DNA of 64,000 nt, taken from an uncultured Flavobacteriales bacterium. Lineage in GTDB: Bacteria; Bacteroidota; Bacteroidia; Flavobacteriales_G; Salibacteraceae. Numbering within the stretch: the stretch's first letter is position 1; each line of letters begins with the position of its first letter. Made by a program: the position numbers and the translations under genes. Shown here one piece after another: positions 1 through 64,000 of this stretch. Below the pieces are notes generated by a model that did no database searches, had not been told where the DNA came from, and saw nothing but the letters and a program-made list of their open reading frames with translations. The stretch covers positions 1 through 64,000 of the forward strand of contig CALSPD010000018.1 of assembly GCA_943788145.1 (NCBI GenBank), given 5' to 3'.

Positions 1-667
1 CTGCAGATTTAAGTACTGCAGCAATGCTCTTTGTGAATTGCCTTATTCTCATGTTTATTGGCCGTGCGAGTCTGAAACATATGGCGGTTTTGGCTCTTGT
101 TGGTATTATAGCCTTAGGCGGTGTTTATGCAATAGGTAAGGCCTTGCCAGGAACGATAAATCGACTTGACACTTGGGTCAATCGAATCGAAACATTTACC
201 TCACCAGAGCTTGCAGGAAACAACGCAAACTATCAAACGGATCAATCAAAAATTGCCATCGCGAAAGGTGGATTAATACGCATAGCGCCTGGTCATAGCG
301 TTCAGCGTAATTTCCTTCCCCATCCTTATTCCGATTTTATTTATTCCATTGTACTTGAAGAATATGGGTTATTTGGCGGTGTGTTTTATTCTCCTGCTCT
401 ACCTAATTCTGCTCTTTCGATCCATAAAAATAGCATCGGGTTGTCCGCGTAATTTTGGAGCGCTATTAGCCATTGGTATAGGATTTAGCCTTGTTTTTCA
501 AGCTATGATCAATATGGCCGTAGCGGTCAATTTAGTCCCAGTAACAGGGCAGCCTTTGCCTATGGTGGTCTATGGGTGGAACGTCAATTTGGTTCACTTG
601 CCTTGCTGTTGGCATTATTTTAAGTGTGAGCGCTGGCGTAGAATCATCGGAAGAAAGAAAAACCTAA
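1..667 (+). CDS. ftsW: FtsW lipid II polymerase of the septum, C-terminal part, frameshifted
   Basis: C-terminal portion of the SEDS-family peptidoglycan polymerase FtsW, which polymerises lipid II at the division site in the inner membrane. The gene is cut by the window start; the first readable residues are ADLSTAAM in frame 3. Visible are hydrophobic membrane segments, the FLPHPYSDFIYSIVLEEYGL stretch, and the family signature VPVTGQPLP, after which the reading frame slips but PMVSMGGTS-like coding continues in another frame. There are at least two frame changes, near 385 and 565; the inferred stop is at 665-667. It is followed within 15 bases by murG, the usual mur-fts order. The frameshifts look like sequence error because conserved residues continue on each side. 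RodA is the alternative, but the neighbours make FtsW far more likely. Confidence 0.85.
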
Positions 668-681
668 TCGCCCACTCGCCC

Positions 682-1793
682 ATGTCACTTAGAATCCTAG
701 TCATGCGGAGGCCGGAGCGAACGGGAGGCCATATTTTCCCGGCAATTGCGATTGCAAACACCATAAAAGAATTGGCGGCCGCGATTCGGAATTTCAATTC
801 GTTGGCGCCATCGGAAAAATGGAAATGGAAAAGGTTGCCGGCAGCTGGTTATGATATAATTGGCCTGAATATTACTGGAATTCAGCGTAGTCTTTCGTTT
901 TCTAATTTAATGTTCCCAATAAAGCTGTTGGTTAGCCTCATCAAGGCTAGATCGATCATTAAGTCATTTCGTCCAGACGTTGTCGTAGGTGTCGGTGGTT
1001 ATGCCAGTGGTCCAGTACTCAGAATGGCGACATGGATGGCTGTCCCAACGCTGATTCAGGAACAGAATTCTTTTGCAGGAATCACAAATCGCTGGGTGGC
1101 TGGTTCTGTGAGTAAGGCCTGCGTGGCTTACGATGGAATGGAAAAGTTTTTCCCAGCGGATAAGATTATAAAAACGGGCAATCCGGTGCGGCAAAATGTG
1201 GTTCAAATTGAAGGAAAAAGAGAAGCCGCTCTTAAGGAATATGGATTCGTTAAGGATAAGCCGGTTCTGCTCATTGTTGGCGGAAGTTTAGGTGCCCGAT
1301 CCATCAACTTAGCTTTAGAGCAACACGTGGGTCAGTTGCTGGATAATGGAGTGCAAGTTTTATGGCAAACCGGGAAAACTTTTTGCATCGGAATCGGATG
1401 CGTTGAGGAGAAAATTTATTGATAAACCGATTGTTATAACTGATTTTATCTATGAAATGGACGAGGCTTATGCAGCAGCAGATATTGTTGTTAGTCGCGC
1501 TGGAGCCATTGCAGTTAGTGAGCTTTGCTTAATTGGTAAGCCCGTTATTTTAGTTCCATTTCCACATGCTGCCGAAGACCATCAAACAAAAAACGCCATG
1601 GCTTTGGTAAATGAAGATGCTGCCATACATATCGCTGACGCTAGGGTTATGAACGATTTAGTACCTGCCGTCTTAAAAACTGAATGCAGATGAGCAATTG
1701 AAACAGCGACTCGGCATCAATATTCTGAAACATGGCTATCCAAACGCTGCGAAGGACATTGCGCAACATGTAATTGATCTTGCTAAGCCATGA
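682..1793 (+). CDS. murG: MurG, lipid II-forming GlcNAc transferase, frameshifted
   Basis: UDP-GlcNAc:undecaprenyl-pyrophosphoryl-MurNAc-pentapeptide transferase, a GT-B glycosyltransferase on the inner face of the membrane that makes lipid II. It starts at the ATG at 682. The N-terminal glycine-rich loop is damaged by indels but TGGHIFPAIAIAN follows. Further on are the family blocks VVVGVGGYASGPVL, PTLIQEQNSFAGITNRW, TGNPVR and LIVGGSLGARSIN, then SRAGAIAVSELCLIGKPVIL and PFPHAAEDHQTKNA in another frame. Frame changes are evident near 700, 790, 1380 and 1685. The inferred stop TGA at 1791-1793 overlaps the murC start by ATGA. The order ftsW-murG-murC-ftsQ-ftsA-ftsZ supports the call. Confidence 0.9.
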
Positions 1794-3135
1794 AGTTAGA
1801 TCACATCAAAAGCGTCTATTTTTTAGGCATTGGAGGAATCGGAATGAGTGCGATTGCACGCTACTTCAAGGCCAAATGGAGCATCTGTTTTCTTGGATAC
1901 GATAAAACGCCAAGCGATTTGACCGATGAACTCATTCAAGAGGGCATTGAAGTCGGCTTTTCAGAACAATTGAATCCCAAAGATCTTGTTGCGGATTTAT
2001 ATGTTTTCACTCCGGCAATTCCTAAAAAATCACCCAGCTTTTGCTGTGATAGAGGCTGCTGGTAGAACGTGGGTACAAACGATCGCAGGTACTTGAGTGG
2101 ATTACCGCCCAAAAAACTACCATTGCCGTTTCGGGCACGCATGGAAAAACAACCACTTCGGCTTTCTTGACGCACATTCTGAATCATTGTTTGGGTACGA
2201 TCTCAGGGTTTGTTGGCGGTGTCATGACGAATTACAATTCAAACTTAATTGCCAAAGATGATTCTACTCATATCGTTGTTGAAGCAGATGAATACGATCG
2301 TTCGTTCTTGAGATTGCATCCTCAAACCGCCATCATTACAAGTCTAGATCCCGATCATCTAGACATCTACGGAACATTTGAAGCGATGAAGGAAGATTAT
2401 AAGACCTTTGCTTCATCAGCTGAAAAACTTGTGCTACATCATTCGCTGACTTCTGTCATTAATCATCCCAATACGCTGACTTACGGACTTTCGGATAAGG
2501 CTAGGTTTCGAGCCAAAGATGATAGGTTGTAGAAAACGGGTGTTTCGTTTTTGACGCTTTCGATGACCAAATAAAAGTGGGTCAATTCAAGTCAAAATTA
2601 CCAGGTAGGCATAATGTTGAAAATGCCCTACGCCGCCATTGTTGTAGCGCATTATTCAGGTTGTAAATCGTCTGATATTCAAGATGCTGTTTCGAGCTTT
2701 AAAGGGGTTCATCGAAGGTTTGAGCGTGTACTTGAAAGAGGAAACCTGTTGTACTAATTGATGACTGACGCGCATCATCCGAAAGAAGTTGAAGCAGTTA
2801 TAAACGCTGCTCGCGAGCTCTATCCAAATCGCCAATTGACGGTGATTTTTCAGCCACATTTATACTCTCGAACACGTGATTTATTGGATGATTTTGTTCA
2901 TAGTTTGAACCGAGCCGATCAGGTGGTTTTGCTGCCAATTTATCCCGCTCGAGAAGAACCTATCACAGGTGTGTCGAGCGCTAATCTTTTGAATAAACTC
3001 ACGTTGAAAACTAAGCTGTTAGTAGAGAAATCAGACTTGGTTAATGCTGTATTATCGCTATCACCAGAAATTGTTTTAATGCTAGGTGCTGGAGACATTG
3101 ATCGATTGGTCAAACCGCTGGCAAACGCTCTTTAA
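1790..3135 (+). CDS. murC: MurC, UDP-MurNAc--L-alanine ligase, frameshifted
   Basis: Cytoplasmic ATP-dependent ligase adding L-alanine to UDP-MurNAc, the first peptide step of peptidoglycan precursor synthesis. Seen are the N-terminal Rossmann motif FLGIGGIGMSAIARYF, the ATP-binding SGTHGKTTTSAFLTHIL readable across a frame change near 2140-2190, the catalytic-domain EADEYDRSFL and SLDPDHLDIYG, and the C-terminal FQPHLYSRTRDLLDDF. Frame changes occur near 1890, 2060, 2525, 2640 and 2755; all motifs are in the correct order, so the damage looks like base-calling error in an essential gene. The extent, about 448 codons, matches the family (about 450-480). It starts inside the murG stop and ends 11 bases before ftsQ. 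Confidence 0.9.
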
Positions 3136-3146
3136 ATCAGAGGTTA

Positions 3147-3944
3147 ATGTGGAGTAGAGTTTTACATATTGCAAGTTGGGTCATTGGCATTTTATGCCTG
3201 TTTGTCCTTTTAGGTGCGTCTGTTGCCACTTCCAACCGTGCGCATTTATTAGATGTTAGCGTGGATTTAAACTTTGGAGAGGGCAATTTTTTCATAAATG
3301 AAGATGAAGTGAAAGAAGTAGTCTCGGATCTCGGCTATCTCAAGGACTCAACTTTGATGATCGATATTGATCCTACTAAGATTGAACATGTGTTGAAAAA
3401 CAATGCCTTCATAAACGATGCTCAAGTCTATGAAGAGTTGAATGGTGTATTACATGTAGATGTTGATATCAGACAACCCGTATTGCGGTTGTATAATAGC
3501 CAAGGCGAGAGCGTTTATGTTGACGAACAAGGCCAGTTCATGCCGTTAAGCAAGGCATATACAGCTCGAGCACCAATTGCAAATGGGTTTTTGACCATTG
3601 GGCTCAAGGATTTAATTGGCGGAGATATTCGTCAATTGGCAGATAGCTTGACACATAAGGACATTAAGGTGATTGAAGATCTTTTTGACATTGTCATGAC
3701 CTGCAGAGCAGACAAATTTTGGAAAGCACAATTCAATCAATTCTATGTGAATTCAAATTCAGAAATCGAAATGATCCCAAGAGTTGGAGATCATATCGTA
3801 ATTGTTGGAAACGCACAAGACATCGATAAAAAACTAAACAAACTAGCCCTGTTCTATGCCAAAGGATTGGATATGACCGGCTGGAATGAATACAAAACCA
3901 TTAACCTCAAGTATGCAAACCAAGTGGTTTGCACTAAAAGCTAA
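3147..3944 (+). CDS. ftsQ: FtsQ-like cell division protein
   Basis: Bitopic inner-membrane division protein of 265 residues. A short N-terminal cytoplasmic stretch is followed by one membrane segment (about residues 7-29, rich in Leu, Ile and Val). The periplasmic part starts with a POTRA-like region containing FFINEDEVKEVV and NAFINDAQVYEELNGVLHVDV, then VDEQGQFMPL. FtsQ/DivIB links early and late divisome proteins. The assignment rests on these segments and on the position between murC and ftsA. Sequence conservation in this family is low, so synteny carries much of the weight. It overlaps nothing; ftsA begins 3 bases downstream, suggesting co-transcription. Confidence 0.88.
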   Translation: MWSRVLHIASWVIGILCLFVLLGASVATSNRAHLLDVSVDLNFGEGNFFINEDEVKEVVSDLGYLKDSTLMIDIDPTKIEHVLKNNAFINDAQVYEELNGVLHVDVDIRQPVLRLYNSQGESVYVDEQGQFMPLSKAYTARAPIANGFLTIGLKDLIGGDIRQLADSLTHKDIKVIEDLFDIVMTCRADKFWKAQFNQFYVNSNSEIEMIPRVGDHIVIVGNAQDIDKKLNKLALFYAKGLDMTGWNEYKTINLKYANQVVCTKS

Positions 3945-3947
3945 TCT

Positions 3948-5219
3948 ATGGAGTCAAACGAACAAATCATCGTTGGTTTAGACATTGGGACAACTAAAAT
4001 TGCCTGCCTTGTCGGAAGAAAAAATGAATTTGGTAAGCTGGAATTGCTCGGAATGGGTAAGTCCGAATCCGTAGGTGTGCGCAGAGGAGTTGTGTCCCAC
4101 ATTACTCCTGCAGTCCAAGCGATAAGGTTGGCCGTTGAAGATGCAAAGCTTAACTCAGGATTTGAAATTGTTGTGGTTAATGTCGGAATTGCTGGCCAAC
4201 ACATCAAGAGCTTACAACATAGAGGTGTTATTACGCTTGACAATCTTGAAGACGAGATTTCTCAAAAAGATGTAGATGCTTTAATTGCCGACATGCATAA
4301 ATTGGTGTTGCCTCCAGGTGAATCGATTATTCACGTGTTGCCGCAAGATTTTATCGTAGATAACGAAAGCGGAATTAAAGATCCGATCGGGATGAGCGGA
4401 ATTCGATTGGAGGCGAATTTTCACATCATTACAGGTTTAGTAACTGCCGTACAAAATATCTATAAATGTGTTCGAAAGGCAGATTTAGAAGTCGCTGATT
4501 TGACCCTAGAGCCATTAGCTTCAGCCGATGCGGTTTTAAGCGCTGAGGAGAAGGAAGCCGGAGTTGCACTGGTAGATATTGGTGGCGGAACAACAGACGT
4601 GGCAATTTTTCAAGATGGCATCATTCGTCACACAGCGGTTATACCTTTTGGTGGAAACATCATCACGGATGATATTAAAGAAGGTTGCACCATCATTAGA
4701 AAGCAAGCGGAATTGTTGAAAGTGAAGTTTGGCTCTGCTTTGGCGAGTGAAAACCAAGCCAATGATATCGTTGTTATCCCCGGATTAAGCGGTCGCGAAC
4801 CAAAGGAAATCAGCGTCAAAAATTTAGCGCACATCATCCAAGCACGGATGGAAGAAATAATCGAACAAGTTTATTTCGAAATAAGAAATTCAGGTTTCGA
4901 ACGCAAACTCATTGCAGGAATCGTAATCACCGGTGGTGGTTCGCAGCTAAAGCATATAACTCAGCTCTTCGAATATTTGACTGGAATGGATACGCGAATT
5001 GGTTATCCAACCGAGCATCTAGCTTCTGGCAACGATAAAGTTGCGAGTCCAATGTATGCAACGGGAGTGGGTCTAGTATTAAAGGGCTTTGAATACTCTG
5101 ATCGTCAGCAGAGACGAGTGTCGAGCGTTGGAACAAAGAAAATTCAAAAGAAAAATGGCTTGTTCGATAAGATTCTAAGCAAAGGCAAAGAGTGGTTCGA
5201 AGAAGACGATCAGTTTTAA
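3948..5219 (+). CDS. ftsA: FtsA, actin-like cell division protein
   Basis: Actin-fold ATPase of 423 residues that tethers FtsZ to the membrane and recruits later divisome proteins. Seen are the phosphate-1 motif GLDIGTTKIACLVG near the N terminus, the phosphate-2 motif VDIGGGTTDVAIF around residue 205, and the adenosine motif VITGGGSQLKHI around residue 327. The C terminus (GLFDKILSKGKEWFEED) is amphipathic and plausibly the membrane-binding helix. The length fits Bacteroidota FtsA. It lies 3 bases after ftsQ and 80 bases before ftsZ. No frame problems are present here. Confidence 0.97.
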   Translation: MESNEQIIVGLDIGTTKIACLVGRKNEFGKLELLGMGKSESVGVRRGVVSHITPAVQAIRLAVEDAKLNSGFEIVVVNVGIAGQHIKSLQHRGVITLDNLEDEISQKDVDALIADMHKLVLPPGESIIHVLPQDFIVDNESGIKDPIGMSGIRLEANFHIITGLVTAVQNIYKCVRKADLEVADLTLEPLASADAVLSAEEKEAGVALVDIGGGTTDVAIFQDGIIRHTAVIPFGGNIITDDIKEGCTIIRKQAELLKVKFGSALASENQANDIVVIPGLSGREPKEISVKNLAHIIQARMEEIIEQVYFEIRNSGFERKLIAGIVITGGGSQLKHITQLFEYLTGMDTRIGYPTEHLASGNDKVASPMYATGVGLVLKGFEYSDRQQRRVSSVGTKKIQKKNGLFDKILSKGKEWFEEDDQF

Positions 5220-5299
5220 GAAAGTAGAACAGAAATAAAAGCGAATGGAATTATAAGCGGCTTGATTAAAGCAGCCTTAATTCATTAAAATAACCAGTT

Positions 5300-6976
5300 A
5301 TGAAATTTGACCTACCAAAAGAAAACTCCAATATCATCAAGGTTCTTGGTGTTGGTGGAGGCGGAAGTAACGCAGTTAATCACATGTACCGTGCGGGTAT
5401 AGATGGCGTAGATTTCCTTGTTTGCAACACCGATCAACAAGCTTTGGATATTAGCCCGGTGCCCTTAAAAGTACAACTCGGTTCCACCTTAACCGAAGGG
5501 CGTGGAGCTGGTTCAATAGCCGAAGTAGGCAAGAATGCAGCTATTGAAACAATAGATGATATTAAAAGCATCATTTCCAATAACACTAAAATGCTGTTCA
5601 TCACTGCCGGAATGGGTGGTGGAACGGGTACCGGAGCTGCGCCTGTAATCGCAAAAACTGCTCGTGAAATGGGTGTCTTGACAGTAGGTATTGTTACCAT
5701 GCCTTTCTTTTTTGAAGGCAAGAAGAGAAGACAACAAGCCGAGCAAGGAATCGAAGACATTCGAGAAAACGTAGATACGTTGCTGATAATCAATAACGAA
5801 AAGCTACGCGAAATGTGTGGTAATTTACCAATCGCGCAGGCGTTTGCTATGGCAGATAATGTGCTTTCTACAGCTGCCAAGGGAATAGCGGAAATTATTA
5901 CGAGAACGGGCTATATCAACGTTGATTTTGAAGATGTTAGAACCGTAATGAGTGAGTCAGGTGTGGCAATCATGGGATCGGCACAAGCCGAAGGTGAAGA
6001 CCGAGCTACTAAAGCAGTAGAAAAGGCACTTTCATCACCATTGTTGAATGATAACAACATTCAGGGTGCGCGATATGTGCTACTCAATATCACGTTTGGA
6101 AACCAAGAAGTGTTGATGGATGAGATCAGCGATATTACAGATTACATCCAGGAAGAAGCAGGTGCTTCCGCTGACGTCATTTGGGGTTACGGCATGGATG
6201 AATCTTTAGGCGATTCGCTATCCGTTACCATCATTGCAACTGGGTTCAATCAAAATCCAAACACGGGTGTTAACCTCGAGCGAAACGTTGAAAAACGTAA
6301 AATGAATTTGGTTGATCCGCTTCCGACTGCGGTAAAGAAAGTAGAGGAAGAAGTTGACGAATCAAGTGAAGAAGAACCGTTTTTAAGGAAATCAACAGAG
6401 CAGGACTCAACACCTGCCGCTCCGATAGCGACCCCTGCCGAAAAACAACGGGTTTTCGAATTTGAAGTGAAGCGATATGATCTAGAGGATGCAACAGAAA
6501 TGGAAGCCCCAGATGAAAACAATGGGGTTTCTGATGATCAGAATGAAGTTGACGAAATGGAAAGCAACGAATCGGAACAAAAGGAGACAGGCTCGGATTG
6601 GGAGCCATATGTAAAAAGTACGGCAGCAGCGGAGGAGCCAAAACGGATTATTGACGAGACTCCAAGCTTTAAAACGGCTATGCCCGCAAATAATTCTAGT
6701 TCGAATAATGCATCAAAAGAAGAGCAAAGCCGAAGGGCTAGTGATCGATTGAGTCGATTGAGAGATTTGAGTATGAAACTGAGAACTCCTTCTGGAATGT
6801 CTGATTTAGAAAATGAGCCTGCATTTAAGCGTAAGCAAATCAATTTGGATGATGTTCCACATTCGGCTGAGAATAACGCTAGCCGCTTTACATTGGGGGA
6901 GGAAGAAGCGGAAGATGGGGAGAAACGAACACGGCTCCGACCCAATAATCCCTTTCTGCATGATAACGTGGATTAA
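5300..6976 (+). CDS. ftsZ: FtsZ, tubulin-like division GTPase
   Basis: GTPase that polymerises into the Z ring, 558 residues. The GTPase domain (about 1-320) shows GGGGSNAVNHM near residue 17 and the tubulin signature GMGGGTGTGAAP around residue 105. An unusually long acidic linker of about 220 residues follows (rich in Glu, Ser and Asp), ending in a conserved-looking C-terminal peptide RLRPNNPFLHDNVD, the probable FtsA-binding tail. Escherichia coli FtsZ has 383 residues, but long linkers are common in Bacteroidota. The ATG at 5300 is chosen because MKFDLPKENSNIIKVLGVGGGG places the core at the usual distance. A strong terminator follows. Confidence 0.98.
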   Translation: MKFDLPKENSNIIKVLGVGGGGSNAVNHMYRAGIDGVDFLVCNTDQQALDISPVPLKVQLGSTLTEGRGAGSIAEVGKNAAIETIDDIKSIISNNTKMLFITAGMGGGTGTGAAPVIAKTAREMGVLTVGIVTMPFFFEGKKRRQQAEQGIEDIRENVDTLLIINNEKLREMCGNLPIAQAFAMADNVLSTAAKGIAEIITRTGYINVDFEDVRTVMSESGVAIMGSAQAEGEDRATKAVEKALSSPLLNDNNIQGARYVLLNITFGNQEVLMDEISDITDYIQEEAGASADVIWGYGMDESLGDSLSVTIIATGFNQNPNTGVNLERNVEKRKMNLVDPLPTAVKKVEEEVDESSEEEPFLRKSTEQDSTPAAPIATPAEKQRVFEFEVKRYDLEDATEMEAPDENNGVSDDQNEVDEMESNESEQKETGSDWEPYVKSTAAAEEPKRIIDETPSFKTAMPANNSSSNNASKEEQSRRASDRLSRLRDLSMKLRTPSGMSDLENEPAFKRKQINLDDVPHSAENNASRFTLGEEEAEDGEKRTRLRPNNPFLHDNVD

Positions 6977-6998
6977 GACAATTAGTAATTAAAATTAT

Positions 6999-7033
6999 AA
7001 CCGCCTCGTATAGTCCATGAGGCGGTTTTTTTT
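6999..7033 (+). terminator. Rho-independent terminator after ftsZ
   Basis: Perfect 9-bp stem (AACCGCCTC / GAGGCGGTT) with an 11-base loop, followed by a run of T. It lies 22 bases after the ftsZ stop and would end the mur-fts operon before the giant adhesin gene. Confidence 0.93.
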
Positions 7034-7151
7034 ATGCCTTTAGTGAAAGGGCGCAATTTTGGTTTTCCCAACGTTTTTGTTTATAACTTCGTATGCTATG
7101 CTAGTCTCCCAATTCTTTGGGAGTAATCTACGCTTACAAACCAAAAATATT

Positions 7152-10100
7152 ATGAGAAAATCTCTACTACTAACCCTAGGCTTGATTTCTTTTTTAAGCT
7201 CGCAAGTGAACGCTCAAACCTATATATGGGCTGAACAGTTTACGGGATCAAGTTACCAAATGCCCCAGGACCTTGAAGCCGATGTGAATGGCGCTACGTA
7301 TTCATGTGGCTGGATGATCGGAACTTCGACATTTGACACCATTTCATTGTCGGGTATTTCTTATGATGGTTTTGTTGTAAAATACAATAAGGATGGCCAT
7401 GCCCTTTGGGCGCAACGACTAGGTGGTACTTCGTACGATGGTGCTTTCCAAGTTGCTCGTGATGGCACAGATGGTGTGTATGTGGCAGGTTGGTTCTACG
7501 GGAATTTCGCAGTGGCGGATACTACACTTACCGGAACGGCCACCGACTATGATGCCTTCTTGGTGAAATTTGATACCAACGGTGTTTTTCAATGGGTGAA
7601 AACTCAAACAGGATCTGGATACACAAAACCTATTGGTTTGGAGGCAGATGATGATGGTGATGTTTATGTTCAAATAGGTTTTACGGGCAATTTTACCGCT
7701 GGTAGTAGCTCATTAACGGCAACGACAACGTCAACTAGCTTTTGTAATAATGCTTTAATAAAATATGACACGGACGGAAACTACCAGTGGAAAACCCAAA
7801 TAGAAGGCGATCATTATATCATAAACAGTTGGTATTGGGATTACGCAGGGGGCGTGGCTATCGATGGTAGCGGAAACCCTTATTGTACAGGTACCTTTAA
7901 CGTTTCTGACACCCTTGAAGTTGGGAGTTTGACTTTATTCTCAACTGCTGCTTATGATGCATATCTCGTAAAATTCAATCAGGCAAATGGAAACGCGAGT
8001 TGGGCGCGAAAAGGAGGTGGGTCATCTTATGAATATGGGACAAGTGTGCAGATTGACAACAACGATAAAATCTTTATTTCAGGTTACAACTACTCAACGA
8101 ATTCGGTTTTTGGTTCCGTTTCCTTAACTACTGCCGGACCATACTTTATGCGATACAACACATCGGGTTCAGCAATAGCTGGTCAATCCGGTGGAGGTTT
8201 GGCATACATGAATAGAATTTCCTTGGATAACGAGGGTAACCTCTATATGTCAGGGTTGATGGCGGCAAACAACAATATTTCTATGGGGGGTTTAAGCGTA
8301 ACAAATCCATCAGGATCAAGCTACACGCCTTATTTCTATAAGTATGATTACGCCAATTCAGACGCTGAATATTTAATTGCCCCAACTTCTTCGAGCAATA
8401 TTGAATATGAATGTGCTATAAGCGCTTACTCAGAAGATTATGTGTTTGCAAACGGGTCCTTTTATGGCACGACAGCATTCGGTTCTACATCGCTAATTAG
8501 TACAAGTTACGATGGCTTCTTAACTCGAATCGCTAATTGTGATCAATTGGTTGCCGTGGCTTCATCCTCTGCTGGAAATGCAGTATGTTCAGGAGAAATC
8601 ACTCAATTACAGGCCGATACCAATTCGCTTTACAGCTATCAATGGTTATATAATGGAGCGGTATTAAGCGGAGAGATTAATTCTACATACACTACTGGAA
8701 ATGCTGGGAACTATTCGGTAATAGTAGATAGCATTGGTTGTAAGGACACAAGTAATGTAATAGCCTTAACCATCAATAGTTTGCCTACGGTAACCCACTC
8801 AGCATTGGCATCAGTTTGTAATGGGGACGATCCATTCATATTATCAGGTGGAACACCTTCTGGAGGTACGTATTCAGGTTCTGCTGTAACAGGTGGCAAT
8901 ACGTTCAATCCGGGTTCAGCAGCCATCGGAAACAACTATGTTACTTATATATATACGAATGCAAATGGATGTACGGACAGCGTTACAAAGACCATCAACG
9001 TTCAATCTTCACCGGCCATTTTCACAACAACTATTTCCGCTTGTGCTAGCGATGGACCTATTTCGTTGGCATCATCTTCTTATGGTTATCCAACAGGAGG
9101 TTCGCACTCCGGAACTGGAGTGTCTGGAACAAATTTCAGTCCTACGGCTGCTGGTGCTGGAACGCATATAATATATTACACGTCTTCAAGCGGTTGCGTA
9201 TCGCCAGATTCTATAACGGCTACTGTGAATGCAGCTCCCTCCGTATCGTTGGGAAGTTTTACAAATAAGTGCGTCTCCGCTTCTGGATTCCTCTTAACAG
9301 GTGGTTCACCGAGTGGAGGGACATACAGTGGCTTAGGAGTTTTCGGGGCTTATTATTACCCTTCATTTGCAGGTACGGGAACACACAATGTCATTTATAC
9401 GGTCACTGCCAGCGGCTGTTCTGCTTCGGATACTTCGACCATTACTGTTGTTCCTGCAGCAAGTTCATCCATATCCACTTTCCCTGCATTATGTGAAGAT
9501 GCCGATACGCTTCATTTGGCTTCTTATGGAACGCCTAGTGGTGGAACATTCAGCGGAACTGGCGTTTCTTCTAATATTTTTAATCCGGGTACATCGGGTA
9601 GCGGGTCCTTTACAATTACCTATACATATACCAATGCTTGTGGAACCGCAACTGACACCGAGACTATGACTGTGAATGACTTGCCAACGGTAAGTATAAC
9701 TCCAACACACGTAAGCTGTAATGGTGGGTCTAATGGATCCGCCACTGCCGCAGGTTCTGGAACAGCATCTCCATACAGTTATGCTTGGAGTAGTGGAGCC
9801 AGTGTTGCAACAGCTACTGGACTGACTGCTGGAACATATACTGTTACAGTTACCGATAACAACGGTTGCGAAGAGACCGGAACCGTGACAATTACTCAAC
9901 CAACAGCATTATCTGTGTCAGCCACCGCTAATGCCACGTCATGTAATGGTGGTAGCAACGGTTTAGCAAGTGCCTTTGCATCGGGAGGGACAACTTCATA
10001 TACGTATTCCTGGAGTTCGGGTGCTGCATCTAGTATAGCTACAGGACTAACAGCGGGCACATACACCATTACCGTCACAGACGCGAATAGTTGTACAGCC

Positions 10101-13100
10101 ACTGCAACGGCTACGGTGACACAACCGACTGCTGTTGTAGCAAGTATTTCAGGTACGAACATCGGATGTAACGGTGCCACGAATGGTTCCGCCACGGCCA
10201 GCGCAACTGGTGGTACAGGAACGAAATCATTTGTTTGGAGTACAGGAGCCACAACAGCTTCAGTCTCTGGCCTAAGCGCAGGAACATATACGGTAACGGC
10301 AAGCGATGCCAATAGCTGTACAGATACGGAAACCGTTACTATTACTCAGCCGGCAGCTCTTGTCGCTAGCATTGGAACAACAACAAACGTGTCCTGTTTT
10401 GGAGGTTCCAACGGATCCGCTACGGCCTCGGCAACAGGAGGAACAGGGACTAAAACGTATGCGTGGTCTGGTGGTGGAGGTTCTTCCGCTACAGCTTCTT
10501 CATTAACTGCTGGAACGTACACAGTGACAGTAACGGATGCCAACGGATGTACCGACACTGAAACAACAACCATCACACAGCCTGCGACAGGGGTAACAAC
10601 GAGTGTAGGAACACCTACAAATGTGTCATGTAATGGCGGGTCAAATGGATCAGCCACTGCCTCTGCTACAGGTGGAACGGGAACAAAAACTTTTGTCTGG
10701 TCTTCTGGTTCAACTTCAGCAAGTGCAACAGGACTAACTGCAGGAACATACACGGTTACAGCAACGGACGCAAATGGCTGTACGGATACGGAAACAGTAT
10801 CCATTACTCAACCTTCTGCTCTTATTGCTTCGACTACCGTAACGAATAATGTGACCTGCAACGGTGCATCTAGCGGTGCTGCTAGTGCTTCAGCCACGGG
10901 GGGCACAACTGCTTACACCTACGTGTGGAGTACAGGAGCAACGACTTCCGCGGTGACAGGACTTGCCGCAGGGACATTTACAGTAACGGTTACTGACGCA
11001 AATGGCTGTACAGATACTGAAACAGTTACAATTACGCAACCGACAGTGTTAACTGCGGCCATTGGAACACCAACCAATGTCAGTTGCAATGGCGCATCCG
11101 ATGGATCGGCTACGGCTTCTGCTTCGGGAGGAACAACAGCATATACATATGCATGGAGCAATGGTGGTACAGCTGCTATCAATTCTGGGTTAGCGGCTGG
11201 AACGTACACAGTGACAATAACGGATGCCAATGGCTGCACCGACACTGAAACAACTACCATAACGCAACCGACAGCTTTGGTTGCATCTATTGGGACACCG
11301 ACAAATGTTTCATGCTTTGGAGGAGCTAATGGATCAGCAACAGCATCAGCAACAGGCGGAACAGGAACAAAAACGTATGCTTGGTCTGGTGGGGGTGGTT
11401 CGTCAGCTACTGCTTCTTCGCTCACAGCAGGAACCTATACTGTAACGGTAACCGATGCTAACGGTTGTACGGACACAGAATCAACCACCATTACACAACC
11501 ATCGACTGGGGTGACAGCAAGTATTGGAACTCCTAACAACGTAAGTTGTAATGGAGGTTCGAATGGATCGGCCACGGCTTCTGCTTCGGGAGGAACCGGA
11601 ACCATAACTTTTGCTTGGTCAACTGGAGCGACTACTGCCTCGGTTACCAGTCTTTCAGCAGGAACCTACACAGTTACAGCTACGGATGCCAATGGATGCA
11701 CCGATACTGAAACGGTGACAATTACTCAACCAACAGCGATAACGATTCCGACTTTAACAAGGGTGAATGTATCGTGTAATGGAGGAAATAATGGAACATT
11801 AACTGCCGTGCCAAGCGGTGGTACAGCGGCTTATACATATGCATGGACGACAGGTGCTACGACCGCAACGGCTACGGGATTAACAGCTGGATCATATACA
11901 GTAACGGTGACAGATGCAAATGGTTGTACTCAAACTAAAGTTAGAGCTGTTACTCAACCAACGGCAGTAGTTGCTAGTATTTCCGGTAATAATGTTTCTT
12001 GTAATGGCGGATCATCGGGTTCAGCAACAGCAAGTGCTTCAGGCGGTACGGGAACAAAATCGTTTGTATGGAGTACGGGAGCTACAACGGCAAGTGTTAC
12101 GGGATTGACTGCCGGAACTTACACTGTTACGGCAAGCGATGCAAACAGTTGTACAGATACAGAAACAGTCACCATCACTGAGCCAACAGCAGTTGTTGCA
12201 AGCATAGGAACACCAACCAACGTAAGTTGTAACGGTGGCTCAGATGGATCGGCAACAGCCTCAGCCAGCGGTGGAACAACGGCTTATACCTACGCATGGT
12301 CGTCAGGAGCCACAACAGCAGCAGCTACAGGGCTTACTGCTGGATCATACACCGTAACAGTAACCGATGCTAATGGATGCACCGACACAGAAACGACAAC
12401 GATAACACAACCTGCGACTGCTGTAACAGCGATTATTGGAACTCCTAACAACGTAAGTTGTAATGGAGCATCAGATGGATCGGCTACAGCATCAGGAACG
12501 GGTGGAACAGGAACAATAACATTTGCTTGGTCAACAGGTGCAACTTCGGCATCAGTAACTGGGCTTTCGGCAGGAACTTATACGGTTACCGCTACGGATG
12601 CAAATAGTTGTACCGATACTGAAACAGTAACGATTACTCAGCCATCGGCTCTAATAGCATCGATAGTTGCCGACAGCAATGTGAGTTGCAACGGTGCTTC
12701 TGACGGTGGAGCAACGGCTTCAGCGACAGGTGGAACAACAGCTTACACTTATGCTTGGAGTAATGGGGCTACTACATCGTCCATTACAGGAATAATTGCA
12801 GGAACATACACAGTTACAATAACCGATGCCAATGGATGTACGGATTCAGAGTCGGTAACAATTACAGAGCCTTCAGCTATGACGGCCTCGATCGGAACAC
12901 CAACCAATGCAAGTTGCAATGGCGCTTCGGATGGTTCGGCTACGGCTTCCGTTTCTGGAGGAACGGCAACGTTTACCTACGCTTGGAGTAATGGCGGTAC
13001 GTCTGCCACAAACTCAGGATTAGCGGCTGGAACTTACACCGTTACTGTAACGGACGCCAATGGATGTTCGGACACCGAATCGGTGACCATCACTGAGCCA

Positions 13101-16100
13101 ACAGCAGTTGTTGCAAGCATAGGAACACCAACTAACGTAAGTTGTAACGGTGGCTCAGATGGATCGGCAACAGCCTCAGCCAGCGGTGGAACAACGGCTT
13201 ATACCTACGCATGGTCGTCAGGAGCCACAACAGCAGCAGCTACAGGGCTTACTGCTGGATCATACACCGTAACAGTAACCGATGCTAATGGATGCACCGA
13301 CACAGAAACGACAACGATAACACAACCTGCGACTGCTGTAACAGCGATTATTGGAACTCCTAACAACGTAAGTTGTAATGGAGCATCAGATGGATCGGCT
13401 ACAGCATCAGGAACGGGTGGAACAGGAACAATAACATTTGCTTGGTCAACAGGTGCAACTTCGGCATCAGTAACTGGGCTTTCGGCAGGAACTTATACGG
13501 TTACCGCTACGGATGCAAATAGTTGTACCGATACTGAAACAGTAACGATCACTCAGCCATCGGCTCTAATAGCATCGATAGTTGCCGACAGCAATGTGAG
13601 TTGCAACGGTGCTTCTGATGGAGGCGCAACGGCATCAGCGACAGGTGGAACAACAACTTACACCTATTCGTGGTCAAATGCAGCTACTACTGCTTCAATT
13701 ACAGGTGTTATCGCTGGAACATACAGCGTAACGATTACAGATGCTAATGGATGTACAGACTCGGCTTCAGTTACCATTACAGAACCAGCATCAGTCATCG
13801 CATCTGCAGTATTGGACAACAACGCAAGTTGCAATGGCGCTTCCGATGGAGGCGCAACAGCATCCGCAACAGGAGGAACAACAGCATACACCTACTCATG
13901 GTCGAACGCAGCTACAACAGCAACCGTCACGGGGTTGGCCGTTGGAACGTACAGTGTAACCATTACCGATGCAAACGGATGTACGGACTCGGCCTCAGTT
14001 ACCATTACAGAGCCAGCATCAGTCATCGCATCAGCTGTTGTGGACAACAACGCAAGTTGTAATGGTGGGGCAGATGGAGGAGCTACGGCTTCAGCCACAG
14101 GTGGAACAACGTCATATACTTACACTTGGTCGAATGCGGCAACAACTGCTTCAATTACAGGTGTTATCGCTGGAACATACAGCGTAACAATTACGGATGC
14201 CAATGGATGTACAGACTCTGCTTCGGTTACGATTACAGAACCAACTCAGTTAGTAACCTCGAGCGTTGTTGACAGCAACACAACATGTAACGGAACTGCC
14301 GATGGAGGAGCTACTGCATCAGCCACAGGCGGAACAGGAACATACACTTACACTTGGTCCAATGCAGCAACAACTGCTTCTATAACTGGTGTCAACGCTG
14401 GAACATATAGTGTAACCATTACGGATGCCAATGGATGTACAGACTCTAGTTCCGTTACGATTACGGAGCCCGCTTCGCTCATCGCTTCAGGCGTAGTTGA
14501 CAATAATGCAAGTTGTAACGGAGCTTCCGATGGAGGCGCAACGGCATCAGCGACAGGTGGAACAACAACTTACACCTATTCGTGGTCAAATGCAGCTACT
14601 ACTGCTTCAATTACAGGTGTTATCGCTGGAACATACAGCGTAACGATTACAGATGCTAATGGATGTACAGACTCGGCTTCAGTCACGATTACAGAACCAG
14701 CTTCACTGGTTGCGACTGGTGTGGTGAACAACCATGTAAGTTGCAACAGTGGATCGAATGGATCAGCAACAGCATCCGCAACAGGAGGAACAACAGCATA
14801 CACCTACTCATGGTCGAACGCAGCTACAACAGCAACCGTCACAGGATTGGCCGCTGGAACATACAGTGTAACCATTACAGATGCAAACGGATGTACGGAC
14901 TCTAGTTCAGTAACGATTGCAGAACCAACAATGTTGGTGGTTAGTGCCTCGGTCGATAGTAATTCAAGTTGTTCTTCAACAGCGAATGGAGTGGCATCGG
15001 CAAGTGCGTCAGGTGGAATCACTCCATATACATATGCTTGGAGTTCTGGCGCTTCAACTGCAATTGCGACAGGTTTGGCAAATGGTCAGCATGTTGTAAC
15101 CATTACGGACGCGAATGGTTGCTCGGATACGGCTTCCGTGAATATTTTAGTCTTGGATACTGTTTTGCCGACAGTTATTGCACACAACATAACGCGCTAT
15201 TTAGGGAATAATGGAATGGATACCATTACTGCCGCAATGGTTGATTCTGCATCATATGACAATTGCGCAATCGATTCCATGTGGGTAGACCAAATTTCAT
15301 TTGATTGCGCTGACCTCGGAGCAAATCTGGTCACCCTTTATGTGTTAGACGTAAATGGCAACCTAGATTCAGCGAATGCAACTATTACTGTTGTAGACAC
15401 AACTGGTCCACAGGCATTGGCAATATCATCTATTTATGTTTGGCTAGACGGTTCCGGAAACGCTTCGATTTCAGCGGCTTCTGTGGATTCTTCCTCGTAT
15501 GATAATTGTAGCGTTGACTCAATGTGGCTAAGCGATAGTCTTTTCGATTGTACGGACTCTGTGGCCTACATTAGTCTTTATGTAAAGGATGGCTCGGGTA
15601 ATGTGTCAACAGCGAACCTCACTACAGTTGTTGTGAATGACAGCATTTCACCAACGGTCATATCGCAAAACATTACTGCTTATCTGGATGCTTCGGGAGA
15701 GGCAATTATTTCGGCTTCTCAACTTGACGGAGGATCATTCGATAATTGTGCGGTGGTTTCCCTTTGGACTTGGGACACATTGTTTACTTGCGATTCCGTT
15801 GGAGTAAGATCAGTGCCATTGTATGCTTCTGATGCTTGGGGGAATACTTCCATCGCATTTGCATCTGTCACTGTGCTTGATACGCTCGCACCAGTGATTT
15901 TAGCTCAGAACTTAACGGTGTACCTGAATAATGACGGATGGGCAACGATTGACACTTCATTGATAAATACAGGAACGTTTGACAATTGTTCGATTGACTC
16001 TATGTGGTTAAGCGATAGCATTTTTGATTGTGCTGATGTTGGAACAGTTTCCATTCAGTTCTATGCTTCGGATTTAAGTGGGAATGTTTCTAATGAAACT

Positions 16101-18269
16101 GTCAGTATTACCGTAGTAGATTCTATTGCACCAACGATAGTTGCAAGCAACCAGATCGGCTATTTAGATGCGAATGGAACTTTTAGTCTGGATGTTTATC
16201 AAGTTGGTCTTGGTTCGTATGATTCATGTGGATTGGATTCTATGTGGCTCAGCCAGTCAGAGTTTGGATGTACAGATATTGGGCTCAATTATATTTCAAT
16301 AAGCGCAATCGATATTAATGGAAACCAACGTACTACTGGATTATCGGTAACGATACTCGATACATTAACAACGGTTGTGGTGTACATTGATTCTGCTATT
16401 CTGTGCCACGGATTGAATAATGGACAGTTAACCGCAAATGCCTCTGGCATGTCATCCACTTACAATTATTCTTGGAGCAATAGCTCAACGAGTAGCACTA
16501 TTAATGGATTAGGAGCGAACACTTACATCGTAACCGCTACGGATGTCAATGGTTGTAGTGCTGTAGATTCGGCTACGCTCATTGAACCGGATGCACTGAT
16601 AGGTTCGTTATCTGCAATGGATATTTCCTGTTATGGTCTTGCCAATGGATATGCCGCAACTTCTGTTTCTGGCGGAACTTCAGCTTATTCTTACGTGTGG
16701 AATACGAGTGCAACCACTGACTCTATAGGAGGTCTCCTTGCGGGCATTTATACCGTGACTATCTCAGATGTAAATGATTGTCAGCTCGTTTTAGACACAA
16801 CAATAGTTGAACCCGATTCGCTTGTTGTAACTGTGATACTATCAGACACCTCATTGTGTTTCGGAGATACATCGGCCTTCGCTATTGCTACAGTCAATGG
16901 AGGTACATCACAATATGCGTTTGATTGGATTGGTACGGGAGTTACTAACGACACGTTGAGCAATATAGGTGCTGGCACATATATTCTTCTAGTAACAGAC
17001 GGTAGCGGTTGCGTGGCGTCTGATACGCAAACTATCACTTCTGACACATTACCGATTGTCACATTATCATTACCAATAGATAGTACATGTCAGTTCGTGT
17101 CGGTTGAGCTTACGGGACAAACTCCAATCGGTGGTGTATTTAGTGGAGCGGGAGTAGTTGCAGATACATTGTTCACAGATACGCTCACGGGATGGAATAC
17201 AGTTTATTATACTTTCTCTGACGCCAATGGATGCGCAGGAAGTGCAATGGACTCGGTCTTCGTGACGCCTTCTCCTAACATTTCGTTCACTAGTTTGCCA
17301 ATTGAAATTTGCGGTGGAACTTCTATTCCACTTGATTTCGCCATGCCATTCGGAGGTGTATATAGCGGAGACGCCTACATCATTGACACAACAAACAACT
17401 TATTAGTTGGTCCGGACACGGGTTATGCAGGAATTGGTGTTTACACCTATTCAAATGAATGTGGTGCTGATACGCAATCCTTTAACATTCTTGTTCACGC
17501 TACTCCGATAGTAGATTTAGGTGATGACGTTACTTTATGCAATGCTTCAACCATTGTCTTCAATGCTGGAGTTCACAACTCATACAATTGGTTTGATGGA
17601 ACCAACGGATCTACATTAACACTGAATGATGGTGAAGTTCCTTTGACGGAAGATGTTATAGTCTGGGTTGAAGTTTCAGATTCTATGGGTTGTTTAGGTT
17701 CAGATTCAGTTTATGTGACGGTTGATGATCAGCCGATATTCTACCTAGGAAATAACATAGTGGCTTGCTTGAAAGATGTTGTTACCCTCACTGTCGATAG
17801 TGTTTATGACAATTTTGTTTGGAGTACAGGAGATACCTCCTTGTCTATTATTGCTCACGATGGAAGTATGATGACACCGGGTAATTATCCGTTCTGGGTA
17901 ACTGGTTCAAACGAGGCAGGAGGGTGTAGCTATACTGACACGATATACGTTCAGCTGAATGATTGTGACTCAAGCTTCGTAGGTATTGAGCAAGTCGAAT
18001 CTTTGGTGAACATTGCTTTTGAAGTGTATCCAAACCCAACGCAAAACAACTTCAATGTTCGAGGCGCTGACGGAACAAATGCCGACATCTCAAGAATCGT
18101 TATTCAAGGTATGAGAGGAGATATTTCTAAGGTGTTTAGAATGGCCGACTTTAATTACACGAATGGCGAAATTCAACTAGACGTGCAAGATCTTGCCAAC
18201 GGGGTTTACCTGATGTCGATCGAGCATCAATATGGAATTAATACAGTAAGGGTTATAGTTGGGAAATAA
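7152..18269 (+). CDS. Giant secreted SprB-repeat adhesin-like protein with type IX sorting domain
   Basis: 3705-residue surface protein. The start at 7152 is chosen because it gives a clean signal peptide (MRKSLLLTLGLISFLSSQVNA). In order: a propeller-like region of about 440 residues with repeated YDGFVVKYNKDG / YDAFLVKFDTNG segments; Ig/PKD-like modules with repeated GGTYSG...FNP (about 470-845); 24 tandem SprB repeats of about 76 residues (about 845-2668), each with SCNG..., AWS.GA, AGTYTVTVTDANGCTD and TITQP; five HYR-like repeats (about 2669-3073); three more diverged SprB-like repeats; further PKD-like modules; and a C-terminal domain beginning FEVYPNPTQNNF and ending GVYLMSIEHQYGINTVRVIVGK, a type A type IX secretion signal. 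SprB of Flavobacterium johnsoniae is the known gliding adhesin with such repeats; adhesion or gliding is an inference here. gldH is its convergent neighbour. Confidence 0.93.
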   Translation: MRKSLLLTLGLISFLSSQVNAQTYIWAEQFTGSSYQMPQDLEADVNGATYSCGWMIGTSTFDTISLSGISYDGFVVKYNKDGHALWAQRLGGTSYDGAFQVARDGTDGVYVAGWFYGNFAVADTTLTGTATDYDAFLVKFDTNGVFQWVKTQTGSGYTKPIGLEADDDGDVYVQIGFTGNFTAGSSSLTATTTSTSFCNNALIKYDTDGNYQWKTQIEGDHYIINSWYWDYAGGVAIDGSGNPYCTGTFNVSDTLEVGSLTLFSTAAYDAYLVKFNQANGNASWARKGGGSSYEYGTSVQIDNNDKIFISGYNYSTNSVFGSVSLTTAGPYFMRYNTSGSAIAGQSGGGLAYMNRISLDNEGNLYMSGLMAANNNISMGGLSVTNPSGSSYTPYFYKYDYANSDAEYLIAPTSSSNIEYECAISAYSEDYVFANGSFYGTTAFGSTSLISTSYDGFLTRIANCDQLVAVASSSAGNAVCSGEITQLQADTNSLYSYQWLYNGAVLSGEINSTYTTGNAGNYSVIVDSIGCKDTSNVIALTINSLPTVTHSALASVCNGDDPFILSGGTPSGGTYSGSAVTGGNTFNPGSAAIGNNYVTYIYTNANGCTDSVTKTINVQSSPAIFTTTISACASDGPISLASSSYGYPTGGSHSGTGVSGTNFSPTAAGAGTHIIYYTSSSGCVSPDSITATVNAAPSVSLGSFTNKCVSASGFLLTGGSPSGGTYSGLGVFGAYYYPSFAGTGTHNVIYTVTASGCSASDTSTITVVPAASSSISTFPALCEDADTLHLASYGTPSGGTFSGTGVSSNIFNPGTSGSGSFTITYTYTNACGTATDTETMTVNDLPTVSITPTHVSCNGGSNGSATAAGSGTASPYSYAWSSGASVATATGLTAGTYTVTVTDNNGCEETGTVTITQPTALSVSATANATSCNGGSNGLASAFASGGTTSYTYSWSSGAASSIATGLTAGTYTITVTDANSCTATATATVTQPTAVVASISGTNIGCNGATNGSATASATGGTGTKSFVWSTGATTASVSGLSAGTYTVTASDANSCTDTETVTITQPAALVASIGTTTNVSCFGGSNGSATASATGGTGTKTYAWSGGGGSSATASSLTAGTYTVTVTDANGCTDTETTTITQPATGVTTSVGTPTNVSCNGGSNGSATASATGGTGTKTFVWSSGSTSASATGLTAGTYTVTATDANGCTDTETVSITQPSALIASTTVTNNVTCNGASSGAASASATGGTTAYTYVWSTGATTSAVTGLAAGTFTVTVTDANGCTDTETVTITQPTVLTAAIGTPTNVSCNGASDGSATASASGGTTAYTYAWSNGGTAAINSGLAAGTYTVTITDANGCTDTETTTITQPTALVASIGTPTNVSCFGGANGSATASATGGTGTKTYAWSGGGGSSATASSLTAGTYTVTVTDANGCTDTESTTITQPSTGVTASIGTPNNVSCNGGSNGSATASASGGTGTITFAWSTGATTASVTSLSAGTYTVTATDANGCTDTETVTITQPTAITIPTLTRVNVSCNGGNNGTLTAVPSGGTAAYTYAWTTGATTATATGLTAGSYTVTVTDANGCTQTKVRAVTQPTAVVASISGNNVSCNGGSSGSATASASGGTGTKSFVWSTGATTASVTGLTAGTYTVTASDANSCTDTETVTITEPTAVVASIGTPTNVSCNGGSDGSATASASGGTTAYTYAWSSGATTAAATGLTAGSYTVTVTDANGCTDTETTTITQPATAVTAIIGTPNNVSCNGASDGSATASGTGGTGTITFAWSTGATSASVTGLSAGTYTVTATDANSCTDTETVTITQPSALIASIVADSNVSCNGASDGGATASATGGTTAYTYAWSNGATTSSITGIIAGTYTVTITDANGCTDSESVTITEPSAMTASIGTPTNASCNGASDGSATASVSGGTATFTYAWSNGGTSATNSGLAAGTYTVTVTDANGCSDTESVTITEPTAVVASIGTPTNVSCNGGSDGSATASASGGTTAYTYAWSSGATTAAATGLTAGSYTVTVTDANGCTDTETTTITQPATAVTAIIGTPNNVSCNGASDGSATASGTGGTGTITFAWSTGATSASVTGLSAGTYTVTATDANSCTDTETVTITQPSALIASIVADSNVSCNGASDGGATASATGGTTTYTYSWSNAATTASITGVIAGTYSVTITDANGCTDSASVTITEPASVIASAVLDNNASCNGASDGGATASATGGTTAYTYSWSNAATTATVTGLAVGTYSVTITDANGCTDSASVTITEPASVIASAVVDNNASCNGGADGGATASATGGTTSYTYTWSNAATTASITGVIAGTYSVTITDANGCTDSASVTITEPTQLVTSSVVDSNTTCNGTADGGATASATGGTGTYTYTWSNAATTASITGVNAGTYSVTITDANGCTDSSSVTITEPASLIASGVVDNNASCNGASDGGATASATGGTTTYTYSWSNAATTASITGVIAGTYSVTITDANGCTDSASVTITEPASLVATGVVNNHVSCNSGSNGSATASATGGTTAYTYSWSNAATTATVTGLAAGTYSVTITDANGCTDSSSVTIAEPTMLVVSASVDSNSSCSSTANGVASASASGGITPYTYAWSSGASTAIATGLANGQHVVTITDANGCSDTASVNILVLDTVLPTVIAHNITRYLGNNGMDTITAAMVDSASYDNCAIDSMWVDQISFDCADLGANLVTLYVLDVNGNLDSANATITVVDTTGPQALAISSIYVWLDGSGNASISAASVDSSSYDNCSVDSMWLSDSLFDCTDSVAYISLYVKDGSGNVSTANLTTVVVNDSISPTVISQNITAYLDASGEAIISASQLDGGSFDNCAVVSLWTWDTLFTCDSVGVRSVPLYASDAWGNTSIAFASVTVLDTLAPVILAQNLTVYLNNDGWATIDTSLINTGTFDNCSIDSMWLSDSIFDCADVGTVSIQFYASDLSGNVSNETVSITVVDSIAPTIVASNQIGYLDANGTFSLDVYQVGLGSYDSCGLDSMWLSQSEFGCTDIGLNYISISAIDINGNQRTTGLSVTILDTLTTVVVYIDSAILCHGLNNGQLTANASGMSSTYNYSWSNSSTSSTINGLGANTYIVTATDVNGCSAVDSATLIEPDALIGSLSAMDISCYGLANGYAATSVSGGTSAYSYVWNTSATTDSIGGLLAGIYTVTISDVNDCQLVLDTTIVEPDSLVVTVILSDTSLCFGDTSAFAIATVNGGTSQYAFDWIGTGVTNDTLSNIGAGTYILLVTDGSGCVASDTQTITSDTLPIVTLSLPIDSTCQFVSVELTGQTPIGGVFSGAGVVADTLFTDTLTGWNTVYYTFSDANGCAGSAMDSVFVTPSPNISFTSLPIEICGGTSIPLDFAMPFGGVYSGDAYIIDTTNNLLVGPDTGYAGIGVYTYSNECGADTQSFNILVHATPIVDLGDDVTLCNASTIVFNAGVHNSYNWFDGTNGSTLTLNDGEVPLTEDVIVWVEVSDSMGCLGSDSVYVTVDDQPIFYLGNNIVACLKDVVTLTVDSVYDNFVWSTGDTSLSIIAHDGSMMTPGNYPFWVTGSNEAGGCSYTDTIYVQLNDCDSSFVGIEQVESLVNIAFEVYPNPTQNNFNVRGADGTNADISRIVIQGMRGDISKVFRMADFNYTNGEIQLDVQDLANGVYLMSIEHQYGINTVRVIVGK
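12172..12702 (+). repeat. 531-bp near-identical duplication, copy 1
   Basis: Aligned by eye with 13087-13617 at a constant offset of 915 bp; only two substitutions were found in 531 bases. It covers repeat units 12 and 13 and the start of unit 14. Confidence 0.93.
13087..13617 (+). repeat. 531-bp near-identical duplication, copy 2
   Basis: Second copy of the block at 12172-12702, covering repeat units 16 and 17 and the start of unit 18. Immediately downstream the similarity to copy 1 drops and is replaced by near-identity to sequence 912 bp further on. Confidence 0.93.
13616..13771 (+). repeat. Second duplicated patch within the array, copy 1
   Basis: Identical by eye to about 14528-14683 (offset 912 bp, four repeat units). 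A further patch, 13861-13930, matches 14773-14842 at the same offset, with diverged sequence between the two patches. Confidence 0.88.
15156..16370 (+). repeat. Five HYR-like protein repeats
   Basis: Five coding repeats of about 80 residues inside the giant protein. Each starts with a D(T/S)xxP motif, has (D/S)NC(S/A)(I/V)DSMW in the middle (degenerate in some) and an FDC.D.G block before a V-D end. They resemble the HYR/Ig-like modules of extracellular adhesion proteins. They are more diverged from each other than the SprB units. Confidence 0.85.
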
Positions 18270-18278
18270 TTCCCAACT
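18257..18278. terminator. Hairpin shared by the 3' ends of the adhesin gene and gldH
   Basis: Perfect 9-bp inverted repeat AGTTGGGAA / TTCCCAACT around a 4-base loop. The loop (18266-18269) contains the adhesin stop codon, and the right arm enters the gldH 3' end. The T tract is weak (ATTTCTCTT), so termination is plausible but not certain. Confidence 0.6.
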
Positions 18279-18732
18279 ATTTCTCTTCGCTGGACTTAAT
18301 CATAATACCTACTTCCATAACAAGTTGAAGGTCTTTGGTATTCATGTTATGTCCAATATCGATTGAATATTTGCCTGGACTCAGTTTTTGATCGTGTAGG
18401 ACAGTGTGTTCTACATCCCAAATGTCAACTGATCCTTCACCAAGATATTCCTTGTCATCACCTATAATAGGAATGATAATAGATTCCTGAATGTCAATTT
18501 TATTTCCGGTCATGCCAAATTCAACTCCTAAATCGGCATATGGAAAGCCATGTACATGACGAAAGAGGATAATTACATCATAAATCCCGTCTTTGGATAC
18601 TTCAGCGTTAAAATGTTGTACGTCTGAACTCTTCCAAACCATGCCTGCCATTTCATTAAGCGAACGGTATTCCCATAAGGAACCACATGAACTAAGAGTT
18701 ATAACCATAAGTGCCAAAACGATCCTTTTCAT
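18277..18732 (-). CDS. gldH: GldH-like gliding motility lipoprotein
   Basis: Lipoprotein of 151 residues. The start MKRIVLALMVITLSSCGS gives a signal peptide with lipobox LSSC; an in-frame ATG 6 codons upstream is less likely. The body shows the family pattern of a Tyr-containing N-terminal block (LWEYRSLNEMAGMVW), then a region with IILFRHVHGFPYADLGVEF, EYLGEGSVDIWDVEH and LSPGKYSIDIGHNM. GldH is a cell-envelope lipoprotein required for gliding and type IX secretion in Flavobacterium johnsoniae. Identity here rests on lipobox, size and the FRH...PYADL and LSPGKYSIDIGHNM blocks recalled from the family. It is convergent with the SprB-type adhesin gene, which fits its role. Confidence 0.82.
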   Translation of the reverse strand: MKRIVLALMVITLSSCGSLWEYRSLNEMAGMVWKSSDVQHFNAEVSKDGIYDVIILFRHVHGFPYADLGVEFGMTGNKIDIQESIIIPIIGDDKEYLGEGSVDIWDVEHTVLHDQKLSPGKYSIDIGHNMNTKDLQLVMEVGIMIKSSEEK

Positions 18733-18792
18733 AATTTGAGGTTTTGGCAAGCTTAACGATTAAATTTGAGGCCATAACAAATAGGAATAGAA

Positions 18793-19242
18793 ATGAGCAT
18801 TTCGCAAAAAATTAATGACGACATCAAAAAAGCGATGTTAGCCAAGGACAAGAAACGATTAGAAGCGCTTCGTGCAGCTAAAAGCGCAATCCTTTTGCTG
18901 AACACTGCTGGATCTGAAGGGGACGTAAGTGAAGAAGAAATCATAAAGACAATGCAAAAGCTAGTGAAACAGCGCAAGGATGCGGCCACAATTTATATTG
19001 ATCAAAACCGACAGGATATGGCTGATGACGAACTTTTTCAGGCCGTTGTTATTGAAGAATATCTTCCAGCGATGATGACTGAGGCTGACGTGAGAAAGAT
19101 CGTTAAGGAAAAGATTTCAGCGGCTGGCGCGACTGGCCCCCAAGACATGGGAAAAGTGATGGGGCCAATTATGGGTGTCTTACAAGGAAAAGCAGAAGGG
19201 AAGTTGATTTCTCAAATAGTTAAAGAGGAATTAGGCGGTTAA
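18793..19242 (+). CDS. GatB/YqeY domain protein
   Basis: Cytoplasmic protein of 149 residues, full length for the YqeY family. N-terminal helices (ISQKINDDIKKAMLAKDKKRLEALRAAKSAI) match the YqeY start; the C-terminal region TGPQDMGKVMGPIMGVLQGKAEGKLIS matches the family block K.MG.VMG.L....GR.D...V. The domain is shared with the tail of GatB and is related to tRNA-dependent amidotransferases, but the role of stand-alone YqeY is not established. In Bacteroidota it is often found close to ftsZ; here the adhesin gene separates them. It is followed by a bidirectional terminator. Confidence 0.93.
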   Translation: MSISQKINDDIKKAMLAKDKKRLEALRAAKSAILLLNTAGSEGDVSEEEIIKTMQKLVKQRKDAATIYIDQNRQDMADDELFQAVVIEEYLPAMMTEADVRKIVKEKISAAGATGPQDMGKVMGPIMGVLQGKAEGKLISQIVKEELGG

Positions 19243-19260
19243 TACGATTAATACCAAAAG

Positions 19261-19297
19261 AAAAGCCCTATGTGAATTTCACATAGGGCTTTTTTAT
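19261..19297. terminator. Bidirectional terminator between the yqeY-like gene and groEL
   Basis: Perfect 16-bp palindromic stem (AAAAGCCCTATGTGAA and its complement) with A-rich and T-rich flanks, so it can act on both converging transcripts. Confidence 0.93.
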
Positions 19298-19313
19298 TTT
19301 AGACTTAGGCGAC

Positions 19314-20951
<1,638 letters not shown>

Positions 20952-20977
20952 TTATTTGTTTGTTGATTTACACTTAA

Positions 20978-21259
20978 TTATCCGATACTTCCGAGAACGT
21001 CAGAAGAGCGCATGATTAGATAATCGGTTCCGTCTATTTGTATTTCTGTTCCTGAGTATTTTCCGTAGAAAATTTGATCGCCAGACTTTAGTGTGATCGG
21101 CTCATCTTTCTTCCCAGTTCCCACGGCTACAATTGTCCCTTTTTGTGGTTTCTCTTTAGCAGTATCCGGGATGATTATACCTCCGGCTGTTTTCTCTTCC
21201 GCTTTTGCTGGTAACACCAACACACGGTCTTCATTTGGTTTAAAATTCACTCCTGACAT
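20978..21259 (-). CDS. groS: GroES co-chaperonin, 10 kDa
   Basis: 93-residue co-chaperonin forming the heptameric lid on GroEL. Start chosen at [15 protein letters not shown] because it gives the normal family length; a longer reading frame adds 21 unrelated residues. Seen are [20 protein letters not shown] (mobile loop region), [10 protein letters not shown] and [14 protein letters not shown]. It is the first gene of groES-groEL. An inverted repeat lies about 100 bases upstream. Confidence 0.98.
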
Positions 21260-21359
21260 TGTTTTAGAATATTTATTACGAGATCGCGAATAGTCACATT
21301 TTGTGCCATCGCGTGTAAGCATGAGATTGCTGTCATTTTTGGCAGCAAGGCAAAAAAAA

Positions 21360-21386
21360 TGTCAGCCCGTCTGTGACAAGCTGACA
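21360..21386. promoter_or_regulatory. Inverted repeat TGTCAG-N15-CTGACA upstream of groES
   Basis: Two perfect 6-base arms in the 152-base gap between secG and groES. On the coding strand it is followed by a T-rich tract, a GCC-containing segment and another TGACAG. This is not the standard CIRCE element (TTAGCACTC-N9-GAGTGCTAA). It could be a heat-shock operator or a promoter-associated element; function is inferred only from position. Confidence 0.45.
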
Positions 21387-21411
21387 CGTATAAAAATTAT
21401 TTGACCTTCGG

Positions 21412-21732
21412 CTATTCTGGAAGCGGTGCTTCGCTATCATCAAATCCTGATGATGGAACTACAGCGTTTCCAATTACTTCTTCTAAATCACTTCGTTGTT
21501 CGTCCACCACCGTAGTGCCAGTGAATGCGGTTGAAATTAGGCAAAGTACAAGCAAGGAAATGGCCAATACCCAAGTTCCTTTTTCAAGGAAATCTGTCGT
21601 GCGTTTTACACCTACAATTTGATTGGAAGATGAGAATCCAGATGCTAATCCACCACCTTTGGAATTCTGAATCAAAACGATTCCCATAAGCAAAAGGCTT
21701 ACGATGAATATGAGTATAGAAATGATTATCAT
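21412..21732 (-). CDS. secG: SecG, preprotein translocase subunit
   Basis: 106-residue inner-membrane subunit of SecYEG. An N-terminal hydrophobic segment (ISILIFIVSLLLMGIVLIQ), the family block NSKGGGLASGFSSSNQIVGVKRTTDFLEKGTW and a second hydrophobic segment (VLAISLLVLCLISTAF) are all present, with a short acidic tail. It is 3 bases downstream of a hypothetical gene and upstream of groES, an arrangement I recall as common in Flavobacteriales. Confidence 0.95.
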   Translation of the reverse strand: MIIISILIFIVSLLLMGIVLIQNSKGGGLASGFSSSNQIVGVKRTTDFLEKGTWVLAISLLVLCLISTAFTGTTVVDEQRSDLEEVIGNAVVPSSGFDDSEAPLPE

Positions 21733-21735
21733 GAT

Positions 21736-22653
21736 CTATTTATTTTCTGTTTTCAATTTTTCAATAAGGGCGGCAAAATAAGCGCTTTTTTCAGGATGTA
21801 GCAAACTGAGTTTTTCATATGTCGAGACAGCCTTTGAAATACTCCCTTGTGAAGCATAAACCTTTGCCAATGTTTCACTTACAATTTCAGTGTTATCAAT
21901 TAGGCTTTGCTTGGCAGCTTTAGCCGGAGAGTAGAATTCAGCCCGCTTTGGAACCAACGAATCTTCATTTTCAATAAAATGTTCGATAATGGTCATTGAC
22001 TGAGCGAGTGACGTTGATTTTTGCGTTTTAGGCTGAGAATCAATTCGCGGTTTTTGAATGGACTCCTTTACCTCCATATCTGAAAGAACGTTCATCCAAT
22101 CAGAAAATCGCATTTTACTGGGTTCAGAAATGGGTTTTATTTCCTCATCATGTTGAGCTGTATTTTCTTCAGCCGCACCTGATGCACTTTCAGGAATTAA
22201 TTCCTTGTCTTCAGTTTTCACTGATACTTCCGCCTCCACTTTTTGCCGGTTGGTTTTCGACTTCTTTTCCAGAGACTCATCTGTCTCCAGCAAGTCTAAA
22301 ATGGCGCCAGCGCTGATGGCCTCAGATAGCAATTGACGGTCAAATTCATCAACCTTAGTAACTTCAATTTCCTGAGAATCATTGGATTCTTCAATTATCT
22401 CAATTTCTTCCTTTAATGAAACGGGGCTTGTTTCGGGGTATATGAAATTGTGCAATAATTTTCTGCTTGAAACTCGAATAGCGGCTTGCCTAACGGTATC
22501 ATCATAAGAAGGGTCATTAAGCGTAAAGGCTGACTTAGCGTAAATTGCGTGTATAACACCCGAATATTCATGTTCATCTAAAATTCCACGAATGGCGTTT
22601 AACCCTTCTTGGTTAATCGACTTGTTTTTTAAAATTTCCGTCCACTGCATCAT
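21736..22653 (-). CDS. Hypothetical protein with TPR-like C terminus
   Basis: 305 residues, no signal peptide seen. An N-terminal helical region is followed by an acidic, low-complexity middle (about 90-190, many Glu/Lys/Ser) and a C-terminal stretch AKAAKQSLIDNTEIVSETLAKVYASQGSISKAVSTYEKLSLLHPEKSAYFA that looks like one or two tetratricopeptide units. The start codon overlaps the lptE stop by one base (TAATG), indicating translational coupling. A gene of this kind commonly lies between lptE and secG in this phylum, so a role near envelope biogenesis is possible, but its function is unknown to me. A start one codon later (second Met) is equally possible. Confidence 0.8.
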   Translation of the reverse strand: MMQWTEILKNKSINQEGLNAIRGILDEHEYSGVIHAIYAKSAFTLNDPSYDDTVRQAAIRVSSRKLLHNFIYPETSPVSLKEEIEIIEESNDSQEIEVTKVDEFDRQLLSEAISAGAILDLLETDESLEKKSKTNRQKVEAEVSVKTEDKELIPESASGAAEENTAQHDEEIKPISEPSKMRFSDWMNVLSDMEVKESIQKPRIDSQPKTQKSTSLAQSMTIIEHFIENEDSLVPKRAEFYSPAKAAKQSLIDNTEIVSETLAKVYASQGSISKAVSTYEKLSLLHPEKSAYFAALIEKLKTENK

Positions 22654-23162
22654 TACCAGTTACCAAGTGATTTATTAAAGATGTCTTGGGTCAATTTCTC
22701 GTTGATTTGGTCGATGAGTGACTGTTCCACTGAACTCAAATTTGTGTTTGCATCGAACTGTTCGAAATTGGAAAAAGTTTGCTCGTAGCTCTTTGTTTCA
22801 TCCTTTGTATCTGTATATCGAACCTTTACCGTAATGGTTAGTCGGTTCAAAGTAGAAGCATCTTGGGTAACAGCTTCACTAGTCACACGGTAATCAGTTA
22901 TTTCCCCTTCAATAATTAAATCTCCATTTGCTTTTACCAAAGTTAAATTGGTTTGTCTCAAAAAAATATCTTTAAGGGTTTCCGTAAAAGACTGGCTAAG
23001 CACAGGTGGAGCCAAGGGTGCGTAAGATGGAAAAGTTGCAATCGAAATGGTGTTTATTCCAGTAGCAACGCTGGCACCTGTGAATGAATAATTCACCTTA
23101 CACCCGAAAAGGAATAACGTAATAAAAACCAAACAAATATGACTGGATTTAATTGAGGTCAT
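22653..23162 (-). CDS. lptE: LptE-type LPS assembly lipoprotein
   Basis: 169-residue outer-membrane lipoprotein. Signal peptide with lipobox LFGC (MTSIKSSHICLVFITLFLFGCKVNYSFTG). The following YSFTGASVATGINTISIATF and the SFTETLKDIFLRQTNLTLVKANGDLIIEGEITDYRV segments match the Bacteroidota LptE pattern, in which GEI..Y.V is conserved. LptE plugs the LptD barrel for lipopolysaccharide insertion. The start overlaps the end of the sigma-54 regulator by 14 bases and the stop overlaps the next gene by one base, so these genes form an operon. Confidence 0.9.
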   Translation of the reverse strand: MTSIKSSHICLVFITLFLFGCKVNYSFTGASVATGINTISIATFPSYAPLAPPVLSQSFTETLKDIFLRQTNLTLVKANGDLIIEGEITDYRVTSEAVTQDASTLNRLTITVKVRYTDTKDETKSYEQTFSNFEQFDANTNLSSVEQSLIDQINEKLTQDIFNKSLGNW

Positions 23163-24369
23163 ATTCCTTTATTTTCCTGTATAGCGTTCGTTCCGAGATT
23201 CCCAATTCTCCGGCCGCGTTTTTTCTTCGACCATGATATTTATCTAGTGCCTTTTTGATCAACTCCTTTTCTTTTTCTTCGATCGAAAGTGATTCTTCTA
23301 CTACTTCAGAATCATCGATTATTTCATCCGTTCGAGCTGGTACGGCTGAGTGAATTTCGTATCCAAAATCATCGACAGACATGCTTTTGTTGGCTGCGGG
23401 TCGGCCATATATTTTTTGAAGATCGGCAGCTTCTATGTGATCCGTGCCGTTCTTCAGAATTTCCATGACGAGTTTTTTTAAATCATTCACCTCGTTTTTC
23501 ATGTCAAAAAGCACTTTGTACAGAATCTCGCGCTCATTTAAATCTGTTTGGGATTCGCCTCTATACAGCGTTGGAACTTTGCTGGGTTGGTAGTTGGGTA
23601 AATAACGAGTAAGCGTTGGGCTGTCAATTTCTCGTTTGCTCTCGATTACAGACAGCTGTTCGGTAATGTTTTTAAGTTGACGGATGTTCCCAGGCCACCG
23701 ATAATCTTCTAATATTCGAATGGCATCGTCTAGAAGCCGAACTGCTGGCATTCTGTATTTATCTCCGAAGTCTGAAGCGAATTTTCGAAAAAGTAAATGA
23801 ATGTCTTCCTTTCGCTCTCTAAGAGAAGGAATTTGAATGGGAACTGTATTTAATCGATAGTATAAGTCTTCTCGAAACTTGCCCTTTCTAATGGCTTCTG
23901 GTATATCCACATTGGTTGCAGCCACAATGCGCACATCCGTTTTTTGAACCTTGCTCGATCCGACTTTTAATACTTCTCCAGTTTCGAGAACCCGCAAGAG
24001 CCTTACCTGTGTTGAGATCGGAAGTTCAGCTACTTCATCCAAGAATATTGTCCCTCCATCGGCTACCTCAAAATATCCTTTGCGGGTATCATGAGCTCCC
24101 GTGAACGAACCTTTTTCATGACCAAATAATTCAGAGTCGATGGTGCCTTCGGGTATAGCACCACAATTCACAGCAATGTACCCATTGTGTTTTCGTGTGC
24201 TATTATGATGTATGATTTGAGGCATTGCCTCTTTTCCAGTTCCACTTTCGCCTGTTATCAATACAGACAGGTCGGTGGGGGACACTCTCAGTGCTGTTTC
24301 AATTGCTCGATCTAAGATCGGACTTGTGCCGATTATCCCAAATCGTTGTTTTGCTTGTTGAATCGTCAT
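23149..24369 (-). CDS. Sigma-54-dependent transcriptional activator
   Basis: 406-residue AAA+ enhancer-binding protein that would activate RpoN-dependent promoters. The AAA+ domain is near the N terminus with Walker A GESGTGKE (about residue 40), ELFGHEKGSFTGA (the sigma-54 contact loop, GSFTGA instead of GAFTGA), Walker B GGTIFLDEVAELP and the arginine-finger block FREDLYYRLNTVPI. A C-terminal Fis-type helix-turn-helix is seen in RRKNAAGELGISERTLYRKIKEY. No receiver or other N-terminal sensor domain is present. It lies 4 bases after miaB and overlaps lptE; its targets cannot be told from sequence alone. Confidence 0.96.
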   Translation of the reverse strand: MTIQQAKQRFGIIGTSPILDRAIETALRVSPTDLSVLITGESGTGKEAMPQIIHHNSTRKHNGYIAVNCGAIPEGTIDSELFGHEKGSFTGAHDTRKGYFEVADGGTIFLDEVAELPISTQVRLLRVLETGEVLKVGSSKVQKTDVRIVAATNVDIPEAIRKGKFREDLYYRLNTVPIQIPSLRERKEDIHLLFRKFASDFGDKYRMPAVRLLDDAIRILEDYRWPGNIRQLKNITEQLSVIESKREIDSPTLTRYLPNYQPSKVPTLYRGESQTDLNEREILYKVLFDMKNEVNDLKKLVMEILKNGTDHIEAADLQKIYGRPAANKSMSVDDFGYEIHSAVPARTDEIIDDSEVVEESLSIEEKEKELIKKALDKYHGRRKNAAGELGISERTLYRKIKEYDLN

Positions 24370-24373
24370 TTCC

Positions 24374-25849
24374 TTAAACTACGGTTTCTCCAATTAAAGT
24401 TCCTGACGTACAATCGGTGATAAACACATTGACGTAGTCTCCTTTTTTATAGTCCTTTTTGTCAAATACACACATTACATTTTGTGAATTTCGTCCACAA
24501 AGCTGTTCAGACGATCGTTTGGAATATCCTTCAGCCAGCACGCGATAAGTCTTTCCAACGGCTTTTTTGTTGCTTTCCATGGAATGGACTTTCTGAAGCG
24601 CTATCACTTCAGCCAGCCTTCTTTTTTTATCCTCCAAAGAAACATCGTCCGTGTACTTTCTTTCGGCTAAGGTTTTAGGCCTTTCGGAATAGAAAAACAT
24701 ATAAGCGTAATCATATTTGACAGCTTCCATTAAACTAAGCGTGTCCTGATGTTGCTCCTCAGATTCTCCGCAAAACCCTGTTATGATGTCTGTCGAAATT
24801 CCACATTCTGGAATATATTTTCGAATCGCATTAATTCGCTCCAGATACCAATCTCTCGTGTATCCTCGGTTCATTTTATGCAGCACGTCTGAATTTCCAC
24901 TTTGAACCGGAAGGTGAATGTAATCGCAAATGTTCTCGTATCGCGACATGATTTCTAACACATCATTCCCCATGTCTTTTGGGTGGGAAGTCGAGAATCG
25001 AATACGTAAGTCCGGATTGACCAAGGCAACTTTTTCGAGCAGTTGAGCGAAATTTACGGTCTCATCCATGGAATCGACTATTTCGCCTTTCTTACTTATG
25101 TTCCATCTATAACTGTCAACGTTTTGACCAAGTAATGTGACTTCTCTATAACCTTTTTCAAATAGATCGAGCGCCTCAGCTACAATCGATTTTGGACCGC
25201 GACTCCGTTCCCTACCTCGAGTAAACGGAACGACACAAAAACTACACATATTATCGCACCCTCTCGTGATTGATATAAAGGCGCTGACCCCGTTTGAATC
25301 TAATCGTATCGGAGAAATCTCAGCATAGGTCTCATCGCGAGAAAGCAAGACATTAACGGCCTTTTGACCAGATTCAAGTTCTAAAACCAAATTAGGTAAA
25401 TCCCTGTAAGCATCAGGTCCGGCAACAATGTCAACCAGCTTTTCTTCTTCAAGTAGTTGAGATTTTAGTCGTTCGGCCATGCACCCTAGAATTCCAATAA
25501 CCTTATTAGGGTTTTGCACCTTTTCCGCATTAAACTGCTTCAGTCGATTGCGAATCCTTTGTTCAGCATTATCTCGAATGGCGCAAGTATTAAGCAAGAT
25601 AACATCCGCATCATTCGCATTTCGAGTGGTCTCGAATCCGGCATTTGCCATAATCGAGGCAACGATTTCGCTGTCTGAAAAATTCATTTGGCACCCGTAG
25701 CTTTCTAGGTAGACCTTTTTTCCAGTCAAACGATCCGACAATTGTTCGACCATTGTTGCCTCTCCTTGTTGGTTTTCGTCTAGTAGTTCTGTTTGATTTT
25801 GCATAGAAAAATTCAAGGTTGCAAACTTACTCATTGACATGGACTGCAA
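24374..25849 (-). CDS. miaB: MiaB, tRNA methylthiotransferase
   Basis: Radical-SAM enzyme of 491 residues that converts i6A37 to ms2i6A37 in tRNAs. The N-terminal UPF0004 domain has three cluster cysteines visible in [22 protein letters not shown] and ILGCMAERL. The radical-SAM CxxxCxxC motif is [19 protein letters not shown], and a TRAM-like domain closes the C terminus. The first ATG is used, but in-frame ATGs shortly downstream (for example before [10 protein letters not shown]) could also serve, since family members often start close to [13 protein letters not shown]. First gene of the miaB-sigma54-lptE-hypothetical-secG run. Confidence 0.97.
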
Positions 25850-25991
25850 TAATGGCAGACCTTAAAATAAAGGCTTCTTAACATGTTGGATTTAAAGTTC
25901 AATAATTCTGCGAGATTATTTTGCGCTTTATTTGCACTTCCCAAATCGTGGTTTTAGAGGGTTTGAGGATGAATTTTATAAAAGTGTGCGC

Positions 25992-28295
25992 ATGAATTTG
26001 GTAATCGTAGAGTCTCCGGCAAAAGCTAAAACAATAGAGGGCTACCTCGGCAAAGACTTCGTTGTGAAGTCGAGCTATGGTCATGTTCGGGACCTTCCTA
26101 AAAAAGGAATTTCGATTGATACGGAAAATGATTTCCAGCCTTCATACGAGGTGATGCCCGATAAAAAAAAGGTAGTTGCTGAGCTGAAAAAATTGAGCAA
26201 GCAAGCTGATATGGTTTGGCTAGCTACGGATGAGGACAGGGAAGGAGAAGCTATAAGTTGGCATCTTTTCGAAACACTAGGTTTAAAGCAAGAAAAAACC
26301 AAGCGGATTGTTTTTCATGAGATAACGAAGCCGGCAATTATTGATGCCATTGACCATCCACGAGGAATAGATAAAAACCTTGTTGATGCTCAGCAGGCTA
26401 GGCGTATCCTCGATAGGATTGTTGGTTTTGAACTGAGTCCTGTTCTTTGGCGAAAAGTAAAGCCATCGCTTTCTGCAGGTCGTGTTCAGAGCGTAACCGT
26501 CCGGCTTATTGTTGAACGTGAAAAAGAAATAGATGCCTTTGAGTCAGAGAGCTACTTTAAGGTGAAAGCTCAGTTTATGTCTAAAGGAAAGCCCTTTTCC
26601 GCAGACCTAAACAAAAGGCTTAAAGGAGTTAAAGATGTAAATGCCTTTTTAAACCAATGCACTAAATCGACTTTTTCCATCAAAGAGGTGGATAAAAAGC
26701 CGGCAAAGAAGAGTCCTGCAGCTCCTTTTACTACTTCGACCCTTCAGCAAGAAGCGGCAAGAAAACTTGGTTTTTCTGTAGCGCAAACGATGCGAGTGGC
26801 TCAGAGTCTTTACGAGGCGGGAAAAATAACGTACATGCGTACGGACTCTGTCAATTTGAGTAAGACAGCTATTGATGGAGCAACAAGCGCAATCAAGGCC
26901 GATTATGGAAGTGAATATGTTAATCCAAGGAAGTATTCAACTAAAACCGCAAACGCTCAAGAAGCTCATGAAGCAATTCGGCCGACCTATTTCAATCAAG
27001 CAACTGTTTCGGGCGAGAAGCAAGAACAACGGCTATATGAATTGATTTGGAAAAGAGCAATTGCTTCTCAAATGAGTGATGCGAAGCTTCTTAGGACTAC
27101 TATTCGCATAGAAGGATCCGGCTTGGAGGAGATGTTTGAAGTAAAAGGGGAGATCATAACTTTTGATGGATTTTTAAAAGTTTACTTAGAAGGAACCGAT
27201 GATGAGACCGAAGAAGAAAAAAACACCAATTTACCGGATGTTAATGCTGGTGAGGCATTAGAATTAATCGGATCTGAAGCGACAGAAAAATTCACACATC
27301 ACCCAGCTCGTTATTCAGAAGCAAGTTTGGTTAAAAAACTTGAAGAGCTTGGAATTGGTCGTCCTTCTACCTACGCGCCAACAATCTCTACAATTCAAAA
27401 GCGTGATTATGTTGTAAAAGAAGATCGAGATGGGCATGAGAGAAAATATAAAGTAATCAGCTTGATCCGAAATGAAGTCAAGGAGGAGACGCGAACTGAA
27501 ATGACGGGTGCTGAACGTGCGAAGCTTTTTCCAACAGACATCGGCATAGTAGTGAATGATTTTTTAGCGGAAAACTTCGAAAAAATTATGGACTATCATT
27601 TTACAGCCTCGGTCGAGGAAGAATTTGATACGATAGCACGAGGTGAAATGGTTTGGACTAAAATGCTCCATGATTTTTACAAACCATTTCATGAAAACGT
27701 AGAGTTTACACTCGAAAACTCTGAACGAGCTTCTGGAGAACGAATTCTTGGAACGGATCCGAAATCAAATAAACCGGTAATTGCACGTATCGGAAGGTTT
27801 GGAGCTATGATACAAATCGGAGAAGTGTCGGACGATGAGAAGCCGACTTTCGCTAAACTTAGACCGGGCCAAAGTATACAAAGTATCACTTTTGATGAAG
27901 CGATGGAGCTATTCAAACTTCCACGAACACTGGGCGAGTATGAAGGCAAAACTGTTGTCGCTTCAGTTGGTCGCTTTGGGCCGTTTGTTCGTCACGATGG
28001 GGTTTTTGTTAGTATAAAAGACGTGGATCCTTTGGAGATTACCCTAAGCGAAGCAGTGGAATTGATAAAGGCTAAGGCTGAAGCAGCAGCGAAAGCGCTA
28101 ATTAATGAGTTTGAGCATGATCCAACAGTTAAAGTGTTAGTCGGTCGCTACGGGCCTTATTTTTCCATTGGAAAGGACAATTACAAGATACCTAAGGGTG
28201 AAGAAGCGGAGAGTCTGACCTTAGAAAGATGTTTGGAAATTGCTTCAAACTCGACACCATCCAATAAGTCAAAAAGAAGAAGTGCCAAGAAATAA
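25992..28295 (+). CDS. topA: TopA, DNA topoisomerase I
   Basis: 767-residue type IA topoisomerase relaxing negative supercoils. Start chosen at MNLVIVESPAKAKTIEGYLG, where the Toprim domain begins; a longer frame adds 20 unrelated residues. Seen are DEDREGEAISWH (Toprim acidic residues), the active-site tyrosine in ITYMRTDSVNLS, ARYSEASLVKKLEELGIGRPSTYA, and three C-terminal repeats: IARIGRFGAMIQIG, VASVGRFGPFVRHDG and VLVGRYGPYFSIG. No CxxC zinc fingers are present, unlike E. coli TopA. The stop overlaps the next start by one base. Confidence 0.98.
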   Translation: MNLVIVESPAKAKTIEGYLGKDFVVKSSYGHVRDLPKKGISIDTENDFQPSYEVMPDKKKVVAELKKLSKQADMVWLATDEDREGEAISWHLFETLGLKQEKTKRIVFHEITKPAIIDAIDHPRGIDKNLVDAQQARRILDRIVGFELSPVLWRKVKPSLSAGRVQSVTVRLIVEREKEIDAFESESYFKVKAQFMSKGKPFSADLNKRLKGVKDVNAFLNQCTKSTFSIKEVDKKPAKKSPAAPFTTSTLQQEAARKLGFSVAQTMRVAQSLYEAGKITYMRTDSVNLSKTAIDGATSAIKADYGSEYVNPRKYSTKTANAQEAHEAIRPTYFNQATVSGEKQEQRLYELIWKRAIASQMSDAKLLRTTIRIEGSGLEEMFEVKGEIITFDGFLKVYLEGTDDETEEEKNTNLPDVNAGEALELIGSEATEKFTHHPARYSEASLVKKLEELGIGRPSTYAPTISTIQKRDYVVKEDRDGHERKYKVISLIRNEVKEETRTEMTGAERAKLFPTDIGIVVNDFLAENFEKIMDYHFTASVEEEFDTIARGEMVWTKMLHDFYKPFHENVEFTLENSERASGERILGTDPKSNKPVIARIGRFGAMIQIGEVSDDEKPTFAKLRPGQSIQSITFDEAMELFKLPRTLGEYEGKTVVASVGRFGPFVRHDGVFVSIKDVDPLEITLSEAVELIKAKAEAAAKALINEFEHDPTVKVLVGRYGPYFSIGKDNYKIPKGEEAESLTLERCLEIASNSTPSNKSKRRSAKK

Positions 28296-29422
28296 TGGAC
28301 TACAGCGCATACTTTGATCCAATTGCATTGACCGAAGGTCAAGAAGCTAGTTATGGCAGTTACGTCATGAATGTAATGGAAAGTCAAGTCGCTGCTGAAT
28401 GTCGATTAGTAATACTCTTTGTCCCTGAATTTAGATATACTGGAGATTCTATCCTCCATAGAGACGCATCTGCAATAATTGATCGCTTGATTGGGTTGTT
28501 TCCACACAGTTATGAGCCTAAAATTGGTCTTCTTGGCTTACTCAAGTTAGGAGAATCAATCGATGATACGGAAATGGCACTTTCTGAGATATGTCAGGAT
28601 TTAATGCAAGTTGGCGCGTTGCCGTTGGTAATCGGGGGGTCGCGCGAACTAACTTTCGCCTGCTATAGATCCTTTGAGCGCAACGAACAAGTGGTTAATA
28701 TCACTTCAATAGATGCATACTTAAATATTCAACGTCAAGAAACTCTTGGATATATAGGTCGAATCATAAAGGAACAGCCTAATTTTTTATTCAATTATTC
28801 GAATTTAGGATATCAGACTTACCACATTGCACCTGCGGAGTTGAGTTTAGCGGATGAGCTTTATTTTGATGTTTATCGGTTAGGAGAGTTGCGAGGAAAT
28901 GTGGTTATGTCCGAACCAATTATTAGAAGTTCAGAAGTGCTGAGTGTTTCAATGGAGTCGATAAAGGCGTCTGACTTTTCTTCAACATTCAATCCCCAGC
29001 CAAATGGGTTTTATGCGGAGGAGGTGTGTCAAATGATGCGTTACGCTGGACTTGGTGAGAAATTGAAAATCGTTGTGATTTCTGATTCTATTCAATCGTT
29101 AAGTCAGCAGGACGACCTCCTCATTGCAGAAATGATTTGGTGCTTAGTTGATGGAGTCTATTGCAGAAGGTCGGAAATACCAAGCGGTAAAAACGAAAGT
29201 TTCTTGAAGTATCGAGTGTCCATTAAAAACGATGAATTCCAATTGGTGTTTTATAAAAGCTTATCTACAGATAGATGGTGGATGGAAGTACCGGTTCCAC
29301 CAGAGTATTCGAATCGATATCGAAAACACCATCTTATTCCATGTTCATATGAAGATTATAAAAGTGCAACCCAAGATGACTTGCCAGACCGTTGGTGGAA
29401 GGCATATAAGAAGCTTCTATAA
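28295..29422 (+). CDS. Arginase/formimidoylglutamase-like protein with degenerate metal site
   Basis: 375 residues, ureohydrolase fold by overall pattern: VIGGSRELTFACYRSFE sits where active members have GGDHS, SIDAYLNI where they have DAHxD, and SIKASDFSSTFNP..PNGF where they have SxDxDxxDP...GG. Most manganese ligands are therefore absent, so it is probably not a canonical arginase or formimidoylglutamase. Related genes in Bacteroidota are usually annotated formimidoylglutamase. The gene starts at TAATG overlapping topA, and precedes the type IX secretion locus, a neighbourhood I recall as widespread in this group. Role unknown; a pseudoenzyme linked to secretion is speculative. Confidence 0.78.
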   Translation: MDYSAYFDPIALTEGQEASYGSYVMNVMESQVAAECRLVILFVPEFRYTGDSILHRDASAIIDRLIGLFPHSYEPKIGLLGLLKLGESIDDTEMALSEICQDLMQVGALPLVIGGSRELTFACYRSFERNEQVVNITSIDAYLNIQRQETLGYIGRIIKEQPNFLFNYSNLGYQTYHIAPAELSLADELYFDVYRLGELRGNVVMSEPIIRSSEVLSVSMESIKASDFSSTFNPQPNGFYAEEVCQMMRYAGLGEKLKIVVISDSIQSLSQQDDLLIAEMIWCLVDGVYCRRSEIPSGKNESFLKYRVSIKNDEFQLVFYKSLSTDRWWMEVPVPPEYSNRYRKHHLIPCSYEDYKSATQDDLPDRWWKAYKKLL

Positions 29423-29480
29423 TGCTCTTTATCGGACATCTTCACTAATTCATGTTGAAAAAATCGCATGTTCGTGGAAT

Positions 29481-29514
29481 TTTGGTTGAGCAAATCGTTT
29501 TTTGGCTAATTTAG
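29481..29514 (+). promoter_or_regulatory. Possible Bacteroidota-type promoter for the porP-gldKLMN locus
   Basis: TTTG at 29481-29484 and TAATTTAG at 29507-29514, resembling the -33 TTTG and -7 TAnnTTTG consensus, with a 22-base spacer, slightly long. It lies about 35 bases before the porP-like start. Weak matches of this kind occur by chance in AT-rich DNA. Confidence 0.28.
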
Positions 29515-29548
29515 CTCCTCCCAAAAAATTATGACCATTTAAGTGTAG

Positions 29549-30568
29549 ATGAATATTAAAAGCTTGAAATACGCGTTACTGTTAATGTTGTCAGTGTTTA
29601 TTACTGGTCAACTTGAAGCACAACAAGACCCGCAATTTAGTATGAACATGAGTACAAAACTCTATGTGAATCCTGCGTTTGCTGGCATGAATGACGGTAT
29701 ATGTGTCAATATGCTTGGACGACAACAATGGGTTGGTTTCGAAGGCCGACCAGAAACATATTTAATGTCGGGTCATGGCACATTTATGATTCCCGGCATT
29801 CATTTAAGAAGTGGAGGTGGGATATCTTTAATAGGTGACGGATTGGGGCAAATGCATTTTACGGGCCTCAAGGCATCATATAGTGCACATATTCCATTAA
29901 ACTTTATTGGCGGTGAGCCTGGGCATTTGGGAATTGGTGTATCAGCGGGATTATTGCAAGTTGCAATGGGAAGTAATTGGAGAAGTAACGTAGAAGCGTA
30001 TTTAGATCCAGTAATTAACGATGTGCAATACGCGGTAAACGGCTTTGACATGGATCTCGGAATATACTATAGAACAAAAGATGTGTTTTTTGGCTTATCG
30101 GCTACGCATTTAAATGCAGCGGATTTTCAAGCCGAAGGCTCCGAGTTGGTTGACTTTGGTGGAGTTGCGTGGAATACTCAGTTTGATATGGCACGACACT
30201 TCTATTTAATGGGAGGTTACGATTTTGAAATACCTAATTATAATTTGATTGTACTGAAGCCATCTGTATTTGTTAAGACCGATTTGGTGTCTGCCCAGAT
30301 AGATCTTAATATGATAGCTGAGTGGAATCATTTTCTTTGGGGAGGTATTACATATAGATATAATGATGCCATCGTGGCGCTGGGTGGAGTGAATATTGGC
30401 CCGAGTTTTATTCCAAAGGGAAATATTAGGGCGGGTTATGCATATGATGTTACCACCTCAAGAATAGGTAAAGGTAGCAATGGCTCGCATGAACTATTCG
30501 TGCAGTACTGCCTAAAGCTTAAGACTCAGCCACCAGTACAAAAACATAAGACAGTAAGATTCTTATAG
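29549..30568 (+). CDS. PorP/SprF family type IX secretion outer-membrane protein
   Basis: 339-residue predicted outer-membrane beta-barrel. Signal peptide ending ITGQLEAQ, then the family hallmark QDPQFSMNMSTKLYVNPAFAG followed by GICVNMLGRQQWVGFEGRPETY. Alternating hydrophobic strands continue to the end. PorP/SprF proteins link the type IX machine to the outer membrane and some assist export of SprB-type adhesins. It is immediately upstream of gldK-gldL-gldM-gldN, the usual porP-K-L-M-N order. The start ATG gives the signal peptide directly. Confidence 0.95.
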   Translation: MNIKSLKYALLLMLSVFITGQLEAQQDPQFSMNMSTKLYVNPAFAGMNDGICVNMLGRQQWVGFEGRPETYLMSGHGTFMIPGIHLRSGGGISLIGDGLGQMHFTGLKASYSAHIPLNFIGGEPGHLGIGVSAGLLQVAMGSNWRSNVEAYLDPVINDVQYAVNGFDMDLGIYYRTKDVFFGLSATHLNAADFQAEGSELVDFGGVAWNTQFDMARHFYLMGGYDFEIPNYNLIVLKPSVFVKTDLVSAQIDLNMIAEWNHFLWGGITYRYNDAIVALGGVNIGPSFIPKGNIRAGYAYDVTTSRIGKGSNGSHELFVQYCLKLKTQPPVQKHKTVRFL

Positions 30569-30630
30569 AATAGATTACTTTTGACGCTTTTCTTAAATAA
30601 AGAAAGACCCCAAAGACAGATAAATTAAAA

Positions 30631-30636
30631 AGGAGG
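30631..30636 (+). promoter_or_regulatory. Strong Shine-Dalgarno sequence before gldK
   Basis: AGGAGG lies 4 bases before the gldK ATG at 30641. Bacteroidota genes generally lack such sites, and other starts in this window are preceded by A-rich sequence only, so it stands out. The spacing is shorter than the usual 5-9 bases. Confidence 0.6.
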
Positions 30637-30640
30637 AATT

Positions 30641-31963
30641 ATGAAAAACATGCTAAAATTATCGGCCTTGGCAATTTTTGCGTTGCCGTTTTTGCTAAGC
30701 AGTTGCGGTAACTCCGGGAGTGGTCAGCTCGTTGGTGTTCAGAATAGAATCCAATGGTTTCAACCAGATCCATATGGAATGCTTTACTTGCCAATGGGAT
30801 CCTATAATATGGGGCCTAGCGATCAAGACGTTCCTTCCGCAAGTACGACAAAGTCGAAAACTGTTTCTGTTCAGGCATTTTATATGGATGAAACAGAAAT
30901 CACAAATAATGAGTACCGTCAATTTGTTTATTGGGTTCGTGATTCGATCGCGCACCGAATAATTGGAGATGAAGTAGATGAAGAACATCTTATCATGGTT
31001 AACCAATATGATGAGGATATTGACCCACCGCATATTAATTGGAATGAGCGTATTTCATGGGATGATCCAGAACAAAGAGAGGCCCTTGAAGTGATGTATT
31101 ATCCAGAGTTTGAGCGTTTTCGAGGTAGAAGGGAAATGGATGGACGGAAATTGGACTATGAATACTTCTGGATTGATTATCGCGATGCAGCGAGAAAGGG
31201 TGGTCCAGGAGCTCCCTTACGACAAAGAGGAATGACCGATCGTTCTGTATTCATTAAGCGAGATGTGATCAATGTTTATCCGGATACTTTGGTCTGGGTG
31301 CATGATTTTACTTACTCGTTCAATGAACCAATGACTAAGATGTATTTCAGTCATCCTGCATACGATGATTATCCTGTTGTGGGTGTGACCTGGAAGCAAG
31401 CTCGAGCCTTTGGTATATGGAGAACCGATCTATTAAATCAGTATTTAAGAAGTATTGGTGGAGTTAAAGTTCAAGATTTTCGATTACCGACTGAATCTGA
31501 ATGGGAGTACGCTGCTAGGGGAGGCTTGGATTTGGCGCCATTTCCATGGGGTGGTCCATACATCAGAAACACAAGAGGTTGTTTTCTAGCGAACTTTAAA
31601 CCTATGAGAGGTAATTATGTTGATGACGGAGGATTCCATACGGTACCAGTTACATCTTACCAACCGAATGACTATGGTTTGTATTGTATGTCAGGTAATG
31701 TTGCAGAATGGACTAGTAATGCGTACGATGAATCTTCCTACGATTTCGCTCATGATTTAAACATGGACTACGTTTATGAAGCAAAAGATGATGACCCTCC
31801 CGTTTTAAAACGAAAGGTGATTCGAGGAGGCAGCTGGAAAGATATCAGCTATTATCTCCAAACTGGAACTCGTACTTACGAATATCAGGATACTGCGAAA
31901 AGTTATATTGGTTTCCGTTGCGTTATGTCGTATTTAGGACGTGCCAAAGGAGACGATATTTAA
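30641..31963 (+). CDS. gldK: GldK, type IX secretion ring lipoprotein
   Basis: 440-residue lipoprotein with lipobox LLSSCGN near residue 22. The body is a sulfatase-modifying-factor-like (FGE) fold: YLPMGSYNMGPSDQD, VQAFYMDETEITNNEYRQFV, LPTESEWEYAARGG, GLYCMSGNVAEWTSNAYD and VIRGGSWKD. GldK (PorK) forms the large periplasmic ring with GldN in the type IX secretion system. GldJ is the related alternative, but the position immediately before gldL-gldM-gldN supports GldK. The ATG is preceded by AGGAGG. Confidence 0.96.
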   Translation: MKNMLKLSALAIFALPFLLSSCGNSGSGQLVGVQNRIQWFQPDPYGMLYLPMGSYNMGPSDQDVPSASTTKSKTVSVQAFYMDETEITNNEYRQFVYWVRDSIAHRIIGDEVDEEHLIMVNQYDEDIDPPHINWNERISWDDPEQREALEVMYYPEFERFRGRREMDGRKLDYEYFWIDYRDAARKGGPGAPLRQRGMTDRSVFIKRDVINVYPDTLVWVHDFTYSFNEPMTKMYFSHPAYDDYPVVGVTWKQARAFGIWRTDLLNQYLRSIGGVKVQDFRLPTESEWEYAARGGLDLAPFPWGGPYIRNTRGCFLANFKPMRGNYVDDGGFHTVPVTSYQPNDYGLYCMSGNVAEWTSNAYDESSYDFAHDLNMDYVYEAKDDDPPVLKRKVIRGGSWKDISYYLQTGTRTYEYQDTAKSYIGFRCVMSYLGRAKGDDI

Positions 31964-32019
31964 ATCAAAAAAAAAACATCAATAAATTACTTAATCAAAA
32001 TCCCTAATTAGTTCAAATT

Positions 32020-32874
32020 ATGTCACAAGAAGTAACAGGTTTCAGACCAGGAAGTAAAAGTTGGAAAAATTTCATGGCAAAGCTCTATGGTATTGGAGCA
32101 GCCGTTGTAATTGTTGGTGCCTTGTTTAAGATTATGCACTGGCCTTTTTCTGGTCCGTTATTGGTTGTTGGACTTTCAACAGAGGCGGTAATCTTCTTTT
32201 TCTCTGCATTCGAACCAATGCATGAAGAGCCAAAATGGGAATTAGTTTATCCAGAATTAGCTTCGCATGAAGATCATGAGCATTCAGAAGATGATGGACA
32301 CGAAGAGATTGCAGAAACAAGTGAAGCGAAGGAAGATTTACCAGTTACGGAGCAATTAGATAATTTGCTTGAGGAAGCTAAAATCGGTCCAGAACTTATT
32401 GAAAGTTTGGGCGCTGGTTTACGATCCCTTTCTGATAACGCTAATAAATTGTCCGATATATCTGATGCGTCTGTAGCCACAAACGAATATGTTTCAAGTG
32501 TTAGAAATGCAGCATCCAATGTGACTCAATTGTCAGATACATATTCGAGAGCATCCGAAAGCCTTGCAAGTGTTAGTTTAAGCGCTGAAGATGGAAGTAA
32601 CTATGCCACCCACCTAAAATCGGTTTCGGCTAAACTTCAAGAATTGAACTCTGTTTACGATATGCAACTTCAAGGTAGCAAAGAGCAAATGGCAGCGAAC
32701 AAGCAATTCCAAGAGGGCATTGGAGATTTGATGTCTAACCTACAATCATCGATTGAAGACACGAAGCAGTATAAGCAGAATATTTCTGAGCTTTCAACAA
32801 ATCTTGCCGCATTGAATCGTGTGTATGGTAACATGCTGGCAGCGATGAATGTTGGAGGATCAAGTAACGCTTAA
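32020..32874 (+). CDS. gldL: GldL, type IX secretion motor subunit
   Basis: 284-residue inner-membrane protein. Two membrane helices lie near the N terminus (about residues 22-70) with the characteristic FKIMHWPFSGPLLVVGLSTEA between and within them, followed by a Glu-rich segment and a long Ser/Leu helical C-terminal domain with probable coiled coil. GldL and GldM form the proton-driven motor that powers secretion and gliding. It is 56 bases after gldK and 39 bases before gldM. Confidence 0.96.
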   Translation: MSQEVTGFRPGSKSWKNFMAKLYGIGAAVVIVGALFKIMHWPFSGPLLVVGLSTEAVIFFFSAFEPMHEEPKWELVYPELASHEDHEHSEDDGHEEIAETSEAKEDLPVTEQLDNLLEEAKIGPELIESLGAGLRSLSDNANKLSDISDASVATNEYVSSVRNAASNVTQLSDTYSRASESLASVSLSAEDGSNYATHLKSVSAKLQELNSVYDMQLQGSKEQMAANKQFQEGIGDLMSNLQSSIEDTKQYKQNISELSTNLAALNRVYGNMLAAMNVGGSSNA

Positions 32875-32913
32875 GAAGAAATCATATTAATCTCTGTAAA
32901 TAGATAACTACAA

Positions 32914-34605
32914 ATGTCAGGAGGAAAAGAAACCCCGCGGCAGAAGATGATAGGTATGATGTACCTAGTGTTAACTGCCCTACTCGCAATGAACGTTTCT
33001 AAGGATATCCTTGATGCCTTCGTTATTATTAACGATGGTATCACGGTTACGAATAAGAACTTCATGGCGAAGAACGAGTTCACGTATAACCTTTTTGAAA
33101 AAGCAAAAGCTAATGATCCTGAAAAGGTGAAGAAGTTCTATGACAAAGCGTTTAGAGCAAAAGGATTAGCAGATGCCTTGTACGCTCATATCGAAGAGCT
33201 TGAAAAAGCATCATTATTGCCGTAACACGGCTGGGTTTGAGTCGATTGAAGCAGTGCCCGATGATTCACTTTTTCTGCCTGAAAGAATGTTGATAGCAAG
33301 GATAACTACGACATTCCGACTCATATTTTGGTTGGTTCGGATCCTGCTAATCCGGTATCGAAGGGCGCGTTTACTGCGCGGGAGTTACGCGTAATGATAG
33401 ATCGACGATTTCAATCAACGATCTGTTGTTCCTGTTTGACGATGAGGATGGAGCGTGCAGCTCTGCAGCTTGGTTTGAAGTACGGATGATTTTGGAATGA
33501 GGAATCGTGTGAACCAAGAGACCTGGGAGACGGGTAACTTTGACCACGTTCCTCTTAGCGGCCTCCGTTACAGCATGGACCAACGCGAATTCAGTCGGAC
33601 ATTCGAAATGCGGAAGCGGATATTATCAAGGCACTTTATACCGAAACATCTCGTGCTGACGATTTCAAGTTCGATACACTTTAGCTGCGAAGGTTATCCC
33701 TCAATCGAACTATGTGATTCAGGGTGATAGCTTTCAGGGCTGATGTTTTCGTGGCTGCGTTTAGTACCACTCAAGACCCACGTATGCGCGTTGGGTTTCG
33801 ACTTTTAACGACTCGTCCGATTTCGCGGCTGGTATCCTTTGAGGACCTTGACTCGAATAACATTGCCATTAAGAACGGTATGGCGCGTTACGCAGTTCCT
33901 GCAAGTCAGCCGAAGGCGTAAAAGAATGGGGTGGCGTCATTCAAATCAAGGCGCCTGATGGTACTTGGGCTAGCTATACAAGGTGCCTAAGCAATCTTAC
34001 ACGGTGGCGAAGCCTGCACTTGGTCGTTTCTCCTACGGCAATGAACGTGTTCTATCAGAGGACTTGATAATCCGGTAGAGGTGTCTGTGCCTGGGGTGCC
34101 TACAGACAAGCTTCAAGTTAACAATGTCCAACGCTTCTAAATCGGGTTCCAATGGGAACTTTAAAGTTAGGCCGGGAGCGGGGACGACCGGTGTCAGTCA
34201 GTGTTAGCGCGGAAATTAACGGTAAGAACACCAACTTTGGGAAAAAGGAATTCAGGGTTAAGAATGTGCCCGATCCGAAACCATTTTTTGGAGGGAAATC
34301 AGGCTCTGACAATATCCCACGTAAAGGACTTGTTAGCTGCTGCGTGGTGTTATCGCGAAGATGGAGAACTTCGAGTTTGACTTACGATTCGAGATTATCA
34401 GCTATCAGGTGTCCGCTACGATTCGAGGAAATGTGGTGGAGCAGAGGTTGTAATGGGCCTGGCCTTTCATCTGGAGCTCAAATGCGAAGTAGATTATTGC
34501 AGAGCTGAAGAGCTGGTCAGAAGGTTTACCTAGAAAAAGTCAAGGCCAAAGGTCCAGATGGTACTATGCGTGATCTTGGGGACCATTGCCCTTAAGGTGA
34601 TTTAA
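32914..34605 (+). CDS. gldM: GldM, type IX secretion motor subunit, frameshifted
   Basis: Inner-membrane/periplasmic partner of GldL. The first 100 residues are intact: GGKETPRQKMIGMMYLVLTALLAMNVSKDILDAFVIIN (single N-terminal membrane helix) and AKNEFTYNLFEKAKAND. From about 33180 the coding frame changes repeatedly, but translated pieces remain in order: VNQETWETGNFDHVPL, ADVFVAAFSTTQDPR, NAIKNGMARYAV-type text, VSVSAEINGKNTNF, KEFRVKNVPDPKPFFGGKSG, then a C-terminal GPDGTMRDLG with TIALKVI before TAA at 34603-34605. The length, about 564 codons, is slightly over the usual 510-530, consistent with net insertions. I regard this as an intact gene with poor sequence quality, not a pseudogene. 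Confidence 0.88.
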
Positions 34606-34616
34606 AACAAATAATT

Positions 34617-35480
34617 ATGAAGTCACATGTAAATATTCTGCTTATCGGCTATAATTACCCTATGCGTTGCAGTTGGTGTAACTGTAGATGCCCAGAATGT
34701 ACTTGGATGGTATCTATCAGCCCGAGCATACGCTGGAGCGAAGAGTGATTCCTTATTCTCCGCTGCGAGAAGCGGATGTAATGTGGCTTCAGGAGAGTGT
34801 GGCGACGCGTTGATCTTCGAGAAAAGATTAACCATCCCATGTTTTATCCTGAAAAGCCTGTACAGGGGCGAAAATCATTGTTCGATGTTATTAAGGAATC
34901 GATCCTGAATGACGGAACTTTAACAGCATATGATCCCGGGCCATTAGGTGATGATGACATGTTCACCAAGCGTATGACACCGGATGAGGTTCGAGCTTTA
35001 TTGTCTAAGATTGATACCGTTTATACAGAGAATCTGTTGACTGGAGCGATGGAAATGCAACTTGTTCCGATGGACATTAGATCGGCTGATATTAAGTGGT
35101 ACGAGATTAAAGAAGAATGGTTCTTCGATAGACAGCGATCAGTAATGGAGGTGCGCGTTATTGGAATATGTCCGATGATGGCTGTAACCGATGAATTAAC
35201 AGGTGAGTATCGAGGATTGAAAAGACTTTTTTGGATTTATTATCCTGAGGCGAGGTATGTTTTCGTCAAGTCTGAAGTGTTTAATCGAGGAAATGACGTT
35301 GAGCGAAGAACGTATGAAGATATCATTTGGAAGCGTCAATTTGGAAGTTATATCGTTAAGATGAACAACGTTTACGATCGAACCATTATCCAATATAAGC
35401 GTGGCTTAGATGCTTTATTAGAGGCAGAGGAATTAAAGAAGGAAATCTTTAATATGGAACATGATCTCTGGAGCTATTAA
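34617..35480 (+). CDS. gldN: GldN, type IX secretion ring protein (first copy)
   Basis: Periplasmic partner of GldK in the secretion ring. The first about 180 bases contain indels; across frames one reads a signal-peptide region followed by VDAQNVL and a QPEHTLE...SPLREADVMW stretch. From 34797 the frame is clean: WRRVDLREKINHPMFYPEKP, SLFDVIKESI, YDPGPLGDDDMFTKRMTPDE, WYEIKEEWFFDRQRSVMEVRVIGICP, RLFWIYYPEARYVF and ending NMEHDLWSY. Total length about 288 codons fits GldN. It is 12 bases after gldM and is followed by a paralogue. Confidence 0.92.
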
Positions 35481-35500
35481 TTGAATTCGTAGATTATTTT

Positions 35501-35527
35501 AAAGGGGCCAATTGGCCCCTTTTTTTA
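35501..35527 (+). terminator. Rho-independent terminator between the two gldN copies
   Basis: AAAGGGGCCAATTGGCCCCTTT palindrome (11-bp stem, essentially no loop) followed by T residues. It would separate transcription of gldKLMN from the second gldN-like gene. Confidence 0.85.
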
Positions 35528-35602
35528 TGATTATTCGCCTAAGCCACAGAATGACTAGACGAACTGTGACAATACAAAAAGGCGAAAGGACGTTTTAATA
35601 AT

Positions 35603-36433
35603 ATGGAAATAAGTTCATTAATTAAAGCTGCAGCGGTTGGGATAACCACTTTGCTCGCGCCTATTCTTATGATTGGGCAAAATATTTATGAAGGTAAATT
35701 GGCACCTAAACTATCACATGTTCGCGAAGCAGATGTTATGTGGATGAAAAGGGTATGGAGGCGTATAGATCTTCGTCAAAAATTTAATCATCCCTATTAT
35801 TATCCAGAACGACCTTTGGATGGAAGGCAATCCTTATTTGATAATTTGGTTGAGGCAATTTATAAGGATGAAATTCGGGCTTTTGACCCTGGTCCCCTAG
35901 GTGAAGATGATATGTTTCAAAGACAGTTCAATAGAGAGGAATTTGATAATTTACTGTTAAGCAGAGACACGGTTTCTACAATAGATCCGTTTACTCTTCT
36001 GGATTCAAAAACAGTGGTTGAAACTGAAATAAAGGGAGTCGACATCATAATGTACGAGTTAAAAGAAGAGTGGTTTTTTGATAAGCAACGTTCAGTTATG
36101 GATGTTAGAATTATTGGAATATGTCCTTTGCTACGAGTTGTTGATGAATACACAGGGGAATTTCGGGGTTACAAAAGGCTTTTCTGGGTTTACTATCCTG
36201 AAGCAAGAAATTCAATGGCCACATGGCCTGCATTCAATCGATCAAATGATCAAGAAATGCGCTCATTTGATGAGCTGTTTCAAAAGCGGATGTTCGATAG
36301 TTATGTAGTGAAGGAAAGCAATGTTTATGATCGCTCAATCCAAGAGTATGCTCGTGGAGTCGATGCGCTTGAAGAGGCTGAGAAAATTGAGCAAAAGCTA
36401 TTTGTAATGGAGCATGACCTATGGAGTCACTAA
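35603..36433 (+). CDS. GldN/GldO paralogue (second copy)
   Basis: 276-residue protein clearly homologous to the preceding GldN along its length: VWRRIDLRQKFNHPYYYPERP, SLFDNLVEAI, FDPGPLGEDDMFQRQF, MYELKEEWFFDKQRSVMDVRIIGICP, KRLFWVYYPEAR, and ending VMEHDLWSH. An N-terminal hydrophobic segment may be the signal peptide (about residues 8-24). In Flavobacterium johnsoniae gldN and gldO are a comparable tandem pair with partly redundant roles. Here the copies are separated by a terminator, so the second may be expressed independently. This copy is free of frameshifts. Confidence 0.93.
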   Translation: MEISSLIKAAAVGITTLLAPILMIGQNIYEGKLAPKLSHVREADVMWMKRVWRRIDLRQKFNHPYYYPERPLDGRQSLFDNLVEAIYKDEIRAFDPGPLGEDDMFQRQFNREEFDNLLLSRDTVSTIDPFTLLDSKTVVETEIKGVDIIMYELKEEWFFDKQRSVMDVRIIGICPLLRVVDEYTGEFRGYKRLFWVYYPEARNSMATWPAFNRSNDQEMRSFDELFQKRMFDSYVVKESNVYDRSIQEYARGVDALEEAEKIEQKLFVMEHDLWSH

Positions 36434-36472
36434 TTAAGAACGGACCAATGTTGTTGAATGCTCTCTAAAGAG

Positions 36473-37771
36473 TTATAGACTCCAGTAGAGCATGTCTTTT
36501 ATCGTGTGCCGATATATTCCTTTAACGTCAACCAGAATTCCTTTATCGTCACGCATTAGTTTTTTAAAGTCAGAGCTATTCATTTTAACGTATTCGTCAT
36601 GATTGACGGCTACGATAATAGCATCGTAATAGCTTTGAAGTTCTGGAATTAAACCGAAGCCATATTCTTCCATAAGTTCGTCACTATCGGCATATGGATC
36701 GGATACTTCTACGTCCACCATATATGAGCGCAATTCCTTTACGACATCAGCAACTTTAGAATTACGAATGTCACTGACATTTTCCTTGAATGTCGCCCCC
36801 ATCACCAACACTTTCGCACCAGCAACATTTTTCCCCTGAGCCAATATTTTTTTCACTGTTTGTTTGGCGACATAATTGCCCATGGAGTCGTTAACATATC
36901 GGCCAGAATTGATTATTCGAGCGTGATAGCCAAGCTCCTCCGCCTTATAAGTCAAATAATAAGGGTCGACTCCAATGCAATGACCACCGACCATTCCAGG
37001 GAAGAATTTGAGAAAATTCCATTTTGTCCCGGCCGCTTCTAAAACCTCGTAGGTGTTGATACCCAGTCGATTGAAAATAATTGAAAGTTCATTCATTAAG
37101 GCAATGTTTACATCGCGCTGCGTGTTTTCAATGATTTTTGCCGCCTCAGCTACCTTTATGCTTGAGGCTTTGTGAACCCCCGGTTCAACAATTATTTCAT
37201 AAACCTTTGAGATAATATCAAGTGATTCTTGATCGCAACCAGATACAACTTTTAGGATTTTAGTGATGGTATGCTCCTTGTCTCCAGGGTTTATTCTTTC
37301 CGGTGAATAGCCTACCTTAAAATCTGATTTGAATTTCAATCCAGATTGTTCCTCTAAAATAGGAATACAATCTTCTTCTGTACATCCAGGGTAAACCGTG
37401 GATTCATACACAACATAATCACCCTTTTTCAATACCTTACCTACGGTGGTAGATGAGCCTATTAAGGGTCGAAGGTCAGGTTTATTGTGATCGTCTATTG
37501 GAGTTGGCACCGCTACAATAAAGAATTCCGCATCTTTTAAATCTTCCAAGTTTGCCGTGAAAGAAATATCACTATTTGCAAAATCACTCGACTCTAATTC
37601 ATCGCTAGGATCAATATGATTTTTCATCATCTCAACCCTTTTTTCATTAATGTCAAAACCGATAACGGACAATTTTTTTGCAAATGCTAAGGCAATCGGT
37701 AGCCCAACATAACCTAAGCCAATAACTCCAAGCTTAGCTTCTCTCTTTATTAATCTTTCGTATAAGTCCAT
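36473..37771 (-). CDS. UDP-N-acetylglucosamine 6-dehydrogenase-type nucleotide-sugar dehydrogenase (TviB/WbpA-like)
   Basis: 432-residue NAD-dependent UDP-sugar dehydrogenase. Rossmann motif GVIGLGYVGLPIALAF near residue 16, then VPTPIDDHNKPDL, YESTVYPGCTEED, GYSPERINPGD, IENTQRDVNIALMNELSII and the catalytic-cysteine motif GGHCIGVDPYYL around residue 263. These features, especially SPERINPGD and GHCIGVDPYY, are typical of the TviB/WbpA branch acting on UDP-GlcNAc, giving UDP-GlcNAcA. Substrate choice within the family is inferred. Last gene of the minus-strand sugar-nucleotide operon; 3 bases from the acetyltransferase. Confidence 0.88.
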   Translation of the reverse strand: MDLYERLIKREAKLGVIGLGYVGLPIALAFAKKLSVIGFDINEKRVEMMKNHIDPSDELESSDFANSDISFTANLEDLKDAEFFIVAVPTPIDDHNKPDLRPLIGSSTTVGKVLKKGDYVVYESTVYPGCTEEDCIPILEEQSGLKFKSDFKVGYSPERINPGDKEHTITKILKVVSGCDQESLDIISKVYEIIVEPGVHKASSIKVAEAAKIIENTQRDVNIALMNELSIIFNRLGINTYEVLEAAGTKWNFLKFFPGMVGGHCIGVDPYYLTYKAEELGYHARIINSGRYVNDSMGNYVAKQTVKKILAQGKNVAGAKVLVMGATFKENVSDIRNSKVADVVKELRSYMVDVEVSDPYADSDELMEEYGFGLIPELQSYYDAIIVAVNHDEYVKMNSSDFKKLMRDDKGILVDVKGIYRHTIKDMLYWSL

Positions 37772-37774
37772 CTT

Positions 37775-38353
37775 TTATAATTCAGTTTGTTTTGAAACCT
37801 TATTGTCTTTAAGTATATAATTCTCTCCAGATTCGGGGCAAATAGCTGTATTACTTGTATCGAAATGAAGCTTATGCCCATATTCACTCATCCAACCGAT
37901 TTGTCGTCCTGGGTTTCCAACGACCAAAGCGTAATCTTCTACTTCCTTTGTTACTACAGTTCCCGCTCCAATGAATGCGAACTTCCCGATGTTATGACCA
38001 CAAACAATCGTTGCGTTTGCGCCAATGGATGCACCTTGGCGAACCAAAGTCTTTGAATATTGTCCTCGTCTGTTAACGTGACTTCTAGGATTAATAACGT
38101 TCGTGAATACCATGCTTGGACCTAAAAAGACATCATCTTCACAGATGACACCTGTGTAGATTGAAACATTATTCTGAACCTTCACATTATTTCCTAGAAC
38201 AACCTCCGGAGAGATCACACAATTTTGGCCAAGGTTGCAATTCGATCCAATTTTGCAACGGCTCATGATATGGCTAAAATGCCAAATATTAGTGCCTTTA
38301 CCAATTGAACATCCTTCGTCAATAACGGCTGTATGATGTGCGAAATAGTCCAT
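37775..38353 (-). CDS. Left-handed beta-helix N-acetyltransferase (WbpD/WlbB-like)
   Basis: 192-residue hexapeptide-repeat acetyltransferase. Repeats run from VIDEGCSIGKGTNIWHFSHIM through VLGNNVKVQNNVSIYTGV to ASIGANATIVCGHNIGKFAFIGAGTVVTK. The text NIWHFSHIM, SIYTGVICEDDVFLGPSMVFTNV and NPRS is typical of WbpD-type enzymes that acetylate the 3-amino group of UDP-GlcNAc3NA. Adjacent genes for a WbpA-like dehydrogenase and a WbpE-like aminotransferase support that pathway. Confidence 0.87.
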   Translation of the reverse strand: MDYFAHHTAVIDEGCSIGKGTNIWHFSHIMSRCKIGSNCNLGQNCVISPEVVLGNNVKVQNNVSIYTGVICEDDVFLGPSMVFTNVINPRSHVNRRGQYSKTLVRQGASIGANATIVCGHNIGKFAFIGAGTVVTKEVEDYALVVGNPGRQIGWMSEYGHKLHFDTSNTAICPESGENYILKDNKVSKQTEL

Positions 38354-38356
38354 TAA

Positions 38357-39340
38357 TTATCGAAAATATGCATCAAAGGATTTGTGTTCTTTTTTATATA
38401 ATTCGTCATGTGAAAGGCTTTTGAAATATTCAAAAGTCAATCTTAAGCCTTGAGCACGATGGATTTTCGGTTCCCAGTCAAGAATTTCACGAGCTTTGGT
38501 TATATCAGGTCGCCTTTTTGCAGGATCGCCTTCAGGTAGATCCTTATAGACTATAGACTGATTCGTTCCGGTTAAATTGATTATTTCCTCTGCAAATTCA
38601 GCAATGGTGATTTCATCTGGATTGCCAATGTTCACAGGCATATCGTAGTCGCTTAAGAGAAGCCTGAAGATGCCTTCTACAAGATCATCAACATAACAAA
38701 AGGATCGTGTTTGAGACCCGTCACCGAAAATGGTGATGTCTTCTCCTCTCAGCGCTTGCCCAATAAATGCGGGAAGTACTCGTCCATCATTTAGCCTCAT
38801 TCTTGGGCCATAAGTATTAAAGATTCTAACAATTCGAGTCTCTATATCATGAATTCTTTGATAAGCCATCGTCATGGCTTCCTGAAAGCGTTTAGCTTCA
38901 TCATATACTCCACGAGGACCAACAGGATTTACATTACCCCAGTATTCTTCCGTTTGTGGATGGACGTTAGGATCACCATATATTTCTGAAGTAGAAGCAA
39001 CTAATATTCTTGCGTTTTTTGCGCGTGCTAAACCCAACATATTGTGGGTTCCTAAGGAGCTCACTTTTAGGGTTTGAATGGGAATTTTAAGATAGTCAAT
39101 TGGACTCGCAGGGGAAGCAAAATGAAGGATGTAATCAAGATCTCCTGGTACATGAACAAAAGTGCTTACGTCATGATGATAGAACTCAAATTCCTTTAGT
39201 TTGAAAAGATGTTCGATGTTTTTTAAATCACCTGTGATTAAATTATCCATTCCGATAACTTCATATCCTTCATGAATGAACCTATCACATAAATGTGATC
39301 CTAAAAAACCTGCAGCTCCAGTGATTAATACCTTTTTCAT
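38357..39340 (-). CDS. UDP-glucuronate decarboxylase (UDP-xylose synthase)
   Basis: 327-residue short-chain dehydrogenase/reductase. NAD motif [14 protein letters not shown] near the start; [28 protein letters not shown], and the catalytic Tyr and Lys in [14 protein letters not shown] (YxxxK). [18 protein letters not shown] and [15 protein letters not shown] are characteristic of UXS enzymes, which decarboxylate UDP-glucuronate to UDP-xylose. The upstream UDP-glucose dehydrogenase supplies the substrate. Confidence 0.94.
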
Positions 39341-40651
39341 TTACTTAACGGTTTCGCGACCAATGCTTTTATAGTAAAACCCCAGTGATTTCATTTTTGA
39401 TGGATTATATAAATTCCGACCATCAAAGATTATTTTACTTTTCAATCGTTTCGCTAATTCATCGAAATCGGGTGTTCGAAATACGGACCATTCGGTGCAA
39501 ATGATAAGCGCATCTGCCTCATCTAAAGCATCATAAGGATCCAAAGCGTAATCAATACTATCCGCAATTTTTAATTGAATATTATGCATGGCTTCTGGGT
39601 CATAAGCCTTCACGCTTGCGCCTCTGTCCAACAAATCCTGAATCACATAAAGAGCAGGTGCCTCGCGAATATCATCCGTATCTGGTTTAAAGGCCAATCC
39701 CCAAATTGCAAAACGCTTACCTCTCAAATCCCCTTTGAAGTATTCCGAAATGTAGGGCGTTAGAATAGTCTTTTGACGTTCATTAACTTCCATAACGGCA
39801 TCCAAAATTCTGATATCCGAGTTGTATTCTTTGGCTGTTTTGACTAATGCTTGCACGTCCTTAGGAAAACAACTACCGCCATATCCTATTCCAGGAAACA
39901 AGAACCGATTGCCGATACGCGTGTCGGACCCAATTCCAATTCGAACTGAATCTACGTCTGCGCCCACTTTTTCGCACAAATTCGCTATTTCATTCATGAA
40001 AGAAATCTTCGTTGCGAGGAAGGAGTTAGCGGCATACTTAGTCATTTCTGCTGATCTTTCATCCATGAAAAGGATTGGATTTCCTTGACGAACAAAAGGG
40101 CTAAATAACTCTTCCAATACCTTGCGAGCCTTATCGCTACTTGTGCCAATAACTACTCTATCGGGTTTCATGAAGTCATCAACTGCAAATCCTTCCCTCA
40201 GAAATTCTGGATTAGAGACTACATCAAATTCATTCGAATTATTAGCGGAAACGGCTTTCTTAACAAGATCTGCCGTACCAACTGGTACAGTACTCTTGTC
40301 AATAATTATAGCGTATTTGTCCAGCATTTTACCGAGCTCATCTGCAACCCCCAAAATGTATTTTAAGTCTGCACTTCCGTCTTCATCTGGAGGAGTTGGT
40401 AAGGCCAGGAAGAAGACATTTGAATGATCGACCGCATCTTTTAATTTAGTACTGAATTTCAGTCTTCCTTGCTTAATATTTCGCTCGAATAAGTTGTCTA
40501 AATGCGGTTCGTAAATTGGAATTATTCCATTTCGCATCTTGTTCACTTTTGACTCATCGACGTCAACACAAACGACATGGTTTCCCATTTCTGCTAAGCA
40601 AGTTCCTGTTACGAGACCTACATATCCTGTTCCGACTACAGCAATATTCAT
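39341..40651 (-). CDS. ugd: UDP-glucose 6-dehydrogenase
   Basis: 436 residues. N-terminal VVGTGYVGLVTGTCLAEMGN, LPTPPDEDGSADL, DKSTVPVGTAD, SNPEFLREGFAVDDFMKPDRVVIG, and the catalytic-cysteine motif GIGYGGSCFPKDVQAL around residue 260, all typical of Ugd. It oxidises UDP-glucose to UDP-glucuronate. The start overlaps the aminotransferase stop by 4 bases and its stop is directly adjacent to the decarboxylase start. Confidence 0.97.
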   Translation of the reverse strand: MNIAVVGTGYVGLVTGTCLAEMGNHVVCVDVDESKVNKMRNGIIPIYEPHLDNLFERNIKQGRLKFSTKLKDAVDHSNVFFLALPTPPDEDGSADLKYILGVADELGKMLDKYAIIIDKSTVPVGTADLVKKAVSANNSNEFDVVSNPEFLREGFAVDDFMKPDRVVIGTSSDKARKVLEELFSPFVRQGNPILFMDERSAEMTKYAANSFLATKISFMNEIANLCEKVGADVDSVRIGIGSDTRIGNRFLFPGIGYGGSCFPKDVQALVKTAKEYNSDIRILDAVMEVNERQKTILTPYISEYFKGDLRGKRFAIWGLAFKPDTDDIREAPALYVIQDLLDRGASVKAYDPEAMHNIQLKIADSIDYALDPYDALDEADALIICTEWSVFRTPDFDELAKRLKSKIIFDGRNLYNPSKMKSLGFYYKSIGRETVK

Positions 40652-41781
40652 TTCTTAATAAAATCTTTTATTGAGTTAACGATGTGATTTAACTGGTCAT
40701 TTTCCAGCTCAGTGTGTATTGGGAGTGATAACACTTTTTCGCACAATGACTCGGTTAATTGTAAATCGCCCTTTACATACCCATATTCCTCATATCCTTT
40801 TTGAAGGTGAGCAGGGACAGGGTAATAGATATTAGAGGGTATTCCTAAGTCGCTTAAATGTTCTTGCAACTTTGTTCTATCAATTCCTTGAAGTTTCATC
40901 GTGTATTGATGATAAACGTGAGAAGATGACGGTGATGATACGGGGGTTTCAATTTCATTTATGTCTTTGAAGGCCTTGTCATAGAATTGAGCCACAGATT
41001 GCCGGCTCGCTTCGTACTCATCTAGTCTCCTTAATTTTATTCGCAAAACTGCTGCTTGAATGTTATCAAGTCTCGAATTAACCCCAATAATGTCGTGATA
41101 ATATCGTTCGCTTTGGCCGTGATTCGCAATCATCCGAATCTTTGCAGCAAGCGTGTTGTCATTGGTCATAATTGCCCCGCCATCGCCATAACATCCTAGG
41201 TTTTTTGAAGGAAAGAAAGAAGTGGTGCCAATGTGCCCGATACAACCAGCACTTTCTGGTTTATCAGAATGCTTCGATTTGTACTTTGCACCAATCGCTT
41301 GTGCCGTGTCCTCAATAATGTATAGGTTGTGCTCCGCAGCTAAGTCAGTAATGGCGTCCATATCAGCACATTGACCATATAAGTGTACGGGAACAATAGC
41401 CTTAGTTTTGCTTGTAATTTTTGATATCGCATCTTGAACATCTAGCGTGAAGGTATCTGCGTCAACTTCCACGAAAACAGGTACCAATCCCAACAAGCCG
41501 ATTACTTCGCAAGTGGCAATGTAAGTGAAACTTGGTGTGAGCACTTCATCACCAGGTTTACACCCAATAGCCATTAGGGCAATCTGAAGGGCGTCAGTAC
41601 CATTGGCACAAGGTATAACGTGTTTAACGCCTAAATAGGCCTCCAATTCCCTCGTAAACAAACGAACATGCTCGCCACCGATAAACGCTGAATCCTCAAG
41701 GATACCCATTATCGCTTCGTCTACCTCAGGCTTTATTTTATGATATTGTGTTTTTAAATCAACAAGCTGAATTGGCTTCAT
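40648..41781 (-). CDS. DegT/DnrJ/EryC1/StrS-family sugar aminotransferase (WbpE-like)
   Basis: 377-residue PLP-dependent aminotransferase; start MKPIQLVDLKTQYHKIKPEVD chosen as the family start, since a longer frame adds 20 unrelated residues. Seen are FIGGEHVRLFTRELEAYLGV, PCANGTDALQIALMA, TPSFTYIATCEVIGLLG, EDTAQAIGA, and the PLP-lysine motif FFPSKNLGCYGDGGAI. FIGG..V..F..E.A..LGVKH and GNGTDAL-like text are common in WbpE-type enzymes that transfer an amino group to the 3-keto sugar. First gene of the sugar operon. Confidence 0.9.
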   Translation of the reverse strand: MKPIQLVDLKTQYHKIKPEVDEAIMGILEDSAFIGGEHVRLFTRELEAYLGVKHVIPCANGTDALQIALMAIGCKPGDEVLTPSFTYIATCEVIGLLGLVPVFVEVDADTFTLDVQDAISKITSKTKAIVPVHLYGQCADMDAITDLAAEHNLYIIEDTAQAIGAKYKSKHSDKPESAGCIGHIGTTSFFPSKNLGCYGDGGAIMTNDNTLAAKIRMIANHGQSERYYHDIIGVNSRLDNIQAAVLRIKLRRLDEYEASRQSVAQFYDKAFKDINEIETPVSSPSSSHVYHQYTMKLQGIDRTKLQEHLSDLGIPSNIYYPVPAHLQKGYEEYGYVKGDLQLTESLCEKVLSLPIHTELENDQLNHIVNSIKDFIKK

Positions 41782-41905
41782 ATGTGCTAAAAAAAATGAG
41801 GTGCGAAGATATCTTTTTATATGGCCTGATTTACCTGTCATGGTTCTGATGAACCACTAAATAATTGCGATGAGGATTTGCGTAGTGCATTCATATTTTC
41901 GTGCT

Positions 41906-42661
41906 ATGAAAAAACTATTCGGACTATTGGTCTTTCTTTTTTTCTTAAGTAATAATGGTATTTGCCAACGAAGTGTAAAAGATTCAACCCTCGCATTCGT
42001 CAGTCTGGGTGCAAATTTGGGTTTGCAGACTCCGTTTGCCGATCTTTCGGATCGATTTGGGTATGGCGGTCTAGTTGGCGGAGAGCTCATGTTAAAGACG
42101 AAGTCGAATTTGACCTTTGAAGGACAATATGGGTTTTTCTTTGGCAACAAGGTTAAAGAAGATACGATTCTAAAACCGCTCCTAACTTCACAGAATTTTC
42201 TAATCAATAGGGAAGGAGAGCCTGCAGATGTTTTCTTAAACGAACGAGGTTTTTTGATCAACGGAAAAGTCGGTAAAATATTTCCGGTAATTGGCCCGAA
42301 TCCTAATTCCGGGCTTCATTTAGCTGTTGGCGCTGGTTTTATGCAACATAAAATCCGAATATTAGAACAATCTCAAAAGGTTCCACAATTGTTGGGGGAA
42401 TACATAAAAGGTTACGATCGCCTTACAAATGGGTTTATGCTATCGCAGTCAGTTGGCTATAGTCATTTTAGCAATTATAAACTAGTGAACTATTATATAG
42501 GATTCGAAATTCATGAGGCTTTTACACAAAATCGAAGAAGCCTTAATTATGATACCGGAATAAAAGATGATCATAATAGACTTGACATTATGGGAAGCAT
42601 TATACTTCGTTGGTATTTCCCCATGTATAAACGCCAACCTCAGGAGTTTTACTTTTATTGA
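41906..42661 (+). CDS. Predicted outer-membrane beta-barrel protein, unknown role
   Basis: 251 residues with signal peptide MKKLFGLLVFLFFLSNNGICQ; this start is preferred to an upstream in-frame ATG 12 codons earlier. After the signal, alternating hydrophobic strands (FVSLGANLGLQTPFADLSDRFGYGGLVGGELMLK, LTFEGQYGFFFG, LHLAVGAGFMQHKI) and a C-terminal IILRWYFPMYKR suggest a small barrel. I recall similar conserved genes of unknown function next to waaA in Bacteroidota. It ends 3 bases before waaA, so the two are probably co-transcribed and linked to the outer membrane. Confidence 0.8.
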   Translation: MKKLFGLLVFLFFLSNNGICQRSVKDSTLAFVSLGANLGLQTPFADLSDRFGYGGLVGGELMLKTKSNLTFEGQYGFFFGNKVKEDTILKPLLTSQNFLINREGEPADVFLNERGFLINGKVGKIFPVIGPNPNSGLHLAVGAGFMQHKIRILEQSQKVPQLLGEYIKGYDRLTNGFMLSQSVGYSHFSNYKLVNYYIGFEIHEAFTQNRRSLNYDTGIKDDHNRLDIMGSIILRWYFPMYKRQPQEFYFY

Positions 42662-42664
42662 TCT

Positions 42665-43927
42665 ATGCTGAAAGTTTATTCGGTTGCTATTTTTCTTTAT
42701 GCTATTGTCGCGAAAATTCTTTCTCTGTTCAACAGCAAAATTGAACAATGGGTTCTAGGCCAGAAAATTTGGCGAGTTGATCTTGCTCAATTGCGAGTCC
42801 TACAAGAACCTATCTGGTTTCATTGTGCTTCCGTTGGAGAATTTGAGCAAGCTCGGCCGCTCATCGAGGCAATTCGTGCGCAATTCCCCGATATAAGCAT
42901 GGTTATAACATTTTACTCACCTTCTGGATATAAATTAAGACGCGATTACGGCAAAGTCGACTTGGTGACTTATATGCCGTTGGATTTGAAGGTGAATGCA
43001 TTAAGGTTTCTTGATGCATTGAATCCAAGAGCTGTGATTTTCGTCAAATATGAACTTTGGTTTAATTTCATGGATGTCATATCTAAACGGAAAATACCAT
43101 TTGTGCTCGTGTGTGCACATTTTCAGAAAGATCATTGGATATCAAAGCCATACGCTCGTTATTTCGCAAAAAGACTAATGCAATTCGATAAGATATTTCT
43201 TCAAGATAAATTGAGCGCAAACGTTCTAAATAATTATCAATTAAATAACCTAAAGGTGGCAGGTGATACTCGTTTTGAGCGGGTTCAACAAGTTGCATTG
43301 GCTCAATTTAATGATGATGTTCTCATCGAGTTTGCCACTAATTCTGAAGTCTTAGTTGCTGGAAGTACATGGATGTCTGACATAGAAGTGCTAATTCCAG
43401 TTTTGGAGGCAAATCGAAACCTAAAAATTATTGTGGCACCACATGAGTTAACCATAGACCAGCAAAACAAGTGGAAATCATACTATAAATCAGAAATGTT
43501 GAGATACAGTGAGCTATCTGGTTCGATTAACAGCAATGTCAGATTGATTTATATAGATTGTATTGGCCTTTTGTCTAAACTATATAGATTGGCAACTTAT
43601 ACCTATGTCGGAGGCGGCTTTGGTTACAATGTGCATAATACGCTTGAAGCGGCAGTATATGGGAAGCCCGTTTTCTTTGGACCAAAGAACAAGCGATTCG
43701 CTGAAATTCAGTCGCTTAAGGCAATTGGAGCTGGTTTTGAGATTCAGGATGGAGCTGATTTCGTGTCGAAGCTTAATTCACTTACTCCAGAATTGAGAAT
43801 TGAAATAAAAAGTCAGTTGGCTCAATATTTTCAGGCCAATATTGGGGCAGTTCAAACAATACTGCATTGGATGGTTGAATCAGAAGTTTTAGAGCATAAA
43901 AAAACCCCCTCAAAGGAGGAGGTTTAG
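42665..43927 (+). CDS. waaA: WaaA/KdtA, Kdo transferase
   Basis: 420-residue inner-membrane-associated GT-B transferase that adds 3-deoxy-D-manno-octulosonic acid to lipid A precursor. An N-terminal membrane-like segment (residues 3-20) precedes WFHCASVGEFEQARPLIEAI (the catalytic Glu block), ITFYSPSGYKLRRDYG, KYELWFNFM, VAGSTWMSDIEVL, APHELT and the C-terminal TYVGGGFGYNVHNTLEAAVYGKPVFFG. Length fits the family. The final codons lie within a hairpin that probably terminates transcription. Confidence 0.95.
   Translation: MLKVYSVAIFLYAIVAKILSLFNSKIEQWVLGQKIWRVDLAQLRVLQEPIWFHCASVGEFEQARPLIEAIRAQFPDISMVITFYSPSGYKLRRDYGKVDLVTYMPLDLKVNALRFLDALNPRAVIFVKYELWFNFMDVISKRKIPFVLVCAHFQKDHWISKPYARYFAKRLMQFDKIFLQDKLSANVLNNYQLNNLKVAGDTRFERVQQVALAQFNDDVLIEFATNSEVLVAGSTWMSDIEVLIPVLEANRNLKIIVAPHELTIDQQNKWKSYYKSEMLRYSELSGSINSNVRLIYIDCIGLLSKLYRLATYTYVGGGFGYNVHNTLEAAVYGKPVFFGPKNKRFAEIQSLKAIGAGFEIQDGADFVSKLNSLTPELRIEIKSQLAQYFQANIGAVQTILHWMVESEVLEHKKTPSKEEV
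43900..43927 (+). terminator. Terminator embedded in the 3' end of waaA
   Basis: AACCCCCTC-AAAG-GAGGAGGTT hairpin with one mismatch, flanked by A-run and T; it includes the last waaA codons and stop, and is followed immediately by the 3' end of the minus-strand tRNA-Leu gene. Confidence 0.6.
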
Positions 43928-44011
43928 TACCCGGGGCGGGGGTCGAACCCGCACGACGCAATAGTCACAGGATTTTAAGTCCTGCGTGTCTACCAATTCC
44001 ACCACCCGGGC
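43928..44011 (-). tRNA. tRNA-Leu (anticodon TAA)
   Basis: Reading the minus strand: acceptor GCCCGGG, D arm GTGGAATTGGTAGACACG, anticodon arm with loop CTTAAAA (anticodon TAA), a long class II variable arm, T arm GGGTTCGACCC and acceptor CCCGGGT with discriminator A. The first acceptor pair is G-U as written. No CCA is encoded. Confidence 0.96.
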
Positions 44012-44101
44012 ATGCTGACTAAAGTTGTTAATTTCTCGATACTATGTTAAGAACGAATGTCAAAAAAAAGCCCCCATTTAGGAGAGGTCTTTTTGACTTT
44101 G

Positions 44102-44174
<73 letters not shown>

Positions 44175-44248
44175 AATAAGGACGGCAAAAATAAATTTTT
44201 CTTTTAATCTCCAAGGCACAAGATTCAATTCACGTGAATCTTTATTTA

Positions 44249-46867
44249 TTAGGCCTTTTTTCCAAGGAGTTTTTTCACCTCATTGAGCTTGAAAAGAGCC
44301 TCCACTGGGGTAAGGCTGTTGATGTCGAGGTTAATGAGTTCATCTCGAATTTGTGACAATACGGGGTCGTCAAGCTGGAAAAAGCTCAGCTGTATGTCTT
44401 CTTTTAAAGCTCGGACGCTTGTTTTTGACAATTCTGTGCGTTCGCTCTTTTCAAGTTCAAACAAGATTTCTCCTGCTCGTTTGATAAGCGAATTTGGCAT
44501 GCCGGCCATTTTTGCCACCTGAATACCAAAACTATGTTCGCTTCCGCCTGCAATTAGCTTTCTCAAGAAAATGATTTTATCCTTTGTTTCTCTAATCGAA
44601 ATGGTGAAGTTTTTGATTCGAGAAAACATCGCTTCCATCTCATTGAGTTCGTGATAGTGCGTTGCAAATAATGTAAGCGGACGATTTTGATTTTCATGCA
44701 AGTATTCTGCGATTGACCATGCAATCGAAATACCGTCATAAGTGCTTGTTCCCCGACCAATTTCGTCTAAAAGGATAAGGCTTCTTGGCGATAGGTTGTT
44801 TAATATGCTAGCTGTTTCATTCATCTCTACCATAAAAGTTGACTCACCTTGTGATATGTTGTCAGAGGCGCCAACTCGAGTGAAAAGCTTGTCAATTATG
44901 CCTAATCTCGCCCGCTCAACGGGAACAAAACTTCCAATTTGTGCCATTAAGGAAATAAGCGCACATTGTCTAAGGATAGCTGATTTACCGGACATGTTTG
45001 GTCCGGTGATCATGATGATTTGCTGATCATCTCGATTTAAGCTAATGTCGTTCGGGATATATGGTTCACCTATAACCATTTCACGCTCGATTACAGGATG
45101 ACGACCCGAGATGATTTCTATTTCATGGGAATCATCTACAACAGGTCTTTTGTATTGATAGTTTATAGCATTTGTGGCAAAAGCACTCAGACAGTCGATT
45201 TCCCCAATCGATTTTGCAACGGACTGAATGTGGGGAATAAACGGTTGAAGCCGGTCGAGAAGTTGATAATAAAGCTGTTGCTCAATTGCTGCTATCTTTT
45301 CTTCGGCACCAAGAATTTTTTCTTCGTATTGCTTTAGCTCTTCAGTAATGTAGCGTTCTGCATTAACAAGTGTCTGCTTACGAACCCACGCATCAGGCAC
45401 TTTATCCTTATGCGCATGGGTAACTTCTAGGTAGTAACCGAATACATTATTAAAGCCGATTTTTAAAGACGTGATCCCAGTTTTTTTCGATTCTCTTTCC
45501 TGCAGTTGAAGGAGGTAATCCTTACCAGAGAATGCGATTGATCTTAACTCATCAAGTTCTTGGTTTACGCCTTCAGCAATGAAATTTCCTTTTGATATTA
45601 CGGCAGGAGCATCTTCGTTAATTGTTTGGTTGATGAGCTCAATGGATTGGATGCAATGATGAATTGATTTGTTTAAGTCGGTATGACTTGTGGAGTGAAT
45701 TTCAATCGAAGATAGTTTTTTGCTTTCGTCAAGTGAGCGCGATAGTTGTAGCGCCTCTCTAGGGCCTAATTTCCCGATTGAAAGGCGCGCTGTCATACGC
45801 TCTAAGTCACCTATTCTTTGTAATTGCTCTTTTGTTTTATCGTGTTTTTCTACATTGGAAATAAACTGGTCAACAACGTTGAATCGGTCGTTTATCGAGG
45901 TAATATTGATCATTGGAAAAGCTAACCACGACTTAAGCATGCGACTTCCCATGGGGGTCGAAGTGCTATCTAATATCTGCAGTAGTGACTTTCCATTTTC
46001 ATTTGATGAACTAAATAGTTCAAGATTTCTTTGAGTGAATTTATCAAGCCAAACATGTTCGTTTGCATCGATTCGAGAAATGGTTGAAATGTGTTTTAAT
46101 CGATCTATTTGAGTTTCACTCAAGTAATGTATAGCAGCTCCTCCAGCAATTACTGATTCTGTTAGATCCTTTATTCCAAAACCTTTGAGGGAGTGTGTCC
46201 CAAATTGCCGCGTTAGTGTTTCTTCTGCAAAAGGATGTTGAAATGCCCAATCTTCCAAATGATAAGTGTGATACTTATTTCCGAATGTTTCCTGATAGAG
46301 TTGCTTCTTACTTCTTTCGAAAATTATCTCGCTAGGCGCAAAGCCAGAAACGAGCTTTTCGATGTACTCTTTGGAACCTTGAGCAGCGAAAAACTCTCCA
46401 GTCGAGATGTCAACAAATGCAGCCCCGGTGACATTTGTGCCAAAATGAACGGAGGCAAGAAAGTTGTTTTTACTGCTGTCAAGAATTTGATCACTAAATG
46501 AAACACCGGGTGTCACCATTTCAGTGACTCCCCTTTTTACAATTGATTTTGTCTTTTTTGGATCTTCAAGTTGCTCGCAAATAGCAACTCGTTCACCGGC
46601 TCGAACCAATTTTGGGAGATATACATCTAGACTATGATAAGGGAACCCTGCCAGTTCAATGGTTGAAGCCGTTCCGTTTTTTCGCTGTGTAAGTACAATT
46701 CCCAATATTTTTGATGCGCGGATCGCGTCTTCACTGAATGTTTCGTAGAAATCGCCTACGCGAAAAAGCAAAAGAGCTCCAGGATGCTTCGCTTTGATCG
46801 CGTAATATTGCTGCATCAAAGGAGTTTCGCTTCTTTTTTTGTCGGTTGTCGTTTTAGTATTACCCAA
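44249..46867 (-). CDS. mutS: MutS, DNA mismatch recognition ATPase
   Basis: 872 residues, full length. Starts MGNTKTTTDKKRSETPLMQQYYAIKAKHP, with the mismatch-contacting Phe-x-Glu motif LFRVGDFYETF near residue 40. Connector, lever and clamp domains follow. ATPase: Walker A GPNMSGKSAILRQ around residue 610, signature STFMVEMNETASIL, Walker B LILLDEIGRGTSTYDGISIAW and FATHYHEL. It detects base mismatches and, with MutL, starts repair. It is divergently oriented to the TrmH-type gene with a 63-base gap between starts. Confidence 0.99.
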   Translation of the reverse strand: MGNTKTTTDKKRSETPLMQQYYAIKAKHPGALLLFRVGDFYETFSEDAIRASKILGIVLTQRKNGTASTIELAGFPYHSLDVYLPKLVRAGERVAICEQLEDPKKTKSIVKRGVTEMVTPGVSFSDQILDSSKNNFLASVHFGTNVTGAAFVDISTGEFFAAQGSKEYIEKLVSGFAPSEIIFERSKKQLYQETFGNKYHTYHLEDWAFQHPFAEETLTRQFGTHSLKGFGIKDLTESVIAGGAAIHYLSETQIDRLKHISTISRIDANEHVWLDKFTQRNLELFSSSNENGKSLLQILDSTSTPMGSRMLKSWLAFPMINITSINDRFNVVDQFISNVEKHDKTKEQLQRIGDLERMTARLSIGKLGPREALQLSRSLDESKKLSSIEIHSTSHTDLNKSIHHCIQSIELINQTINEDAPAVISKGNFIAEGVNQELDELRSIAFSGKDYLLQLQERESKKTGITSLKIGFNNVFGYYLEVTHAHKDKVPDAWVRKQTLVNAERYITEELKQYEEKILGAEEKIAAIEQQLYYQLLDRLQPFIPHIQSVAKSIGEIDCLSAFATNAINYQYKRPVVDDSHEIEIISGRHPVIEREMVIGEPYIPNDISLNRDDQQIIMITGPNMSGKSAILRQCALISLMAQIGSFVPVERARLGIIDKLFTRVGASDNISQGESTFMVEMNETASILNNLSPRSLILLDEIGRGTSTYDGISIAWSIAEYLHENQNRPLTLFATHYHELNEMEAMFSRIKNFTISIRETKDKIIFLRKLIAGGSEHSFGIQVAKMAGMPNSLIKRAGEILFELEKSERTELSKTSVRALKEDIQLSFFQLDDPVLSQIRDELINLDINSLTPVEALFKLNEVKKLLGKKA

Positions 46868-46930
46868 GCGGTAAAGTTAAAGTCACCTCATCGTGGTTTA
46901 AAAAAGACCTTGCTCCAGTTTTCAATAATT

Positions 46931-47467
46931 ATGAACAGAAAGTTAGATAATACTGAATTAGAACGCCCTTCCATAGAAGAATTTAGAGGAAAGCGGAAAC
47001 ACCCGATAGTAGTTGTGCTTGATAATGTTCGTAGCTTAAATAACGTGGGTTCAATTTTTAGAACATCTGACGCCTTCAATGTACAAAGAATAGTACTCTG
47101 TGGTATAACCGGTACACCTCCACACAGAGAAATACAAAAAACTGCTCTTGGAGCAACTGAAACAGTCGCTTGGAGTTACAATCCTGACGTTTTAACCGTG
47201 ATTCAAAGCTTAAAGGCTGAAGGATTCCTGATTGTTTCTGTCGAGCAGGCTAGTCAGTCCATTTCTCCTCAGTTACTGAAAAAATACTCGGACGAGAAAA
47301 TTTGTCTAGTGCTGGGAAACGAGGTAGAGGGGGTAAGTCAATCCGTAATTGGCGCTTCTGATGTTGTTGTAGAAATACCACAAGAGGGTACTAAACACAG
47401 CCTAAATGTATCTGTTGCGGCCGGCATTGTCTTGTGGGAGTCGATTAAAGCTTTGACGAAAGACTAA
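46931..47467 (+). CDS. TrmH/SpoU-family RNA 2'-O-methyltransferase
   Basis: 178-residue SPOUT methyltransferase. Start MNRKLDNTELERPSIEEFRGKRKHP chosen over an in-frame ATG overlapping mutS. Motif 1 DNVRSLNNVGSIFRTSDAF, motif 2 LVLGNEVEGVSQSVI and motif 3 EIPQEGTKHSLNVSVAAGI are all clear, including the catalytic-loop Asn and Arg. It uses SAM to methylate a ribose 2'-OH in tRNA or rRNA; the RNA target cannot be deduced. Divergent from mutS; its stop overlaps that of the next minus-strand gene. Confidence 0.95.
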   Translation: MNRKLDNTELERPSIEEFRGKRKHPIVVVLDNVRSLNNVGSIFRTSDAFNVQRIVLCGITGTPPHREIQKTALGATETVAWSYNPDVLTVIQSLKAEGFLIVSVEQASQSISPQLLKKYSDEKICLVLGNEVEGVSQSVIGASDVVVEIPQEGTKHSLNVSVAAGIVLWESIKALTKD

Positions 47468-47670
47468 TTCTCAGTACAAGTCCAATTAGTACGTTCGTAT
47501 ATAGTAACTTGATCGGTATACTCACGACCATTACCGCATATTTCCGTTTCTCTTACGGTTGAGGTGGCATTAGGGTCATCTTCGGTTGTGGTACATGTCG
47601 CGCATTTTTCACAAGAGCTCAGTGCAAATGCAAAGAATGCAACGGAAAGAATAGTAAGGGCTTTTTTCAT
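47464..47670 (-). CDS. Small cysteine-rich lipoprotein, unknown function
   Basis: 68 residues. Signal peptide with lipobox ALSSC (MKKALTILSVAFFAFALSSCEK). The mature part has the lipidated Cys plus CATC, EICGNGREY and a final WTCTEN, so five cysteines in under 50 residues. Such short lipoproteins occur often in Bacteroidota without known roles. The stop overlaps the end of the TrmH-type gene by 4 bases (convergent). Confidence 0.75.
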   Translation of the reverse strand: MKKALTILSVAFFAFALSSCEKCATCTTTEDDPNATSTVRETEICGNGREYTDQVTIYERTNWTCTEN

Positions 47671-47743
47671 CGTCTTTGTTAGTTACAAGGCAAATATAAG
47701 AGAATATGAATCTGAGCTTTTTGATATTGAGTAAACGGCAAAA

Positions 47744-47775
47744 AAAAAGCCTCGATCATTGATCGAGGCTTTTTA
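47744..47775. terminator. Bidirectional terminator
   Basis: AAAAGCCTCGATC-ATT-GATCGAGGCTTTT: 13-bp stem with 3-base loop, flanked by A-run and T-run. It lies just after the minus-strand TPR lipoprotein gene. Confidence 0.93.
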
Positions 47776-47790
47776 AACTTTATTAGATTA

Positions 47791-49518
47791 TTACTTCCAA
47801 AGATCGCTTACAGAAGTATCTTCTCTGTAATCAAGGAATTCAGCATCTTTTGCTGCTTTCTCTTTTAAACTTGCGTCTTTTTCAATGGCTGCTTTGAGGT
47901 TATTGATAACCATATCCTTGTTGCTAGATCTAGCACCAATTATTGCCTTTAAGTAATATGCTTCAGTAGTTGCTTTAGCATCCGAAGCTTCAATTGCGTT
48001 CAACGCACCTTCCGTGTTACCGTTTAAAGTCTGAGCTAAGGCAGTGTTAAACGTATTGTTTCCGCTCATGTTACTCACAGCGTCTGCGTATTTACCATCC
48101 ATGATATTCAATATACCAATGTTGTAGTTTACTTCCTTTCCTGCGCCTTTTGCTTTTTCGTAGTAAGCCATAGCACCTTTGCGGTCTCCCATTAAACGGG
48201 TAACAACACCTAGGTTGTTCATGACAACTTTCTCAGATGAGCCTGCTTTCTCCGCCTTTTCAAATTCCGTTTTGGCTTCAGCAACTTTGTTTTGTTGTAC
48301 ATACACCCAACCAACGTTGTTGTGTCCTCTCCAATCATCAGCATGAACTGACTGAGCGGCTTTGTAAACTTCAAGCTTTTGGTTTAGGTCATTATAAAGA
48401 GTTGCCGTGTAAAGGATTTCCTCAGCAGTAAGCTCAGAAGGGTTCTCTTTAACAATACGCTTCAAGTCATCATCAGTTTTAGCTTTTTCTTCAGCATTAA
48501 TGGTGATTACCGATCTTCTCAATGGAGGAAGAATTTGCTCAGCCAAAATAACGTAAGTCGCAGCCATATTCTTGATTTCTTCTTCTCGTTTCTTGTCATC
48601 AGCATACATACCAAGTACTCGGATAATCATATCCTTATCCTCTATATTGGATGCTTGAAGCTTGGTTTTGAAACCTTCCCAGTCCTCTCCTTTAGGTGAC
48701 TTCTTGTATAAGGTTTCAGTCTTACCAGCAGCGATCTTTCTCTTAGCAAACATTGCGCTTAGAGCTTTTGCAGCGGTATTAGCACGATCGCCAGCTAAAT
48801 TTTCATTTAAGGCTGTTTCTCCATCAGGAGAAGCGTAAGAAGAAATTTCAACAGACTTCCAGTCATACGCATACGTCACACCTTTGTCCATGAATTTTCG
48901 AACTGCTTCAATGTCAGCTTGCGTTAATTCTTCAGGTCGAACTACGCTTGATTGAATAGCATAATTGATTTCAGCGTTCATTTTTCGAGGACTAACTTTC
49001 GTGAACTTGTCAGCTCCTAAAATTGGCATTTCATCGCTTTGAACCATCAAAGGTGTAATGACCGTTCCTTTACCGAAAGGTACTGGCGTGAAAGTTTTAG
49101 TTTTTGTCTTAAATCCTGCATCAACTATGATTTCGAGAACAACGTTTTCCATTGTTGATTCGTAAGGAATCTTGTTGCTCACACTGAAGCTTCCTCCAGT
49201 TGACTTCATGATTTTTGTTCCTTCTCCAGTTGCTTTTTCGCCAACGAGTTTAATTGTTTCGAATTCCTTAACAATCATTCCGTTAAAGTCTTTCATTACT
49301 GGTCTAACATTCGCAACTGCTTTCTTGTGAAAGAATTTTGCTGGATATCGACCGCTTACACTGATAGCGATTGAATCTCCATGCAGTTCAAGTGGATCAG
49401 GGCTCATGGTGTATTTAACCAATCCGTGCTTCTTGTTCATCTTTTTCAATGGATTACATCCAGATGCTACAAGAACAACAGCAGTTAGAAGAGCAAATAT
49501 TGAGTAGGTTGATCTCAT
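47791..49518 (-). CDS. TPR lipoprotein with OmpA-like middle region
   Basis: 575 residues from the start MRSTYSIFALLTAVVLVASGCNP, which gives a lipobox VASGC; an upstream in-frame ATG 19 codons earlier is less likely. The N-terminal third is beta-rich (KYTMSPDPLELHGDSIAISVSGRYP). A middle segment NYAIQSSVVRPEELTQADIEAVRKFM followed by VEISSYASPDGETALNENLAGDRANT resembles an OmpA-type peptidoglycan-binding pattern. The C-terminal 200 residues are tetratricopeptide-like (NNVGWVYVQQNKVAEAKTEFEKA, VVMNNLGVVTRLMGDRKGAMAYYEKAKG). An envelope role is likely; the exact function is unknown to me. Confidence 0.82.
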   Translation of the reverse strand: MRSTYSIFALLTAVVLVASGCNPLKKMNKKHGLVKYTMSPDPLELHGDSIAISVSGRYPAKFFHKKAVANVRPVMKDFNGMIVKEFETIKLVGEKATGEGTKIMKSTGGSFSVSNKIPYESTMENVVLEIIVDAGFKTKTKTFTPVPFGKGTVITPLMVQSDEMPILGADKFTKVSPRKMNAEINYAIQSSVVRPEELTQADIEAVRKFMDKGVTYAYDWKSVEISSYASPDGETALNENLAGDRANTAAKALSAMFAKRKIAAGKTETLYKKSPKGEDWEGFKTKLQASNIEDKDMIIRVLGMYADDKKREEEIKNMAATYVILAEQILPPLRRSVITINAEEKAKTDDDLKRIVKENPSELTAEEILYTATLYNDLNQKLEVYKAAQSVHADDWRGHNNVGWVYVQQNKVAEAKTEFEKAEKAGSSEKVVMNNLGVVTRLMGDRKGAMAYYEKAKGAGKEVNYNIGILNIMDGKYADAVSNMSGNNTFNTALAQTLNGNTEGALNAIEASDAKATTEAYYLKAIIGARSSNKDMVINNLKAAIEKDASLKEKAAKDAEFLDYREDTSVSDLWK

Positions 49519-49632
49519 TTTTGTTGTTTTTTCGTTTAGTACGTACTTCTTTTTTAAGATAGTTTGAAGCTGCAATATTAATCAATGTTTGTAAATGCTG
49601 AGGCATTTATCAGTCAAGGATTTAGAATAAGA

Positions 49633-50262
49633 TTAATAGTGATTAAATGATAATCCATGAGGCCATTTTTTCGACAAGACATCATTTACATACGATAACA
49701 CCTTTTCAGGAGTATTAGTTTCGGTTTGGTTTAGTTCTAAGACAACGATCGGAAAAGAGGTTTCTTCTCGGAAAAAGGAAAAGTATGACGTCTGAACAGC
49801 CTGTAGGTAATCGCTCGAGATTAATTCCTCAAATGTTCGGCCTCGTTTTTTTATTTGACTTAAAATTTGATTCACAGACATATGTATATAGATCAAAATG
49901 TCGGGCTTGGGCATAAAACGGTCCATGATTCTAAATAAGTTCTGAAAAAGAAGATGCTCGTCCTCTCGCAAGTTGATTTTACTAAAAATCGCGCTTTTCG
50001 AAAAGTGATAATCATATACAGTGTACTCATTGAAGATATCACCTAAAAGGTTTTTCGACAATTGATGATACCGTTCAGCCAAAAAGAATAGCTCAACTTG
50101 AAATGCGTATCGGTCTTTGTTGGAATAGAATTGAGGGAGAAAAGGATTGTTCTCAAATTCTTCAAGAATTAATCGCGCACTTAGTTGACTGGCCAAGCTT
50201 TTGGCACAAGTGGTTTTTCCAGCGCCAATATTTCCTTCAATTACAATGTTCTTATAATTCAT
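49633..50262 (-). CDS. Deoxynucleoside kinase (first paralogue)
   Basis: 209 residues. P-loop VIEGNIGAGKTTCAKSL at the N terminus, the LEEFENNPFLPQFY acidic block, AFQVELFFLAERYHQ, the DYHFSKSAIF segment in place of the usual DR(S/T) motif, and the lid-like ILSQIKKRGRTFEE. It would phosphorylate deoxynucleosides in nucleotide salvage; the substrate is not decidable. It overlaps the folK stop by 4 bases. A related gene is at 57007. Confidence 0.87.
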   Translation of the reverse strand: MNYKNIVIEGNIGAGKTTCAKSLASQLSARLILEEFENNPFLPQFYSNKDRYAFQVELFFLAERYHQLSKNLLGDIFNEYTVYDYHFSKSAIFSKINLREDEHLLFQNLFRIMDRFMPKPDILIYIHMSVNQILSQIKKRGRTFEELISSDYLQAVQTSYFSFFREETSFPIVVLELNQTETNTPEKVLSYVNDVLSKKWPHGLSFNHY

Positions 50263-50750
50263 TGAATTCTAATCACTTTTGAGTTGTCCTCGCTTTGGGC
50301 TAAAAGTTCCTGGTTTGTCAAGGTTAGCTTTGGGTGTATATATTCTGGGGCTATTTCGCAGAGCGGCAATAGGGTGAATTGGCGAAGATGAAGTCTTGGA
50401 TGCGGTACCGTTAAATTTGAATCCTCGTAAATGATGGCATCATAGTATAAAATGTCAATGTCTAAAGTTCTATCGATAAGCGCAAAATTAGCGTTACGCA
50501 CCCTACCCAATTTCATTTCTATACTCAAAAGCGCGTTAAGCAATTCCACGGGTGATAGCTTGGTGTTAATGCGAATAACTTGGTTGATAAACCACGATTC
50601 ACTTGCCATCCCCCAGGGTTCAGTTTTATAAAAACTTGATTGATCATCGATGTCGCCAACTTCACGCTCAATCATCAATCTTGCCTGAGACAATATGGTG
50701 GTCATGTCACCACTGTTCGAACCTAAAAGTAGATAAGCGTTATGCTTCAT
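50259..50750 (-). CDS. folK: FolK, hydroxymethyldihydropterin pyrophosphokinase
   Basis: 163 residues. LLLGSNSGDM at the start, FYKTEPWGMASESWFINQVI, LLSIEMKLGR, and the Mg-binding DRTLDIDILYYD followed by VPHPRLHLRQFTLLPLCEIAP. It transfers pyrophosphate from ATP to 6-hydroxymethyl-7,8-dihydropterin in folate synthesis. Coupled by overlap with the deoxynucleoside kinase downstream. Confidence 0.97.
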   Translation of the reverse strand: MKHNAYLLLGSNSGDMTTILSQARLMIEREVGDIDDQSSFYKTEPWGMASESWFINQVIRINTKLSPVELLNALLSIEMKLGRVRNANFALIDRTLDIDILYYDAIIYEDSNLTVPHPRLHLRQFTLLPLCEIAPEYIHPKLTLTNQELLAQSEDNSKVIRIQ

Positions 50751-50921
50751 TTTACCCTTAATAAACGCCTGTTGCCATTCGTCAAATTGTGCACTACAAG
50801 CGTGACGATGTCATTAATATTTGCTGCGAATATTAAATCTATATCCAAATCAAGGTGAATTAATTGAGCACAAAATGTATCGGGAATGCTCTAGCCAGTT
50901 AAAATCAAAAATCAAATCAAA

Positions 50922-52733
50922 ATGAAACAATTTTTTAAATACATGTTTGCCTCTACCTTGGGAACCATCCTAGGTTTTGTCTTGATCTTTATCTTATCAG
51001 GAATGATTCTAGCGGGCATCATTGGCTCGGCTGTAATGATGGCTGGAAAGTCAGGTAAAGATGTTAAAGTCACAGAAAACTCCATTCTCGTAGTTGACAT
51101 CTCGGAGAGACTGGTCGAGCGTAAAACCCGTTCGCCTTTTGAAGGGATTGAAATCGAAGGATTTGATGATAATCGCGGAATCGCGCTTCGTGAATTTATG
51201 GCAGCTATTGAAGCTGCCCAATCAGATGAGCGCATCAAAGGCATTTATTTAAAGGGCGCAATGTTCAACGGCAGTCTTACCGCAATGGAGGAGGTTCGAT
51301 CAGCATTGATTTCATTTAAGGAAAGTGGAAAGTTTGTCATAGCATACAATGAAATCTATTCGCAGTCGGCATATTACGTGGCTAGCTCTGCAAGTGAAGC
51401 TTACATTTTTCAAGAAGGTATGTTGGAGTTATTTGGGCTTAGATCTGAAATCGCTTTTTTCAAGAATGCAATGGATAAGCTTGGAATTGAAGCTACAATT
51501 ATAAAAGGCCCCAATAATGTTTATAAAAGTGCTATCGAGCCGTTTTCGAGAGAGGATATGAGTCCTGAGAATGAACAACAGATTCAACGATTGATTGATG
51601 TGCTATGGGAAGGAATGTCAGCGCGAATTTCGGAATCTAGAAATATTGAGTTGGCTGATCTCAATGCATCAATGAACGAATTGAAAATACGGAAATCAGA
51701 AGATGCGGTCGAGCTTGGCCTTTTCGATGGGGCTATCTATTACGATCAACTTTTAGAAAATTTCAGATCAAAGCTCGAGATAGAGGCTGATGCGGACATC
51801 CAAAGTGTAGAAATGAAGGATTACGTAAAGGTATATGATAAGAAAGATAAGAGCGATGAAGACAAAAGTTGGGAATTAAAAGATGAGATAGCCATCATTT
51901 ACGCCATTGGTGGAATAGGCAGCGGGGAAGGTGATGATGAATCAATTGGATCTGAAACACTTGCTAAAGCAATAAGAGAAGCTCGGTTAGATGAAGACGT
52001 GAAGGCGATCGTGATGCGCGTTTCATCGCCAGGTGGTTCAGCTCTTGCAAGCGATGTGATTTGGCGAGAAGCTAAGCTAGCTGCCGAAGCAAAACCATTT
52101 GTTGTTTCATTTGGAGATGTAGCGGCAAGTGGTGGATATTATATATCGACTCATGCGAATCGGATTTTTTCCGGAGCTAACACCATAACCGGTTCTATTG
52201 GCGTTTTTGGTTTAATGCCCGACATGCGCGGTCTCATAACGGATAAAATGGGGATCACGTTTGATGGAGTGAAGACCCATGATCATGCTGATTTTGGATC
52301 GCTTCAACGCGGATTTGATGAGATAGAAATGGAAATGTTGAATGAATTTGTTACCGACACCTACAATGAATTCGTAGGAAGAGTTGCCGAAGGAAGAAAT
52401 ATGTCTATTGAAGATGTTGATTCCCTAGCTCGCGGTCGTGTTTGGATTGGGTCTGACGCTGTCGCGAACGGTCTGGTTGATGAAATAGGTTCGCTTAATG
52501 ATGCCATATCTTATGCCGCTTCAATGGCCGAAATAAATAATTATGACATCATCGAGCTTCCAAAACAAAAGGATCCATGGGAAAGCTTTATGAAGGAATT
52601 TAGCGGAGGAGCTAAAGCTAAAGTGGGGCAATGGGTATTTGGTGATGAATACGAATGGATTCAGAAGGCTGAACAAGTCAAAACGATGAAGGGAATTCAG
52701 GCGCGGATGCCATACGAAATAAAGATTCAGTAA
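50922..52733 (+). CDS. sppA: SppA, signal peptide peptidase (long type)
   Basis: 603-residue membrane-bound serine protease that degrades cleaved signal peptides. N-terminal membrane helix (about residues 10-40). Duplicated ClpP-like domains: the first contains the catalytic lysine in YKSAIEPFSREDMSPEN (about residue 202), the second the catalytic serine in DVAASGGYYISTHANRI (about residue 403), preceded by VMRVSSPGGSALASDVI. ITGSIGVFG and ARGRVWIGSDAVANGLVD are also typical. The length matches the 67-kDa form. Confidence 0.97.
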   Translation: MKQFFKYMFASTLGTILGFVLIFILSGMILAGIIGSAVMMAGKSGKDVKVTENSILVVDISERLVERKTRSPFEGIEIEGFDDNRGIALREFMAAIEAAQSDERIKGIYLKGAMFNGSLTAMEEVRSALISFKESGKFVIAYNEIYSQSAYYVASSASEAYIFQEGMLELFGLRSEIAFFKNAMDKLGIEATIIKGPNNVYKSAIEPFSREDMSPENEQQIQRLIDVLWEGMSARISESRNIELADLNASMNELKIRKSEDAVELGLFDGAIYYDQLLENFRSKLEIEADADIQSVEMKDYVKVYDKKDKSDEDKSWELKDEIAIIYAIGGIGSGEGDDESIGSETLAKAIREARLDEDVKAIVMRVSSPGGSALASDVIWREAKLAAEAKPFVVSFGDVAASGGYYISTHANRIFSGANTITGSIGVFGLMPDMRGLITDKMGITFDGVKTHDHADFGSLQRGFDEIEMEMLNEFVTDTYNEFVGRVAEGRNMSIEDVDSLARGRVWIGSDAVANGLVDEIGSLNDAISYAASMAEINNYDIIELPKQKDPWESFMKEFSGGAKAKVGQWVFGDEYEWIQKAEQVKTMKGIQARMPYEIKIQ

Positions 52734-52750
52734 GAATCACTCACGAAACG

Positions 52751-52780
52751 AAAAGGCCCAGCATTCGCTGGGCCTTTTTT
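52751..52780 (+). terminator. Rho-independent terminator after sppA
   Basis: AAAAGGCCCAGC-ATTC-GCTGGGCCTTTTTT: 11-12 bp stem with 4-base loop and T tail. The 180 bases that follow, before the PolX-like gene, show nothing further that I recognise. Confidence 0.93.
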
Positions 52781-52960
52781 ATGCCATCTGTTTTCTTAAG
52801 GTTGAATAATTAGGTCTCACATTTCGCGTTTCCAAGTTCGGGTTTTTAGCCGATGTGAATTCTATTTGATCAATTAATTACGAGCCATTACTCATGCCGA
52901 GACTTTCTGAACCGATAAGATTAATTTCGTTTTTAATACTAAGCGCCCGAAGAGTAAACA

Positions 52961-54541
52961 ATGGTAAACAAGGATATCGCATCAGTTTTTAAACTAACTG
53001 GGCAACTCATGGAGTTGCACGAAGAGAACACATTCAAAGTTCGAACCTATTCCAATGCTGCCTTTCAGATTAGTCGTTTTTCCGATCCAATTGAAGAAAT
53101 GGACCCGGATTACTATGGGACCATTCCAGGAATTGGATCGAGCTTGATTCCCAAGCTGGAAGAACTTTTGGATACGGGCCGGTTGAAGTATTTGGAAGAA
53201 TGGATTCAAAAAACTCCAGCTGGTGTAATCGAAATGCTTCAAATCAAAGGTCTGGGGCCGAGTAAGGTTAGAACCATTTGGTGTGAAATGCAAATTGAGT
53301 CTCCTGGCGAGCTATTGTACGCCTGCAATGAAAACAGGCTGGTAGATCTAAAAGGATTTGGTGAAAAAACTCAGCAGGCGGTCAAGCAAGCCATTGAGTT
53401 TATGATGGAACACAAGAATAGTTTCTTGTACGCAGCCGTTGAGCCAATCATCTTGGAGTTCGTGGAAAAGGTGACCGAAGCTTACCCTGATGCATTAATT
53501 GAAGTGGTTGGAGCTGCAGCCCGTAAAGAGTTAGTGATAAACGAGTTGGAGTTTTTGATTGCTGGAGTTGATCAAATGCAGTTCAACATAGAAAGTAAGA
53601 TCAAGATAGGTTCAACCATAGTTTCTAAAGAGACTTTTGATCGAGAGTGTTTCCTGCGAAGCAGTCATGAAAATCATTTGAAGCAGTTGAACATAGCAGA
53701 TGAAAAATCAGGAGCCGAGATATATAAGAACAATGGAATGCGCCATATTCCGATTGAAATGCGGGAAGGGCAAGGTGAATTTGAATGGATAAAAAAATAC
53801 GCGGAGTCTGATTTGATAACTGATCAAGATTTGCGTGGGTGTTTACATAACCATTCCACCTATAGTGACGGGATCCATACTTTGTCTGAAATGGCAACCC
53901 ACCTGCAAAGATTGGGTTTCGAGTATTTCGGAATCAGCGATCACAGTAAAACCGCGGTGTATGCCGGAGGCTTAAAGGAGGATGATGTCGTTCGTCAAAA
54001 CGAAGAAATTGATGCTTTAAACCAAAAGATGGCGCCTTTTCGAATTCTAAAAGGGATTGAAAGCGACATATTATCAAATGGCGACTTGGACTATGATGAA
54101 AGCGTTTTAAAAACCTTTGACTTTATTGTCGCATCCATTCACAGCGCCATGAAAATGGATGAAGAACGAGCCACAAGTCGATTGATCAAGGCCATAGAGA
54201 ATCCATACACTAAAATTCTTGGCCATCCTACAGGTCGGCTGCTGTTGAGTCGGCCAGGTTATCCTATTGATCACAAAAAAGTAATAGATGCTTGTTCTGC
54301 CAATGGAGTGAGTGTTGAGTTGAACGCCAACCCGATGCGCTTAGACATAGATTGGACTTGGATTCCATATTGTATGGAGAAAAACGTCATGGTAAGTATC
54401 AATCCCGATGCGCATCGAAAAGAAGGATTTCAGCATATGCGATTCGGGGTAATGGCAGCTAGAAAAGGTGGATTAGTAAAAGATATGTGTCTTAATGCCC
54501 TTGGATTGAAAGAGTTAATGGATAAATGGTGTCTCTCATAG
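52961..54541 (+). CDS. PolX-like protein: degenerate polymerase domain plus PHP phosphoesterase
   Basis: 526 residues. N-terminal family X 8-kDa-like region (VFKLTGQLMELHEENTFKVRTYSNAAFQI) and three helix-hairpin-helix units (IPGIGSSLIPKLEELL, IKGLGPSKVRTIW, LKGFGEKTQQAVK). Where active family X polymerases have GS.RR and GD.D, this protein has VVGAAARKELVINELEFLIAG: the metal-binding aspartates are missing. The C-terminal PHP domain is intact, with LHNHSTYSDG, ISDHS, IESDI, IASIHSAM, LGHPTGR and NPDAHR. It is probably a nuclease or phosphoesterase in DNA repair without polymerisation; that conclusion is inference. Confidence 0.9.
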   Translation: MVNKDIASVFKLTGQLMELHEENTFKVRTYSNAAFQISRFSDPIEEMDPDYYGTIPGIGSSLIPKLEELLDTGRLKYLEEWIQKTPAGVIEMLQIKGLGPSKVRTIWCEMQIESPGELLYACNENRLVDLKGFGEKTQQAVKQAIEFMMEHKNSFLYAAVEPIILEFVEKVTEAYPDALIEVVGAAARKELVINELEFLIAGVDQMQFNIESKIKIGSTIVSKETFDRECFLRSSHENHLKQLNIADEKSGAEIYKNNGMRHIPIEMREGQGEFEWIKKYAESDLITDQDLRGCLHNHSTYSDGIHTLSEMATHLQRLGFEYFGISDHSKTAVYAGGLKEDDVVRQNEEIDALNQKMAPFRILKGIESDILSNGDLDYDESVLKTFDFIVASIHSAMKMDEERATSRLIKAIENPYTKILGHPTGRLLLSRPGYPIDHKKVIDACSANGVSVELNANPMRLDIDWTWIPYCMEKNVMVSINPDAHRKEGFQHMRFGVMAARKGGLVKDMCLNALGLKELMDKWCLS

Positions 54542-54590
54542 TAATAGGAACGATTAAATAGAAAGCAATTGCGTAATTCGCAAAGACTTA

Positions 54591-56111
54591 ATGGCAATAA
54601 TCAATTCCATATTTGGCTGGTTTATAAAAAAGCGGATTCATCAAATCGAGCTTTTCATAAAATACCCACATGACGTACAACATGAGTGGTTCAAGCGTTT
54701 AATCTCAACAGCAAAGAACACCGAGTTTGGTCGAAATCATGGTTTTGCAGATATAACCACCATTGAACAATACAAGCAAAGAGTTCCAATTCGAGACTAC
54801 GATGGCTTTAAAGCCGACATAGATCGCGTAATCAAAGGAGAACAGAACATCCTTTGGCCATCTGAAATTACCATGTTCGCTAAGTCAAGCGGAACAACAA
54901 GCGATAAAAGCAAATTCATTCCTGTAAGCGAGGAATCATTAGAAGATTGTCACTATAAAGGAGGGAAAGACCTCATGTCTTTATACTACAATGAGTTTCC
55001 TGAATCGCGGTTGATGGAAGGGCGAGGGTTGGTAATGGGTGGAAGCTCTGATTTTGTACCCTTAAACGAAAGCAGTTATTATGGCGATTTAAGCGCCATC
55101 ATCATTCGAAACCTTCCTTTTTGGGCCTCTTTACATCGCACACCTGATACTAGTGTGGCACTCAATCCGAGTTGGGAGGAAAAAATTGAGCAAATCGCAG
55201 ACATAACGATTGAACAAAATATTACAAACATCAGCGGAGTTCCAAGTTGGATGATGGTGCTTCTGAGACGGATATTGGAAAAAACAAATAAAGCTTCAAT
55301 CATTGAAGTATGGCCGAATTTAGAGTGGTATGTCCATGGCGGGGTAAATTTTGAACCATATCGAAATGCATTTCGTGACATAATAGGAGGGAAGGGACAG
55401 GTTAATTACTCTGAGACATACAATGCGTCCGAAGGTTTTTTTGGCATTCAATATTCTTCGAAATCGAGTGACTTATTATTAATGCTGGACTACGGTATTT
55501 TTTATGAGTTCATGCCGATGGAGGAACTGGAAAAAGCAGAACCAAAAACCCTTCAGCTCGACCAAGTGAAACTAGGTGTAAACTATGCCCTAGTCATTTC
55601 AACCACCGGAGGTTTGTGGCGTTATCTAATTGGCGACACAGTGGTTTTTACCTCAACATCCCCTTATTGTATTCGAGTGAGCGGTAGAACGCGGCATTTT
55701 ATCAATGCTTTTGGTGAAGAGTTGATCGTTGACAATGCCGAAAGGGCCGTTGCCTTAGCTTGCCAAAAAGCTGGAGCAGCAGTGAGGGAATATACGGCCG
55801 CACCAGTATATATGGAAGGAAAAAAATCAGGCGCTCACGAATGGGCCTTCGAGTTCGACAAGGATCCGGCTGATTTAGAGTACTTTGGCGAGATGCTGGA
55901 CAATGCCCTCAAATCCATCAATAGCGATTATGAAGCAAAGCGTTTTCATGATAAAGTTTTGGGAGCTCCGATATTACATAAGGTTGCCTCTGGAACCTTT
56001 CATCAATGGATGAAAGATCGCGATAAGTTAGGCGGTCAAAATAAAGTGCCTCGTTTGGCAAATTCGCGCAATCACTTAGAAGAAATCCTCGACTTAAATT
56101 TTTCTCAATGA
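54591..56111 (+). CDS. GH3-family acyl-acid adenylating/amido synthetase-like protein
   Basis: 506 residues. Family features: FIKYPHDVQHEWFKRLISTAKNTEFGR, PIRDYDGFKADIDRVIKGEQNILWP, the ATP-binding MFAKSSGTTSDKSKFIPVS, NYSETYNASEGFFGIQ, ISTTGGLWRYLIGDTVVF and GRTRHFINAFGEELIVDNAE. Plant GH3 enzymes conjugate auxin and jasmonate to amino acids; bacterial members are common in Bacteroidota and their substrates are unknown. It overlaps the next gene by 4 bases (ATGA). Confidence 0.95.
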   Translation: MAIINSIFGWFIKKRIHQIELFIKYPHDVQHEWFKRLISTAKNTEFGRNHGFADITTIEQYKQRVPIRDYDGFKADIDRVIKGEQNILWPSEITMFAKSSGTTSDKSKFIPVSEESLEDCHYKGGKDLMSLYYNEFPESRLMEGRGLVMGGSSDFVPLNESSYYGDLSAIIIRNLPFWASLHRTPDTSVALNPSWEEKIEQIADITIEQNITNISGVPSWMMVLLRRILEKTNKASIIEVWPNLEWYVHGGVNFEPYRNAFRDIIGGKGQVNYSETYNASEGFFGIQYSSKSSDLLLMLDYGIFYEFMPMEELEKAEPKTLQLDQVKLGVNYALVISTTGGLWRYLIGDTVVFTSTSPYCIRVSGRTRHFINAFGEELIVDNAERAVALACQKAGAAVREYTAAPVYMEGKKSGAHEWAFEFDKDPADLEYFGEMLDNALKSINSDYEAKRFHDKVLGAPILHKVASGTFHQWMKDRDKLGGQNKVPRLANSRNHLEEILDLNFSQ

Positions 56112-56938
56112 TGATGTCCAAAGTAGCGACATATTGGATTAAATCAATTTTTATTGCAGCAACGCTCTTAATGGTGTCTGGAAAATTTCATGCTCAAGAA
56201 AGAATGTGGAAGGTGGATCAAACGATTTCGATTTCGGCCGAACGCGCGATATTAGATCAACTTAATAACGTATATGTCCTTAGAAAGGGTGAGGTAATTA
56301 AGCTTGATGCCAAGGGCAAGGAACTTTCGCGCTATAGTAATAAGCTTATTGGCGAAGATGTTTTACTCGATGTAACTAATCCGCTTAAGGTGTTATTGTA
56401 TTCACCTGAGCAGATGCGGCTGATCACGCTCGATTCACGTTTCGGTGAAATGAATGAACAAGTCAATTTTTTTCAATCGGGATATGAGCAAATTTCACTA
56501 GTTGCAACTTCGCATAGCAACGGAATGTGGCTGTATGATCCCATAGATTTTAAATTGATTCGACTGAATAAAAGCATGGACGAGGAGCGCACGTCCTTAA
56601 ACTTGGCCCAACTTTTCAAAGTCAATCTTTATCCAACCGATTTGATCGAGATTAATAACAAGGTTTATATGACAGATCCTAATCATGGGGTTTTTGTCTT
56701 TGATAATTTCGGAAATTACTTACGTAAGATTCCCATAAAAGGAATTCGGAAAGTGGTCATTAGTGACGATAGGCTTTTTTATATGAACAAGGAATCGCTT
56801 CGGGCGCTTAACTTGCTGGATAGCAGTGAAGAAATCGTTACGATCGAAATGAATTCAAAGTCGTATTTTTCGGTCAATCGAAATCGAATTGCCATAACGA
56901 AGAAGGATGGGATAATTATTTATCAAGCATTGCCTTGA
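56108..56938 (+). CDS. Secreted propeller-like protein, unknown function
   Basis: 276 residues; three tandem ATG codons at 56108-56116 could each be the start. A signal peptide ends near KFHAQ. The rest consists of repeated strands with a spacing of about 40 residues (DQLNNVYVLRKGEVIKLDAKG, NPLKVLLYSPEQMRLITLD, NGMWLYDPIDFKLIRLNKS, NKVYMTDPNHGVFVFDNFGNYLRKIPI), which suggests a beta-propeller. It is translationally coupled to the GH3-family gene and precedes a deoxynucleoside kinase. No known role. Confidence 0.78.
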   Translation: MMMSKVATYWIKSIFIAATLLMVSGKFHAQERMWKVDQTISISAERAILDQLNNVYVLRKGEVIKLDAKGKELSRYSNKLIGEDVLLDVTNPLKVLLYSPEQMRLITLDSRFGEMNEQVNFFQSGYEQISLVATSHSNGMWLYDPIDFKLIRLNKSMDEERTSLNLAQLFKVNLYPTDLIEINNKVYMTDPNHGVFVFDNFGNYLRKIPIKGIRKVVISDDRLFYMNKESLRALNLLDSSEEIVTIEMNSKSYFSVNRNRIAITKKDGIIIYQALP

Positions 56939-57006
56939 ATCCTTTTCTTTTTCAGTCGGTTTAGCTTAATTCGTACGCGATTACCACAAACGATAGGATT
57001 TGAATT

Positions 57007-57639
57007 ATGGAGAAGGGAAATAACTTACACATTGCAGTTTCGGGAAACATCGGATCAGGGAAAACTACCCTGACAGGTCTGCTTTCAAAACATTACGGCT
57101 GGCAGGCGCATTTCGAAGATGCAGACGACAATCCCTACATCAATGATTTTTATGCCGAAATGCAGCGTTGGTCATTTAATATGCAGATCTATTTCTTGAA
57201 CAATCGCTTCAATCAAGTCTTAGAAATTCGCGAGGGAAAAAATGCGGTCATTCAAGATCGAACCATTTACGAGGATGCCTACATTTTTGCGCCCAACTTG
57301 CACAGCATGGGATTAATGACAACTAGGGATTTCGAAACCTATTTTTCACTTTTCAATTTGCTTGACCGATTTGTTCAACCGCCAGATTTATTGGTTTACT
57401 TGAGAGCAAGTGTGCCGCGATTGGTGAGTCAAATTCAAAATAGAGGCAGGGAATACGAAGAGGCCATTCGCTTAGATTACTTAAAACGACTCAACGAGCG
57501 TTACGAAGCTTGGATTTCAACCTATGATAAAGGGAAGCTGTTGATCATTGATGTGGATAACAATAATTTCAGAGATGATCCCGAAGATTTAGGAGAAATC
57601 ATTCGAAAAATTGATGCCGAAGTGCACGGACTATTTTAA
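57007..57639 (+). CDS. Deoxynucleoside kinase (second paralogue)
   Basis: 210 residues. P-loop AVSGNIGSGKTTLTGLL, FEDADDNPYINDFYAEMQRWSFNMQIYFLNNRF, the DRTIYEDAYIFA motif (catalytic DR), and lid arginines in QIQNRGREYEEAIRLDYLKRLNERYE. More canonical than the paralogue at 49633, which lacks the DRT sequence. It salvages deoxynucleosides (deoxyadenosine or deoxyguanosine kinase is likely by resemblance). Followed by a strong terminator. Confidence 0.94.
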   Translation: MEKGNNLHIAVSGNIGSGKTTLTGLLSKHYGWQAHFEDADDNPYINDFYAEMQRWSFNMQIYFLNNRFNQVLEIREGKNAVIQDRTIYEDAYIFAPNLHSMGLMTTRDFETYFSLFNLLDRFVQPPDLLVYLRASVPRLVSQIQNRGREYEEAIRLDYLKRLNERYEAWISTYDKGKLLIIDVDNNNFRDDPEDLGEIIRKIDAEVHGLF

Positions 57640-57677
57640 TAGCATACAAAGAGCGCCTTATTTAAGAAACGACATAA

Positions 57678-57711
57678 AAAAAAGGGGAATCAATCGATTC
57701 CCCTTTTTTTT
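57678..57711. terminator. Bidirectional terminator between the kinase gene and atpC
   Basis: AAAAGGGGAATC-AATC-GATTCCCCTTTT palindrome with A-run before and T-run after, separating convergent genes. Confidence 0.94.
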
Positions 57712-57734
57712 GTGTGATTTAATAATCGCTTCGA

Positions 57735-57968
57735 TCAATCAGAAAGAACAATCACCTTATTCTTCAGCACTTCAACTACGCCCCCTTTAACATCAAACTC
57801 TTGTTTTGAACCGTTGTTCTTTATGATGACTTTGCCATCTTTTAAGGAAGCAACAATAGGTGCGTGATTGTTGAGGATGCCAAAAGATCCATCCATTCCA
57901 GGAAGCTGAATAGAATCTGCTTCACCTTCAAAGATTAGTTTGTCTGGGGAAAGAATTTCTACTCTCAT
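57735..57968 (-). CDS. atpC: AtpC, ATP synthase epsilon subunit
   Basis: 77 residues, only the N-terminal beta-sandwich domain: MRVEILSPDKLIFEGEADSIQLPGMDGSFGILNNHAPIVASLKDG. The C-terminal helical hairpin of the E. coli subunit (139 residues) is absent, as is common in Bacteroidota. It belongs to the F1 central stalk. It is 5 bases after atpD; the other atp genes are not in this window, consistent with the split arrangement in this phylum. Confidence 0.95.
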   Translation of the reverse strand: MRVEILSPDKLIFEGEADSIQLPGMDGSFGILNNHAPIVASLKDGKVIIKNNGSKQEFDVKGGVVEVLKNKVIVLSD

Positions 57969-57973
57969 TTTCT

Positions 57974-59495
<1,522 letters not shown>

Positions 59496-59669
59496 TTAGA
59501 TAGTTACGGTTAATGTTAATCGTCTGTCTTTCAGGGCGCAAAGCTAAGTATTTCATCTCTTAAACATAGCCCCGTTCTGATATTTTTAAATATATACATT
59601 TGGACATTGTGAGTAATCTTTGTAAGACTCACATTTACAGATGGTTAACTTATAAGATATAGTTGATAA

Positions 59670-60606
59670 GTGTTGAAGATTTTTAAGGGAATTGAATCCT
59701 ACAAGTCGCATCGTGGTGCTTGCGTAACAACTGGGACTTTTGATGGCGTTCATATTGGACATCGAGTCATATTAAAAAGGCTCAGTGAAATGGCTCAGCA
59801 AAGCGACTTAGAAAGTGTGATGGTGACTTTTGACCCTCACCCACGAAAAGTGCTTTTTCCAACTCAAACAGGATTGCGTTTGCTAAACACGATAGAAGAA
59901 AGACTTGAAAGATTAGAATCATGCGGAATTGATGCTGTCATCGTTCAACCTTTTACGCTGGATTTTTCGCGAACCTCTGCCTTGATTTATGTTCGTGATT
60001 TGTTAGTGGGTAAAGTCGGGATGAAGAAATTGGTAATTGGCTATGACCATCCAATTTGGAAAAAATCGAGAGGGTAGTATCGAACAACTAAGGGAGCTGG
60101 CACCATTGTATGGATTTGACATTAACGAAATACCTGCCCAGGATATCGATGATGTGAAGATTAGTTCAACCAAAATTCGAAATGCGTTAGAGCAAGGCGA
60201 TATTCAAACGGCCAATGCGTATCTGGATTACTGCTTTAATTTTTCAGGAATAGTCGTTGAGGGTGATCAAAGGGGACGTAAATTGGGATTTCCTACTGCG
60301 AATATTGAGGTTGAAAATCCAGATAAAATCATCCCAAAAGAGGGAGTATATGCCGTGATGGTTGAGTTTGGCGATCAAAAACACTTTGGCATGTTAAATA
60401 TTGGAAGGAATCCAACGTTTGATGATATACGTCATGGACGAATTGAAGTGCATTTGTTTGATTTTAATAAAAATTTATACGGGCAAAAACTCAAGATTAA
60501 TTTTCATGCGCGCATGAGGGATGAGTTTAAATTTGACAATGCTGATGCGCTTGTCGCACAAATTGAAGAAAGAGGACATAACAAGCGCGCTCAGAGTCTT
60601 ATTTGA
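59670..60606 (+). CDS. ribF: RibF, riboflavin kinase/FAD synthetase, split by one inserted base
   Basis: Bifunctional enzyme making FMN and FAD. GTG start at 59670. FAD synthetase domain: VTTGTFDGVHIGHRVILKRL, VTFDPHPRKVLFP and VIGYDH. The frame shifts near 60050; inserting a one-base deletion gives GYDHQFGKNREGSIEQLREL, the expected motif. The kinase domain follows: SGIVVEGDQRGRKLGFPTANIEV and GMLNIGRNPTFDD. Total of about 311 residues fits. A single-base insertion is most likely a sequence error. It is divergent from atpD. Confidence 0.94.
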
Positions 60607-61231
60607 ATGAGAATCCTGCTGACCATATTCTTATTGCTTCTTGCGCCGTATTGTGCTGGCTCAGGTCATGGAGTATTTACATCCATGGAACAGATGCCAT
60701 GAAAATCAGCCAGAAGTCCGTCGTAAAATTGGACTTGCGCTAAAGAGATCGAAGATTCGAAAGAATGGCCGGAAGAACTTATGCCAGTTTCCGAACCTGC
60801 TAAGCTTTAGACCTGAGTAAGAATAAAATCGGACTCAGCACATTGCCTTCTGACTTGTAACCTGCTTATCCAAGGGTTTAGAATACCTCGAATCTGACTT
60901 CTAATCGATCTGGACTCCCTGCCCAACTTCTATTTCGGGGATCTTGGAAAATCTCTCAAGTGCCTTGATGCTAGGGAATAACGAGATCTATCATGTGTCT
61001 CCAAAGAAATATCGGAGCCTGACACAATCTGGAAGACGTGGGAGCTGTGGAGTAACAACATATACTACTTGCCTACAGAAGTGCAGGGGAAATGGCTGAA
61101 GCATTTGAAAGGATTTGGATCTTACGCAACATTCAACTGAAACATGGAATACCAAGAGGCTATGCAAGTCACTTTTTGATGGCTCCTGACCTTCGGATTG
61201 CGCTTCTCGATGAGCTGTGCAATTGCGATTG
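60607..61231 (+). CDS. Short secreted leucine-rich repeat protein, frameshifted
   Basis: No long open frame exists, but pieces in different frames make a coherent protein. The ATG at 60607, one base after ribF, starts a signal peptide (MRILLTIFLLLLAPY), followed by MEY. Then come LRR units: SLDLSKNKI and LPSDL near 60810, YLNLTSNR-type text near 60880, LGNNEIYHVSP near 60975, LWSNNIYYLPTEV near 61045, and an ending with FSMSC and C-D before TGA near 61229. The repeats match the L.LS.N.I..LP pattern of bacterial LRR proteins. Exact length and start are uncertain. Function unknown; protein binding is the usual role of the fold. Confidence 0.62.
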
Positions 61232-61422
61232 ATTGCCCACTGATTCATTGAGAATCGCTTACTTTTGCCTCCATGAACTCAGTAAGGACTGAAAACAGCT
61301 AGCATTACTCGATAGCGAGCGCATTCCCTGTCTTGCTATTTCTTGGCTGGATCGTGCGCTTCGTCCTCTGGAGGATCATCACAAGAAGCCGCCGTCAGGG
61401 GGGAAGTTTAAGTGCAAGTAGT

Positions 61423-62290
61423 CTACTCGAGTATTTCGTAGTCGATTACCACATCGTTAATTGGCCAATCGCCGCTGAGTCTCGGTTCTCGTTCGAGCGA
61501 TTGCTTCGACGACTTCCATTCCCTCGATTACCTCTTCCGAAAACTGTGTGCTTGCCATCTAAGATGAGGCGATGCCTCCCTTTGTTTTGTACAATCTTCC
61601 TCTCGTTCTCCAGTCGGTACTTATGAGTCCCATACTCCTCCTTCTGTGGCGTCTAGCCCTCCATCCGTGTATTATAGGTCTTTCCGATTACGATGTAGAA
61701 AGCTGTATTGTGACTGATTTCTTCTCTGGGTTATTTACGGTAGCTCATGGCCATTGCCACTGACGCCGCGCTCGTGGATATGGTGCTTTTTGTTACCTCG
61801 GACGGAATGTAATATGATGCTACACGGCCTTCGTTCTTCGTTCCAGCTGTTTTGTCATCGTCCGAGTTGCCGCCCTGTATCATGAAATCTGGGACCACGC
61901 GATAGAAAATGGTGCGGTTCATACAGATCCGCGCTTTATACGTGATGGACGAAGTTCGCTCCGATGCAAGCGGCGTGTCCTCGAATAGCTCTATGTCTAA
62001 TGTCTCCTAAGGCTTGTCTTTAAGTCTTGACTACTCGTTCGGGGTTCTCTTCGCCGTATGCGGTGAAGTACGCCTTGATATTGGCCTCGTCTTGGGCCAG
62101 AGCTCAACATGCTTAAGGAGTTCTCAGCTCTTCCTGTGGCGTGACTTTTTCTTCAGATGGTTGCATCACTCTCATTTATCCGATTTTGGCGGACCGCATT
62201 CGATTACAGGTGGCATGAGAAGAACGCCAATGAGTAGTGATAGAAATAACGAAGAATTGATCGAATGAAGGCTTTATTCAGTGGCTGCAT
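61423..62290 (-). CDS. Cyclophilin-type peptidyl-prolyl isomerase, frameshifted
   Basis: Recovered from the minus strand across several frames. A frame-clean piece at 61731-61922 reads MNRTIFYRVVPDFMIQGGNSDDD, the cyclophilin signature (active-site Arg, Phe, Gln-Gly-Gly), and continues through GTKNEGR and YYIPSEVTKSTI to a MAMSYR block. Upstream pieces give GDI.IELFEDTPL; downstream pieces give FYIVIGKTYNTRMEG, HKYRLENERKIV, KGGIAS, TVFG and EEVIEGMEVVEAIA, ending VVIDYEILE with TAG at 61423-61425. The suggested start at 62290 (MQPLNKAFIRSIL) gives a hydrophobic leader and a Cys, so it may be a lipoprotein. It catalyses proline isomerisation, probably in the periplasm. Confidence 0.78.
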
Positions 62291-62312
62291 TGGGCGTTAC
62301 CTTTCGCGTGCA

Positions 62313-63079
62313 ATGTTCGGAAAGTTAGCTAACATATTTCGGTCGAAGGAACGATTGGTCATGCACGAGCCTATGATCTTTGCTTCAGACCTCAAGGTCG
62401 ATGTGCATTCTCACTTTATTCCCGGGATTGACGATGGTGCGGATACCATCGAAGACAAGTGTCGCACTGGCCATGATATGCCGGGATGAAAGAGCTCGGT
62501 TACTCTAAGAAAGTGATCACGACGCCTCATGTGATGAGTGATTACTATAAGAACACTCCTGATATCATCAATAGAGGCTGTGACGAGCTTAGAGAAACTT
62601 TGGTTAAAGAAGGAATTGATATCGACATTGAATGTGCGGCCGAATATTATTTAGACGCTGAGTTAGCATCGAAAATTAAAAAGAAGGAACTCTTAACCTT
62701 TGGCGACAATTATGTATTGTTTGAATTGCCTTTTATCGGCGAGCCAGCCAAACTTTGCCAGTGTCGGTCATATTTGAAATGCAGCTGGCTGGTTATACCA
62801 ACCGGTGCTGGCGCATCCAGAGCGATATGCTTTTTGGCATCTTCGATATCTCGAAAAGTATCAGGGTGTTGCCGACAAAGGCGTGCTGCTGCAGTTGAAT
62901 ATGAACTCCTTGACCGGCCACTACTCACCAGCAGGTGAAGAAGGTGGCTCGAAGGTTGATAGAGTACAGAAATGATCTCATTTCCCTGGTCGGGTCCGAT
63001 TGCCACCATGTGCGGCACATTCGATCTGATGAACCACGCTGCTCGCGTCGCACTGCTTCGTTGCATGCAACTTAGCTAA
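62313..63079 (+). CDS. CpsB/YwqE-type tyrosine-protein phosphatase, frameshifted
   Basis: PHP-like manganese phosphatase. Start MFGKLANIFRSKERL at 62313 is chosen because family members begin with a short basic leader; an in-frame ATG 16 codons earlier is the alternative. Motifs across frames: VDVHSHFIPGIDDGADT (metal ligands), MKELGYSKKVITTPHVMSDYYKNTPD, ECAAEYYLDAELA, LLTFGDNYVLFELPFIGEPA, then in other frames AHPERYAFWHL, GVLLQLNMNSLTGHYSP and a GSDCHHVRH-type block, ending CMQLS with TAA at 63077-63079. Such phosphatases regulate capsule or exopolysaccharide export by acting on a bacterial tyrosine kinase. No kinase is in this window. Confidence 0.82.
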
Positions 63080-63986
63080 ATTCAGGCCAGTTGTTGAACA
63101 ACGCTACGCTGTAGGCCTGATCTACTTCTGCTTCTCGGTGTATTTTCTTAATCAATCCTGAAAGCACTTTTCCAGGGCCTACTTCCGTAAAGTGAGTGGC
63201 TCCGTCATCCACCATCGATTGAACCGATTGCGTCCATCTTACCGGTGCCGTGAGCTGGGCGATTAAGTTTTCCTTGATGATCATTGGATCTGAAACCGCA
63301 CTAGCGGGAACGTTTTGATATATCGGGCAAGAAGGTGTAGCGAAATCAGTCGATTCAATTGCCGCCTGGAGCTCCGCGCGCGCAGGTTCCATCAAGGGAC
63401 TATGAAATGCGCCTCCGACCGGAAGCGGTAGCGCACGTTTTGCGCCTAGTCCCTTCATTAATATGCATGCCTTTTCAATGCCTTCATTAGAACCACTAAT
63501 AACGAGTTGACCGGGGCAATTGTAATTGGCCGCAACCACAACATCATCTATTTGAGTGCAAGCATCTTCCACAATGTGATCTTCCAACCCTAAAATAGCA
63601 GCCATCGTACTCGGGTTCTGTTCACAGGCGTTCTGCATAGCCAGCGCTCTTTTGTATACAAGTTTGAGCCCGTCCTCAAAGGTCAACGTATTATTTGCGA
63701 CCAATGCCGAAAGCTCTCCCAAGCTGTGTCCAGCTACCATATCGGGAGAGAATCCAGGAATGGTTTTAGAGAGGATTACAGAATGTAGAAAAACAGCGGG
63801 TTGTGTCACCTTCGTTTGTTTCAAATCATCTGGAGAACCTTCAAACATGGTTTTCGTGATTTCGAATCCAAGAATTTCATTTGCGCGATCAAACAATGGT
63901 TTAGCGATTTCATTTGATTGATAAATGTCGCTTCCCATGCCCGGGAATTGTGCGCCTTGTCCAGGAAATACGTATGCCTTTTTCAT
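63072..63986 (-). CDS. fabD: FabD, malonyl-CoA:ACP transacylase
   Basis: 304 residues. FPGQGAQFPGMGSDIY at the N terminus, the catalytic serine in VAGHSLGELSALVA (about residue 91), the conserved Gln in VTQPAVFLHSV, GAFHSPLMEPA (catalytic His) and EVGPGKVLSGLIKKI. It loads malonyl groups on to acyl carrier protein for fatty-acid synthesis. Its stop overlaps the end of the phosphatase gene by about 8 bases (convergent). Length is normal. Confidence 0.98.
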   Translation of the reverse strand: MKKAYVFPGQGAQFPGMGSDIYQSNEIAKPLFDRANEILGFEITKTMFEGSPDDLKQTKVTQPAVFLHSVILSKTIPGFSPDMVAGHSLGELSALVANNTLTFEDGLKLVYKRALAMQNACEQNPSTMAAILGLEDHIVEDACTQIDDVVVAANYNCPGQLVISGSNEGIEKACILMKGLGAKRALPLPVGGAFHSPLMEPARAELQAAIESTDFATPSCPIYQNVPASAVSDPMIIKENLIAQLTAPVRWTQSVQSMVDDGATHFTEVGPGKVLSGLIKKIHREAEVDQAYSVALFNNWPEFS

Positions 63987-64000
63987 TCTTAACTTAATTG

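Follow-up and report, generated by a model that had tools for sequence, protein, structure and literature searches.

A four-unit higher-order repeat over an older eight-unit layer in a giant SprB-repeat gene of an uncultured Flavobacteriales bacterium

Background

Domain repeats can expand by several domains at a time, as in nebulin, which expanded by seven, and in fibronectin-3 repeats, which expanded by four; the families for which this is described are largely eukaryotic and often encoded by multi-exon genes (PMC1553488). As far as the available text of that study goes, the array reported here resembles its repeats in that distant units are more alike than neighbours and several domains were duplicated together, and the autocorrelation approach is also shared; unlike them, it lies in a single-exon bacterial gene, has a period of eight nested over four and was traced through related species at a single locus. 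The A-band of titin, also a giant protein, likewise holds repeats of repeats, of which the central super-repeats are the most alike and the first and last less so; unlike the present array, titin is described there as having periods of 7 and 11 domains of mixed Ig and FnIII type that match the thick filament (PMC10665226). The array here, unlike titin, uses one domain type. We know of no thick-filament-like partner for an SprB array.

In alpha-satellite DNA, divergent monomers form higher-order repeats whose blocks are near-identical to each other, with a lineage-specific interior and conserved edges. Unlike alpha-satellite, the array here is protein-coding, under purifying selection and present in far fewer copies. 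The earlier note on this DNA had likened its arrangement to eukaryotic satellites; the likeness holds for the form (a mostly species-specific interior with conserved edges), but protein super-repeats of the titin/nebulin type are the closer comparison.

The SprB gliding adhesin of Flavobacterium johnsoniae shares with our gene the PF13573 repeats and the T9SS route to the surface; unlike our type A-tailed gene, it is described as a type B substrate with an SprF carrier (PMC12635249). A literature search, judged by titles, found no description of higher-order repeats in SprB repeats. Higher-order repeats of this kind are already known from titin, nebulin and alpha-satellite, and the present array is a clear bacterial case.

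Results

The window analysed here is the whole stretch of 64,000 nucleotides at positions 1 to 64,000 of contig CALSPD010000018.1 (assembly GCA_943788145.1); its features are collected in Table 1.

Table 1. Features of the SprB-repeat locus in the window
Feature	Position	Strand	Basis or remark
ftsA	3948-5219	+	Synteny marker upstream
ftsZ	5300-6976	+	Synteny marker upstream
Giant SprB-repeat gene	7152..18269	+	ORF and translation; Pfam SprB PF13573 and Por_Secre_tail
Array, 24 SprB units of 75-78 aa	9714..15152	+	Unit profile
Units 2-9, old eight-unit block, copy one	9939..11771	+	One-to-one match to units 10-17; lag 8 z 5.1
Unit 4 (78 aa, Gly-rich insertion), old lag-4 partner of unit 8	10392..10625	+	
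Unit 8, old lag-4 partner of unit 4	11310..11543	+	
Units 10-17, old eight-unit block, copy two	11772..13598	+	Ordered match to units 2-9
Young block, copy one	12171..12748	+	End of unit 11, units 12-13, start of unit 14
Young block, copy two	13086..13663	+	End of unit 15, units 16-17, start of unit 18
Units 18-24, younger sub-array	13599..15152	+	13599-13990 matches 14511-14902, 91%, lag 912
T9SS type A sorting tail	18024..18260	+	TIGR04183 29.2 bits (cut-off 23); PF18962 35 bits (cut-off 27)
groEL	19314..20948	-	Synteny marker downstream

A TTG at 7059 opens the ORF (7059-18269); a likely start of the gene is the ATG at 7152, which precedes a signal-peptide-like stretch. The product belongs to the SprB-repeat proteins, with a PF13573 score of 627 bits against a cut-off of 28 over 26 stretches (Pfam); the N-terminal part (7152-9650) is without an NCBIfam match. 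Profile matching found no type B sorting tail in this gene, the type A model TIGR04183 scoring above its cut-off instead, and no PorP/SprF-family gene lies adjacent, the nearest match on the contig being ~11 kb off (29570-30508). A type B tail is present in the gene G000:C7, which also adjoins a PorP/SprF-family match. The type B-tailed sister SprB-repeat genes of the genus remain collinear. The T9SS translocon is represented in the genome by two pieces of the SprA family, both at contig ends and both above cut-off. As judged from its repeats and tail only, this protein would most likely be exported by the T9SS as a long surface fibre or adhesin, with its length and surface varying in four-domain steps. 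In a search of solved structures a quartet of units gave no match at E 0.1, and the unit profile gave weak matches only, to phage decoration and whisker proteins (best E 2e-4); the grappling-hook protein was not matched at E 0.01 by the Aureispira array (L109), of which the first 3,000 aa were searched.

The 24 units reported earlier were recovered at a spacing of 75-78 aa, and a looser profile gives 27, the extra three being degenerate and downstream. All-against-all comparison revealed the predicted peak: among lags 1-12, lag 4 (912-918 bp) ranks first, with a mean DNA identity of 71.2% (z 6.5; p 0.0002, the floor of 5,000 permutations) and a protein identity of 73.5% (z 5.0). A peak at a multiple of the unit that stands above its neighbours marks a higher-order (super-)repeat, and the old layer described below has a second one, at lag 8. 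Of the 20 lag-4 pairs in the window, 5 have exact runs of at least 25 bp; of the 136 pairs at lags 1-3 and 5-8, 3 do. The super-period of four claimed in the earlier note is thus the strongest spacing overall, but it does not describe the whole array: only 9/20 lag-4 pairs reach 70% DNA identity, against a base of 62.9%, the other 11 fall below, and a period-eight layer lies beneath. Most of the pairs singled out at the time (4/8, 5/9, 9/13, 9/17, 12/16, 13/17 and 18/22) do exceed the similarity of either member to its immediate neighbours in DNA; 19/23 does not, unit 19 being nearer to unit 18 (82%) than to unit 23 (80%). The lag-4 signal is real, and the original observation is confirmed in part.

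Much of the lag-4 signal is carried by a young block of 578 bp, whose two copies are 98.8% identical at lag 915 and differ at 7 sites, 6 of them synonymous, with a longest exact stretch of 416 bp (12219-12634). Pairs 12/16 and 13/17, within it, are about 100% identical in DNA, as the earlier note has it for younger pairs. The near-identical sequence covers 578 of 915 bp, less than one whole period.

Beneath the four-unit layer lies an eight-unit layer. When pairs 12/16 and 13/17 are left out of units 2-17, lag 8 leads in DNA (z 5.1, p 0.0003) and lag 4 falls to z 1.7 (p 0.052), and in DNA units 2-9 are best assigned to units 10-17 one-to-one and in order (p about 9e-5, 100,000 permutations). 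Quartets 2-5 and 6-9 are in register in protein (75.3 vs 66.3-68.0 for other shifts); quartets 6-9 and 10-13 are out of register in protein (70.7 vs 71.9 for another shift). Units 18-24 are a separate sub-array. For these units alone the excess at lag 4 falls short of significance (DNA p 0.095, protein p 0.31), and the unit tree joins units 18-22 to units 18-24 of the orthologue in G012 (support 0.93).

The old pair 4/8 (support 0.99 in the unit tree) fits its description as alike in protein and diverged at synonymous sites: protein identity is 92%, with pN 0.045, pS 0.667 and dN/dS 0.03, and four-fold-site identity is 0.40, where pooled codon use predicts 0.29-0.40. A protein this similar with saturated synonymous sites supports purifying selection. 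Across unit pairs, dS spans 0 to saturation.

Synteny with groEL is kept at all 6 orthologous loci; at the 2 where the contig extends far enough, ftsA-ftsZ is syntenic too. Related species have rebuilt their own blocks of four here: the G012 orthologue has quartets of its own sequence with pairs 4/8 to 12/16 at 94-100% DNA identity, and the G011 orthologue with pairs 3/7 to 11/15 at 90-100%, whole blocks being near-identical between copies in both. In the unit tree, edge units group across species and interior units mostly within species, although units closest to their own array number 0/10 in G005 and 1/7 in G009, which counts against the reading favoured below. Since these relatives remade four-unit blocks at the same locus with the sequence turning over, the spacing looks inherited. 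Counting against an inherited period, window unit 5 groups with G012 units, units 4 and 8 group with a G001 unit, and agreement of the quartet register between arrays is mixed. For the G012 gene pair the cyclic order is the best of 24 in protein and second in DNA. Homology of the quartet register between arrays was considered, with mixed results, the other two comparisons ranking 2-4 of the orders.

A second gene of the genus was compared between two species. The orthologous arrays L056 and L057 have 49 units each, with 48/49 unit starts equal, and lag-4 homogenisation has occurred in one species with unit number unchanged, so that it must reflect conversion or balanced gain and loss. At sites that differ between L057 units 12 and 16, the base in L056 unit 12 is that of unit 16 in 29 cases and that of unit 12 in 8; a clear direction comes from unit 12 only, which counts against the reading favoured below. 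An older lag-4 zone sits at the same units in both arrays. The repeated rounds of four-unit amplification with selection on protein that had been proposed are partly supported: the four-unit spacing and the selection both find support, which the relatives strengthen; not every round need have been an amplification, because the 578-bp block is shorter than the period and L056 and L057 kept their unit number.

At 85% identity, lag 4 is the main lag in 9/9 genus arrays with recent duplicates and in 7/32 arrays elsewhere (Fisher p 3e-5, with relatedness ignored). The contrast is stable at thresholds of 85, 90 and 95%; at 80%, counting against it, lag 1 is the main lag in two genus arrays. The nine are not independent, as they represent eight genes, which belong to two or perhaps three families; L051 (G012:C3) supplies two of them though it is probably one broken gene, and was assigned to the L056 family by unit position and length rather than by synteny. 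Nor is the genus sample random, as its 30 loci were chosen among matches to the C-terminal part of the gene and L051 was spotted by its 915-bp-spaced hits. The wider set comprises the best 80 of 564 loci, the 40 loci of the family were selected among the matches listed, seven duplicate arrays were removed ahead of the main-lag count, and the 15 tails that trained the tail classifier are also included in its count. A universal rule of four was rejected: elsewhere the main lag at 85% is 1 in 14 arrays, 2 in 7, 3 in 4 and 4 in 7, and at 80, 90 and 95% one array each has a main lag of 9, 7 and 7, respectively. Lag-4 signals are only weak in the type B arrays of the genus, which are collinear.

Discussion

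We suggest that the array is probably a nested higher-order repeat, with four-unit blocks within an older eight-unit duplication, in which the period has been inherited and the units replaced through identity-guided recombination and conversion. Adjacent units may be too diverged for good recombination, and unequal exchange and gene conversion would occur mostly between units four apart because these share longer exact runs. Each exchange would copy or overwrite units in register and so pass the period on, with purifying selection maintaining domain likeness beyond synonymous saturation. In a toy model of identity-guided exchange, both lineages retained a period of 4 or 8 in 25/25 pairs at each of 4 settings; without a starting period there were no events at the strict setting and broad lags at permissive ones, and only 2 to 6 runs out of 30 preserved the lag of a single founder duplication. 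The simulations thus lend support to the persistence of a period within the model, not to the choice of four.

It is unlikely, in our view, that four is instead a selected structural unit, with four SprB domains per fibre turn or binding period, so that a modular ruler would permit edits of whole quartets only. This would agree with lag 4 being the main lag in all nine genus arrays, from at least two gene families, and in some arrays elsewhere, and with the unmasked identity outside the genus, which is raised through lag 4 and drops at lag 5 (p ≤0.0001, both groups). However, once pairs of at least 75% DNA identity are masked, a step that itself disfavours lag 4, identity at lag 4 does not exceed that at lag 3 (53/104 arrays, p 0.48) and only just exceeds that at lag 5 (63/104, p 0.045); lags 1-3 are the main ones in 25/32 arrays outside the genus, and the type B arrays within it carry weak signals only. 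An ancient phylum-wide structural period was likewise unsupported after this masking.

We regard as quite unlikely an independent amplification of quartets in each species, the recurrent four being accidental or set by a local recombination length of about 0.9 kb. Quartets do differ between species and most interior units cluster by species, but this reading is at odds with the difference between the genus and elsewhere, on a test that ignores relatedness, and with the older lag-4 zone at identical units in L056 and L057. A fixed length near 0.9 kb found no support in a small, unplanned sample of 14 same-locus ORFs with recent non-SprB repeats, the strongest lag being 900-950 bp in 0/14.

It is very unlikely that the assembler duplicated the near-identical block or misjoined it: the genome is a draft of 31 contigs and the region is hard to assemble, as four orthologous arrays (G001, G004, G005 and G009) end contigs, but the block copies differ at the sites noted above, genomes of few contigs (G011 with 7, G012 with 10) carry longer lag-4 arrays at the same locus, and the older layers are independent of the block.

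Conclusions

Adhesin repeat numbers in draft genomes need long reads. The inherited, nested period that we favour makes this gene a compact, single-exon case in which to follow, at one syntenic locus in several species, how a higher-order repeat is born, doubles from four to eight and is inherited; synonymous sites provide a rough clock for its history, and type B-tailed sister genes of the same genus a built-in contrast.

Periodicity within the window array

The giant SprB-repeat gene, for which we infer an adhesin function, is flanked by ftsA-ftsZ on one side and by groEL, on the opposite strand, on the other. Units delimited at a conserved Cys motif were aligned at both the protein and the codon level. 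Across 14 aligned units, cysteines C2 and C52 do not vary; the two may form a disulphide within each SprB domain. A T9SS or gliding cluster lies in the same window; in G000, the draft genome to which the window belongs, the SprA gene is in two pieces at contig ends (C8 start and C11 start).

Features of the window gene, its duplicated blocks and the T9SS or gliding cluster
Feature	Window position	Description
Giant SprB-repeat ORF	7059-18269	3,736 residues; 26 SprB stretches; T9SS type A tail
Array of 24 units	9714-15152	G+C 49% (whole window 42%)
Youngest layer	12171-12748 vs 13086-13663	Lag 915; 578 bp; 7 differences
Next-youngest layer	13599-13990 vs 14511-14902	Lag 912; 392 bp; 91%
T9SS or gliding cluster	29549-31963	
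PorP/SprF-family gene	29570-30508	Within the cluster
Weak GldJ-like match	30761-31942	Score under the model's cut-off; after the PorP/SprF-family gene

Over the 24 units, mean DNA identity peaks between units four positions apart (lag 4, 71.2%, z 6.5); it is 65.7% at lag 1, 66.0% at lag 2, 65.3% at lag 3, 63.5% at lag 5 and 66.5% at lag 8 (z 2.5). Protein identity is likewise highest at lag 4 (73.5%, z 5.0), ahead of lag 1 (70.1%, z 3.4) and lag 8 (69.5%, z 2.4), and 9/20 lag-4 pairs reach at least 70% DNA identity. The lag-4 peak that an earlier note had proposed as a check on its four-unit super-period is thus present, but the period of eight is the stronger in units 2-17 once the young pairs 12/16 and 13/17 are removed. 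In this old layer, identity at lag 8 is 70.5% in DNA (z 5.1, p 0.0003) and 77.2% in protein (z 4.4), with lag 4 only weakly raised (p 0.052 for DNA, 0.091 for protein). When units 2-9 are assigned to units 10-17, the best solution for DNA is one-to-one and in order (p about 9e-5), and the one for protein differs from it solely by a swap of units 12 and 16, whose protein sequences are identical. Register is kept between quartets 2-5 and 6-9 (protein 75.3% vs 66.3-68.0%); between quartets 6-9 and 10-13 it is absent in protein (70.7% vs 71.9% at another shift). From the lag-8 signal in the old layer, the ordered match and the quartet register, we conclude that a four-unit period is nested inside an eight-unit one.

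The layers differ in age. Six of the differences in the youngest are synonymous third positions and one changes an amino acid, the longest exact stretch being 416 bp. Synonymous divergence is 0 for pair 12/16, 0.02 for 13/17 and 0.22 for 18/22; for pair 4/8, dN is 0.046 and dS 1.66 (ratio 0.03). Pairs 3/11 (protein 86%, pS 0.78) and 7/15 (protein 84%, pS 0.67) are also old, saturated synonymous values giving a lower bound on pair age and no more. Older pairs are therefore alike in protein yet synonymously diverged, as previously noted, and the low dN/dS supports purifying selection on the units.

Orthologues at the groEL locus

The order ftsA-ftsZ-gene-groEL recurs in the draft genomes G012 and G011, and groEL also adjoins the gene in G001, G004, G005 and G009, whose contigs stop inside the array. 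Lag-4 pairs share 94-100% DNA identity in G012 (4/8 to 12/16) and 90-100% in G011 (3/7 to 11/15), where the quartet is a different one. A tree built on 117 units of seven loci places window units 1, 2 and 24-27 (numbering under a looser profile) with counterparts from other species; interior units mostly cluster within species, at lag 4 or, in the window, at lag 8 (3/11, 6/14, 7/15). As exceptions, window unit 5 clusters with units of G012, units 4 and 8 with one of G001, unit 10 with the unit-2 group and units 18-22 with G012 units 18-24. The nearest unit lies in the same array for 19/27 window units, 21/28 in G012, 12/24 in G011, 8/12 in G001, 7/9 in G004, 1/7 in G009 and 0/10 in G005, whose units frequently match G011. 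Reciprocal best units number eight between the window and G012 and four between the window and G011. Recent duplicates (as defined in the survey below) occur in five of the seven arrays, all with main lag 4, and were not found in G005 or G009, whose arrays are truncated (10 and 7 units); G011 also has single recent pairs at lags 1, 3, 7 and 11.

A second gene and the mechanism of homogenisation

A second SprB gene has 49 units in both G011 (locus L056) and G005 (L057), with 48/49 unit starts equal. In units 7-23, lag-4 identity is 84.8% in L056 and 75.2% in L057, compared with about 70% at lag 1. Units 11-16 and 15-20 are 91-100% identical in G011; the same pairs are 72-81% identical in G005. 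At the sites that distinguish units 12 and 16 in L057, unit 12 of L056 has the base of unit 16 in 29 cases and that of unit 12 in eight; no other pair gives a clear direction of copying in L056. Since lag 4 is raised in both loci and unit number is equal, the period predates the split of the two species, and L056 was re-homogenised at lag 4 with no net change in number, by conversion or by balanced gain and loss of four. The repeated four-unit rounds suggested earlier are reflected in layers of different age, but amplification is not required for this copy-neutral event.

Exact runs of at least 25 bp occur in 5/20 lag-4 pairs of the window vs 3/136 at lags 1-3 and 5-8. In a toy model where exchange between units depends on identity, a period of 4 or 8 was retained by both lineages in 25/25 pairs under each of four settings. 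From no starting period, the strict setting gave zero events; permissive settings gave broad lags, and out of 30 runs between 2 and 6 retained the lag of a single founder duplication. The model supports a period being inherited; it does not explain why that period is four.

Survey of main lags

We surveyed arrays of at least five units, counting pairs of at least 85% DNA identity as recent duplicates. Among 35 arrays of the genus, picked via relatives of one gene and representing few independent gene families, nine have recent duplicates, with main lag 4 in 9/9 (eight genes if the two arrays of L051 are one). Ten of 41 arrays from other genera of the family (40 loci among the matches listed) have them, with main lag 1 in five, 2 in one, 3 in one and 4 in three; so do 22 of 82 from the wider phylum (best 80 of 564 loci), with lag 1 in nine, 2 in six, 3 in three and 4 in four. 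The genus differs from elsewhere (9/9 vs 7/32; Fisher p 3e-5, relatedness ignored). At thresholds of 90% and 95%, lag 4 holds in nine of nine and five of five genus arrays; at 80%, ten have lag 4 and two lag 1. Many of those lacking recent duplicates have no clear period; L054 favours lag 3, and in L052 and L072 lag 5 is about equal to or above lag 4.

The L051 array gene (G012:C3:214000-233500) is in three ORFs (2,051, 534 and 1,803 aa), reflecting frameshift, decay or sequencing error. L054 (G000:C25:24000-36000) is 99.9% identical over 12,001 bp to L081 (DDCZ01000011.1, UBA1993), either a mis-binned contig or a very recent transfer; yet UBA1993 is apparently G001 (L080 being a duplicate of L070), and the C-terminal part of the window-gene orthologue in G001 shows just 59% identity. 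L199 (G030:C12:109000-127000), a giant ORF with no SprB units, carries a near-identical 726-bp repeat, which may comprise three domains, each of about 81 aa, at a spacing equal to that of its search matches.

Nine arrays belong with that of G000:C7, at about 4,000 aa and with a type B sorting tail in 5/5 tested. They keep their unit order between species (41/41 reciprocal units collinear in the best pair; lowest collinear count 15), and no unit pair above 71% DNA identity was found in the nine. Of 158 arrays, 124 have a complete end; in these, recent duplicates were seen in 21/63 type A, 5/48 type B and 5/13 unclassified genes (A vs B, p 0.006), and within the genus in 7/19 type A vs 0/7 type B (p 0.13). 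That type A genes duplicate units recently more often is suggestive only, because relatedness was ignored and some of the tails counted had also served to train the classifier.

Relation to known domain repeats

Domain repeats often grow by several domains at once, nebulin by seven and fibronectin-3 mostly by four, according to one study (PMC1553488); another describes same-position super-repeat domains of titin as most alike in the central repeats, with the first and last repeats less alike (PMC10665226). The window array is a bacterial case of the multi-domain expansion seen in these proteins. To this it adds a period of four nested in eight, quartets that differ among several species at a single locus, and a lag-4 event that left copy number unchanged.
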